Assembly (NCBI RefSeq): GCF_022201045.2
Contig: NC_068563.1
Location: 2,170,001 to 2,234,000 of the forward strand
Length of the DNA: 64,000 bases
Source of the DNA: Citrus sinensis
Lineage: Eukaryota > Streptophyta > Magnoliopsida > Sapindales > Rutaceae
Direction: 5' to 3'
Shown piece after piece: positions 1 to 64,000 of the stretch. Both the position numbers and the translations under genes were made by a program. How positions within the stretch are numbered: the first letter of the stretch is position 1; the number at the start of each line of letters is the position of its first letter. The notes beneath the pieces are model-generated. The model did not search any database. It was not told the DNA's origin and saw only the letters and a program-made list of their open reading frames with translations.

Positions 1-3000
1 AGTTAGATTCGGTTTGACATTGTGACATTGTGGCTTTAAAACCACAATCCTGTTTGGTATGACTTGTGTAATGGCCATAAGTGCGTATATAATTTTATAA
101 GATCTTTTCAAAAATTTTGGTAATGTTTCATTATATTTTGAGTAGAGCTTTGGAGAATTTAATAAGCTATATTGCTCTATTAATGAGAGCTAAATTTTTG
201 GGTTCTTGGGAATAGAAGTTGTAGTTGTAGAGCTTTTTAAAGAGGTAAATTATCTATAGTATCTTTAATTTGTTTCACAGTCTTAATTCATTCTTTTCAT
301 GAAATAACTTTAAAAAACTAATCTATCAAGGTAATTTTATAAATTTTGATAAATTTTTTTATTGACAACCAAATAAATTCTTTTTTTTTTTTTTGTAAAA
401 CTCTACTTGTCAAAACGTTACAACTAAAAGTTTTACTTAAATAAATTTTATTCGCAAAGTTATACTAAATAGAATTATAAAATGAAAAGCACTAACCATC
501 AAATGAAACTATATAGAGTGTTTGGTCTTACTAATTTTTAAAGTCAGAGACAGTATTAATATAGATTTTCATTAAATAATTTTAAGATGAAATTAACTTA
601 GTTTCAAAAACAAAAGTGAAAAGTTTAAAAAATTAAAAAAAAATAGCAACTTTAGTGTAGAAGCCCAACTGGTACACAAAAATTTGAAGCTTTTTGTTTG
701 TATATCCAGATGCAGAAAGTCGAATATGGGGGCATCAAATTCTTAGCTTTAGCATGCAACGAGACAAAGAGGACAATAAAGAAAAGTCATTATCAAAACT
801 AATGATAGCTGAACAACATGACTCCATGATGATGTCAATTAAATTCACAACTTCAGTATTATATTGCGCCACCAATACAGCGGGAATTATTACTCTCTAA
901 ATCATCTCTTGCACGGGCCGGGTTAATGCTAAATTGCTAGTCCTGGGGTTGAGCTTTTGCAGGCTCACTTAGCTCAAAGTTGGGCTCGGCTTGGAGTCCA
1001 ATCCAGCCCAGCCCAGCCCAGCCCAATTGACAACCAAATTGCTTGCCGTGATATGACTTCAGTCAGGAGTCAACAGTGAAAAATGCATCGCCCCTGAGTT
1101 ATTGGTTTCGGAACGGTCAAATACAATTTACGAAACGTGGGATTTGACCAAACATTCAGTTTCGTAACTGTTAAAATAACAAACGCCAATGATCGGAGCT
1201 TAAATTAATCAGCTTTTCAATGATACGCAAACGACCCCTCAGTTTTCTAGAATACTTCGAACATCGCACAAACCCAACAATCCCCCCCGTCAGATACACC
1301 TCAAATGTGATACAATTTGTCAATGCAAAAATTAGGTCAACGGCCCTTGTAATTCTTTTTCAATTTGTATTTCTAATTCATACGAAGAATTTTTATTTAT
1401 TTTTTAATCTTTTCGATCCTGATTCATTTTTTTTAATACCCGAACCATGTTCGAGTGGAATCGGATTAATTCGGCCAAAATACAACTCCCAATTGGTTGA
1501 TGATAAACACTAGGTATGATGGATAAAGATGAGTGCAATATGACTGTAACAATTTGACTGGAAACTTTTTGGTTAACCTTGGAAGTTCTTAGAAAATCCA
1601 TAATTAGAGAGAAATTTCTTTACACGTAAGCTGTCACAGACTCCTCGACATTTCTAGTCTTGTGGGCAACTTTGATTTGGAATTTGAACGGCAAATCAAA
1701 TTTATCCGAATCTTAATTCCCAAGTTACATGCAGTATTTTCTTGAAGCTTCCAGTAGATTTCCAGGAAAGCGTGGCCAGAAGGAAAAAAAAAAAAAACAA
1801 ATAAACATATGACACCAAATAAGCACATACGTATATAATAAACTCGTGTAAATCCAATACAAGTGATTATGCGTGACATGACTTCATCAAATTTGCTACC
1901 TTTTGCTTGTGTGTATTGTATGCATAATGTTTTCACCTCACACTACCCTTCAAAAATTAAAAAAAATAAAGAATTGAAAATGAAATGACTTGCACTCTAC
2001 ATCATGCTTGTTAATTAAGTTGCTTTCTAAAGAATCGATTGGCCAAAATCATGCAACGATGACGCAATTCCGAACACGGGTTGGCTCGACGAATCAAGCA
2101 ACAAAGTTGGTTCAATGCTGCTGCCCGCTTTTGGCTGCTTTCGCTTCAATATTCTAATGCAGTAAAAGTAGTTTATGACACGGCATGGGGGCGTTTTTGA
2201 GCTAGCTTTGAGTGATGGAAATTGTGAAGAGGAGGAGTGCCGGGTGTGAACTAAATGTAAATGCACATGCCTTATCCTATCTTCTTTAATGGAACCTTGA
2301 ATTTGGCAAGCAAAATGCCAAAATAATTCCAAATGGACGCGGGACACATGCTGAAGAACTTTTTATCATTGACCCTCAATGCATTAACTTGTGAATATAT
2401 TCTATTTGGTGGCTTAAACCATTCTAACAAATCTTCAATTTTACATGGTTTATCTAGAGTTGCCTACCGCGACGTTTTCTTTTTTGCTTCTTATCTACTA
2501 ACTAAGTTAATTTATAATCAATGTACGCTAGCACCTTGGCTTTATTTTTGTAAGCAATAGTTAAAATGTTTGGTAAATATTTCTTTTCGTATAAGAGTGA
2601 AAAATAATGAATCAATTGTGGCATATTAATAATAAATTAGACCCATTCTTTAAGTTCTTTTTTTTAATTATTATTCTGATTTAGCTCATTTTTTGAATGC
2701 CCAAATCAAAACATCTTCTATTGTCACTTAAACTCAGATAATTATATATAGACATAAAATACATTCTTAATTATTTGAGATACGGTTGGTAAGTCTCAAC
2801 AATACATAAATAATAATATTTGTGTATTTAAAGGTATATTTAAAACGTTTACCGAACAATCGAAAGAGCATCAATGATCTAAATTCCAGTCCTTCTCGTT
2901 CTTGTTAATTTTTATTTTTCTTGACTCACCTAAATTTCTTATTCCGCCGACTTCCAACTAAGAACACACAGTGAGGTAATTGATAACATCACCCCACACA
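1..3000. other. AT-rich intergenic DNA, no gene supported
   Basis: I find no exon chain or recognisable protein here on either strand; the open frames are short and of biased AT-rich composition. The only structured parts are a short GC-rich patch around 915-1025 that ends in a CAGCC pentamer run (about 1002-1024), and several homopolymer A/T tracts. The GC-rich patch (gggccggg, gggctcgg words) resembles the subterminal sequence of the hAT elements found elsewhere in this window, but I see no terminal repeats or target duplication. Confidence 0.5.
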
Positions 3001-3129
3001 ACACTTTCTAACTCCTTCACGGCGAAGTGATCAATGCAATACGATACATGTCCACATATTACAACATGTGTAACAACCAAACCTTGACGTACTAGTAGCC
3101 ACCAGAATTCTCGAAGCGTATCCGTTCAA

Positions 3130-3360
3130 CTGTCGAGCCTGCCACGTGTCGTCTTCGTCATCACCCCCTTGAGCTGTCTCCACGTGGCGCCTTTTTAACA
3201 GACATCCCCAACAAATGGACGGCCTGATCTGGATCGTGGCATCTAATTGTCGGTTATGCGAAAAGTAGACAAAAACGACTTTAAGCCGTCACGTGTCCGT
3301 TTGTTAAAATATCACCGCGCTTGCGTGCCGTATGCCCTGACGGTTACGCGTCTCTCAAGC
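3130..3360. promoter_or_regulatory. Cluster of G-box/ABRE and CGCG-box motifs
   Basis: Three CACGTG cores lie within about 150 bp: at 3143-3148 (context CCACGTGTC), 3181-3186 (CCACGTGGC) and 3290-3295 (TCACGTGTC). Two CGCG boxes of the CAMTA type (VCGCGB) follow: CCGCGC near 3315-3320 and ACGCGT at 3346-3351. The stretch is clearly more GC-rich than its surroundings. G-boxes with these flanks are classical ABA-response elements. The nearest downstream gene is the ZAT10-like repressor, about 1.75 kb away, a family induced by stress. That this cluster acts on it is inference. Confidence 0.45.
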
Positions 3361-4925
3361 TACAGTCTTTGACAGTTCCACTCTACTTCTACTACCGCTT
3401 TACTCTGTACTAAGCTCAATCCCACGTATAAAGTTACCAAAACGCCCTTGAACAAAGTCAATATTACGGTTTTTTTTTTCTTTCGACTCTGGGTGAGATT
3501 ATGCAATTACTTTTGAGTTTCTGAGAGACAGGCTCTACGGAGTGATTACACTAAGGTCTCTAATCTTTTCCTTTTCTCAAACTATGGCTTACTTCGTTGA
3601 TTTGTGTGAAGAAGGTCCTCAACTCTCCTACGAAATGACTAAAATACCCTTGATGTTAACTTTATACATATGGTGCAATTTCAATTTGGGAGGTAATTTA
3701 GACATTGTGAAAAGGATTCGAGGACCTGTCTGATAGAGATGAGTACACTATGTCTTTCTTCATAAAAAACAAAGAAAAAAAGGGACTTAAATGTATTTGT
3801 CTAAATGTCGTAATTACGGTCATGGTAAACTATTACGCACGTTGAAAATTAGTGGAGCTGCTTGAGGCTGAGCTGTCCTTCTGGAGACAAAGCCAAAGGG
3901 CTACCAACCAACAAAACAACCACCCCAAGAAAATAAAAGCTTAGAACTTGGACAAGAAAGCCATTTCTCTATCTCTAAGCGACAAGGCTATGCGCGTGAG
4001 AGGCGTGATATCAACTAGAAACGGAGAGTTTTGTGTTGGTAGTGTGTACACTAATTAAAAAACAAATACTAAAAAAAAACAAGGTTAGTGCTTGTTAGTA
4101 TATTTAGAAATTAGAATATAAAAATCTCATTGAGTAATTATTTTAAATAAAATAAATAAATTCGGGGGTGAAAGTGAAATGAAACCATTTTTTGTTACCA
4201 TGTAGAATATCCTCTCTTTTGGATTTAGTGTTTTTGGACACTAAAGTGTCGAAAGGAAAATTAATGGTGATTTTACTTAATAAAAATGAGTTTTGTTTAT
4301 ACTATTTTCTATAATCTAGAATGTAGTTTTCATTAATTTGATGCTTCGGTAGCAATTTATAGTAATTTGTGAAATGAAGTTAGAATCTACAACACAAATA
4401 CAATGCATTTAATTGGGTTGGAGAAGGAATTGACCAATATTACAAGCCACAAGATCCCCCCACTAAAGAGAACAAAACAACCCATTATCCTCCCAGATCT
4501 TCTAAGATATTGCCTCTTAACAAATTCAATCAATACCGCCACACAAATTAAAGATAAAATAATTCAGCCCAACTTTCCAAGAAATTACGAAAGAACCTAA
4601 CACTTACCCTCCGTCCATAAATTAAGCAAAACGAAACGTGCTCCACACGCCCCTCAAACAGTGAGAGCCCCACTATCCCAAGTAATTGTAAAATAACTAA
4701 GGGACCCATCTTATTTGGTTAAAATTATATTTTAATCTAACAAAAAGGCAGAGATAAAAAAGTAAGCGTAGGATTGTTTTGACTTGAAAATAGGAAAGTG
4801 GAACAAGTCCAATCGTACGAGCTTATATTAAGAAGAAGAGCTCAGTCACCCCTTCGCCACTACTTCCAGTATTGTAATCTTTAGTTGACCGACTTCACTT
4901 CCCCCCACCAATTCTCCACTCTCCC
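3361..4925. other. Intergenic DNA upstream of the ZAT10-like gene
   Basis: No coding exon is supported. Long A/T runs alternate with a pyrimidine-rich stretch from about 4850 to 4930 that leads into the core promoter of the zinc-finger gene. The plus-strand open frame at 3542-3733 has no recognisable domain and no gene-like context. Confidence 0.45.
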
Positions 4926-4931
4926 CCTCTT

Positions 4932-5100
4932 CTATATATAAGGCCCCCACCTCACTCACTCTTCCATCATCATTTCCATCCATTTGAAATCACCTCTCTT
5001 CTCCTGCTCTCTCTCTCTCTCTCTCTCTCTCTCGAAACTCAACAGATTCAACCACAAGAGTCGAGAATTCACCTACAAGAAAAGAAAAAAATTCACGACT
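4932..5100 (+). promoter_or_regulatory. TATA box and leader of the ZAT10-like gene
   Basis: A consensus TATA box (CTATATATAA) is at 4932-4941. It is followed by a pyrimidine-rich region and a CT dinucleotide microsatellite at about 5007-5033, which would fall in the 5' leader. Transcription would be expected to begin roughly 25-35 bp after the TATA box. An in-frame ATG-less extension reaches back to 4984, but the family start is the ATG at 5101. Confidence 0.6.
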
Positions 5101-5904
5101 ATGGCTCTAGAAGCTCTAAACTCTCCTACAACAAACACCCACAATCATCATCCGTTTAGATACGAAGACTCATGGACTAAAAGAAGGCGCTCAAAACGAC
5201 CCCGTACCGACGAGTCCCCACCACTGCCACCAGCAGTAGCAGCTCCCACAGAAGAAGAGTACATGGCTCTCTGTCTCATCATGCTCGCCCGCGGTACCAC
5301 CACCGCCAACACCGCTCCAGCCGAAAGAACCCCATCCCTGGCGCCGGAACAGCGGCCGCAGGATCAGTTCCCGGAGCCGCCAAGTTTGAAACTTTCTTAC
5401 AAGTGCAGTGTGTGCAACAAGGCTTTCTCTTCTTACCAGGCCCTTGGTGGGCACAAAGCCAGCCACCGCAAGAACGCTGCTGACGCCTCGGCTTCTCCCA
5501 ACGCCGCAGCCGCCAGTGACGTCACCCCACCACCGTCAGCAACGGCGAGCAGCGGAAGCGGCGGTAGGACCCACGAGTGCTCTATTTGTCACAAGTCTTT
5601 TCCCACTGGACAAGCTCTAGGAGGCCACAAGCGGTGTCACTATGAAGGCGGCATCAACAACAACAACAACAACAGCAGCAGCAATAATAATAAAAGTAAT
5701 AATAATAGCGACGTTGTTACTAGTGGTAGCGCTAGCGTTGGTGCAAGTGCGGTGACGTTTTCGGAGGGCGGAGGGAGCAGCAGTCAACGTGGATTTGACC
5801 TGAACTTGCCGGCGTTGCCGGAGTTTTGGTCACAGGAAGTTGAGTCTCCGTTGCCGGCCAAGAAACCCAAGTTGTTGATGCACTACTCTTCGTTAGAAGA
5901 TTGA
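5101..5904 (+). CDS. ZAT10: ZAT10/STZ-like C2H2 zinc-finger transcriptional repressor
   Basis: Intronless gene of 267 aa; Arabidopsis ZAT10 has 227. Nuclear C1-2i zinc-finger repressor that acts in drought, salt, cold and oxidative stress responses. Visible parts in order: a basic NLS (KRRRSKRPR, residues 27-35), an L-box ([15 protein letters not shown], about 51-65), zinc finger 1 (C102, C105, H118, H122) and zinc finger 2 (C160, C163, H176, H180). Both fingers carry the plant-specific QALGGH core. A DLNL-type EAR repression motif is at 233-236, followed by a conserved tail ending in AKKPK and SLED. I chose the ATG at 5101 because MALEAL is the conserved family N-terminus. An Asn-rich run at about 186-202, encoded by AAC/AAT repeats, lengthens the linker and may vary in length between alleles. 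Confidence is high for the family and good for ZAT10 over ZAT6. Confidence 0.93.
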
Positions 5905-6224
5905 TTTATTACGACTATAGAATTATCAAGTTTTAATTTTTAAATTTTAATTGATTGCTTTTGGATTATTCTTGTTTTGATGGATTGTGTACGCCGTAGA
6001 CTGTACAGAGAATTTGTTCTTAATTTGTAGTGGTGATTCTTTCATTCTTTTACTATTGCGAAAGATTATTACATCTAAGTTCAGATATGAAATTAATGAT
6101 TTTTTACGTTATCGAATAGTGAAATCTCTTATTTTATTTATTTATTTGTTTTTTATTTTCTTGAAAGCCATCGAATGGTAGTGGATCTAGAACGATTGAG
6201 TAATAATATTTTGTGTTTTCTGTA

Positions 6225-6356
6225 TGTGCCAAGTAAAGAGTTGTGTCCACTTTGTACACTATTGTTTATTTTAGTAACTTAAATATTTGTTGTGCCAAGT
6301 AAAGAGTTGTGTCCACTTTGTACACTATTGTTTATTTTAGTAACTTAAATATTTGT
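6225..6356. repeat. Perfect 66-bp tandem duplication
   Basis: Positions 6225-6290 and 6291-6356 are two back-to-back identical 66-bp copies, each beginning TGTGCCAAGT. It lies about 320 bp after the zinc-finger stop codon, in or just beyond the 3' untranslated region. The absence of differences points to a very recent slip or unequal exchange. Confidence 0.9.
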
Positions 6357-6662
6357 TATACTTTAATGTATTTTTTTTAAATTTTGTTTCTTACTTCAAT
6401 AGGATTCTTCATATCAATATAAATATACGTTAAAATTCATGTATTGTTTCATATTAACTTGTAAAAATGAGTTAATTAGATTTATAAGTAGGGTAGACCA
6501 TTCTATCTATATATAACTTTTTAATAATTATTCTAAATTCTCAATTTTTTTTCATTCCAATTAACGTGCCATCACTTGGATCACAATATTATTTATTTCA
6601 ATTGCATGCAAATTTTCTGTTGTGTTACTACTTTTACGGTTCAAAAGTTTTCTTGCATTCTT

Positions 6663-7043
6663 AATTACTAGAGAGTTTTTTTTTTAATACTGATTAATCA
6701 TCATATTACTGCATTACACAGATATTTACAACTGCTATTATAGCAGATATATTACACTGATATTTACAATCAGAAATACATGATTGGAACTTATATTATT
6801 ACATTGAATTCTGTGAAGTACATGCCCAGATAAATAATCCCTTACAGAAGAGGGATGTCCATACTCCACTCGTATTACACGAGAGAGAGGAAATTTTTGA
6901 AATATTAAACAAATAAGCACGTTAGCCCCCACAAATACTTTTGTGGGGGCTTGAACCGCTGCCCTCACAATGCTTGTGAGGGCATTGTGAGGGCAGCAGC
7001 CCACCACTCCGACCAAGGCCGAAGTGGCAATTACTAGAGAGTT
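6663..7043 (-). mobile_element. SINE (tRNA-type) with 15-bp target-site duplication
   Basis: A 15-bp direct repeat (AATTACTAGAGAGTT) at 6663-6677 and 7029-7043 brackets a 351-bp body (6678-7028). Read on the minus strand, the body begins GCCACTTCGGCC, has a pol III B-box-like word (GGTTCAAGCCC, complement of 6947-6957) near its 5' end, and ends in a short A-tract (complement of 6676-6685) at the 3' target repeat. These are the hallmarks of a SINE inserted by target-primed reverse transcription. A possible A-box (GGTCGGAGTGG) lies just upstream. Two strong palindromes sit in the head: 12-bp arms 6924-6935/6940-6951, and 16-bp arms 6958-6973/6982-6997. The second lies between the putative A and B boxes. 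Confidence 0.75.
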
Positions 7044-8090
7044 GAGTTTCTCCTTTATGCCTCATGCTGGAGTAGAGGCAAGTATTAGATATAAATTAAT
7101 ACAAGGAATCTACAAATATAGTAATAGGGGTTGTCGCGTGAACAGCAAAGAAACAGCAAGCAAATTGAACTCTGAATCTGTGGTGGAGGTGGCAGCGGCC
7201 TGGATTTAGTGCATCTTTTACAAATAAGAAAGCAAATGGAGCAGGCCAGCCAGCTGCAATTACAGCATCACCAACCATGTAAAGGGGGGGATGGGTTAGA
7301 GCTGTGAGAGTGAGGGCATGTGATCCATGACTTTAATGCACATGATTGTATCATGCATGTATCATACATTGTTTCATTAATTATACCTAATTACTAACAT
7401 CTTTTGCGTTGCTTATGACACTTGTTGCATATATATATATATTATATTAGTTATTCAACACCTTGTTTTACAATTCACACTACAAAATAAAGTCAATTCT
7501 TGCTATGCTTGTTTCAGGCTGGCCTTCTAGATCATTTAAATTTATTGAATTAATTAATGATTCTTTTAGTTAACACGGATAAGATACGCTTTTATTTCTT
7601 TCCTCAAAATCATGAATTGCAATTATTTTCCTTTATCTAATTCTTAAAGAGATCTTGTGAATTTGTTTTACATTATTGTTTTTTCATTAATCTCTTTATG
7701 CACGGTAAAAGAAAATTATTCTTTTAAGCTACAGACACATACAAATTACAAATTGGCTAGTTTTGATTTGTACATATTTCATAAATTTTAACTTAATATC
7801 ATCAAATTGTATGTTAATAAACTACATTTACTCCTTAACAATGTGATTTTTTTAATTAACTATTTATAATAGTAGTGACGAGATGAAGTATTAAAAACTT
7901 ATCAGGAATGCACATGACAAAGGAATTTAGGCTCGGAATCAAAGTTTGATTCTATCCTAAATTAAGATTGAAGGAAATTCTAATAGTCAAAACCTATAAT
8001 ATTGCATACAATTAATTTTGATGAAGTTGAACTATTTCAAATAGACTATCACTACAAGAACTAACCATAAAAATTCTCAAATCATACATA
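7044..8090. other. Intergenic, nothing recognised
   Basis: AT-rich sequence with a short TA microsatellite near 7430-7442. No exon chain, terminal repeat or RNA gene is evident. Confidence 0.4.
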
Positions 8091-8093
8091 TAC

Positions 8094-8620
8094 TGTAACA
8101 CCCTAGGCGAATCCTACATCGGCAAAACACGAGAGAGATACTGAGTTTATAAGAGGTGATCCACACTTTAATTGACAAGATGCGTTTTGTAGTGTATGGG
8201 CGCTCCAGAAACAAAATCGTGCGGGCCTTATTAAGGCTCAAAGCAGACAATATCTTAGCAGGTCTGGATTGGGTCATGACATATGATATCAAAGGGGCTT
8301 CGCATGTCCTCTTGAGTAATGGTAGGGCAAATTTCAGCGAGGATGTTAAGTCCCTAAGGGAGGTATGTAACACCCTAGTTGAATCCCACATCAGGACCCT
8401 AAGTTCCTAAAAAGGGTATATAACACCCTATCTGAATCCCACATCAGGACCCTAAGTCCCTAAAGGCGGTATGTAACACCTTAGCTGAATCCACATTGGA
8501 GGCGATCCACATCTTAATTGTCAAGACGCATTTCGGGGTGTATGGGGGCCCCAAAAATAAAACAGTGCAGAACAATATCTTATCAGATCCAGTTGGGTTA
8601 TAACATATACATTTAAATAT
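8094..8620. repeat. LTR-like repeat patch with 53-bp tandem units
   Basis: The word TGTAACACCCTA followed by a CCCACATC-type motif, a common plant LTR or TRIM start, occurs at 8094, 8366, 8419 (as TATAACACCC) and 8472. The last three are spaced exactly 53 bp apart. The text after the first and last copies is also homologous: a GATCCACA word, then TTAATTG, then a TGTATGGG word in both. I read this as a degraded solo LTR or TRIM remnant that was partly duplicated. No protein-coding domain, primer-binding site or clear target duplication was seen, so the class is uncertain. Confidence 0.45.
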
Positions 8621-8639
8621 AAGCATCCACTGTCCAAGT

Positions 8640-10500
8640 TGTATATGTTTTTTTCCCTTTTTTTTCCCTCTTTAACTACCCGATGGATATGGGCGTGGAG
8701 AGATTATCGAAAAGTATATTCTTGAGGTACATATGATCTATCCCTAAACCCGGCTTTGAAGTTGCTTTTTTTTTTTTTTTTTCTCTCAATTTCTTTCCCA
8801 CCAAACACGGTGAGAAGTTGTATTCCACAAGAAATGTTCATGACCATACCCATATGCCAACGATGAAACATTCAAAGCCACGTTATTCAACTGTCCCACT
8901 TCCCCAAGAAACGAACAAACCAATGATCCCCTAACCCTAAGTGAAAGCCGATCATGATGTGTATTTGGCAGTAACTTGAAGTAGTCTAAATGCCAAGCTT
9001 TGCCGTGTTGTCAATGCAATTCGTCCAAACGCGGCCTCAGCATTTTTTAAATCATATTTTCTTATCTAATTCATAGAATATTCTTCCCTTAACCAGTAAA
9101 CAAGGGCTCATAAGAAAGTTCTTTTACGGCTGAACTAAAAGTTAAGTGTTTGAATTCGCTGCGTGTAGGGGAGGTAGATAATATATGTGTGAATGCATTG
9201 GTGGAAACATTAAAACTTTATTTACGAAGTTTATTTTAATCCATAGAATGTTTGTTAATTAAGCATTCCTACTTGATCTAGAAAGTCCATGCTTAATAAT
9301 CTATTTGTCCTTATCTTAAATGATTTTTTGAAATAAAGATTAATTACATAAATGTAACCTGAACCTCTATTTTAAACAATTTTTATCATTAACAACTACA
9401 TATCTTTTTTGAAACATTACTAACAACCATAATTCTAATAAATAAATAAAAATTGGCTTGATGCAGTTACCATTATATCAATTTTCTAAGATTTGAGTCT
9501 TCCCAATAATTATGGGAGTATTACAACCCATACATTTAATCAGAAATTGATTGGATAATGACCTGGACAAATTCAAGATAGACATGAAAAAATCTTAAAG
9601 AATCCCCACAGTTATAAACACCGCACATCCACTTCCTTTTCATTGCTTTTATTATTACATTCCATTTTCCTTTTTTAAATTTTCTTGTCTTTGATTCCTT
9701 AATTTTATTATTACATAGTTTTAATTCTAACATTACAAAACGCCAACAGCCAGAATCTTTTTTTTTTTAAACCTTCTCTCAATAAATTGACATTTTCAAA
9801 TATATACGGCCGTATTTAAAGGTTTCATCTAATCCATCAGCCAAGGGTATATTTGTTTTTAAAATTGAGATATTATGGCTTTTAATTTGCAGTCATTGTA
9901 GACTAAAATCAAAAGTTATCAAGTATAAGTATGTGGTTAATAAATAAATAAAAATAACTTGCTTAAATCAAATATACTCATGCTTAGTCTCTTGATTACA
10001 ATTTTAATATATAATCTTTAAAATGTGGCATGAATATCGATTATTGCGAATCCAACTCCCACACTAGGAAATCTATGGTCGGTCACTTTTTTACATATTT
10101 ACCTTATCTTTATGGGGTTTAATTATTTATCAAAATTTATAAACATTCTAAGACCTAAAATTTTATTAAAATAATTTTCGGAAATCACTCAAAAAATTTA
10201 TCTTTTGATATGAACTTTTCATAAGTAAAATAGATACAAGTTTCTAGTTAGATAAAGTCATTATAGACCTGAGTTAGGGATAACGATCCTCCACTAATAT
10301 TAGCTAATTCTAAAATTAATTTTTAAGGATGGGTACAATATTAGTCATGTATGGCAATGTTTTTTTTTTTTTTGTAATTATGTTGATTTTTATTAAATCA
10401 TGCGCCACCCTGTCCCAAGGCGAAGTTTCCTAGTAATTGGGAAATGAAACCGAAACCAAAACCAATTTATGACTACCACCAAGTCCACCATCAAAATATA
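8640..10500. other. Intergenic, nothing recognised
   Basis: AT-rich intergenic sequence with long homopolymer tracts (for example T-runs at about 8767-8782 and 10361-10372). I see no coding or RNA gene. Confidence 0.4.
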
Positions 10501-10504
10501 ATAA

Positions 10505-10620
10505 TTATTAGGCAAATGCTAAGTTATAATAATTGTAACATACATTCTTCATGTGAACCACACAAATTGTGGGTCCTACAATTTTGTGTGGTTCACATGA
10601 GGGATGTTGCTCCCTTATTA
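10505..10620. mobile_element. Palindromic mini-element flanked by TTATTA
   Basis: A 104-bp element (10511-10614) begins GGCAAATGCTA and ends TTGCTCCC. TTATTA lies immediately on both sides (10505-10510 and 10615-10620). Its centre is a long imperfect palindrome with CATGTGAACCACACAA and its reverse complement as arms. The same ends and the same TTATTA flanks recur at 31450-31499, so this is a small repeat family, not chance. Confidence 0.6.
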
Positions 10621-11579
10621 TTAAATACATGCACTAACAACATGAACAAGGAAGCACAAACAGTAGAAACTATAAAAGCCAGGCTGACCCAACACAGCAG
10701 AACATAACAAATTAAAATTAAAAAACTGGGACAGACGGTTGATTCTTTCAACTGCCACCTGATTTTTCCATTTTCATATCTATGTACAACAAATAACTGT
10801 CAGCGGCGGTGCCTCCATGCCGCTGAGCTGATTATAAGTATAATAATAATAATAATAATATAATATTTATATTTTCTTTCTGTGTATGTGATTGGATGAG
10901 TTGCTTTCCAATTTGGCCTTGTATAGTTTATTCTATCAAGTGGGTAGCGGCATAAGCTTGGGTTAGCGTAATTGTACTTGTGTGCATCACGATTACATCT
11001 AATTTATTGCAGATTTAATGAGGCCCCGTTTCGGTTGTTGGGTGCTTGTTTGTCCTAATCCAAGTCCAATTCAACAGCCAGACCACAATTTTGACCCAAG
11101 TTTTAGTCTTTCACCAACTTAAATGAAAATAACACTTCATCGATCTAGACCTCCTGGCCTTTATAACAATAGTAAAAATAATAATCATAAACAGTACTTT
11201 GCTCTAATACTTGCGAGAAATGAGTTCTGTAAAATATTCTGGTCATTAATGATTAGAGCAGAGGGTCCGCCTATGCTGCCGTCTTTTGTCATAAACAGAA
11301 CAAAAACAAGATAAAAATGTGGCGTGGCGCTGGCTGAGCAATCTAAAGTGATAAGGCCAGCCCCGAGTAGCGGGGTGCAACTTCCTGTTCATCTTTTGGC
11401 TGAAAAGATTTGCCATCTTTTGTCATGTCTTCTCAAGTAATTGTTGCCGCCGACCTTGTCCAATGGCATCTCCATATTGACTCACGCCATTATAATATTC
11501 TTGACAGAGAAAGAAATATATAATTATGTCCATCCATTTGTTGGGTATTTTCCTTATGCCTTGCAAGCCACTTGTTTAA
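10621..11579. other. Intergenic, nothing recognised
   Basis: AT-rich DNA with an ATA/AAT trinucleotide microsatellite near 10839-10862. No supported gene. Confidence 0.4.
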
Positions 11580-12517
11580 ATTTATATACGAGATTGGGCT
11601 ACACCCTAAACTCCAAAGCCAATTTGTTAGAATCTTAACCCGATAAGCTCTGTTTGGCTTTTGGTTTCTGGAATCTGGATAAGTAAATTTGCATACGAGA
11701 GCAGTATTGTGCTTTTCTAATCTGAAACAAAAAAAAGAAAAAAAAAAAGCTACTTTTGAAACTTATAAAAGTAATTGTCGCTGGAGACGAAAGCACTTTC
11801 AACACACGGAGTGTGAACAAGGGCATGCACACGACTCTTCTAATTGTTGGGGGCTGCCGCTGCTGCAGGCATGATGCACGGGCGCTCCCCCTCGAGTCCC
11901 CACCATTTGTTTAACCACACATCGGTAAATTACTTGTATAAAAGGAAAAAAAAAAAGTACTGTTATTTCTAAAGATTTTAAAATAAATTAAGATTTTACA
12001 CAATCAATCTACTTATTTATTTTTTATATATTTTTTATTTAGTTCTCTTTAATTACCACGTTTGACAATAAGTTTGCATGAACACATATAATGTTAATCT
12101 TTTTTGTCCCTTTTAAGTAAATATATCAGAACAGCCAAAAAATTATTAAAGAATAATGAATGAGAATCACGTAATATGCATAATTAAAAGGAGTGGTTTA
12201 AAGATTGACATGTGATCATCTTCATAATCGTATTGATGAGTTCATGTAATGAAACGATAAAAAGCACACGCCGACCTTGGGAGCACTAGTGGGAAAAGTT
12301 GGCGTAAGCCTTTTGTTAACTTTATTTTGAAGGTCTAATTTCTTGCTATAATTATGAGTGATGTATGCAATCGGATAATGCATGTTCATGTTCATATTCA
12401 TATTCGTATTCTTCCTTATTAACATTATTTCTTTGAAAACTTTTAACCTAATAGTGCCCTCAGAATTTTATAAAATTTTATTTTTTAGGACTTTTTTCAC
12501 TTAATAACTTAATTGAC

Positions 12518-13193
12518 TTAGGTTGCGTTTGTTTTTTTATCTAAAATTTGAATAAGTCTTAATTTAACTAAAGTCTGAATGAAAATATCTGAATGATAAG
12601 TTTGTTTTTTTCTTTTTCAACATCTGAAAAGAAAAAAAGAAAAACTTAAAAGCCAGTAGTTTAGCATAAATATCATTTTAAGTGGTGCATATATTTGTTA
12701 TTCATAATTTATAATTTTTACAGGTTGATTAGTTTGGTAACATTAAAAAAATAATATCATTGTTGATGTTAATTTAATTTTTTTAATAAAAGATGTAATG
12801 ATAACATCAAATTTTATTATAAAGTCAAAACTATTATTTTGTTTTTGATTCATCACAATGAACATAATTTGATTTGTTCAATATTTCAGTTTAGTTAATG
12901 TTATCATGTGAAAAAAAATTTAAAGCAATTAAAAAAAACTTCAAGAATAATAAAAAAAATTAGGTTTATACATAATATTGGAAATCCATGAATTGTTAAA
13001 GGTATTTTTGAAATTTGAAATTGAAAATTTTCATTTAGACTTCAGACTTCATATAAAAGTAGATTTTTTCTACTTTTTTTCTATTCAGATAAAATTATCT
13101 AATAATAAGTTAAAAAAACAAACAATCTAAAATAAACAAATGTCTCAAAAAAGTTAAATTCATATTTCATGCTAAAAAACAAACAACACCTTA
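12518..13193. mobile_element. Tourist-like MITE with TTA target duplication
   Basis: A 670-bp insertion (12521-13190) has imperfect terminal inverted repeats: GGTTGCGTTTGTTTTTTTA at the left, and GGTGTTGTTTGTTTTTTAG as the reverse complement of the right end. TTA lies on both sides (12518-12520 and 13191-13193). It is absent from copy B, where the matching site reads uninterrupted (TGACTTAATTTCA near 18731-18743). TTA duplications with such ends fit the PIF/Harbinger (Tourist) group. There is no transposase frame, so it is non-autonomous. Confidence 0.7.
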
Positions 13194-14579
13194 ATGTCAT
13201 TTAGTTATCATTATATCTGTTTTTTTTAATTAATGAAAACTTTAAGTTATTAAGCCTTTTTTTAATTTTTGCTTAATTTAAAAAGTTTGATGATATTATT
13301 AAAGAATATTCTCCAAAACGTCCTTATCTAATTAATTAATTTTTATCCTTACCTAAATAAAATTTAATAATTAGCATCATTACCTATCTCTATAACTTGT
13401 GATAAAATAGTGATAGACTATTACTATTTTTATCTTTTTTATTTTTTTCAAATTAGCATTATTTAACTTCATGATTTTTTATGAGTATTTTCATATAAAA
13501 ACATCATAAACTACAATAAAATTGATTAACGTGTACTAATTTAGAACATAAAGGATTCTATTCAATTGAACAATTGAACAATTGAACATGATTTATATTA
13601 TGATAATATATTATCTTATTTAAGTTCTTTGAGATGTTTGTTATTTGTTTAATATTAATTTATAATTTATAAGGGCACAAATTTAAAAATATTAAATTTG
13701 AAAAATTTTAAGTTAAAAACAACTTAATATTTATTTTTAGGAATTTAGACAAAAAAAATAAACATATAATTCAGATTCAAACATTTATTTCTATTCAGAA
13801 TTTAAATTAATTCATACCTATTCAGATTTGAGATAGAAAAACAAATGCTACCTTAGTATATATACTCATTGGGTCCTATTCTCTCTTCCTCTTTCATTTT
13901 CTTTAAATTAAGAGGGTCCTTCTTAAAATATGTAATAAGTGCATGGAGTTGAAAGTAAATTTTGATTTAAAACTTAAAAAAAAAAAAAACCATAGTGATG
14001 ATGATCTACTTATATATGTTGATTCCCGGTAGCCCCGAAATAATAAAATATCGGAGCTAAAAAAAAAAACTTACTTTGAAAACTAAAATTTAAGCTTTTA
14101 TAGTCCGATCTTAATAACATAATAACTCGTTGATCTACCTCCTTTTATTGCTACTATTGAGTTATTTTCCTTTTATTTCTAGCATTTTATACATTATTAG
14201 ATGCAATTTTTTAGAAATTAAAGTAACTTGATCTTTTATAGAAAGCCTGAATTCTGGGCACGAATTAATACATTACTCACAACCAAAAGTTAAATTTCCA
14301 CTGTTGAGTCAATTATCGATCTGCTTGCCGTGATATATTAATTAGCCATGCATCAATTGTACTTTTTTCAACATAATTAATACGCAAAACTTGATGTAAT
14401 TGACTAATTGTAGTTTATTATTAGAGAAACAAATTTAAAAAGTACATGGTTAAAATATATGAGTTATATACACGTATAATATATTTGGTTTGGTGAAGCC
14501 TCTGGGGTCCAAACTTCAATGCTCTTGTTGATTAATTAAGACTCCATATGTTAATAGTTCACAAGCAATTCACATCAAT

Positions 14580-14632
14580 GTAGGACCTAATGAGGCATCC
14601 TGCGGGTACCTAATGAGGCATCCTGCGGGTGA
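14580..14632. repeat. 24-bp tandem duplication
   Basis: The words CCTAATGAGGCATCCTGCGG occur twice in succession in copy A and once (with small changes) at the matching place in copy B near 20059. It is a short local duplication that arose after the two large copies separated. Confidence 0.7.
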
Positions 14633-14977
14633 TCTTTTATATGTTAAATTGAATTGATTGACTTAAAAAAACAAGCTAATTATAGAGAAAGGTTCAATAT
14701 TAATTAATGCGAAAGAATATACTAGCCTAAACATGATTAAGATAAGAAGATTGTCAATTCCATGTTAATTTCCGCTTGTTTTCTCTTTATTAATTAATGA
14801 TCAAAACCATCTTGTTTTTTCACCATAAGGATAATCACAAACAATTATATAAGAATAATCTTCCATGCATTTGATGATAGCCCATTATATGTGGTTGAAT
14901 AATGAACATTATTTTAATGGTGAACCACAATTTCAAAAAAATTTCGAACATACAAGGTGGGTGTGTGTGTGTGTGTG

Positions 14978-15603
14978 TATGAAGTAGGGTAAAAGCTCGT
15001 TTAGTCCCTATATTTTGAGGTTAGTATCTGTTTAGTCCCTATATTTTTAAAAATACCTCAAAACATCCCTATCATTAAATTATTGACATCTTTGCCATTA
15101 CCTTTTGTTCATTTTGACTTATTTTTACAATATTACTCTATTACAATAATGTTCCTTTTTTTAAACATTATTAAAAAGAAAAATTAAATTACCAGTTTAA
15201 CACCAAAAAATAAAATAAAAACAATATATATTAATTTTTGTGGAACACTCTGCTGAGAAGTTAAAATATTAATTTTTTTAAAAAAATTGATAATTTATTT
15301 TTTTACAAAATTAATTTTTTTGGACACACATGAGCTTCCACAAAAATTAATATATATTTTTTTTGTTTTTTATTTTATTTTTGGGTTTAATTTGATAATC
15401 CAATTTTTTTATTAATATCTAAAAAAGAAACATTACTGTAAGAGTGTAAAATTGTAAAAGCATGCTAAAAAAAATAAAACATAATGATATAAGTGTTAAT
15501 ATTTAATAGTAAGGACGATTTAAGGTATTCTTAAAAATATAGAGATTAAATGAGCACTAAGCTCATAATATAGGGACTAAACAAGCTTTTACCCTATGAA
15601 GTA
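14978..15603. mobile_element. Mutator-like MITE with 9-bp target duplication
   Basis: The 608-bp element (14987-15594) has inverted ends that match over about 30 bp: left GGGTAAAAGCTCGTTTAGTC, right complement GGGTAAAAGCTTGTTTAGTC. A perfect 9-bp repeat, TATGAAGTA, flanks it (14978-14986 and 15595-15603). Nine-base target duplications are typical of Mutator-like elements. The interior is AT-rich with no transposase. A GT microsatellite (about 14959-14978) abuts the left side. Copy B has no insertion here but also lacks some flanking sequence, so the empty site is not clean. Confidence 0.8.
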
Positions 15604-17780
15604 TATATGAAGATGGGTTCATATATATACTTCATATATCTCCTTTCAATATTCAATGAAGAAGTTTTGTAGTTTATAGAATTGTAGTTTTTTCTTCATC
15701 GATATTTTAGTTTCATAGTCTTCATTTTTGGACGAAAAGAAAATACGGCCATTGGCGCTTGAAGAAGTATTTTTCAGATTCCTGTCCTCATTTAGTCTGA
15801 AATACTGATTGAACATTTTAAATTTTTAAAAATAAAGAATTTTATTTTTTATTCTACCACTTGCATATTAATGTAAGGTTGTTGGGTTCTGCTCATCAAA
15901 TAACCTTTGCTTCTGAATATCAAGGAGAGGGTAATTTTGAATAGAATACTGGGTAATTATATATCAAAATAAATGCAGAGTATGAATTAAGAAATGGGGT
16001 CTTATGAAATTAAAAACAAAAATTGGGTTGAATTACTCTTTTCTTTTATTATAATATACACGGGAATCGATGACTGTTTCTATGCATAATTTGGTAGAGT
16101 AACACAAAAGTTTTATTTTTCTACAATCATGCGATATCAAAATTTTTGGAAGGTAAACAAAATTGATTCATGCAACTCTGGTGGCTTTCCAGTTTCCTCA
16201 TGATTCTTTGCCTATTTTCTTGCGGCTTTTTTTTTTTTTCTCCCGGCCTGTGAAGGAGTATAAATAATACTAGTTGCGGCCATTTTTCAATTTACAATTT
16301 GATCAGCAAATTTTAGAAGTCATATGGGATTTTTGTTTTTTTTTTTAAAAGAAAAGTTTGTGAACACTCTAGGTGAGAAATTGGAGGAAATTAAAGCCAC
16401 ATATGTTTTGGATTCCAAAGGTATTTATGGGTTTGACGCACTGGCTTATAATGCATTTACAATGCGAAGAGATGTTTAGAGATCAACAACTGTAACTTGT
16501 AAAAAAATATTGGAGATGATCAATGCTAAAATTTGAAAAATACCTACAGAGAGTAGCATATGATTATTAATTAAATCAGGTGTGAGGAATTTAATTATAG
16601 ATAAAATAGTTACTGGATCTGATGGTGTGGAATCAAATAAATAGAACGGATTGGTAGAGATTTAGATATAAAATGAGATCTCCCACCAACTCCACATTTC
16701 TCAATGTAGAAGAAAAAAAAAATTGAGAAATGGTCTTTAGCTAATTCTTGTTTAAGTCAAAAGAAATCCATAATCTAAATCCATGAACTTTTTAAGCACA
16801 AATATTGACAGAAACATTGGAGTAACTTTTACAAATTACAATAACCTGGTCTAATTTATATAGTGCATTTAGGGCACTATCGCTTAATACGTTTATTTAT
16901 TCACAACAAAAGTTAATTTCCATTGTTCAGTCTTTTCTGCAATCGATCTGCATGCCATGCAATGCATATTAATTAGCTATTGTATCTTTTTCAATATAAT
17001 TAAATCGCAAATCTTGATCTAGTTCTAGTTTATTATTAGATAAACAAAACGTAAAACATGGTAAAGATGAGTTATTTACATATACGGTGGAGCCTTTGTG
17101 GTCCAAACTAACTCCAAATCAGTGTACTTGAGTTTCTTGAATCTAAAGTTCACGTTAAATTAAAGTGTATGTTAAAAGATTAGTGAAGACTCCGTATGTT
17201 AAAAGTTCACGTTAATGTAGGACCTAATGATGAATTCATGCGATCTGCAATGGTAATTGAGTTTCTTGACCGAAAAATTTTAGTTGGTAGATAAAGGTTC
17301 AGTAATAATACCAAAGGTATATAATTTTAACGGACTCTCTCCATCACTTGATTGTCGTAATATATGTCCGATAATGTGTCTCCAATCAAAATGAAGACTC
17401 AATAATTAGCAAGGTTAACAAAAGCTCTCCCACGAAGATCTATTTGTGATTAATGTCAGATGTATTCCAACAGGTCAAAAGAAAGGTTCATAAATGAAAC
17501 TTATATAAATTATAGGACATATAAACTTAGCTCTGATATCATATCAGTTATTTAGTCTAACCCAAAAATTAAAATTAATGGGTAATATATGTAGTCAGCA
17601 GCAATGTTAAATATCTTGACATATGGATATATTAGGCATGCCACATATATAATAATCGATTCATGTGATGTTTCAAGCCATTGATTACGTGCCCAAAACA
17701 TTGAGATTGATGGTTGCTATGATTAATTAGGGTATCGTTTTATCTACCGTCTGGGATTCATATCCTGTGTATATATCTTA

Positions 17781-19204
17781 ATTTATATACGAGATTGGAC
17801 TACACTCTAAACTCCAAAGCCAATTTGTTAGAATCTTAACCCGATAAGCTCTGTTTGGATTTCGGTTTCTGGAATCCGAAAAATGAATTTATATACAAGA
17901 GCAGTATTGTGCTTTTCTAATCTAAAACAAAATGTTACTTTTGAAACTTATAAAAGCAATTGTCGATGGAGTCGAAAGCACTTTCTACACACGCAGTGTG
18001 AACAAGTGCCTGCACACGACTCTTATAATTGTTGGGGGCTGCTGCTGCTGCCGCTGGCATGATGATGCACGGGCGCTCCCCCCAAGTCCCCACTATTTGT
18101 TTAACCACACCTCAGTAAATTACATATATATATAAAATTAAAAAAAAAAAGAAAAAAAAGAAAAAGTACTGTTGTTTCTTAAGATTTTTAAATAAAATAA
18201 TATGTTACACAATCAATCAATTATGTTATTTTTTAATTTAGTTCTCTCTAATTACCATGTTTGACAGTAAGTTTGGATGAACATACATAATGTCAATCTT
18301 TTTTTCCCCTTTTCAAGTAAATTTTATCAAAACAGCTAAAAAAAACTATCAAAGAATAATGAATGAGAATCACGTAATATATGTAATCAAAAGTAGTGGT
18401 TTCGAGATTGACATGTGATCATCTTCATTATCGTATTTTTTAGTTCATATAATGAAACGATAAAAAGCACTGGCCGACCTTGGGGAGCACTACTGGGAAA
18501 AGTTGGTGTAGGCCTTTTGTTAACTTTTATTTTGGAGGCATAGTTTCTTGCTATAATTATGAGTGATGTATGCAATGGGATAATGCATGTTCATGTTCAT
18601 ATTCATCTTCTTATTCTTCCTTTTTAACATTATTTGTTTGAAAACTTTCAACCTAATAGTACCCTCTGAATTTTATAAATTTTTTATTTATTTAAGGACT
18701 TTTTTTTTACTTAATGACTAAATGACTTAATTTCATATAGTTAAATCATTAAATCAGTTTTTTTTTTCAAAATAATGAAAATTTTAAGTTATTAACCCTT
18801 TTTTTTAACTTTTTGTTTAATCTAAAAAGTCTAAATAATATCATTATAACATATTCTCCAAAATGTCCCTATCTAATTAATTAATTTTTATCGTTACCTA
18901 AATAAAATTTAATAATTAGCATTATTACATATCTCTATAACTTGTGATAATATAGTGATAGACTATTACTATTTTTATCTTTTTATTTTCTTCAAATTAG
19001 CATTATTTATCTTCATGATTTTTTATGAATATTTTATATAAAAACATCATAAACTACAATAAAATTGATTAATGTGTACTAATTTAGAATATAAAGGGTT
19101 CTATTCAATTGAACATAATTTATATTATAATAATATATTATCTTATTCTAGTTTTCAAATCTTTTAAGTTAAAAAAGCATATATTTATTTTTAGTAATTT
19201 AGAC

Positions 19205-19239
<35 letters not shown>

Positions 19240-22200
19240 CAAATTTAAACATTCAGTTCAATTCAAAATTCAAAGTAATTTAGGTTTATTCAAATTTCAG
19301 GAAAAAAAAAAAAACGAACACTACCTAAGTATATTCATTGAGTCCTCTTTTCTCTTTCTTTTTATTTTTCTTTAAATTAAGAGGGTCTCCTTAAAATATG
19401 TAATAAATGCATGGAGTTGAAAGTAAATTTTGATTTGAAATTTAAAAAAAAAAAAAAAACTTTAACGGTGATCAGTGATCTACATATATTGATTCCAAGT
19501 AACCCTGAAATAATTAAATATCAGAATTTAAAAAAAATTACCGCACTTTGAAAATTAAAATTTAAGTTTAAATAGTCTGATCTTAATAACATATAAGTCA
19601 TTGATCTGCCTCCTTTTATTTCTACTATTGAGTTATTTTCCTTTTATTTCTATCACTTTATACATTATAGGAAGCAATTTTTTAGAAATTAAAAGTAACT
19701 TGATCTTTTATATAAGGCCTGAATTCTGGGCACGACTTAATACATTACTCACAAGAAAGTCAAATTTCCATTGTTAGGTCTTTTTTGCAATCGATCTGCA
19801 ATCTGCATGCTGTGATATATTAATTAGCCATGCATCAATTGTACCTTTTCAACATAATTAATACGCAAACCTTGATCTAATTGACAAATTGTAGTTTATT
19901 ATTAGAGAAAGAAACTTAGTTAAAATATATGAGTTATGTATACGTACAATATAATTGGTTTGTGGAGCCTTTGTGGTCCAAACTTCAGTCCTCTTATTGA
20001 TTAATTAAGACCCCATATGTTAAATGTCCGCACAAGTAATTAATTCACATCAATGTAGGACCTAATGAGGCATCCTACAGGTGATCTTTTATAGGTTAAA
20101 TTGAATTGATTGACTTAAAAATATAAGCTAATTATAGAGAAAGGTTCAGTAATAATTAATGCTAAAAGATATACTAGTTTAAACATGATTAAGATACCAA
20201 GCATGTCAATTCTATGTTAACCATTTGCTTGTTTTCTCTTTATTAATGATCAAAACGCTCTTGTTTCTTACTATAAGGATAATCACAAACAATTATATAA
20301 GAATAATCTTCCATGCATTTGATCATAGCCCATTATATGTGGTTGAATAATGAACATTACTTTAATGGGGAACCACATAAATGAAGAAGTTTTGTAGTTT
20401 ATAGAATTGTAGTTTATTCTTCATCGATATTTTAGTTTCATAGTCTTCATTTTTGGACGAAAAGAAAATGCGACCATTGGTGCTTGAATGAGTATTTTTC
20501 AGATTCCTGCCTCATTTAGTCTGAATTATTGATTCAAACATTTTAAATTTATAAATATAAAGAATTATATTTTTTATTCTACCACTTGCACATTAATGTA
20601 AGGTTGTTGGGTTCTGCTCATCAAATAACCTTTGCTTCATTATATCAAGGAGAGGGTAATTCTGAGTACAATACAAGGGTAATTATACAGGAAAATAAAC
20701 ACGGCATATAAATTAATAAATGGAATCTTATGAAATTAAGAAATAGGTTGAATTACTCTTTTCTTTTATTATAAGATGTACGGGTATCGATAACTATTTC
20801 TATGCATAATTTGGTAGAGAAACACGAGTTTTATTTTTCTACAATCATGTAATATCAAAATTTTTGGAAGGTAAATAAAATTGATTCATGCAAGTCTGGT
20901 TGCTTTCCAGTTTCCTCATCATTCTTTGCCTATTTTCTTGCGGCGATCTTTTTTATTTTTTTGGCTTCCGGCCTGTGAAGGTCTATAAATAACACTAGTT
21001 GTGGCCATTTTTCAATTTACAATTCGATCAACATTTTTTAGTGGTCATCTGGGATAAAACAAAAAAGGTTTGTTAACGCTCTAGGAGAGAAATTGGAGGA
21101 AACTAAAGGCACATGTGTTTTGGGTTACAAAGGTATTTGTGGGGTTGATGCCTTCGCTTATAATGCTCTTGCAATGCCAAGGGATGTTTTGGGATTAATT
21201 TAAGGTTCCTGAACAGCGGGTGTGATTGTCAAAAAATATAAACAAATTATATTGCACCACATTTTGGGTTACAAGGGTATTTGTGGGGTTGATGCCTTCG
21301 CTTGTAACGCTCTTGCAATGGCAAGGGATGTTTTGGGATTAATTTAAGGTTCCTGAACAGCGGGTGTGTTTGTCAAAAAAATATAACTAAATTATATTGC
21401 ACCACATTTCTAACAAACGTGATAAATTCGTATAACGGATATGACTTATGATGATCCCAAATTAGAGATCAATAACCATATTGTAACTCGTAAAAAAAAA
21501 TGGAGATGCTCAATGATCAAACCAAAAAATATCGATTAAAAGCAGCATGTGATTACTAACTAAATCACGTGTGAAGAATTCAAATATAGACAAAAACAAT
21601 TATCGGATCTGACGATACGAAATCAAATAAATAAAACTGATGGTACATATTTAGATCTAAAATGAATTTTTCACCAAATCTCACATTTCTCCATGCATAA
21701 GCTAAAAGGATCGTGAAAGATCTTTCTCGATCTAAAATGAATCTCTCACCAACCCCATATTTCTAGATGTAGAAGTTAAAAAGATCGAAAAAGGATCTTT
21801 TAGCTAATTCTCATTTAAGTCAAAAGAAATCCAGAATCTAAATCCACAAACTTTTTAAACACAAATATTGACAAAAAGATTGGAGTAGCTTTTAAAAATT
21901 GCAATAACTTTGATCTAATTTATATACCACACTCAGGGCACGATCGCTTTTTATTTATTACTCACAACAAAAGTTAATTTCCATTGTTCGGTCTTTTCTG
22001 CAATCGATCTGCATGCCATGCAATGCATATTAATTAGCTGTTGTACCTTTTTGAATATAATTAATATGCAAATCTTGATCTAGTTCTAGTTTATTATTAG
22101 AGAAACAAAACGTGAAACATGATAAAGATGAATTATATACATATTAGCTGAAGTCTTTGTGGTCCAAACTCCAAACCAGTGTACTTAGAGTTTCTTAAAT

Positions 22201-22847
22201 GTAAAGTTCATGTTAAAAGTGTATGTTAAAAGATTAGTGAAGATTCCATATGTTAAAAGTTCACGTTAATGTAGGACCTAATGATGAATCCATGCGATAT
22301 TCTATGGTAATTGAGTTTCTTGACCAAAAAATTTTAGTTGGGAGATAAAGGCTCAGAAATAATACTAAAGATAAATAATTTTAACGTACTCTCTCCATCA
22401 CTAGAGTAGTAATATATGTCCAGATGATGTGTCTTTAATCTTCACCTTAAGCTGGTAATAAAGACTCAATAATTAGTAATGTTAAGAAAAGTAGTACTTT
22501 TAGCAAGTTCTCTCACAACAGTCAACAGGTCGAAAGAAAGGTTCATAAATGAAACATATATAAGTTATCGGACATATAAAACTTAGCTCTGATATCATAT
22601 AATTAGTTATTTAGTTTAACCCAAAAATGAAAAATTAATAGGCATTGTATGTTGTCAGCATGCAGCAATGTTAAATAATCTTAACATATGAATATATTAT
22701 GCATGCCACATATATATTAATCGATTCATATGATGTTTTAAGCCATTGATTACGTGTCCAAAAGATTGAGCCTGATGGTTGCTATGATTAATTGGGGTAT
22801 CGTTTTATATACGGTCTGGGATTCATATCCTGAGTATATATCTTAAT
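17781..22847. repeat. Tandem segmental duplication, copy B (about 5.1 kb)
   Basis: Head-to-tail partner of 11580-17780. It lacks the two MITEs of copy A but has its own changes, including a TA microsatellite (about 19208-19236) and a 144-bp internal tandem duplication at 21118-21405. Similarity to copy A stops at about 22847, after the word ATATATCTTAATT. No gene is supported. Confidence 0.85.
21118..21405 (+). repeat. 144-bp tandem duplication with a shared open frame
   Basis: Two near-identical copies start at 21118 and 21262 (TTTTGGGTTACAA...). Both contain the same short frame (roughly GYKGICGVDAFA.NAL then a stop). The matching stretch of copy A near 16360-16475 keeps a related frame (SKGIYGFDALAYNAF). 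I do not recognise the peptide. It may be a relic of an exon, or chance. Confidence 0.6.
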
Positions 22848-25800
22848 TGGAAAGCTAGCCATGCTATCGACTCTGGGATATGATACACTGGTAGCGGTGC
22901 CAGTATTGGGGGCCATGTGCACTATCTTTGCATTAGCACGTAATTGCAATTTAAATTCAATTATGTGGGCAAAATATGGAGAAAGTACGAACTGCAAGAT
23001 AATTGTTCTGATCTTATAAAACAAAAACTTAGACATTTACCCAATTTCTGGATTCTCTCACTTTATTATGTTGCTACATTGTCTCTCCTATGAGTTGTTT
23101 TTCTTTTTCTTTTTCTCATTTTATTATATTTTTTCTCCCTACTTGGCAATTGGCATAGTTGGACACACTAATTATGAGTAGTTTGTACATGTTGAGATGA
23201 TTTCCTCAATATTTGGGATGTCCATGCTAGTCAGAAAGATCATTATTTCATAATCAAAATTTATATTTGTCCAAACAGAAAGGGAAAAAAAAAAATTCTT
23301 ATATATGCGAACCTATGTAACTCTTCAAGGATTTGTTAGGTGCACATTTTTGTAATCATGTTAATCAAGACATCGGTTATCTTTATAATAACGGAATCCA
23401 TTAACTAGTGGCATAATTAGGATTTTAGCCCATAGGGAGTCATAATGGAGAAACTATAAATTTGAGGAGGTTAGGTCATAAAGTTGTCATTAAACTTAAA
23501 AGGGTTAAAATGTAAAATTAACAATGAAATGGGTAAAATTTTGTAAAGTTCCTTGTCGTCATTAGAAATTTTCCTGTAAACACTAAACAGAAAGTAAGAT
23601 CTATAGTTTTATATGGACAAGTTTTGTGATCATATCATGTATTCTCTATTTAATATTTATCTGTAAACATTTGTCACGGTGAACTTATCACTACTCGATC
23701 TACGTGATTCATGTTTAATGTGTAAATTAATTAGATTGGATAGATTAAACACTAAAAACACTCTTAATATATATGCATTGAGAATTGAGATTCAAGTGAT
23801 CAAGATTAGGCACGTAGGTGGGACCTTTAAAAACACCCCGCGTGACAATAAATCGTTGACTATTTCATATCGAGCATCCCTCCACAAAATGGGACTTTCG
23901 GCTAATTTAAACATTTAATTTTTCTTTTGAATTTTGGCATATAATCTGAAGATTTGGCGTAGAGAATAAGGAATCAAGTGTTTCTTAAGGAATCCTTTTT
24001 CTTGTTCTTTTTTTTCCCCCTTTCTTTTCATTCAAGATAGAATATTAATTTACGAAGCATTACAGTCAGCAATGACTCAAATTCGCACAACAATAAATAA
24101 ATTTTTTATTTTAGGGTTTATGATGAGAACTACATCTTTTAGTTTATTCATGAAAATAGATTACACTCCACCGAATTACGTGAAGTAATTTTCCTGTTTA
24201 TACATGTATGGGCATCGGTATTTGTTATGTTTATGCTATTTTGACAAAGAGAATTAATAAACCCCCGCAGTGTTCAAAGGAAAGAGACAATAGGGTGGCC
24301 GAAAAAATGTGATTTTATATTATTATATATGTAATTGCAAAGAAATCTAGCACTTTTATTGGGAAGTGCTCTAGTGAGAATATGAAATGTTCTTGCTAAT
24401 CTTATTACGAACATCATATGCTGTTTCTTTGCTTTTTTTTTTTAATTATTATGAATGGCAAATGATTCTTGCTTGCGCCAATTGTGATTAGTAAAATTGG
24501 CTTAAGACTCTCTCTCACTCACTCATGGGCACATGCAAATGCAAAGCACATGCATATTTGTACAGAGCTTGATCATGCAAGACGTCATATAAAGGTCATC
24601 GAGAATCTCTTTTGCAAATTAATCTGCAGCTAATTAAATAATCAATGCTAATTAATTAGAACTTCACTCTGAGCTGTTCTATGCATTAACAAGAATATCT
24701 CTTTTGAACCCAGGTGACTGGTGGGGGATTAAGATCTCTCTCCTCTTTAGTTCTTTTAAGAAACTATTTCACACATATATATTGTGAAATTAAGGTGTTT
24801 AAATTTTATTAGATGGGCTCATGGACACATAGATAACGTATAAGTGCACCGTTGTAGATAATGAATTTGAGTCCCATCTAAAAATTCGCCATTCCCTATA
24901 AACACTTATTACATCGGTGTGAATTTAGTCTGTAAACCTAATAAGAGAGGACCTTTTGGAAAAGTATACAGTAAAAAATGAGAAAAATGATGAGACAGCC
25001 AAGCTAGGTTTTGTTACAAACGAGTGTACAAGCTGTAAAACCCTAACAGGATGTTAGGTTTGGCTATTGAATGAAGGTCGATTCAGCCGTTGAGTTCATC
25101 ATGATCCTGATATGAGCTATACCTGTAGCCTAGCTGTAGCTATAGTTATAATTCTTCCTAAGAAGAACAAAAAAGTTTGAACAGAACGGCTAAGCAAATC
25201 ATCATGATCGGCTTGAATTTAAGTATATGAATAATGCATGCTCCCGATTGAACCAAACGGAATCAATTATACACGAGCAAGTCATAGGCACGTTTATAAT
25301 AAAGAGATAAAAGAGTATGGAACTAGAATTAACCTTTTCTTTCACTCACACGTTTTCTTTTTGAAGCGCAGACAAGAATTTTATTCAACGACGTAAATAG
25401 TAGTGTATAATAAGGTATTGAGATCGATTTACAAGCAAATTGTTACTGTAAGTAGGGGCTCAAATTAAAATATCACAATGTGACATAGACGAATGCAAAA
25501 GAGACGCCTTCACAAAATTATCTGTATCAACTTATAATGTTGTACACATTATTCTTAATAGATAAATACATCTAAAATTCCTTGTGCCTCGCATGATATA
25601 TTATTAAGAAAATTATAGAAAAAATCCTAAAATATTAAAATTTCAACAGAGGAAAAAAAAAATTCCCAATTTTAAGTAACCTGCAGAGTTTAGTGAGACT
25701 TATTGGACACCCTGAGGTGGTGACTGACGGACTGGTGAGATGAGTCTTCAGTTCTAATTAGACTGAAGAAGGAGCAAGGGGGTGATGGGTTGATTAGGCT

Positions 25801-26200
25801 GCAAGCAAAGGGCTGTCAATTAATTAATAAAAGCAGCTGCAGGCAACAAGCTAGCCGTGTTGTCAGTTTTGGCGTACGTTATTGAGCAATGTATTCAACT
25901 CACTCTCTTAATACCAGAACCTCCCAAAATTAAATGAATTTATTTTCACTTTCTCACACAGCTCACAAAAAAGTTCTCATTTTTCTTTTGTTGCATAAAG
26001 TAAGCAGTAGAAGTGCTGTGTGTTCTCACAAGACTGATAAAACATTTCCAAGTACTTGCTTTTAGCGTTAAATAAAGAAAAAAAGTTCTGGTTCTTTCAG
26101 AAACAAACTGATGGGCATTTGTGGGTACTTGTTTCTTTAGCTTTTGGCGGTTTTTGAGTAAATTTGTATTTTTTCTTTTCCCCTTCTTTCTTTTTCTCTC
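22848..26200. other. Intergenic, nothing recognised
   Basis: AT-rich DNA between the duplicated block and the NPY gene. The final few hundred bases presumably hold the NPY promoter, but I cannot single out a reliable TATA box. No other gene, RNA gene or transposon ends were identified. Confidence 0.4.
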
Positions 26201-26219
26201 ATAGTGGGTTTAGTAATTA

Positions 26220-27605
26220 GTACTCAGTGAGTTAGTGTTCAGGCATGGCCCATTATGTAATGTCATTGTTCTTCCTCACTTAGTATAGTGAAACAAGCAA
26301 AGCTACAGCAATAGTGGTGTAGATTTCTTGGTACGTTTTTCCTTCTTCTTTTTTTTTTTTTAATTTATTCTTTGGTGGGTGTTGTTGAAATTACCAAATT
26401 TGAAATGGGTTTGTTTTATTTTTACGCTAGAGTTAGAAGTTAGGAAGCAATGCTGAAGGCTTTTGCAGATTTGAGAAATAGGGTCTTGGGTTGTGTTGGG
26501 GTTTGCACGGAGAGTGGCTTTTGGGGACTGTCCTTTTTGTTTAAACCAACTTGAAGTTTGATAATGGGGCTTCTACATGTGGGGATTTAGGGTTTATGCT
26601 TATTATAACAGTACAATATGATCTTTTGGCTTATTATTTAACTAGATTCCTCTGAATATTCTGGTAGATTTCTCTGATCACAGTTCATATTTTAGTCATA
26701 TGGTTGTTCGGTAGTTAATATTTGATAGTTGATTACTGCTATAATTTTAATTTCTATTGTGATCTTTCTCATTTATGCCCACATAAAGATAGATGCTTGT
26801 TGTCTACCGTTTTGGTGATTCCCTAAGCTGATACCAAGATGCTGTTTTCCGTTGCAGGCTTTCAAACTTCAACGGTTGGGAAAACATTATGTATATAATT
26901 ATATATACACATTGATTTGTATATTTCAAGTTTGGAACTTGAAGCTTTAAAGTAACTCAATTGGTCTTGGTGGCATGAATCTTTACAAGCTTTTTTAAAA
27001 GGCAAAACAAAGAAACAGAGTAACCAGAACTCAAATGATAAACAATTAGTTAGTGAGGTGGAGTCAGATTTGTGCTTGTGGGGTGTCTCTGGGTTTTGAG
27101 AATTGTTTAGTGTAGATGGTGATAATTATTTAGTGTTAAGAGTCTGTTGGCTATGTCTCCTGAGCTAACCGGTTGAGCCCGGACTCCGTGGGCTTTGCCA
27201 CCACCCAAGGAAACAATCTCTTCTTTGGCTCTCTTGCCATTGAAGAGAACCTTTTGTTAAAAAATTACTCAAACCCCCCAATTATCTATTCCTTTATCTT
27301 ATTTGGACTCCTTGCCTCGATTGCTGTCAAGATTCGGTCATACTCTTCACGGCATATATCCCTACCCTTCTTTGGATCCTTTACTCTCTGTAAGCCCAAA
27401 TAGTTGGTCATTCACAAATTTGGTCCCCACAACTGGGGAATTCTCATTCCATTCCTGGAAAATTTTCCTCGATTTGTGTAATGTGTGTTTTACTTGGCTA
27501 TGCTGTAGTGAGTGTGAGTTGTTTGATTTAGAAGTGGAAAGCTGAGTAGTGCGAAAGGTTCGTTTTTCAGGTGTCGAAGAAGAAGTACATCATTTGCTTG
27601 GCAAG
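26220..27605 (+). other. Probable 5' leader of the NPY gene with leader intron(s)
   Basis: Upstream of the NPY start codon are plausible non-coding splice sites: a donor at 26331 (CTTG|GTACG) with an acceptor ending at 26857 (TTGCAG|GC), and a further acceptor ending at 27570 (TTTTTCAG|GTG) just before the ATG. Open frames in this stretch lack any domain and look like leader or intron sequence. The exact leader exons need transcript data. Confidence 0.4.
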
Positions 27606-30600
27606 ATGAAGTTTATGAAGCTTGGATCAAAGCCGGACTCTTTTCAGGCTGATGGGAATAATGTTAGGTGAGATCTCTTGGTGCCTTACTTTCTCTGTAT
27701 TATTTTTTTCCCCTAGCTCTCAGATTTGCTGGATGCATTTCGGTTCCTTCTGCATAAATCTTAGTGTATGGTTTTCAGCTGCTTTTCTGTTCATTGAAAT
27801 TGAATGTTCCGTTCTAGTACCTTTCTCAATTTGTTGTTGCTTAACAAGGTGCTTTTATTATTTTTGCTATATGGATGGTATGATTTCCGAGTCTTTTCTG
27901 GAACGTCGTGTCTTATTATTTTCCTATTGCCTTATAATACAATATTGACCAGCTTTGATGCTGGGTTTGCCTTCTTAAACGCCTGTATGTACCTTGTCAG
28001 TATCAGGCCCTTTTTCAGGAATATTAAGATTTGAAATGTTATGGTCAGTATCTTGATACTCAAAGAGGAGATTGTTCCTGCTTCAAGCATTTGTCACTTT
28101 TCCAGATCAATATCCCCTGAGAACTGTAGATGTTTCTGTTTCCATTGTTGGAACAGAAAACCTGGTATTGGTTTTATGTAGCTCAAATTTAATCATCTAC
28201 TGGCACTATTTTGTTACCTGGATATGTCGGAATCTTAGACATTCATATAAGATGACTGACACTACTAAGGAAATAAGAATTTATCTTTTAACCATTTCAT
28301 TTGTTCGATGATTGCCTCCAACATTGTATGTATACAATGTCAGGGAGCTTGTAGATTGATGCTAAAACTAGGTATAAAAGCATTATGAGGCATGTCAACC
28401 CCGTATGTTCTGTTTGATTTATATCAGGAATGGTTGTTTCACCTCAGTCCTACAAGTGCACATAAAATTTATTCTTCTTTGGGAATGCTGACCAGTAAGT
28501 ATGACTGTTATGATTGTAAACTCTCCTTTTAAATTGTGATGCTTATATGAAAACTAATAATGCTGATGGAAACTTGGGAAATCATTGCTTCATCTTTCTC
28601 AAATTGTCAAATTTACTCAAAACCTTTGTTTTTATTTCACTTTAGTAATTCACTATAATCCGATTCTTTGATGTGGGCATTAGATAAAATGCTTTCAGAG
28701 TCATCTCCGATAACCTCTTTCACCTTATAAAGTTAAGCTTTGCAAGAAAATAATTGAAGGTCGAATTTATTTATTTATTTATTTGGAGGGAGGTTGAAGA
28801 AATTAGATGCACTTTATTCCTTATATTAATTTTCGGTTTACCTAGTTCATCATATTTTTGTGTAATTATGGAGAGATTTTGGTAACAGCATGAAGAAAAT
28901 ATTTGTTCACAGGTACGCTGCAAGTGAGTTGGCGACTGATGTTATTGTTGTTGTCGATGACATAAAGTTTCATCTGCATAAGGTATGATGTCTTTTTACC
29001 CGAAAGGGCCTTGTAGTATATGCTTTTGTATGCTTTGTAGAGCATATGCTCATCTTATGCGACTAAGAAAATGAAAAAAAAAATGGTTTGCAGTTTCCCC
29101 TGCTGTCAAAAAGTGCCTGCTTGCAGAAGTTGGTAGCAACCGCCAATGAAGCCAACAACAACGAAGTTGACATTTCTGATATTCCTGGTGGGCCTTCTGC
29201 ATTTGAGACTTGTGCCAAATTCTGTTACGGCATGACTGTTACCCTCAATGCATACAATGTTGTGGCGGCTCGATGTGCAGCCGAGTACCTGGGAATGCAT
29301 GAAAGTGTTGAGAAAGGGAATTTCGTTTACAAGATTGATGTCTTCATCAGCTCTAGCATTTTACGCAGTTGGAAAGATTCAATCATTGTTCTACAGACAA
29401 CCAAGTCTCTGTTACCAATGTCTGAGGAACTGAAGGTAGCCAGCCATTGCATTGAAGCCATAGCTACCAAGGCCTGTGTTGATGTGTCTAAAGTTGACTG
29501 GTCATACACGTACAACCGCAAGAAACTTCCAGAGGAAAATGGGAATGATCCAAACTGGAATGGTGTCAGAACACGAGCAGTGCCAAAGGACTGGTGGGTT
29601 GAGGATTTGTGTGAGCTTGAGATTGATTTTTATAAGCGCTGCATAATGACTATTAAAACCAAAGCCATACTTTCTAATGAAGTGATTGGCGAGGCCTTGA
29701 AAGCTTATGCTTACAGAAGGTTATCAGGCTTCAGCAAGGGTATGATCCAATCTGGAAATGTGGGAAAGTACCGATCCATTGTTGATGCAGTTGTATGGCT
29801 GTTGCCTGCCGAGAAAGGCAGCGTCTCTTGCAGTTTCTTGCTCAAGTTGTTGAAAGCAGCCATTATCGTAGATTCGGGAGATATGGTCAAGGCGCAGCTG
29901 GTTAGAAGAATAGGACAGCAACTAGAGGAGGCCTCTGTAAATGATATTTTGATAAGAGCACCTGAAGGGGAAAGTACTATGTATGATGTTGACATGGTGC
30001 ACAAAATAATTGAAGAGTTTTTGATGCAAGATAAGAACGCTGAAACTGATGTACCAGAAGAACACGAGGTTGTAGAGATAAGAAGACCGGGTGTTTTATC
30101 TGATGCTTCCAAGCTAATGGTGGCAAAACTTATGGATGGGTACCTCACTGAAATTGCAAAGGATCACAATCTACCTGTAGCAAAATTTGTTGATCTTGCC
30201 AAGTTGGTGTCAGGTATCTCCAGGCCCACTCATGATGGGCTTTACCGGGCCATTGATATGTACCTCATGGTAAGAGTTGTTTGAAAGGTTTGTTTACTCG
30301 TTGTGCACATGCAGTTAGTATTTTTGTGACCTACAATGTCCTGTTTGCTCTTGCATTTTCAGGAATATAACATTTCTTTGTATTTGGATTTTCATGGTGT
30401 AAGTTTTGACCTCTATTAATGGCTGTTGCACTTGACTAATTTAGGTATATTAGTTGTGACAAAAAAAGTTAGGACATCATTACATAGTTGCTGATTACAT
30501 CCTAAACTGTGCCCTGATGCAGGAGCATCAAGCAATTAGCAAGAGCGAAAGGAAGAAAATATGCAAGCTGATGGACTGCAGGAAGCTATCAGTTGATGCC

Positions 30601-31074
30601 TGCATGCATGCTGTCCAAAATGAGAGACTTCCATTACGTGTTGTTGTGCAGGTACTCTTTTTCGAGCAAGTCAGGGTGGCTGCCGCGTCGGGCAGTAGCA
30701 CTCCTGACCTACCTAGAGGTCTGAAGGATTTAAACAATGGTTCTCGTAGGAGCTCAAGGTCAGCAGCAACCAATCCAGAGGAAGATTGGGATGCTGTAGC
30801 CACAGCTGAGGAGCTGAAAGCCCTAAAAGGGGAGCTAGCTGCCTTAAGGTTAAGCAATGGAGTGGGAGGGAGTGAGAGAAATGGAAGTGACAAGGCTGCC
30901 ATAACTAAAATGAAAGGGTTGCTCAAGTCTAAGAAGATCTTTGCAAAGCTCTTTACAAGCAAAGGAGGACAAGGTGAAAACAGTGGCTCAGATTCATCAG
31001 AGAGTCTCGGTTCTGCCATCCTGGAAGAAACTAAATCCACACCTTCCAGAAACAGAAGGAATTCAGTTTCTTAG
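27606..31074 (+). CDS. NPY: NPY-type NPH3/BTB protein (auxin-mediated organogenesis)
   Basis: Four coding exons: 27606-27667, 28913-28982, 29094-30269, 30523-31074, all with GT-AG borders; 619 aa. It begins MKFMKLGSKPD, the conserved NPY family start. The BTB/POZ fold spans about residues 27-130 (DVIVVVDDIKFHLHKFPLLSK is split by intron 2). The NPH3 domain runs from DWWVEDL (about 210) through the signature YDVD (341-344) to MDCRKLS and NERLPLRVVVQVLFFEQ (about 453-487). A short coiled coil (EELKALKGELAALRL) is at 532-546. NPY proteins are plasma-membrane partners of AGC kinases such as PINOID; they control PIN-dependent auxin transport in organ formation and root gravitropism. The tail ends RRNSVS, like the C-terminal phosphoserine sites used by NPH3 relatives for 14-3-3 binding (inference). 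Which NPY paralogue it is cannot be settled here. Confidence 0.92.
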
Positions 31075-31449
31075 TAGAGTCAATTTACATAAGAGTTGCT
31101 TTTTCCTGTTGGTCTCTTTTGAGCTTTGACCACTCTAAAATGACATCAGCAACTTCAGAAACTAGTGTTTATGTTTAAAACTAAGCAAAACAGATCATAT
31201 ATAGTCTGTAAGAAAAAGTTGGAAGTTCATTTTGCAGCTGGGTTGTGCAGAAACTTGTAGAAGCAGATGCATAAATCAAGAGGCGAGCCTCCACTAATTT
31301 TGTAATGTCACATTTCTCAGCATTATCGCTTGTGACAGCTGACTTGGCTTCCACACATATAGCCCATTACGCAACTTTTTCACTTTAAGGTCACCAATGA
31401 TGAGTAATTAGTAATCAGCATTACTTTAATGTTTAATCTTCTGTCATTA

Positions 31450-31499
31450 TTATTAGGCAAATGCTATGTTACAATTAATGTAACATAGCTCCCTTATTA
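31450..31499. mobile_element. 38-bp palindromic mini-element flanked by TTATTA
   Basis: The element (31456-31493) runs GGCAAATGCTATGTTACA to TGTAACATAGCTCCC and is almost wholly palindromic: 11-bp perfect arms around ATTAA. TTATTA lies directly on both sides (31450-31455, 31494-31499). Ends and flanks match the longer element at 10505-10620. Confidence 0.6.
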
Positions 31500-31590
31500 T
31501 TATTATTCTTAATCTTTTAGCTCTGCATGCATTTAAATAAAATTTAGACACTCGCACCGGATAACTTCTACCATTTTATCTAATTGGGCG

Positions 31591-32969
31591 AAGCCAACTA
31601 GAGATGGCAAAAGTTCGGGTCGGGTCTGGGTTTGGGGCTGTCTGGGACCGACCCGGATGTCAAACTTAGCTATCCGGACCCGCACCGTGCCCGGAATTTT
31701 TCTATGCGGGCCGGGCACATGCCCGACACTATCCGGGCACGGGTTTTTTCGTGGGTTTTCTCTACCCGGATTTGAGTGATGATGAATTCAAATGAGGTCA
31801 AAATCAAACTCTCATAATATATGTATGGCTTCGAAATTAACCATTTAACTTCCTCTTTTACAGAAATTCATCTTCCAAGTTTCCAGATGCAGAATACACC
31901 ATATCCAAAGAAGCGACTCAAATGCAGGTTCTACAATTTTCCTTTACATTGACTACTAGAGCTGTTACTTAGACAAAAAAAGGTTCAATTTAAATTTGTT
32001 GGATTGCAGCATTCGTTGCAACCTCACAACAGGTCATGCTTAAGTAGGGAGTTTTAAACAAAGGTTTGCCATATTCCTCTGAAGGTATAAAAGGTAAGGA
32101 TTAAAAAAAGAAAAAAAGAAAAAAAAACAATCAACACCATTTGAATTTTCCGCAATGCGTTTGTACGATGAAGTAGAAAAAATATTTCAACAGAAACAAC
32201 TAGATTGAAATATTTCAGACTAACAGTAATGCTCTGTTTATATAAGGAAGGGAAAAGACTAACAGTAATGCTCTTTCTTATTATGTTCTGTGCAGGCATT
32301 AACAATGTAAACACTTCCAGCATCCAAGAAAATAATTAAGCATATATTGAAAGCAATTTCATCATTTTTTTTTTTGAAAAAACAGCCAAAAAAAAATTAC
32401 TTCGTGGGTCGTGGCTGTGGGTTGCAAGCTTGCAACTGATATGGTGACAACTGAAAAAACAATGGAGTGAGAGTGTGAGACCAGCTATGGTGGCAGACGC
32501 CGTCGCGCGGTGGCTGCCGCTGAGAAGCTGACCAAACAATGAAGAGCTCTTTGACCGTTTGACAGATTAACGAGTGACGACTGTGCTTTGCGGTTCGTGG
32601 AGGGAGAGGCGCGGTCAACTGTCAATACTACATCGCCATCGGTGAAGGATGGGTGGTGGCTGAGGCTGACTGGTTGTTGGTGGAGAGACGGAGGGAGGAG
32701 GTGCCGATTTCGCGATTTAGGGTTGGTTGGTTGGGTTTGGGGGAAATTGGGCAAAGGCAAATGGAATTTTTCTTTTTATATTTTCCTCTTTTTTTTTTTT
32801 ACTTAATAAAAAAGCGGGCACGGGTCCGGGTTCCGGGTTCTTGGTGCTGTGACCGGACCCGTGCCCGTAAACACCCGGGCATTGAAAAATCAATGCCTGG
32901 ATCTGCATTTTTCATGTATCCGGTCCAGATCCGGTCCGGACGGGCTTTTCTGCCATCTCTAAAGCCAAC
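31591..32969. mobile_element. Non-autonomous hAT element with 8-bp target duplication
   Basis: The 1363-bp element (31599-32961) is bounded by TAGAGATGGCAAAAG and its imperfect inverse, CTTTTCTGCCATCTCTA. A perfect 8-bp repeat, AAGCCAAC, flanks it (31591-31598 and 32962-32969). TAGRGATGGCA-type ends with 8-bp duplications are hAT hallmarks. The subterminal 150-200 bp at each end are packed with GC-rich CGGGT/ACCCG words in both orientations, the usual place for transposase binding. The open frames inside (for example 32485-32760 minus, 32653-33036 plus) are not hAT transposase; they reflect low stop density in GC-rich DNA. Confidence 0.82.
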
Positions 32970-35930
32970 AACGCAAAAGCACTGGTGGTGGTTTGGGCTT
33001 GGATTGTTGGATGTGATGGCACCTGCAACACCATAAGCGGACACTTTTTTATCCAAATGTTAAAGAGTTTTCAAGAGAGAAGAGAGAAATTGATTATGAA
33101 GTAATCTAATAAGCCGTTTTATTTAAGTAATTCTTCTAAACAGTATCGAAAGTGCTTTTAGTAGTAACAAATAACAAACCCCCAGCTGCATAGATCCGGC
33201 CTGGATCAAACTAAAGTAGACACAAAAAAAAAAAAAAAAAAAAGCTTTAGAACTATCGTCACTACCGTCAGCTTCTACCAGCTTCCACTTCCCAAAAATC
33301 CATTTTAATTTTGTCCCATATCATGGAATTATTAGAAGTAATATTGAATCAAATCAAGGTGTTATCATCCTTAATTAGCCGCGTCTATGTGATGCGGCAA
33401 CAAGTGTAAAAGGAAAACTCATGAAAGATTTGTTTTCTTCCGCGTGCGATGTACCGTTAATCACAAAGTTGTAGTAATGCGTAAGACAGAACCCAAACAA
33501 TAACATTCTCGTTTTTTAACGGTTATTACAAAGGATTTCACTTGTGTTTGTGAAAGCGATCGCTTAATTTTTGCAGCAATATCATGCTATTGGATTTATG
33601 AATTATAGTCACTAATAACCAATGTCGTGTTACATATGTACAACCAACCACTTATAAGCAATGCCGTGTTACACGTACGGAGTGTGTTTTTGGAATATTG
33701 ATCAGGAAGTACAAATTATTTCGAGATTAAATGTATTATTAAATATTGGGTAATCTAGTAGGCAAAGTCGCTCACCTTATCTTACGACGATAAGAACCAC
33801 ATTATATATTATTATTGTGAAAGAATCCAAATCAAATGCAAGTCAAGACTCAAAAAGCATACACAGGGTATAGGTTCTTCTTGTCCAGTGGCAATCCCCA
33901 AACCTCAAATGTCTTTATACTCCAAGGAAGAGGCACTCATGCTAAAAAGATTTATTAAGTTTCATTTTTGTGTTGCCAAAAAAAAAAAAGAAGCACCAAA
34001 AAAAAGGCAAAAACGTCACTCTTTCTCTCGCTAATCACAATCGTCGTAAAAGTTTTGGAGTGCATGAATGAGGATGAAGCCGAAAAGGCATCAGTTTGTG
34101 TTGTTTAAATTTAATCCAATGAATATGCAAAGCTAAGATTAGTTCATGCGATTGGAATCTCATTCTCCACAAACTTTGGTCTTGTTGAATTTTTTGATTA
34201 ATTAATTAATTAATTAATTAAACAAAGTAATTGCGGTCCAAATTAAAATCGGATAAAGATGCCACGTTGCTCCAGCTGCGACTATAACTTCTATGCTTTT
34301 GTTGCATCTTCATTTTTCGTCCTCTTAATAATATATGTCCTTGTTGTAGTTTCTACTCATCTGCTCATGATCCTCGTAAATATAACCAAGTGATTAACTT
34401 GAGTCCTTAACTCATATTAATTTTGTACGGTATAGTCCATTTCGAAAGTGAAATTTTATTTCATTAAAAAATGAGTGCAAGAATTATATCAATTAGGTTT
34501 TGTTCGGGAATTGTTACAAAGTCTTCAAAAATTGAATTTAAAAAAAAATGAATTGAATCTTCGATTCATTAAGGTCATTTTTTGAATTGATTGAGTTTGG
34601 TTTACTAAATAATAATAATAATTAAATTGTTATTTACTCAACCCAAGATTCAAGTTTCCATAGTTTTACGTTGATTTTTTTTTTTAATAATTACAACCTT
34701 CTTTCTTCGCATAGGTACTAGATTTTAATGTCACCTTAACTATTCTAAATATATTTATTTTTCAATGAAGAAACATTCAAACATAAAGCACTCCATAATA
34801 AAATAAATTTATTTGACGGCATAATTATTATTACACACATATAATCAAGATTTATTTTTTTATTGATTATTCTCTATTAATTCAAATAAAAAAAGAATCT
34901 TGATCCAATCAAACGTCACCAACTTTAAGATTTTCATATAATTAATTTATTTGGATAAAAGTCTTTTAAACTCAAAATAATTGACCAATTAAAAAGCGCC
35001 GTGTCTCCTACAAGGCACAAAGGAAGAACCAAAAAGGGCAAAAAAAAAAAAAAGAATCTGGTCTCCCCCATAGATATCCCCGAAACGCAAATCCAACGGC
35101 TGAGAATCCATCCAACTCAACTCCTCAAAACCATTTGCGGAGACACGGAGCCGCAGGGCCCCCACCACCCCCCCACCCATTTCTTTGGAACCCAAAACTC
35201 AACCATGGTTACCTCAACGAGTCCCACTTAACTAACCCTGGTCACTCTACCCAAAACCAATAGTTATTAACTACTCAGGGGGTAACAACATTTGCCTACT
35301 CAGCTTTTTGCGTTTCCCCAAATGAGGATATAATTTCTCCATTTTTTTCAAATACATCCCTAATTGGTAATCCCCGAGTTACCCTCACCGTGTTAAGTTT
35401 TGCGTGCATTACTTCTCGTTAAAGGATATTTTGATTATTGTATTAGCTGTCAGTATTGGGCATTTTGATCGATTTAAGACTCGTTTGGGGCAGTTGCGCT
35501 GCCACCACGCAGCTGCTTCCCAGACCAATTCTAGGAGAATAAAGATTGGTTGTGATTTAGTTATGAATTTTATAAATTGATCGAGTTTAGATTCAAATCA
35601 AAACAAATCAAAAAAATTATCAATATAAAATAAAAATTGTTACTCCAACTGAAATTGATTCAATTTAATTCTTATTTCTCAAATTTAGAGAGATTTATAT
35701 TTCTCAAAATTAAATCTAAAGTATTGCCCACTCCTTACATTAGTTACCTATACGAGGTAAAATGGTCTAGTGTCCTCGTAGTATGGTGTTTGACCGAAAA
35801 CAGTTGAGGGTAATTTAATCATTACATTTGTTGTCACGAACTGATTGATACAAATGAACAAACGGTGTACTAACTCGTGAAATGGTAAAAAATCAAGGAT
35901 GCAAAAGTTATTATCCAAATGGTTCACTTA
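32970..35930. other. Intergenic, nothing recognised
   Basis: AT-rich, with an ATTA tetranucleotide run (about 34196-34220) and several A/T homopolymers. A short C-rich stretch near 35050-35230 has open frames on both strands but no recognisable domain. Confidence 0.4.
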
Positions 35931-35941
35931 ATCCATTTGCC

Positions 35942-36207
35942 TATATATATTATACACACACACACCCACACCCACACACACACACACACCCGCACACACC
36001 CAAATACACTCATACCCTCAAAATCTTCTTTCCTTGTTGCTACGAGTCTACGACTATTCTTTCATTCTCATCTCTCTCTCTCTCTCCCTTGCTTGCAATC
36101 CAAGAAACCAATCCAAGCTTTATGCTTTCTTTATAATTATTTATTTAATTTCATTTTTATTTTTGCTTCTGTTTCGTATGACGTGTGCTGAGCGAAAAAA
36201 AATCAAC
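35942..36207 (+). promoter_or_regulatory. TATA box and microsatellite-rich leader of the LBD gene
   Basis: A TATATATATTA box at about 35942-35952 is followed directly by a CA microsatellite (about 35953-36000) and then by a CT run (about 36071-36087), both in the likely 5' leader. An in-frame ATG at 36178 lies ten codons before the conserved start at 36208. Confidence 0.5.
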
Positions 36208-37290
36208 ATGAGTTGCAATGGGTGTAGAGTTTTGAGAAAAGGTTGCAGTGAAAACTGCATGCTTCGTCAAAGCATTCAATGGATCGGCACCCCACAAGCT
36301 CAAGCAAACGCCACCGTTTTTGTTGCCAAGTTCTTCGGCCGCGCCGGCCTCATGTCCTTCATCTCCGCCGTCCCCGAAACCCAACGTCCCTGTAAGTTCC
36401 TCTAACACAGCACAAATTTATATTTTTAACTAAAAAATCCTTTTTTTCTTCAAGATTTTTCGGCGGCTACCAGACTTTAAAAAAAATGACAGAAAGCAAG
36501 TGGGTGTTTTTATTTTAGCCAAAAACAGCAGTTAAATTTCAACCATTATTTCATTATTGAGAAGAAAAGGAAAAATTCTCTGAAAAGACAATGCCTTGCT
36601 GTGGGGATTTTATGTTAAAATCGGTAAAAATATTATCTAAATTTCAAGAACATTCATATTATATCAATAAGAATTAATAATTGAATAAACCAAAGCCTAC
36701 TTGAATTTTAATGCTTATTATATTTTAGAATCGTATATAATTCATCTTTCAGATCAACAAGTTATCATAAAAAATTCCTTTCTGCTACCCTCAAGTTTCT
36801 CAAATTATCCTTGGTATCATCATCTGAAATCCATTATGCATGTTTTTTTTGATAAATTTTATTTTCAGCATTGTTTCAGTCGCTGTTATATGAAGCGGTG
36901 GGAAGAACAGTGAACCCAGTGAGCGGCGCCGTGGGGCTTCTGTGGACAGGAAACTGGAACGTGTGCCAGTCGGCGGTGGAGAGAGTTCTCTGCGGCGGCC
37001 CGTTGCAGCCGCTGCCTTGCTCACTGGCGCCGGAACTTGATGACGTGTCAGAATCTGCCGTGAACTGTACCAACAATAGTCCGAAGGACGTCATCACTCC
37101 GCCACCGAAGAGGAAGGCTGTTTCTGATTTTCAAGATGATCTTCATCTGGGTCTGAAGCCTTGTTTGCCAGAGAAGCTTAGGGCGGAGACGCCGTCGGAG
37201 GAGTCCGAAACGACGACGTCGGGAACCGGGTCTGATAATTGTTGCTCTGAGGTCGCAGGTGAAAAGAAGCTTTTGAGACTCTTCCTCTGA
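36208..37290 (+). CDS. LBD38: Class II LOB-domain protein, LBD37/38/39 type
   Basis: Two exons, 36208-36391 and 36869-37290, join in codon TCA and give 201 aa. The LOB zinc-finger-like block is C3-X2-C6-X6-C13-X3-C17, followed by the GAS block ([19 protein letters not shown], about 38-56) and the conserved [16 protein letters not shown] and [16 protein letters not shown] stretches. The class I leucine zipper is absent, as expected of class II. The tail has a KRK basic cluster (142-144), an LxLxL repression-like motif (LHLGL, 153-157) and a terminal KKLLRLFL that matches the family end. LBD37/38/39 are nuclear repressors of anthocyanin synthesis and nitrate-responsive genes. I chose MSCNGC as the start; the upstream in-frame ATG (36178) would add ten residues. 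The exact member among 37, 38 and 39 is uncertain. Confidence 0.88.
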
Positions 37291-40192
37291 AACAACAGAC
37301 GAGTATTAATAACCTCTCTCTTTTTTTTAGTCTTAAATAATTTTAGGACAATTAGATAAGAATTAATCTACAATCTTCTCTTCTTAATTTTGGCCTTCAG
37401 TATATTTAATTAAAATATTTCCTCACTCTAGTGCTATAGAGGAATTTTGAGTTTTTTTTTTTTTTATCATTCAATAAAATATGACTACTTAATTGTCATT
37501 AACATCTCTCCTCTTTATTGACGTTTATGATTGAAAAAGAAGAAGAAGAATGAATTGTCGCTTCATTATCAATCACAAGAAACCATAGTCAAGAGATGAT
37601 GGCAGCAAAATTTGGAGCCATGAATGGATTGTAGGGCAAGTAATGTACACAAATAGCAGAAGTTAATTTCAGATGATGAAACCGAAAGGTGACTGGCTTT
37701 TGAAAAAGGCAAATGAATGGAATTAGCAGCATTTGATTTTGGGTTTTGATTTGTTATTTCTGACCTACCAAAGGAAAAAGGAAAATAGCCAAATGGTTTT
37801 TGGGCAACAAGCGAATCCCACCATATCAAAAAGCACGTCAGTAGGAACGAAGTAAAGCAAATAATAATAATTATAGTCGGCATCAAAATTGATTTTTTTT
37901 TTTGGTCTTTCATTGTGATCAGATAATTTGAGGATTTAGCCCCATTGACATTGCTGGCAATGGGGCTGTGGGTTCCATTTTGACGCCATTTTGCAGCACA
38001 AGCACATATAATGCTTTGCTTTGTGGCCGCATCACCCATTTTTGCGGGGACCCCTTTATAGCTTTTCGTTGTTCTCTCTTCTCCTACAACTCAGTGTGTG
38101 GGATTTTATTATTTTGGATCATTTTCTTGTGGATTTACTTTTTTCCAGCGTCGTTCTCAAAATATATTTTTGAGTAAACAAATTTAAATAAAAAGGTAAA
38201 AAGCATATTTCTACTCCACCAATAAAAAAAAAAAAAAAAAACTCCTAAACTGAAGGTTTTTTTTTTTCTTCTCCCGAATTTGTTAAGTGCTCTAAAATAG
38301 ACAAAATAATAGTTAACTCCATTATAAGAGTCACAATGCTGTGTAACTCTGGTATGACATAATGCTGATATTAAGTTGGCTAGTTTATTTTTTTCGTATT
38401 CAAACTAGCAAGATTATGCGCAATGCGTCATACCCTAATTGTGAAACCGTACCGAATTTTTAGATTTTGTCGAGAAAGTGCTGTCAAAAAGGGACCCAAA
38501 TGAGTACTTTTGATTAGGTTAGCATCTTGATTGTCTTGAGTTGTGTGGACTGACTGTTCATTATCCCCAAGGTCACATAGAATTATATAAAGTTTGATCG
38601 TGAAATCTTTGATGCTCATTATTGCAACAAACAATTAGCACGGCAAAGGAGATACAAAAGCATTATATGGATTATGGGACAAATCCCATGTCCCATGTTG
38701 GGAGATTTGCACAATGATATGAATCTTCACTCTCTCTATTCTCTTGAGGATTCGGCGTGAAACTTTGACCCAAAATTATACTCCCCATGAAAATGCCTCA
38801 AAATAGCCTAAATGTAGTTAAATTGTAATGCTTTTGATGTAAACAAAGAAAATTATATACAAACAAATTGTAATTGCAGGCTTAATTAAATATAAATTTA
38901 AGCAAGGATCATTTGCTGTATGAAAAGGGATAAAAATTAATTATCTATAGGATGATTAATATGGCGATTGAGAAAACGTGTTATTAAAATTTATATGGCA
39001 TGTGGGAAAATGTGAGTTTTATTTTATTTTAATGAACAAGTTGGGTGATAGAATAGTCAGATACACCTGCAGCGCATGTTAGTGGCGGGCGCTGGGGTTC
39101 TCAGTTCCCCATGCGCCGGAAGTACAGCGCGAGCTGTCGCTGACTTTGTTGATCAAACCGTCAATCCGGTCAACTTCTACTTTGGGGGCTTTCCCTGCTT
39201 CCTGACTCCTGTCCCTTGGAAGCGGTAATTTTCATTTTTGCCCATTCTAGATAAGATTTTTATTCTTTGCCCCTTGCAGGTTATATTTATTTCCATTATG
39301 GCCCACAGTTTTACCGTAGTCTTTATGAATTTTTCCTACGTTTGTTTCTTTTCATTTTCCGCCCCTACAGAAATGGTTGCGCATACTTCCAACATAAGAC
39401 ACATTTGAATTTACACTTCATCTCAAGTACTGTCTTCCATCACTCGTCGGCAATCTAACACGTGGCATTAGATGAAATGAACTTAAGCCTAGCAAAAGAA
39501 AAGGCAACTCTGCCTTGAATTGATTATAAGTGGTACATGAACCCAGAATGAATGTGGGTTCAATAATTGTATTCCATGCACTAACAAAGAAAGTAAGTAC
39601 ACTCACGTTTTCATGCAGATTAAAAGTGACCACCATGAGAGCCAAATTTATCAACCTACTTGCCAGGTAGCACAGATAAGTCCGTCATAATGATAATGTA
39701 CAACAATGCTGTACAATGGCACTTGCTATCTTGCTATTTTAATGAACGGTCATACTCAGCTTAGAAACTGCAGGATTGAACAGATTCATTGAATATAGAG
39801 ACATCATATGCACGAACAAGCAACCCACACATGACATCATCGGATAAAATCGGTAAAACGGTAACTGGGTGCACATATAACTACATGATTGTCAGTATGA
39901 TCAGATGAATTTTTACATATATACATATACAATGCTTTTCCTTTTGCCTAAAAACAGCCAGAGTTGTTTGTATACAGCTAATTAGTAAGTAAGATTTAAA
40001 GCCACATCCTGTAATCTTCTGATAGAAAATACACGCATTTAGGAGATCGTATGAAAATGACAAACAAGAAGCCAAAACTAGCTAGTGAGATAAATTCTTA
40101 TATGCTCCAGTGCGCCTCTACCCAGCAGAAAAAGAAGAGGGTGGTTATGATGTTAGCTTTTAGAGTGAGTGAGTGGTCAAATAAGATCAGAT
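37291..40192. other. Intergenic, no gene supported
   Basis: The region between the LBD gene and the 3' end of QWRF2. A minus-strand open frame at 37569-38039 has no recognisable domain or exon partners. A short GC-rich island at about 39070-39230 stands out from the AT-rich background, but I cannot assign it. Confidence 0.4.
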
Positions 40193-43100
40193 CTACACGC
40201 GTGCTGTCAGGCTGCTGGTAGTTGTTACACGATTCCGCTGTATTATATGTGTTCTCAAGCTACAATCCTTAATCTGTTGAAAGGAACTTTTAATAGTTTC
40301 ATAAGCGTATTAAGTGGGGAATATTTCACCCCTTGGGGGGGGGGGGGGGGGGCGGGGAGAAAAATGCAGAAAGCGATATATACCTGCAAAGCTGATAATG
40401 TGGATGAGAAATCTTTACATTGCTCAAGTAAAGCCATTTCTTTGGCGGTCACACTCATGAGTTCCGCCGTTAAGGAATTCATGTTCTCCACCTATGAATG
40501 AAACATGGTTTCAATCAGTAGACATGGCATGGTGAGGTCAAATCAAACATACTGCATACACAAATAGCTTTCAGCAACCCATATGAAATAAAACGATGTC
40601 TCTACCCACTTGTTTCAGCATTTAGCAAAAGCTTTGATGTAATTTGTTTCTATCATTTAGGTGGTAGCCGTCTCAAAACCTTCCACAGTAGGAGCTACGT
40701 GACTAGAAGCCACAAGCAATAAAACTATATGCAATTGTCGCAAACTGGTTAAGAAATGAGGGACCTGGTATAGGGATGGGCACGGGTCGGGTTGGGTCGG
40801 GTTGACCAACCCGCATGTAGAGCGGGTTAAAAATTTTCAACCCGACCCAACCCGCAAAACTACGGGTTGGGTCGGGTTGGGTTGATTGGGTTGGACTTTT
40901 AAAAATATTCATTTTTATAGTTTAATTAAATAGTGAACAAAAATAAATTAATTAATTAAAAAAATTAAAAAATGCAAATGTTAGAATCTTTAGAACAAAT
41001 CCAACATTTCAAATTTTTTATATTTATATTTTTTAATTTTTATATGAAATATCAAATTTTATATAATAATTTTTACACACATATGGGTTGACCGGTTGAG
41101 TTAGGTTGATTACATTGGATTTTTGAAAAAAATCTATTGTTATAGTCTAATTAATTAGTGAACAAAAATAAATTAATTAATTAGATAAACTAAAAAATAC
41201 AAATATTAAAATCCTTAGAATAAATCCAACATTTCAAAGTTTTTATATTTATATTTTTTAATTTTTATATAAAATATCAAAATTTATATATAGATATACG
41301 GGTTAACGGGTTGGGTTGAGTTAAAAAATTTTAACCCAACCCAACCTGCAAAAAATCACACGGGTTGGGCGGGTTGATGCCCACCCCTACCTAGGTATAG
41401 CGTTAGAAACAACCTCTGTGCTTCATGAGAGCAGGTTCCTTTCACTAAACATAAATGATAGAGAAACTTGGATCATTTGTTAGGGGGGCAAGGCTTGGGC
41501 TATCAGCCGGTGAAATTTTGTACTGAAAAATCACTATTTATCACTTTCCCTTAAGAGCTAAAAGAACAAAATAAGAGAATAAGCTTCTCAAAAAAAAAAA
41601 AAGAACAAAATAAGAGAATAAGTCCAGCTGAGTCAAAATCCAAAATAATCAAATTTCCTCTCGTGCTGGCCAATAATTTCATTTCCATGCTTCTCAAGGC
41701 CGTGGAAATTCATAGGCTACAGATAACTCCAAGATCCTAACAACAGGACTCTGCCAATACAAACATCCCAGTACGATTTACCCTTCAGTTACAATCATTT
41801 ATGCTTCCACAAAGTCCACTAACAATCAATTAAAAGTAGAATAGTCAAAAGACAATTTATAAAATAACTAAGCATACTTAAGAAAATGTTTTAGGTGAGG
41901 TGAAACTGGCCAGTAGTTTTTGTTAATTCTATAATTTAACCAGTTATAGTCAAACCAAGAGCATAGCTATTATTTTGTTCATAAAATTCTGTAATAATCT
42001 CTTCGAGAATAATTGGTGTCACGGTAAATTAGTGAAGAGCATTTTCTAGTATTATACTGTTTTAATTATCAACTGTAATTGGAATGAGCTTACCTTTGAT
42101 GATAGCAAGCATATTGAGGATGCCATTGCTTGCATCACATCAAGTGCTGAACTGATAGCATCCTTCAGATTTTGGACATCAGCCTAATATGCCCAAAAAG
42201 GAAAAGGAAACGTTTTTAAGAAAAAGATGAGACGAATCAAATTTTCAAAGTCAAGAACACTAATCATAGAATCACTCTCTGTCTCAATCACTAAAACGTC
42301 ACTGGTCTCAAATTAAAAAGCAAAAAATGAAAATGTAGACACATACTATTGCTTTTCCAACAACTGGAAGACGAAGAGTACTGGCCTTCAAAGCTTCAGT
42401 TGCTCCAAGCAAAGAATTAGTGTGATCTTTGTCTAGAAGAGCCCATTCTTCCAAATAAGGAAACTACATTAACAAATTAAAATGAATTTCAGCTGAGGAA
42501 AGAAAAATGATGCAACAGTTAATGGCCTCTCAACTGCAGTGGCGGATGGGGAAGCAAGGAAAGAAAGAAGGAAAATATGTTTCACTATGTATGTGTTATA
42601 TTCAGATATGAATCACCTACACCCATGCAGTACAACACACTAGGTCCGAAAATGTGTACGAAAACCAAATATACAACAATCAATCATGTCGTGTCAGACC
42701 CTTCACAGGATATTATTATAGTTGGAACTTATATGGCTTCAAAAATGCACACCTCTAGAGAGATAAGAATATTTCCCCCACACCCAATTCTGCGCCGAAA
42801 CATTCTATGACATAATTGCCTACAGATTACCCTAAAATTCCACTTTCTGAATTGCATCCACCAGATTTGGGATTTCTTTATTCATTCGCTTTGCTTCCCA
42901 CAAATAGAAGTGCAAGTGCATATGTGGATTGGGAAAGCATTGTCCACATACACTGCTACAATACCGTAGCAGAAACAAGAGGTTCCTACACCCGATTTGA
43001 ACTCTAACGAAAAACGTACAGATTCCGTATGTCTTTGATGATTTTTCATAAAATAAATATAGGTTTTTGACAATTTTTCAAGCTGATCATATGGGCTTGA

Positions 43101-46100
43101 TGTCTTGCTGAAACATGGTATAGGTGGATGAAAGTTTTCCCTATGATTAATCAGAGAATAAAAATTATTAAGAGAATATAAGTCTGTAAATTGAAAATCA
43201 TTATAGTTCTTGCTGCTTTTCTTGAGTTCTATAAGTAAATAGTTGTTTATCTTACTTCAGTCTTGTAGCAATGTAAGTGGATGGTTTTTTTACTACAAAC
43301 TCCAATTACAAATCCAATGGGGAAATTAAGAACCAGACACACAGCATATTGTGAAGCATGTAAAACATAATCATATGACAAACATAAGATTTCCTATTAT
43401 AAATGCTTGCAGGGGTTTTCATTTGAAAAGATTAAAGCTCTAAATCTTACCTGTCCCTTGAGGATGGAAGTCAATTTCAACTTTTTCTTTACCAACAGTA
43501 ACTTGATTCTTTTAAGAGTGACTGAATTCCGTAATTCTGAGATTGTTACCCATGCATTCCAAATATTTTTCTGGTAAAAAGAAAATAATTACATAATCAA
43601 TAGAAGGAAAAAAATGTACATACAACTGGTTCCGTTTCACAGGTGGATGGAGAACTTCTAAAATCAAGGACATTTGATATTTAACACAAGCAAAAACTAT
43701 CAAGAAATACAAATCAGAAACCAGAGTCAGTGTATTTGTTCGAAATCTCTGTAGCATTTGGTACAAAAGCTACTAATGGTCAGCCTGGATAACCCTAAAA
43801 TCAAGCATGAGCCAACCCCGCTAATTTGCTAAGTGTAGCTTTAACAGAATCTATTATTTGACCAAACCCAGCCATGTCCACTAGATTGTTCATCAGAAAG
43901 ACCTAAGTAGAAATAAATACCTTCAACCGTCTATTGAATTCCTATGTCCGAGGGGGAATTGATTAAAACCTTAAATCTTAAGTTGAAGCGATGCATGTGA
44001 TTTCTCATGAATCTTTCCATCATATTCTTTAGACAGACGAATGTTAGGCATAACCTGCCTCCTTAAGTAATGCTAGGATACTAACAGATTACTTTGACTG
44101 TTCACGTGCAAAAGTTTGATAAAACAGAAATATGTTATCATTCTTTCTAAGCAGTTATTTCTCTTGTAATATCATGATAACAAGCTGTACAGGGAGGCAC
44201 TACCCTATAGACCAAAGGTAGCCTTATGTTGGTATTTTGCTTTATTAGAAGCAAATACCAATTCTGAAGAACAAGATCCTTGACTTAAGGCCACCAAAAA
44301 AGGCATAGATCAGAAAGAATCCATATTACCAGCCAACAATTTTAAGTGAGATGTTCAACTTGTGTAACAAGGAAACAAAAAGATCATAATCCACTATTTT
44401 AATCTGGAATTTTTTTTTTCAATTGCTTTGAAATAATAAGATTTATATTTTCAAAACTAACACTCATATCAACATTGACCCAATGTCCACTTGTATCATA
44501 TAAGTGACACAAGTAAAAGCAGACATGCAATACTCCAAATTACATATGCCTGGAAAGAATATTACTTTTGAGTATTAGATGTTCATGTAAAACACTTATG
44601 AATCCTCTCTACAACAACAATTAACCAGCTACAATTACCTCTGTCAAGTCAATGTTCATGTAGAACACTAGCCACATCATTATCAATTGCTAACACATAT
44701 TAGCCATAAAAAAAATGAATGAGAAGATTTTCTGAATGTCATCAGTGGCCAATCGATAATTCAAATAAAAATCAATATTGATGGGACCTATGAATCTTCT
44801 CTACAACAAGAATTAACAAAAACAAGGCACTGGTTAAAAAATAATCCAAAAATCATGATTCAGACAAACAGATGGGGCTCTATGTCTGCAATCTTCCATT
44901 TGTTTTCCTAATCATTGAAAATTTTATTGAACCATATAGTTCTATGGGAAGAAAAGTCTAATGGCAGTGGAAATCAGAAAATTCATCAATCTTATGAAAG
45001 GCAACAAAGAGATGTTACGTAGAAAGCACCGAACTACCAGCCAAGATTGGTAAGATAAAGCTCACAGTTCCACTTGAGGAAGTTTAGGAAATTACAGTTA
45101 CAACTAAGTACACCTATTACACAGAACACCAACAGCAATATAGTCCTTCATTAAGACAATGCAGACTCATTTGTTGAGGCATACATGGTCTGGAGTTTTG
45201 CTCTAGACGGTTTTGGCCTCAAACAATCATAGACAGTACACATAGGATACTTATGAGTTCCCACAAGTATCAATTTAACAAGTCGACCCACAAAAGTCCA
45301 TCTAATTTTTTCTCATAACTTAGAGAAAATGTTGTGTCGCATATCAGACTGCTTCCCAAGGTTAGTACAAGCAACAAATTCCACCTGCCGGAGAAAGCAA
45401 TAAAATGCCTATGCTACCTGGCAAGACATCAGACTGAAAAAAACCACCCTTCTAATGCAAGTTCAAGAAATTATAGTTAAAAATTAAATATCAGAAAAAA
45501 TTGTATATGCATAGTAAATAATTGTGCAATCCTTCCACATAAAATGCAGTGTCTTTTCTTAAGGGCAAAGCATTTTAGAGTGAAAATCTGTCTTTAGCTG
45601 CTATCAAACTCTCCATTCACCTAAAGACTTATAATCACCAAACAACAGTGTGAGTCACCTTAAGGTCCTTCCTTCTCCAAATTCTTCACTCCACGAATTC
45701 TCAGATACCTATATGCTGGCTTAAGAAATACAAATTCCTCCCAGGATGTCATATGAAATAAATAAATTGCATCGTTTATTGTTCCAAATTTAGACCTATT
45801 TGTCAAAACAACTATATAATGCTGAACTGGATAATGATAACAAAACAAGTGCAACGAATATGTATTTTTCCTTCTAATTTAACCATGCAATCCATTCCAC
45901 GGGCAAAATAATCTTTGCTGTTATAGTTCTTTTTCTCAAAGCAGTATAAAGTAGATGAGCATCCAAGATAAAACTCAATGAGTGCAAATCAAACTTAAGT
46001 AATCAACAACTGAAAACACAAAAACATACAAGTAAAGACCACACCTCTGCATTCAGTTGCTGCACCATGAAGGTAGCATCTGCTCGAGCATTTACAAACC

Positions 46101-47388
46101 GCCATTGCAAGTAACGGTTATGCAGAAGCCTCAACATATGCGCATCAACAATTCGATCCTCTCCCATCTTGCCTCTCTTTAAATCCACAGAAAAACTAAG
46201 AATCGAAGGTGTGTTCCTAGAATTCCCACTCAAAATGCCACCAACTCCATTTCTCACTCTAGCAGGACTAGGAATGCCCCTTGATGGGGACATACAAGGA
46301 GTATTCCAACTCTTATTAGGAGATGAAGGCCTATTGGCTCCCCTTATAGGTGAAGCCATAGTTCTTGGAGGCGTAGACACTGCACTATCACTTGAAAATC
46401 TTTTTGATTGCAAAAACTTGGATGGGTTACTTGTTCTTGAACCAGGACTGGTCGATAAAGGTGACCCTGGATCTTGTAATCTCCTCAACCGGCTATTAGT
46501 TTCTTGCCAGAATCTAGCAGAAACAATAATGCCACGAGCACCATTTTTCATTCGTGAAGCAAGAGCACCACCAGATTCTGGTACCCCAGAAGTGTTGGTG
46601 CTACCAGATGACACACTATCAGTATCATCAGAAGTTACAAGATCACAAGACTCACTCACCAACAAATTGCCATCTTTATTTTGCTTAGCATTATCTAAGT
46701 CCAAGTTCAATCTACTCTCATTTTCAATCAAAGATTGGTTCAGTGACTTAGCCACCGCCCCAGATCCAAACCCAACGAACTTCTTACCCTCCACACTACA
46801 ATCCAAACTCCTTGATAAACTCGGATTCCCTTGCCGGCTCCTTCCCGGCCAAGGTTGATCTCTCACCGGCGTCCCTCTTCTTCTCTCAGGAGTTGCCTTA
46901 GCTTTAGTCTTACTAACAGGAAGTGAAAAGGCCTCACCTTGAAAAGAAACAGATAGGCTCCTAGTTGAAGTAATAAGCATCTTTGTTGCTGTTGAAAGCT
47001 CTTGGCTTTGCTTCGAGCTTGGAACTGGGGTAGTAGCCCTTGGACTAGAACCAGTCACAGGCCTCCTTCTATCAACAGATTGTGATCTCTTAGGCCCCAA
47101 AGCAGGAAATGTGCTTTGTAAATTAGATGAATTTGTTGAACGAGACAACAGTGGAGAAGAAAATCTCTGGCTCTGACTGTGACTCTTTGCTGTTGCTGCT
47201 GCCGTTGTTGAAGATGAAGATGAAGATGAAGAAGGAGAAGGTGACAAATATCTTGAAGAGACAAGTCTTCCTCTGGGTTTCCTTGTACCATTAACACCAG
47301 AAGCACTACGTGCATTGTCTTTTTCAGAAGGCAAAAGGGGAGGCCTTGAGCTTGTCGTTGGGTTCTCATCAGAAATGGCAGCCACCAT
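40193..47388 (-). CDS. QWRF2: QWRF motif-containing protein 2 (augmin subunit 8-like, microtubule-binding)
   Basis: I assembled six coding exons on the minus strand: 47388-46045, 43570-43451, 42463-42347, 42183-42094, 40491-40384 and 40273-40193. All are phase 0 with GT-AG borders; total 619 aa. The start MVAAIS, the [11 protein letters not shown] and [23 protein letters not shown] blocks, the [21 protein letters not shown] block and the QWRF signature (428-431, in [12 protein letters not shown]) mark the DUF566 family. The C-terminal exons carry the conserved helical part ([37 protein letters not shown]). The basic, Ser/Pro-rich N-terminal two thirds is the microtubule-binding part in this family. 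QWRF proteins act in microtubule organisation, in floral growth and as augmin subunit 8 variants. Intron 1 is 2.5 kb; intron 4 hosts a hAT element. A CT-rich leader lies upstream (to about 47720). Confidence 0.92.
40335..40357. repeat. Poly-G tract in the last QWRF2 intron
   Basis: An unbroken run of about 18 G (40335-40352) then C and GGGG on the plus strand; poly-C in the QWRF2 transcript. It could form a G-quadruplex in DNA. Length is unreliable in most sequencing methods. Confidence 0.8.
40771..41389. mobile_element. Second hAT-like MITE, inside QWRF2 intron 4
   Basis: The 619-bp insertion starts TAGGGATGGGCACGGG and ends TGCCCACCCCTA, which pair as inverted repeats of the hAT type. Subterminal GGGTTGGGTCGGG words in both orientations resemble those of the element at 31599-32961 but are not identical. 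The flanks ACCTGGTA and CCTAGGTA are compatible with a decayed 8-bp target duplication. The interior holds a 225-bp-period duplication: GTGAACAAAAATAAATTAAT at 40933 and 41158. Confidence 0.65.
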
Positions 47389-50300
47389 TATCAGAGGAAC
47401 TGTAGAAATAAAATAAAAATTCTTTCTTTCCCTTCACATTGCCTCTTGTGAAGTCCAAGAATGTTACTTTATCAGTCCTTTTTTTAATTCTTCTTTTCAC
47501 TTTAACCCAGAAAGCATTCGATTTTGTTCAGGGCAAGAACCTGCTGAAAAAAATAAATGAGAGCTGAAGAAGATTAATAGATATGAGAGAAACAAAAACG
47601 GGTGGGTTAGTGAAAGGATTTGGCAATTCGGGAAACAGTGAAAACAACAGTGCTCTTGTGATTTCTATGAGTGATAGAGAGAGAGAAATAGAGAGTGTGA
47701 GAGTAGGTGAGGTGAGATGAAGAGAGGCTTTTGGGTTTGGGATTTTCTGAATCTTTTAGAGGGATGTTAGCTTAGTTTAATCATATTTTTCAGTTAATGA
47801 AATCTTAATTATAGTTTATCAAAGTGTATTTATGTCTTTGTTATTATTTCAACCCAATAATTTGTCTTAAAAAATTCAATAATTATTAAATCGTTTAAAT
47901 CATTGTTGTATTAAAGAGAAAGGGGTTTTTTTTAACATTATATTTTAAATGTACTCATAATATGAAATGACAATTTCTAGTGCGAATGCTCGTATCTTTT
48001 AAGACGTGGATTTGCGATATATTATATATGTCTATATAGCATATTAGTATTTTTATTTAATTAATATATCATATGGTACGTATGGTGAATTCGTATTTTA
48101 AAAAATACAAACATCTTTACTTAAAAATAATTATATTACTATAAATATAAAAAAATGGTCACAACCTCCTACATCACTTGTGGAATAACGTAACCCAAAT
48201 ATATAAATTTATAATAAATTGGAGGTGCGTGGATCATGCTAGTAAGTGATTACCAATGACGAATAATTTACATTAATGATAGAACGATACACAAAATTAT
48301 TAATTCCAAAATTTTCTTAAGGTTTGCAAGAAATATGCAGTATAAAGTTGTCATATATCGGCAAAATGTAGGTTGAGTCACGGGCAAAAATTTTTATCCT
48401 ATACAATAAAACTGGTAAATTCTTGAGAAAATGAGGGAGAAGTTCAACATAACTAAGGATATTTTTAGTTTTTTTTTCATATATTTAATATTGATTATGT
48501 GTGTTTTTCATGGACATAAAAAAGGTAGATAAAAGAATAAAAATAACGTATAATTTGCACATCAAAAAGTTTAAAAGAGTAACAATAAAAGAACTCTATA
48601 TTAATGTGACTATTGAATACACCTTTTTATCGACCACAATCGTTACGTTGTAACATTGATACAAACTCACTATTGATTATTTTTTGTACAATATTATTGT
48701 TATTTTTACTATTCTAAAAAATGGGTTATAAATATTTATGTGATACAAATCCAATAGTTTTATCCTTCATCATTATATTAAATTCCTATGAACACGCTAA
48801 TTTAAATTTTTTTTTTCAAAAGATAAACCCACTATTCTAATTTCTAACATAGAGATTTTGAAAGAAAATAGATTATCTTCTAAATGGGTAATTACAAGGA
48901 AGAATGCAAAACTCAAATCATTATCACTTCTATTTAAGGGTATGTGATAAAGATTACCTTGAGGAAAGAAATGAATTAGCTAACCTCCATGAAAGGAGCT
49001 CTCAAGCAAATTAGAAGTTGATGTTGTCAATGAATATTGAAAGAATGAACAGCACAGCCTAGCAAATAAAAAGCTTATTATAACGAGGGAACTAAAAAAA
49101 AAAAAAACAATTATTGCAAACTAAGTTATCACAACTTGATTTATTAATTAATTTTAGTTTTAATTAAGATGTTATGTCTCTTTTGGTCTCTCTCAGTTTA
49201 CCAATCTTGCTTTCAACGCTTTTTTTTATTTTTCTCCTTCATAGAAAATATCACCATCCTCTTCTCTCTGTCTTAACTCTTTGCTAGCTTGATCTTAAAA
49301 ACTTGTACAAATTTGCAAATAATTTTTCTTGGCCAAAGTCATAATAAAATGTTGAATAAGTTATTTAAATTTAGAAATGGTAATGGATCAAGACAAAGTT
49401 GAAGGAAGTTTCTTCTCATCTTTCAATATTTCTATCTTTATTTTAGGGAGGGAAAAAAAAAAAAAGATTCACATACTCTTAAAGTTTGCTCTAGTATACA
49501 TGTAGGCCCTTCACATTTTAAGAATACATTTTCATTAGTGTTTTACATTCGACAATAAAGAAATTGTAAAAATTATTTATCATGAACTATAAGACAATAG
49601 AATCGATATCACGAAAATTTTAATCGAAAAATAACTCTTAAATTGGATAAATAAAATTTTTATCATATCGTCAAAATTACTTAATAAAACAAACTCATGG
49701 GAATTGGATTATTTTCAAAATCTTAATTTAATTTCAAATATGGTATTAAGATTGCTTCAAAGCCAAAATTTAGTTGACAAAATGTGACTTTGATAGAAAG
49801 TGAAACAATGATAGTCCACTACAAGTAAATGGAGAGGTGAGGGGTCGTATTATTATACTCACTACTTTTTTTTTTTTTGTCTTTTTTCATATCTTTGAAT
49901 TAATCATGAAAAACAGGTGACAAAATTGATGTTTCAATCGTCACTGTATACATCAAAATATAAGTCTTAATTAAGTTTATTGTACAATGATTAACGTGTC
50001 TAATCATACGTAAATTCAATATATCAATGGAGTTTCAATGTATAGACAATAATTTTCATCTCATTTTTACAAAAAGCCGATCAAGATTCATACTTTATTA
50101 TAAAAAAAAACTATTTGTTTAAATTTATTAAATTAAATACACTTTTCTTGTTGTTAAATTATGTATTTTTAAAATTTTATCATCATTATTATTATCCTTT
50201 GTTGATAGTAAAAGAATCAAAAACAGGAGACCGAAGCTAGACAAAAGAGAGACAGGACAAAAATGAGCAAGTTCGTACATTGCTGCCCGAAGGTAAACCA

Positions 50301-51860
50301 AAAGAAAATCATTGATTAGATTAGTAACCGACAACTAAAGCCAATTAATAACTTAAGTAGGAGTTGTCGTATCCACTTACCCTATTTTAATTTTGTTTTC
50401 AAAATTTTCCCCCTTTTGCTATATCATGAAATGACTGAAGTTAAGAGAAATTATTTATTTTTTTCTCCTTTTTGTGGGCATGTGACTTAGGGCACACTCA
50501 ATAGTACAATTGGTTTGAAAGAAACACAGCACAACCACTAAGTGATTTTATGTTTGTTTATAGACATGCCATAGAATTAGTTAGCTCATTTTCAAAGTGA
50601 TTATAAAACTTATATAGGAGAATGATCTTGTTGAAATCCACTGCCTTGCCAACATTGCTTCCCCTTTCCACTTCATTATCCCCACATTTTAAAGGGAATT
50701 TACTCCTATCTCACAAAAATGGTGAGCCCCTAAAAAAGGTTATTGGGATATTATGTAAAATAAACCATATATTTTTTAAAATTTAATTCGTATTTTATAT
50801 GATGTTAATATACATTTTAATTGATATATATATATATAATTCACAAGAGTGATTCATATGTAGAGTTGTGAAGATCATTCTATTTAGCAATTGTGCATTA
50901 TCAAAATGTGTTTTTATAATTGGAAAAAAAAAATGGTCGGCAATGAATTTTCTTGGAATCTAAGATTCCCAAAGGAAAAAAAGATAAAGATAAAGAAAAG
51001 TTATTTGGAAAAACTTTTGAGGCAGGTCATGAACACAAAGCCACCCCAGCTCCTGCCTTTTGGCACATGCTTGCTTGTTATTACTTTTTTATTTTTTTTT
51101 TATCTTTGAGTGGAACACATCTAAGAATTAATTAATGCCCAAAACACTACATCTTTCTTGCTGTATCTGCATAACAAAGTTAGATTTATTCTAGAAAAGC
51201 TAAGGTTACAAGAATGATCCATAGAATAGAACCAAAAAGCACATACAAACGAAGCCGTAGTGAGAGGAGCAATGATCCATTTAACCAACCTCCTTAGACA
51301 AATTCTTTTTTTCCTTCATCTTTAAGTCATCTCAAGCAAGCCCTTTTTAGATTTATTTTCAAACATCAATCAATTTCTTTACCATTGAAGCATCAAAGTG
51401 TCATGGCCAAATAAGAAAAAACATCTTAGCTTGATTGTCCTCCAACTCACTGATTAATTTGTCTCCCAGTTGTCAATTCACCTGTGCAATGTTAAAGTTA
51501 ATGCAACTATCAAAAGTAATTATGCTCCCTCAGTGATCTAAATAATCCTGAAATGAAGTTGCATTTACTCTTGGTGAAAACGACAAATCACTTTCTTAGC
51601 GACTGATATCCCTATCTTAAGCATACAACAAAATGTATCAACTTCAGATAAAGTAGTTCCATATGCAGGACTTTCATATAATTAAAAGCAATAGGCCAAT
51701 GACTTTTGTCAACTCTTTTCTACTGCTACTACGCAAAGAGAGCCAGATGACATCGACTAGTGACCTTTGCAAGATTTCCTAAGACATAAAACTAAGGACA
51801 ACGTAGCATAGAATAACCATTTCACTGAGAGAATTCGTTTGCAGCTTGTTGAAGGAAGTT
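47389..51860. other. QWRF2 leader/promoter, then gene-free AT-rich DNA
   Basis: 47389-47720 is the likely QWRF2 5' leader (GA-rich on the plus strand). From there to the TWS1-like gene I see no exon chain, no RNA gene and no convincing transposon ends. Open frames are short and AT-biased. Confidence 0.45.
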
Positions 51861-53042
51861 TTAAGCAGATGAAGGTGCCACAGAAGAGCCATAATGCTTG
51901 GGATGATGTGGTGGTGGCAGCTTTGGAATGTAAGGCATGAAAGGAGAGCCATGCTCAATCGGTCTAGATGTTACCGTAGCTGATGAACTTGGAACTGGAT
52001 CTATCTGGTGGTAGTCTTCCAAGATTATGCTGCCCTCAATAAGTTTCCCTTGAGTAACAGTATTGCTTCTATCCTGCACTTGTGAAAAACAAGAAAGAAA
52101 GACACTGTCCCTTTAACGGTATACATTTTGGCAGCCACAAAGAAATCCTTCTTCTTAGAAACCCAATGGAGCCATGCGCATGTCTCAAAATATAAATAGA
52201 ACCCAGTTGAAAGTGAAAAGTATTACCGTCAGATCTATGATTGATGTTGTTGCTGCAACATTATCCTTACTGTTACTTATGGGGGAACTCATATCTGGGT
52301 GCAAGTCAAATAGGTCAGAAATAGAGACATGCATAATGGAAAAATTGCCAAACCAATGTCGTAAATTGCATAGTCAAGGCTCTAAATTGCACAACGCCAA
52401 ACACCATCCATCTTGAGGAATACTAAATATCATCTGCCGTTGTGTCAATAAATCATGATTCCTATGGATTTAGATGCTAAGTAAAAATCTTCCTCACTAA
52501 ACCAAATGAGCCCAGAAGAACTTGGAGAATGGGATATGCTGATGATCATGCTAATGAATGCATAATTAGCTGTAATGTCCTGTAAAGATACAAATAATGA
52601 CTCATGATATGACACGGTTGGCGACCACTAACATGACACATACTTATTGCCTCAAGGACACTTTATCCTGCAATAATTAGTGAAGGGTTCTACCATGTGA
52701 AAGCCAGAATCAAGCTTCAAGAACCAGATTTAAAGTTCTCTACATGTAGAAAGTTTGATTCCTACTTATATCAGTTGCATCAACATACACAAGATGAGAT
52801 AAGCTAATTCCTCAAAAGCATGTAGTAGTTGCTTCAAGTTGTTACTCTCTCTATCTCTTCTTTCATGAAGTTTTAAAATAATGTAAAACATGAAGAAGTA
52901 TGTCTCTTTTCATTTAGTAAAAACAAAGACAATGGTGAAAGTCTTGGGCATTATTACCTTGAGTAGAGGAGCAATTGAGGAAGAGGAACATAAGAGTTGC
53001 TTCAGTGAGCTGTAACAAAACCCAGAATCCAACCATTTTCAT
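51861..53042 (-). CDS. TWS1: TWS1-like precursor of a sulfated embryo-cuticle signalling peptide
   Basis: Three minus-strand exons (53042-52958, 52294-52227, 52073-51861) join with GT-AG borders and correct phases to give 121 aa. The first 24 or so residues form a hydrophobic signal peptide (MKMVGFWVLLQLTEATLMFL...). The conserved block is LEDY (DY at 71-72), DPVP, then PIEHGSPFMPYIPKLP. This matches TWISTED SEED1, whose mature peptide starts at a sulfated Asp-Tyr and is released at its C-terminus by subtilase ALE1 after the His of PIEH, here H92|G93. The peptide activates the receptors GSO1/GSO2 to monitor cuticle integrity in the embryo. The motif match is from memory, so I rate the name below the exon model. 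The start has a second Met at codon 3. The middle (30-65) is variable spacer. A GA/CT microsatellite lies in the leader near 53128-53148. Confidence 0.78.
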
Positions 53043-53099
53043 CTTTGTCAATGTTTATGTACACAGACGAAAATAACCAAAACAACTTTCGATAAATGT

Positions 53100-53838
53100 T
53101 CAAGGCTTTTTGTTAATGTGGGGGGAGGGAGAGAGAGAGAGAGAGAGCATTAGAGGTGATGCTTTTGTCGTAATAAACATAACATAAAGAAACGCGTGAA
53201 GAGAATTGAATTCGAGTGTAATGAAAGTCGAGCCGTCTGAAATTTACAAGACAGCGAGGAGCTAAAAGCAGATTATTGGATTAAACGCTGAACAGAACAG
53301 AGCTCAGCTCATTTCCGAGAAAAAGACTCGTGATATTTTGGAGGTTAATCACGCTGTCCTGATGCTGTTGAAGCCGGTAATTCCCCCCCCCCCCCCCTAA
53401 ATTGTCATAATTACAAGAAATTGTTGCCAGTCGACTGAAATTACGAAAGCCAATCAAACACAGTTGGATGCATAAAATGAGTTTGTTTGTTTGAAGTTTG
53501 AGGCCTCGTGTGGATTAATCATCACGGTAACAAAGTATACTCTGTTCATTTCATCGGCATCCATCAAGGGATAAACTGATGAAGTAAGGCTCAATGTCAA
53601 GAGATGGCATTAATCTTTTGAGAGTGGTTGATAGCAGCAGCAAAAGAACTTGAACACCAAAAATTAAACTTCAGAGTAATAAGTAAATATTTTTCTTTGC
53701 CCAACAATCACTTCACAAAAACAGCTAAAACAGTAACATCCGTCAAAAGTTCTTCAACACAAAGAAATCTCTACAGGCATCCACTTGGATCATCTGATTA
53801 GCCACCACTCCTCCGTCAGAGACTAAATTTTAACGGTT
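53100..53838. other. TWS1-like leader/promoter and RPS29 3' region
   Basis: Contains the CT-repeat leader of the TWS1-like gene, a run of about 14 C near 53385-53398 and the 3' region of the first RPS29 gene. No other gene is seen. Confidence 0.45.
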
Positions 53839-55056
53839 TCAGCGGTACTGCAAAACAAAATTTCAGAGAATCAGTGCCAACACAGAGAATCAATGGTCTT
53901 AATATATTTCTAAAGATTACCTTAATGAAACCAATCTCCTTGGCATTGCTCCGAAAGCACTGTCTGCAACACATGATTCCATACTTCCTGATTATTGCAT
54001 GAGGGTTCCCACATACCCGGCTATCAAAAAGAAAGAACAGATGGAACAAGTCAGTATCCTTAAATCTTCACATAATCCTTCCAATCACCAGTAATACATA
54101 ATGCTAACAAAGTGGTGATAAGGGCGGATATGAAACACAGTCCAGAACTTCTGCCTGAAGAAGTAGTCAAATTATAGAAATTATAGTTCTTTCCTAGAAA
54201 AAGAAAAACAATGCGATGGCTAAACTAATGGATAACAAAATTGTCAAAAAAAGGGGTAAACACTGAGACTATACACAAAGGCCATCCTTGTCAAAAAAAG
54301 GGGTAAACACTGAGACTATACACAAAGGCCATCCGGACACACTACACTTACAACACAAAAGTGACAAACAAACGAAAAATCCTTTCTTCTGACACAGTTA
54401 TAAAAAATATATGTATTAGTAATTCAATAATTAGAACAGTAAAGCAACAAAGTACCATCAAAATAAAAATGTGCCAATCAAAAAGGTCAAGATCTTAAGC
54501 CAGTACATATTAATTGATGTAAAATCATATCTGGGTTCCATCAAAATAGTTTCCGTTAAAGACAAGCAACATGTTTCAAGATATTCAAAAACAGAAGACC
54601 AATTAATTTATAACATATTCCGGCACACATCTATCAAATAAATTGGTATGAAAAGAATTTTTCCGCAACGCTTGGCAATAACTTGCTCTTGTTTAGACAC
54701 TACAATTGAAGGATCAAAACAAGCAAATTAAAGTAGTTGTACACAGTGTTTTCGGATGAATCTCATGTTAAATAGCTAAACCGCAAAGTGAACACTTCAC
54801 AAAAGTCTTACTAATAACACCAAATTAAGACGAAACCGAAAACCCAGAAAAGATCAAAGTAAATAGAAACCAATTTGAATATGCAAATATTCAAGAAACC
54901 AGCACTACAACACAATAGTGATTGATCTTACAAACTAATACACAGCCAAAAAAAGGCGAAGTTAATATTTACAAAAAAAAAAACTTTTACTGACCAAGCA
55001 CGAGAACCGGGCCCGTAAGTCTTAGGGTGAGAGTTCCAAACGTTGGTGTGACCCAT
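53839..55056 (-). CDS. RPS29: 40S ribosomal protein S29 (uS14), copy 1
   Basis: Three exons, 55056-54995, 54020-53921 and 53847-53839, encode 56 aa: [20 protein letters not shown] at the start and FIKYR at the end. The zinc-ribbon cysteines are C21, C24, C39 and C42 (RACRVCG and MCCRQC). This is a small-subunit ribosomal protein near the mRNA channel in the 40S head. The last coding exon is only nine bases (Tyr, Arg, stop), so open-frame scans end it wrongly. A short telo-box (AACCCTA, 55115-55121) lies about 60 bp upstream of the ATG, as in many plant ribosomal protein genes. It is a head-to-tail tandem partner of the next copy; the two proteins differ at three residues (T4S, I36L, I53V). 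Confidence 0.95.
54241..54334. repeat. Perfect 47-bp tandem duplication in RPS29 copy 1 intron
   Basis: Positions 54241-54287 and 54288-54334 are identical 47-bp copies (start TTGTCAAAAAAAGGGG). They lie in intron 1 of RPS29 copy 1 and probably arose very recently. Confidence 0.9.
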
Positions 55057-55129
55057 GATTGATTCTTGCTTCTCTCAGAAAGCAAAGAGCTGCCGCGTTC
55101 TCACTTAAGAGGTGAACCCTATGAAGATT

Positions 55130-56013
55130 GGTTATAACGTATACATCCCTGAATTGTTTATAATAACGTTTTTAATGAATAAAGATACGTTTTTCACAAG
55201 ACGGGGTATAATAACGCATACGTCCCTGAATTGTTTATTTTTGAAAAAATCGTATTTACATAGTTTGTAATTTATTCACACAATATTTCATGTTTCACTA
55301 ATTAATCATAAATCTCCCGACACGAACTCCTAGCCCATGTAGAGATGAAAAGGATATTGCTTAGCACTAAACTATTAGCAGTTGCTCCTATGGATCAATC
55401 CATGTTCAGTTTTAGCATGATCAACGTCGTTAAAATATAGCGGCCATTCTGGCTAATTCAACATTAAAAATTAGATCTTCAACTTAGAACAAAAACATAA
55501 TCTTGCTACCATTTATCCGTTTTAAGTTTCTAAAAGAGGAAAAAAAATGATAATTGAAAACTTGCTCAGTGAACCAAATGATACCCATCGTTCCACTCCA
55601 TTCGCACAAAATTTTGCATTAACATATAAAGCAGCTCTATTAGAAAAAATTGCTCAATACTCTAATATTTACCAAAAGATAGGAAACAGAGGAAAAGACA
55701 CGCTCAGTGTATGATCAATATCATTCACTGTTGGCTTGATTTCAACCAATTTAAAATCACTGAGCTGGATTGATGATACAGTGAAAGAACAAAAATAACT
55801 CAGCACCAAGATGTGAGAATGATTAAACCTTAATAAGAATGATCAATGATATTCTTAGTCCAACAATTGCTTTGTCAAACATTGAATCAATTTAAGACAA
55901 AACATCGCTTAACAATCCTTGAGAAACAGAAATTCGCTACAGGCATCACAGATGAAACAAAATCAGCATGGTACTGGTAACCCCCCTTCCGATGTTGACA
56001 ACATGTTAATCAT
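55130..56013. other. Spacer between the RPS29 genes
   Basis: Holds the promoter region of copy 1. A diverged duplication of about 80 bp (ATAACGTATACATCCCTGAA near 55134, ATAACGCATACGTCCCTGAA near 55212) lies just upstream of the copy 1 telo-box. The rest is AT-rich with no gene. Confidence 0.5.
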
Positions 56014-57114
56014 TTAGCGGTACTGCCAGGAAAAAAAAAAAAATCAGAGAATGAGCAACACCCAAGGATCAATGGTCTGAAAGAGGTAGAAGAATATATC
56101 TGAAGGATACCTTAACAAAACCAATCTCCTTGGCATTGCTACGGAAGCATTGTCTGCAGCACATGAGCCCATACTTCCTGATTATTGCATGAGGGTTCCC
56201 ACAAACCCGGCTGTGAAAAACAAAGAACAGACAAACAAAGTCAGAATCCATATATCTTCACAGAATCCTTCCATCAAGAATAACAGCCAGCACTGCTAAT
56301 GCCGTTATGAGAGGACAAGAAATACTGAAAGAGATTGACGAATTATTACTAGATCTTCTGCCTAAAGAATTAGTTGAAGCACAGACAATTTCTCATGCAG
56401 TTCCAATTTTCATAGAGATTATCGGGTACAAAGTTGTCAATAAAAGGTAACCACGAGAACCTTCAAGTAAAAACACATCTTAAAACGCGTAACAATATAA
56501 GCACACAGCCAAAAGGCTTTCTCCCAATGAAGTGTTCAATTAAAAGAACATAAGCTTTAATCCTAAAACACTTAAAACAACAAGCATCATCAAAATAAAC
56601 ACAAGCCAGTCAAAATGACTAAGGTAGCACACATGTTGGCATTTGTGAATGAAATTGAAATCAAGCAACACCTGCCTCCAAACAACATAATATTTTAAGT
56701 TTTTTGTTTAAAAAAAAAAACTAAAACCAACTAATTTACACAGATTCCCACCACGATTCTAATCAGATGAAGTAATTAAAAACATCTATCACAATAATAA
56801 TATCAAATCGAAGATCAGAAAAAGCAAACGTAAGAACAAAATATCCATACCTTTTACTCAAAACCTACAATATAACAAATTAGCACGCATGATGTTAATC
56901 GACACTTAACAATAAGAAAAAAATTTCAATCTTCAATTATTCGGGGATTTAACATACTCAGGGCTATAAAATCATTCCAATTTCTCATTGTCCAATATTA
57001 AATCAGCAAATCAAAAAACAGTAAAAGTAGAAGTTACAAACTTTTGACTTACCAAGCGCGAGAACCGGGCCCATAAGTCTTGGGGTGAGAGTTCCAAACG
57101 TTGGAGTGACCCAT
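56014..57114 (-). CDS. RPS29: 40S ribosomal protein S29 (uS14), copy 2
   Basis: Same structure as copy 1: exons 57114-57053, 56210-56111 and 56022-56014, 56 aa, with the same zinc-ribbon cysteines and a nine-base last exon. Exon lengths (62, 100, 9) and intron phases are identical to copy 1; the introns are much diverged. The N-terminus reads MGHSNVW. Upstream are a telo-box (AAACCCTA, 57174-57181) and two abutting site II elements (TGGGCT 57269-57274, TGGGCC 57275-57280), the standard signature of plant ribosomal protein promoters. Its promoter faces that of the ZnF-UBP gene. Confidence 0.95.
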
Positions 57115-57173
57115 GATCGATTGTTTTCTTCTTCTTTAACAAAGAGAAGAGCCGGTTCGCTTAAGCTTGTGTA

Positions 57174-57760
57174 AAACCCTACAATCTGCCGAGGAATTTA
57201 TATGAACGAAGAAAAGTGCGTATTTATACTACGCAATTTAAACTCTGATATGGATTTTAATTGTAATTTGGGCTTGGGCCGGACCTGACCTAAATTGTTG
57301 GACAAGTATGATACTATTTTCGGATCCCAAATTAATCATGCTCTCGTAAAAATATTTTTCTCAGGAAAATGCTTCTCAGCGAGAATGCTGAGAGAATGCC
57401 AAGAGAAACGGCATTCTTTTGCTTTCTCTTTGCTCCTTTTGCTTTTTCTTGCGCCTTTTGCTTTTTCTTGCGCCTTTTGCTTTTTCCACCTTTTTTACTC
57501 TTTCTACCCCACATTTGATTCTAGCTAAACGAAATTACTCTTCACGTGAAAGGGTTGAGTTGGGATTTTTCTCTCATTTCACAAGCAGAGAGAACAGTCG
57601 GTAAGGAATAATCATGCTCTCGTAAAAATAGTTTTTAAACAACCTAAAGTTAGCTGGAAAATTATGATTTTTTCTTCACCCGGTAGAACGCAGCTGAACA
57701 GTCGTGACTCTCTAAAAGCCTTGCCAAATCCTCAAACTTGAAAATCTCGGTCGACTCGTT
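57174..57760. promoter_or_regulatory. Divergent promoter between RPS29 copy 2 and the ZnF-UBP gene
   Basis: The 646 bp between the two start codons holds the telo-box and the site II pair of RPS29 copy 2. It also has a 19-bp tandem repeat (CCTTTTGCTTTTTCTTGCG at 57435 and 57454, partial at 57473), and two repeated phrases: AATCATGCTCTCGTAAAAAT near 57336 and 57610, and CGGTAAGGAATAATCAT near 57598 and 57786. The second phrase spans the exon 1 donor of the ZnF-UBP gene, so part of its start region was duplicated into the promoter. Confidence 0.55.
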
Positions 57761-60700
57761 ATGGCGACCTATTCCTCAAAACTGCCGGTAAGGAATAATC
57801 ATTGCTAATGATCAAAACGTCACCGTTATATAATATCTTTTTTTTTTTTGTCTGAATTCGTTTGTCTCAGGAAAACGGACCCGAAGACGAGGATGAGATG
57901 ATGATCGGAGGGGAATTAGGTTGGGTGAGACATCTGGCCTCTTGTGATCACCTCGTTGCTTCCTTGTCGTCTGATCTCGCTCGCATTCCAACTCCCGATA
58001 CACCCTGCAACATGTTAGCCAAACCCTTTAAACACGTCAATTTATATAATTTATTTTTGCTTGATTTCATTTCATGGAAATTCGAAAAATTCATCATATA
58101 ATTATAATATAGAAAAAGAGGGAGGGAAAATATAAACTGGGTATATTTATTGTCAAATCTTGAGTCCAACTAATGTGTCATAACTATTGGTTGCCGCATG
58201 TAAGTTATTTATTTTACAACACAAGCAATGAGTAACGCAGTGATGATGCTCACGTAACCTGTGGAGTGATTTGCATGTATGAAGGTGCAAACACCCGAGG
58301 GGAAACTGGCTATGTTTGTGTTGCAAGGAAGTGCTTTGCAGCCGTTATGTGAACAAGCACATGCTTCGGCATTACCGGGAAAAAAACCATTCTGTAGCAT
58401 TAGACTATAGGTATGACCATGAACTTTGATCGTTGTTGTATTTTCCCATGTTTATCTCTCGTTGATTATGTTTGAATTGGAAGGGTGTTCTTAACTTTTA
58501 TATATTGTGATTTATAAATACCTTGTTTTTGGCTAAGCAGTGACCTGTCAGTTTGGTGTTTCGCCTGCCATGCATATTTAAATGCTCAACCGATTCTGCA
58601 ACTGCGACCTGTTCATGAGACATCTTACGTTCTGAAATTTGGTCGAGCCCTCCCTTTTAATACGGGACAGCATCCTAAGGTTAAAGAGGATGATGAGATG
58701 ATGCTCGGAGCAGAATCGGGTTCGGTGAGACATCTGACCTCTTGTGATCACCTCGTTGCTTCCTTGTCGACTGATCTTGCTCGCATACCAAATCCCGATA
58801 CACCCTGCAACAGGTTAGCCAAACCCTTTAAACACGGCAATTTAAATAATTCATCTTTGCTTGATTTCATTTCATTGAAATTGGAGAAATTCATCATGCA
58901 ATTATAATATAGAAAAAAGTGGGGGAAAATGGAAACTTGATATATTTATTGTCAAATCTTGAGTCCAACTAATGTGTGATCAGTATTGGTTGCCGCATGT
59001 AAGTTATTCATTTTACAACACTAGCAATGAGTAACACAATGAAGATGCTCGCGTAACCTGCGGAGTGATTTGCATGTATGAAGGTGCCAACACCCGAGGG
59101 GAAACTGGCTATGTTTGTGTTGCAAGGAAGTGCTTTGCAGCCGTTATGTGAACAAGCACATGCTTCAGCATTACCAGGAAACAAACCATTCTGTAGCATT
59201 AGGCTATAGGTATGACCATGAACTTTGATCGTTGTTGTATTTTCCCATGTGTATGTCTCATTGATTCTGTTTGAATTGGAAGGGTATTCTTAACTATTAT
59301 ATATTGTGATTTATAAACACCTTGTTTTTGGCTAAGCAGTGACCTGTCAGTTTGGTGTTTCGCCTGCCATGCATATTTAAATGCTCAAGCGATTCTGCAA
59401 CTGCGACCTGTTCATGAGACGTCTTACGTTCTGAAATTTGGTGAAACCCTCCCTTTTAATACGGGACAGCATCCTGAGGTTAAAGAGGACGACGAGATGA
59501 TGCTCGGAGCAGAATCGGGTTGGGTGAGACATCTGACCTCTTGTGATCACCTCGTTGCTTCCTTGTCGACTGATCTCGCTCGCATACCAAATCCCGATAC
59601 ACCCTGCAACAGGTAAGCCCTTTAAACACGTCAATTTTAATATTTTATTTTTGCTTGATTTCATTTTCATGCAAATTCGAGAAATTCATCGTATAATTAT
59701 AATATATAATTATAATATAGAAAAAGAGGGAGGGAAAATATAAACTGGGTATATTTATTGTCAAATCTTGAGTCCAACTAATGTGTCATAACTATTGGTT
59801 GCCGCATGTAAGTTATTTATTTTACAACACAAGCAATGAGTAACGCAGTGATGATGCTCACGTAACCTGTGGAGTGATTTGCATGTATGAAGGTGCCAAC
59901 ACCCGAGGGGAAACTGGCTATGTTTGTGTTGCAAGGAAGTGCTTTGCAGCCGTTATGTGAACAAGCACATGCTTCGGCATTACCGGGAAAAAAACCATTC
60001 TGTAGCATTAGGCTATAGGTATGACCATGAACTTTGATCATTGTTGTATTTTCCCATGTTTATCTCTCGTTGATTATGTTTGAATTGGAAGGGTGTTCTT
60101 AACTTTTATATATTGTGATTTATAAATACCTTATTTTTGGCTAAGCAGTGACCTGTCAGTTTGGTGTTTCGCCTGCGATGCATATTTAAATGCTCAACCG
60201 ATTCTGCAACTGCGACCTGTTCATGAGACATCTTACGTTCTGAAATTTGGTCGGGCCCTCCCTTTTAATACGGGACAGCATCCTAAGGTTAAAGAGGACG
60301 ATGAGATGATGTTCGGAGCGGAATCGGGTTGGGTGAGACATCTGACCTCTTGTGATCACCTCATTGCTTCCTTGTCGTCTGATCTTGCTCGCATACCAAA
60401 TCCCGATACACCCTGCAACAGGTTAGCCAAACCCTTTAAACACGGCAATTTAAATAATTCATCTTTGCTTGATTTCATTTCATTGAAATTGGAGAAATTC
60501 ATCATGCAATTATAATATAGAAAAAAGGGGGGGAAAATGGAAACTTGATATATTTATTGTCAAATCTTGAGTCCAACTAATGTGTGATCAGTATTGGTTG
60601 CCGCATGTAAGTTATTCATTTTACAACACTAGCAATGAGTAACACAATGAAGATGCTCGCGTAACCTGCGGAGTGATTTGCATGTATGAAGGTGCCAACA

Positions 60701-61092
60701 CCCGAGGGGAAACTGGCTATGTTTGTGTTGCAAGGAAGTGCTTTGCAGCCGTTATGTGAACAAGCACATGCTTCAGCATTACCAGGAAACAAACCATTCT
60801 GTAGCATTAGGCTATAGGTATGACTATGAACTTTGATCGTTATTGTATTTTGCCATGTGTATGTCTCATTGATTATGTTTGAATTGGAAGGGTGTTCTTA
60901 ACTTTTATATATTGTGATTTGTAAACACCTTGTTTTTGGCTAAGCAGTGACCTGTCAGTTTGGTGTTTCGCCTGCCATGCATATTTAAATGCTCAAGCGA
61001 TTCTGCAACTGCAACCTGTTCATGAGACTGCTTACGTTCTGAAATTTGGTCGGGCCCTCCCTTTCCTTATGGGAGAGCATCCTAAGGTTTAA
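57761..61092 (+). CDS. Protein with four tandem ZnF-UBP (ubiquitin-binding) domains
   Basis: Ten exons: 57761-57787, 57871-58013, 58285-58410, 58541-58813, 59084-59209, 59340-59612, 59893-60018, 60149-60421, 60692-60817, 60948-61092. All borders are GT-AG, the frame is open throughout, and the product has 545 aa. After a short acidic start, a 133-residue module occurs four times. Each has the ZnF-UBP ligand set; in module 1 these are C34, H36, C55, C58, C67, C70, C75, H82, H86, H92, C105 and C108 (add 133 per module). The pattern (CDHL, CxxC, NWLCLCC, CSRYVNKHM, DLSVWCFAC) is that of HDAC6/USP zinc fingers, which bind the free C-terminal GlyGly of ubiquitin. The Arg and Trp used for this are present (R77, W104); one binding-pocket Tyr is Phe (F106). 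There is no deacetylase or protease domain. Exon 1 (MATYSSKLP) is the least certain part. Confidence 0.82.
58014..60947 (+). repeat. Four-unit tandem repeat of the ZnF-UBP module, with dimer periodicity
   Basis: Exon b of the module starts at 58285, 59084, 59893 and 60692: steps of 799, 809 and 799 bp. Units 1 and 3 resemble each other, and so do 2 and 4, more than neighbours do. For example exon b reads HMLRHYREKNHS in 1 and 3 but HMLQHYQETNHS in 2 and 4, and intron words (GGGTATATTT versus TGATATATTT) follow the same split. The two-unit period is exactly 1608 bp. Introns are as well conserved as exons, so the copying is recent. Confidence 0.88.
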
Positions 61093-61757
61093 GATCAGTG
61101 GACTGCTGGTACATGATTAGATAGTTAAAATGATAGCTTTGATCACATGGTTAGTTTAAATGATAGCTTTCGTCACGGGGTTTTGTTCTTCTCTAACCTT
61201 TAAATGATGTTAGTTTGGGGATGATTTCTGTTTTAACTAATTGTGGTGTATTTGGTATCTGCTTTCCTAATTGTAACGCAAACTCGGAACTGTTACTTGG
61301 TTTGATTCTGGATGACGGTATGCGCATGGGTGAATTTCTAGTCTTTTTTTTTTTTTTTTACAGTGAAAATTCTGCCAAATCTGATTGCATAATTGACAAA
61401 TTATAGTAAACAATTACTCTAGGCCTACTTCCCAATCAAATGCTAAGCAAAATGCATTCTAAATCAATGACAAAACATGTTATAGCTTTCATTCAACTTA
61501 TCTTCAATATTTTCACTACAATACCTACATAAGCGGTCTTGTAAAACTGATAATTCAAAGTAACGCAAAAATGCTTTCCCAATTGTTTCTTAGAGAATGA
61601 CACCCAACACAATCAATGGGATATAATATCACCTCTTTAAATTTCACTGACAATAAGTTGTATTTCTTTGATTCACGTACGAATAATAAATACAAAATAA
61701 TATTACTAGCAATGAGTTTTGTATTCCAGATTTTTATGCATTTGGTACTTGGCTACT
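61093..61757. other. Spacer between convergent ZnF-UBP gene and ERV1 pseudogene
   Basis: The 3' region of the ZnF-UBP gene and the 3' side of the minus-strand ERV1 relic. No further gene is recognised; the open frame at 61215-61406 has no domain. Confidence 0.45.
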
Positions 61758-63245
61758 TCAACATATCTGGTCGGCTGAATCTGTAGTTCCTTGTAGATCA
61801 CATGCACGTTGCTCGCACTCCAGCTTGCCCCACCTTGCATCTACTCGTTCACAAGGGAACACCAATTTGCCAAGGCTGTTTAAATAACCAAATTGCTAAA
61901 GCATAATAAAGTGATTCGGTTATAATATATGGTGTGCCATAGACCCTAAACAAGAGAACCACAACTTCCTCAGCAGAGAAAAGAGACAATTAATATTACC
62001 TTCTATTAACCACATTATGCACATGACAAAGCCACTGAGAGAACTCATCATGAGATTCAGCTTGCACAGGATTTGCTCTATCAAACATTAACAAGAATAC
62101 ATCCATCAGTAAAGGATACATTGTGTTCAGTACAAAGTACAAACGGTTATTTGGTAGCCATATGGACAGAACACTAAAGTTTCACTTTCTTCCAGCATTT
62201 TTAAGCATATAACCATGTAACAGTGTAATGATAATAAAATCCATGTAACTGGATATTAAGAAAATTTTTCAGTTTAAGTACTTAAGATTTGTAATTTTTT
62301 TTTGGGAGGGGGGGTGGGGGAACTTAGGTTAGTCTCATGTCAATTCAAGTACTCTTCCTATCTTCTTTCATCAGACTTTTTTCCTAAGAAATAATCAATT
62401 TGCAGTAGCAGTGGTACTTTAATTAAACATCTATTACTGACATTTACAGTTATATAAACTATTTTTCTTTGTATATTAAACTAAATTGCACATGGTTAAT
62501 AGAATGTACACAAAGTTTGAGTCCGCTTATGATTTAAGTAAACAGCTTGAGCTACACCCTTAATTAAGGGGAGGAATGGGAATAACGGTATATGTCATCC
62601 ACCATCAGCCAGCAAAGCACTGCCATTATTGCATTAGAAAGAAAATGGACTAGCATCTAAAGAAAGGAAAGCCCACCACCAGATAGAGGGAGTTGGAGAA
62701 GAAATATAGTGTACCTCAAGACTTCTTTAAAGTGCATCCGAGATAATATCGCCATCTGCAAGTCAAATAGGATCCTTAAGGTTAGTAGCCAATAAGGTAA
62801 ATGAGTTTATTCTACTATAAATTCCAGTTTCGGGTTACAAATTAGTGTCAAGTCTACAAACCAAAACCACATAAGCTGGATAAATTCTGGGTAGTTAAGA
62901 TGTACAGAAAGGAAATTTTAAGGATTTGTGTTCAACTAAAATATGCGTACTTGTGAATGACATTTCAGTTTAAGAGAGTCAGACAGCATCGTACCGGTTC
63001 TTTTACATCTTTCTTTTGTTGCCTTGTTGGATTTTCTGGATATTGAGAACAAAATAATCAAGATTCAAGCAGCCCAAACTAGAGAAATGTAAAACCAAAA
63101 AAAGAAATATAAACAAAGCAGGATGAGGAGAACCAACAGAAAAGAAATAAAAGCACTGGTAATGAGATGACCTGAGAAGCAAGTGTTTGAGAGATGTCCA
63201 AGTGGCTCTTCCAAGCTCGTCTTTAGTTACAGGAGCAGAAGTCCC
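61758..63245 (-). pseudogene. ERV1: ERV1-type FAD-linked sulfhydryl oxidase, decayed
   Basis: Five exon remnants on the minus strand match plant ERV1 in order: 63245-63172 (APVTKDELGRATWT), 63042-62995 (YPENPTRQQKKDVKEP), 62755-62715 (MAILSRM|HFKEVLR), 62077-62000 (ANPVQAESHDEFSQWLCHVH) and 61875-61758 (LGKLVFPCERVDARWGKLE, ending at a stop). The mitochondrial intermembrane-space enzyme works with MIA40 to form disulfides through a YPCxxC active site. Here the eight residues that carry this motif (YPCRECAD in Arabidopsis) are missing between SRM and HFK. In addition, one base appears lost after ATWT, which shifts the frame, and the acceptor before YPENP reads AA where AG is expected. The N-terminal exon is not found upstream. 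Together these make an active enzyme very unlikely. It lies downstream of, and on the same strand as, the RPS29 exon 1 copy at 63.9 kb. Confidence 0.8.
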
Positions 63246-63688
63246 CTGAAAATAGCAATAACAGTTTACTCAAGCATGTTAAAAGTTCCCAAATGACCCA
63301 TGAGAGTACTGGACGCACCAAGCTAATATAAGTCCCTAAAAGTATTTGCAATTTAGCACAAGCTGAGATTCAAAATTCTACTGCATTTTGTTTCTAAAGA
63401 ATGTTTCTACAAGAATGTCACCATGTCATCGTCATAAGAAAATGACAACCAAATATGCCCACTACCTTCAAGTCTATTTTATTCAAAAGAACAGCGATGA
63501 AGAACTAAATGGCAAGAAACACAGCGAATGCCCTTCTTTTCTTTTATTCTTGCTCCTGTTCTTTGTCTATTGCCACACTATATTATATGTAACAAAAGAA
63601 ATAAACACAATGAAATCTCATTCAATGCAGCATCAATTTCATAAAAAAATCATATAAATTCAAGGATAATTTTCCAGTCAGGACTTAT
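63246..63688. other. Spacer between the ERV1 relic and the duplicated RPS29 segment
   Basis: If the third RPS29 copy were complete, exon 2 would be expected around here or further left on the minus strand; the diagnostic words for it (complement of CATGCAATAATC...) are absent. The plus-strand open frame at 63388-63657 has no recognisable domain. Confidence 0.45.
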
Positions 63689-64000
63689 CTCAAAATATCC
63701 ATACCCTTTACTCAAAATCTACAATATAAAAAATTAGCACCCATGATGTTAATCTACACTTAACAATAAGAAACAAATTTGAATCTTCAATTATTCTGGG
63801 ATATCAACATAATCAGGGGTATAAAATCATTCCAATTTCTCATTATCCAATATTAAATCAGCAATCAAAAACAGTAAAATTAGAAGTTAAAAACTTTCGA
63901 CTTACCAAGCGCGAGAACCGGGCCCATAAGTCCTGGGGTGAGAGTTCCAAACGTTGGAGTGACCCATGATTGATTGTTTTCTTCTTCTTTAGCAAAAGAC
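63689..64000 (-). pseudogene. RPS29: Third RPS29 copy: exon 1 and part of intron 1, truncated
   Basis: Exon 1 (63967-63906, 62 bp) encodes [20 protein letters not shown] plus a split Cys codon, with an intact GT donor. It differs from copy 2 by Lys to Arg at residue 12. Homology to copy 2 continues into intron 1 down to about 63689 (CAAAATATCCATAC, matching 56837), then stops. Exons 2 and 3 are not seen in the 6 kb that follow on this strand. It is therefore a duplicated 5' half of RPS29, whose promoter side runs off the window. Confidence 0.8.

Follow-up and report, generated by a model that had tools for sequence, protein, structure and literature searches.

The window analysed here, a 64-kb stretch of Citrus sinensis DNA, carries at positions 57761–61092 of the forward strand a complete open gene of ten exons, which runs from ATG to TAA over 1638 nt and encodes a protein of 545 aa. 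All introns of this gene have GT-AG borders and the exon phases are in register. This structure had been proposed in the initial annotation of the window, and is borne out both by re-splicing of the window and by the exact agreement of its exons with those of public gene models. The exons encode four tandem modules, each consisting of an N-terminal (a), a middle (b) and a C-terminal (c) part. They are listed below, followed by the underlying genomic repeat and by the genes recognised elsewhere in the window in a Pfam scan of 10 open frames.

57761–57787, forward strand: exon 1, start codon (MATYSSKLP); the start is that of the C. sinensis protein P0003, an exact match
57871–58013, forward strand: exon 2, module 1 part a
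58285–58410, forward strand: exon 3, module 1 part b; alternative start at 58342; short in P0003, long in P0001
58541–58813, forward strand: exon 4, module 1 part c and module 2 part a in one exon
59084–59209, forward strand: exon 5, module 2 part b; alternative start at 59141; short in both P0001 and P0003
59340–59612, forward strand: exon 6, module 2 part c and module 3 part a
59893–60018, forward strand: exon 7, module 3 part b; alternative start at 59950; short in P0003, long in P0001
60149–60421, forward strand: exon 8, module 3 part c and module 4 part a
60692–60817, forward strand: exon 9, module 4 part b; alternative start at 60749; short in both P0001 and P0003
60948–61092, forward strand: exon 10, module 4 part c and stop codon
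57884–61079, forward strand: four tandem genomic units of about 800 bp, introns included, starting at 57884, 58684, 59483 and 60292
4942–5901, forward strand: C2H2 zinc finger gene
29067–31071, forward strand: NPH3 family gene
35932–36402, forward strand: LOB domain gene
46006–47433, reverse strand: QWRF family gene

A divergent gene starts some 650 bp upstream of the array; it is recognised on the reverse strand at 57053–57114 by 20 residues followed by a GT donor, and we take it to be ribosomal protein S29-like. A promoter region common to both genes is possible. The open frame at 57006–57197, on the reverse strand and in a reading frame other than that of the divergent gene, returned nothing in a Pfam scan. 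By eye, copies of ggtaaggaataatcatgctctcgtaaaaat, whole or partial, are seen near 57330, near 57600 and at the donor of exon 1 (window positions 57333–57800), and pyrimidine-rich short repeats are visible upstream of the array at about 57400–57500.

Scanned against Pfam, the 545-aa protein returned four stretches of zf-UBP (PF02148, E 1.7e-69), with a score of 230.4 bits against a gathering cut-off of 22.7. The four ZnF-UBP modules with a period of 133 residues that had been described from the sequence are thereby confirmed, the spacing being 133, 133 and 133 aa. Five further Pfam names appear in the same scan; no single stretch of any of them passes, two exceed the cut-off when summed, and they look like summed weak repeats. 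Neither a histone deacetylase family nor a USP/UCH catalytic family was found in the protein at E 0.01, in agreement with its earlier description as a stand-alone protein devoid of an enzyme domain. USP5 and USP13 hold two ZnF-UBP domains; the array was considered as a mere relative of these enzymes, which was rejected given the lack of a catalytic domain in the Pfam scan. The 12 zinc-ligand columns are identical across all four modules in the long splice form, while 24 of the 128 amino acid columns vary between modules and the units carry private differences. Since part c of each module and part a of the next are encoded by one uninterrupted, stop-free exon of 273 nt, the joining of the modules is independent of the predictor's choice of introns. 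A tblastn search with the protein gave no further copies of the array elsewhere in the 64-kb window, the remaining matches having E ≥ 2.2.

Every b exon contains an in-frame alternative acceptor 57 nt downstream of the first, at the alternative starts listed above. Two C. sinensis proteins, both named KPL70_022408, match the window exons letter for letter: P0003 (469 aa) has the short acceptor throughout the four modules; P0001 (489 aa), which starts 18 residues later, uses it in modules 2 and 4. The all-long form of 545 aa was absent among the retrieved sequences, where two clusters hold 14 and 4 further, undisplayed members. In each module, use of the short acceptor removes 19 aa, which comprise zinc ligands 4 to 7 of the 12. 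The claim that all 12 ligands are kept in every module therefore holds for the long splice form and fails for the public models, in which 4 of 12 are lost in two or four modules. The short form was seen in 5 of the 240 proteins compared, all from Citrus; three of these are single-module proteins, so the alternative acceptor is not confined to the array. P0226 corresponds to P0122, a single-module protein of C. sinensis, minus those 19 residues, and the mean AlphaFold pLDDT is 82.2 for the long P0122 as against 59.4 for the short P0226; a short-form module is thus predicted to be unfolded. The accessible part of PMC9832951 describes a phased sweet orange annotation built with RNA-seq, from which the KPL70 models presumably derive, and the name 'KPL70' does not occur in that part of its text.

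The citrus module is closest to the ZnF-UBP domain of HDAC6, a reader of the free C-terminus of ubiquitin, and matches the fold of that domain. Four of the five residues of the HDAC6 pocket for the ubiquitin tail (R1155, Y1156, W1182, Y1184 and Y1189) are kept in all four citrus modules, including the Arg, the Trp and the distal Tyr, while the Y1184-equivalent is Phe. The citrus modules differ further from the C-terminal domain of HDAC6 (PDB 3gv4, 3phd and 5g0f) by a Ser at the position of G1154, and the citrus protein has four copies of the module and no deacetylase domain. The 17 ligand and pocket sites include none of the 24 columns that vary in citrus (P 0.022). Each of the 120 matches listed has the Trp and the distal Tyr, and the Arg is present in 118 of 119 (the homology lists comprise the best 120 of 190 and the best 120 of 218 matches).

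At the DNA level, the units are spaced by 799, 809 and 799 bp, and whole-unit identity is 96.8% between units 1 and 3, 96.7% between units 2 and 4, and 92.5–93.6% for the other four pairs. Since units 1 and 3, and 2 and 4, are the most alike, a duplication from one to two followed by one from two to four explains the pattern, and the citrus array was presumably made by two such successive rounds. Intron divergence between units ranges from 0.004 to 0.106 depending on pair and intron, with values of 0.093 and 0.054 for units 1 and 2. For units 2 and 4 the divergence is 0.004 in intron A and 0.054 in intron B, compared with a dN of 0.048, and this mismatch points to either uneven homogenisation or faster change in the exons. 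The six pairwise dN/dS values between the citrus modules are 0.73, 0.90, 0.98, 1.00, 1.01 and 1.05. With ratios close to 1, the amino acids outside the key sites appear to change near the neutral rate, while the ligand and pocket sites do not vary; this would be expected of a module conserved at its core alone and equally of a recent duplicate under weak constraint.

The architecture had been suspected to be unique to this locus. The search of plant proteins for multiple ZnF-UBP modules refutes this, as arrays were found in the public protein sets of eight other eudicot lineages; tandem arrays, with two or more 12-ligand modules of the type found in the plant single-module protein, thus occur in at least nine (292 proteins and the window's own). 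The number of 12-ligand modules is 4 in Citrus (window), 5 in Acer (EZV62_011144), 5 in Pyrus (LOC103939385), 3 in Eucalyptus, Pistacia, Populus and Acacia, 2 in Hevea, and 10, all intact, in Punica granatum (LOC116205453), and several other arrays carry additional cut or damaged modules. These proteins share with citrus the common module type in tandem, but mostly have other periods, junctions and tree positions, and their precomputed Pfam lists hold names besides zf-UBP.

The search with a single module is dominated by a protein of about 150 aa, often labelled 'histone deacetylase 6', for which zf-UBP is the sole listed Pfam domain and which was found in Persea, Acorus and from grasses to eudicots (best 120 of 218 matches). 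This protein (e.g. P0122) is the sister of the citrus modules (98/90 and 98/91) and has 80% identity to module 3, but it contains only one module and has Phe at both tyrosine positions of the pocket considered below. More than one ZnF-UBP per chain, as in citrus, is also found in USP5/USP13 and in proteins P0013, P0014, P0017, P0022 and P0275, which combine a sirtuin domain (PF02146) with two ZnF-UBP; all of these differ from the citrus protein by the presence of a catalytic domain (precomputed Pfam) and by having two modules rather than a longer tandem array. ZnF-UBP also occurs together with PF03747 (ADP-ribosylglycohydrolase) in P0070, P0076 and P0088. According to precomputed Pfam lists and source names, the common module is embedded in longer proteins as well, namely with PF22486 and PF00917 (which we take to be MATH domains) in P0009 and P0011 from Cornus, in P0010 from Quercus (named RICESLEEPER 2), and with PF06839 in P0012 from Spatholobus.

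The relations between the arrays were studied with a tree of 33 array modules and 27 single-module proteins. Every array forms a separate clade beside a single-module protein, taken to be from the same plant family, with support for the join of 88/31 for Acer, 94/45 for Punica and up to 100/97 for Eucalyptus, and the minimum number of changes between single module and array on the tree is nine. A single clade for all array modules was rejected (AU p 2.9e-54, in a test done after a first tree had been seen), as was one clade of the arrays with five other derived copies (p 3.95e-32, where two of the added rows are long branches and the tree lacked 6 module rows of the 33-module tree). From this topology, the nine arrays would have arisen separately from local single-module genes. 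The usual repeat period differs between arrays, from 107 to 136 aa; it is 133 in both Citrus and Acer, with different junction sequences. The branch separating the citrus array from the single-module protein has a length of 0.26–0.31, as against 0.04. Both the trees and the column scan described below used module matches spanning at least about 95 aa (90 in the first tree), with Punica represented by 5 modules and P0243 from Dipteronia (one whole and one partial module) left out. P0163 from Eucalyptus globulus, which has a second partial module, fell inside the Eucalyptus array clade and was left out of the 33-module tree.

Among 76 conserved columns, the equivalents of HDAC6 Y1156 and Y1184, both of which contact the ubiquitin tail, occupy the first two ranks for change to a single residue; the third-ranked column changes in 3 of 9 lineages, and the mean over the 76 columns is 0.88 departing lineages. 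When all 148 columns are considered the 1156-equivalent is still first, and the 1184-equivalent is tied with three less conserved columns. Phe occupies both positions in 108 of the 113 readable single-module proteins (out of 119, P0122–P0240) and in all 25 readable proteins of the 26 in P0245–P0270, whereas every array carries at least one Tyr there. By majority of the modules used, 7 of the 9 arrays have Tyr at the 1156-equivalent (for Eucalyptus, 2 of 3 modules in the tree and 2 of 4 in the protein), as does the single-module protein nearest to the Pyrus array. Tyr at the 1184-equivalent occurs in 5 of 9 arrays and, among the 113 single-module proteins, in 4. In 7–8 of 9 independent pairs either Tyr sits with the array, and in no pair is the association reversed (p 0.008–0.016, with both columns kept off the tree), while the single-column sign tests are borderline (p 0.031–0.0625 and 0.031–0.219, respectively), and the two columns had been noticed before being tested. 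Another conserved Phe column, 132, has become Ile, Ile, Tyr and Leu in arrays, and such mixed outcomes suggest that lost constraint alone does not yield Tyr. Other pocket changes were seen in Acer, where module 1 has Trp in place of the Arg and Cys in place of the distal Tyr and the 1184-equivalent is Ser in two modules, and in one Eucalyptus and two Acacia modules, where the distal Tyr is replaced by Phe. The Tyr change is not exclusive to arrays. Of 25 further records compared, 14 are long or fused one-module proteins outside the arrays (each >230 aa). The 1156-equivalent is readable in 9 of these 14, and is Tyr in 6 of them (Cornus 2, Quercus 1, Spatholobus 1, Prunus 2), Leu in Morus and Phe in Coptis and Melastoma; none of the 7 readable at the 1184-equivalent has Tyr there. 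Exclusivity is weakened accordingly, and Tyr at the 1156-equivalent tracks derived copies more widely.

Taken on balance, we consider it somewhat probable that the citrus gene encodes four HDAC6-type ZnF-UBP modules produced by two in-frame duplication rounds, and that its product is a multivalent reader of the free ubiquitin C-terminus, and thus of unanchored chains. The array would stem from a copy of the plant gene for the single-module ZnF-UBP protein, duplicated internally twice, in tandem and in frame, and could grip several free ubiquitin C-termini at once, with high avidity. The array pockets would have moved back towards the HDAC6 state through Tyr for Phe at the Y1156- and/or Y1184-equivalents, and, judging from the residues involved, this could strengthen or restore binding of the GlyGly end of ubiquitin. 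Lacking a catalytic domain, the protein would not process free chains but tether or shield them. The 57-nt acceptor is predicted to unfold the module from which it drops four zinc ligands, so splicing could set the number of active modules, from 0 to 4. Speaking against this reading are the near-neutral dN/dS values between the citrus modules, their Phe at the 1184-equivalent, the short acceptor in both retrieved public models, the pocket residues lost from some modules of other arrays, and Tyr at the 1156-equivalent in derived copies that form no array. A broader proposal, according to which angiosperms built free-chain sensors at least nine times by in-frame multiplication, up to ten-fold, of the module of one single-module protein and by Phe to Tyr change, with splicing setting the valency from 0 to 4 in citrus, is speculative, and we regard it as doubtful.

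The alternative that survives best, although we think it unlikely, is that the array is a functionless duplicate adrift, with a frame open by chance, near-neutral modules, unfolded modules and AAG splicing that often fails (plants favouring CAG over AAG as an acceptor). Such drift would agree with the dN/dS values of 0.73–1.05 and an intron divergence of like order between units 1 and 2, with the long branch leading to the array, with the ligand-deleting acceptor in two or four modules of both retrieved public models, and with the low pLDDT of the short P0226 (59, compared with 82 for P0122). It is harder to reconcile with four modules free of stop codons and frameshifts, or with the absence of variable columns from the 17 ligand and pocket sites, and it does not predict a recurrence in nine lineages with Tyr at the same two pocket positions. 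A rather improbable alternative is that the ZnF-UBP fold was kept while ubiquitin reading was lost, the array being a scaffold for another partner, comparable to the spliceosomal USP39/Sad1-type proteins. The near-complete retention of the Trp, the distal Tyr and the Arg among the 120 matches listed argues for ubiquitin reading instead, as does the shift of the array pockets mostly towards HDAC6.

Tandem repeats are prone to homogenisation, and the separate origins of the arrays, together with their convergence, would be illusory if a single ancient Tyr-bearing array had been homogenised in each species by gene conversion. Conversion would leave the kind of uneven divergence seen between units 2 and 4 (intron A against intron B), and Tyr at the 1156-equivalent is common to the arrays and some other derived copies. 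We nevertheless hold a single origin to be improbable: one array clade is rejected with or without the five derived copies, most periods and junction sequences are lineage-specific (Citrus and Acer share the period and not the sequence), each array adjoins the single-module protein presumed to be of its own family, and Tyr would tend to be lost if the local single-module gene acted as conversion donor. That the array is an artefact of prediction or assembly, with separate single-module genes joined in silico, is very improbable given the c and a parts joined in stop-free exons, the private differences of the units and the use of the same exons by the public models, even though near-identical tandem units are open to mis-assembly or predictor joining, several other array proteins are gene predictions containing truncated or damaged modules, and the public citrus models may stem from the window's own assembly and so provide no independent assembly check.

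In open-licence papers, neither ZnF-UBP arrays of plants nor a dedicated plant reader of unanchored ubiquitin of this sort was found to be described, and the accessible parts of PMC3281883 and PMC10298659 contain nothing on plant ZnF-UBP arrays. The novelty lies in the recurrent array architecture and the repeated change of the pocket, on which the papers searched likewise yielded nothing. The arrays are candidate high-affinity traps for free ubiquitin. Together, the single-module protein, which is widespread among flowering plants, and the recurrent arrays, with their repeated changes at two contact positions, constitute a natural experiment, in which a comparison of Phe/Phe single modules with Tyr-bearing arrays would reveal whether avidity and pocket chemistry evolved for the sensing of free chains.
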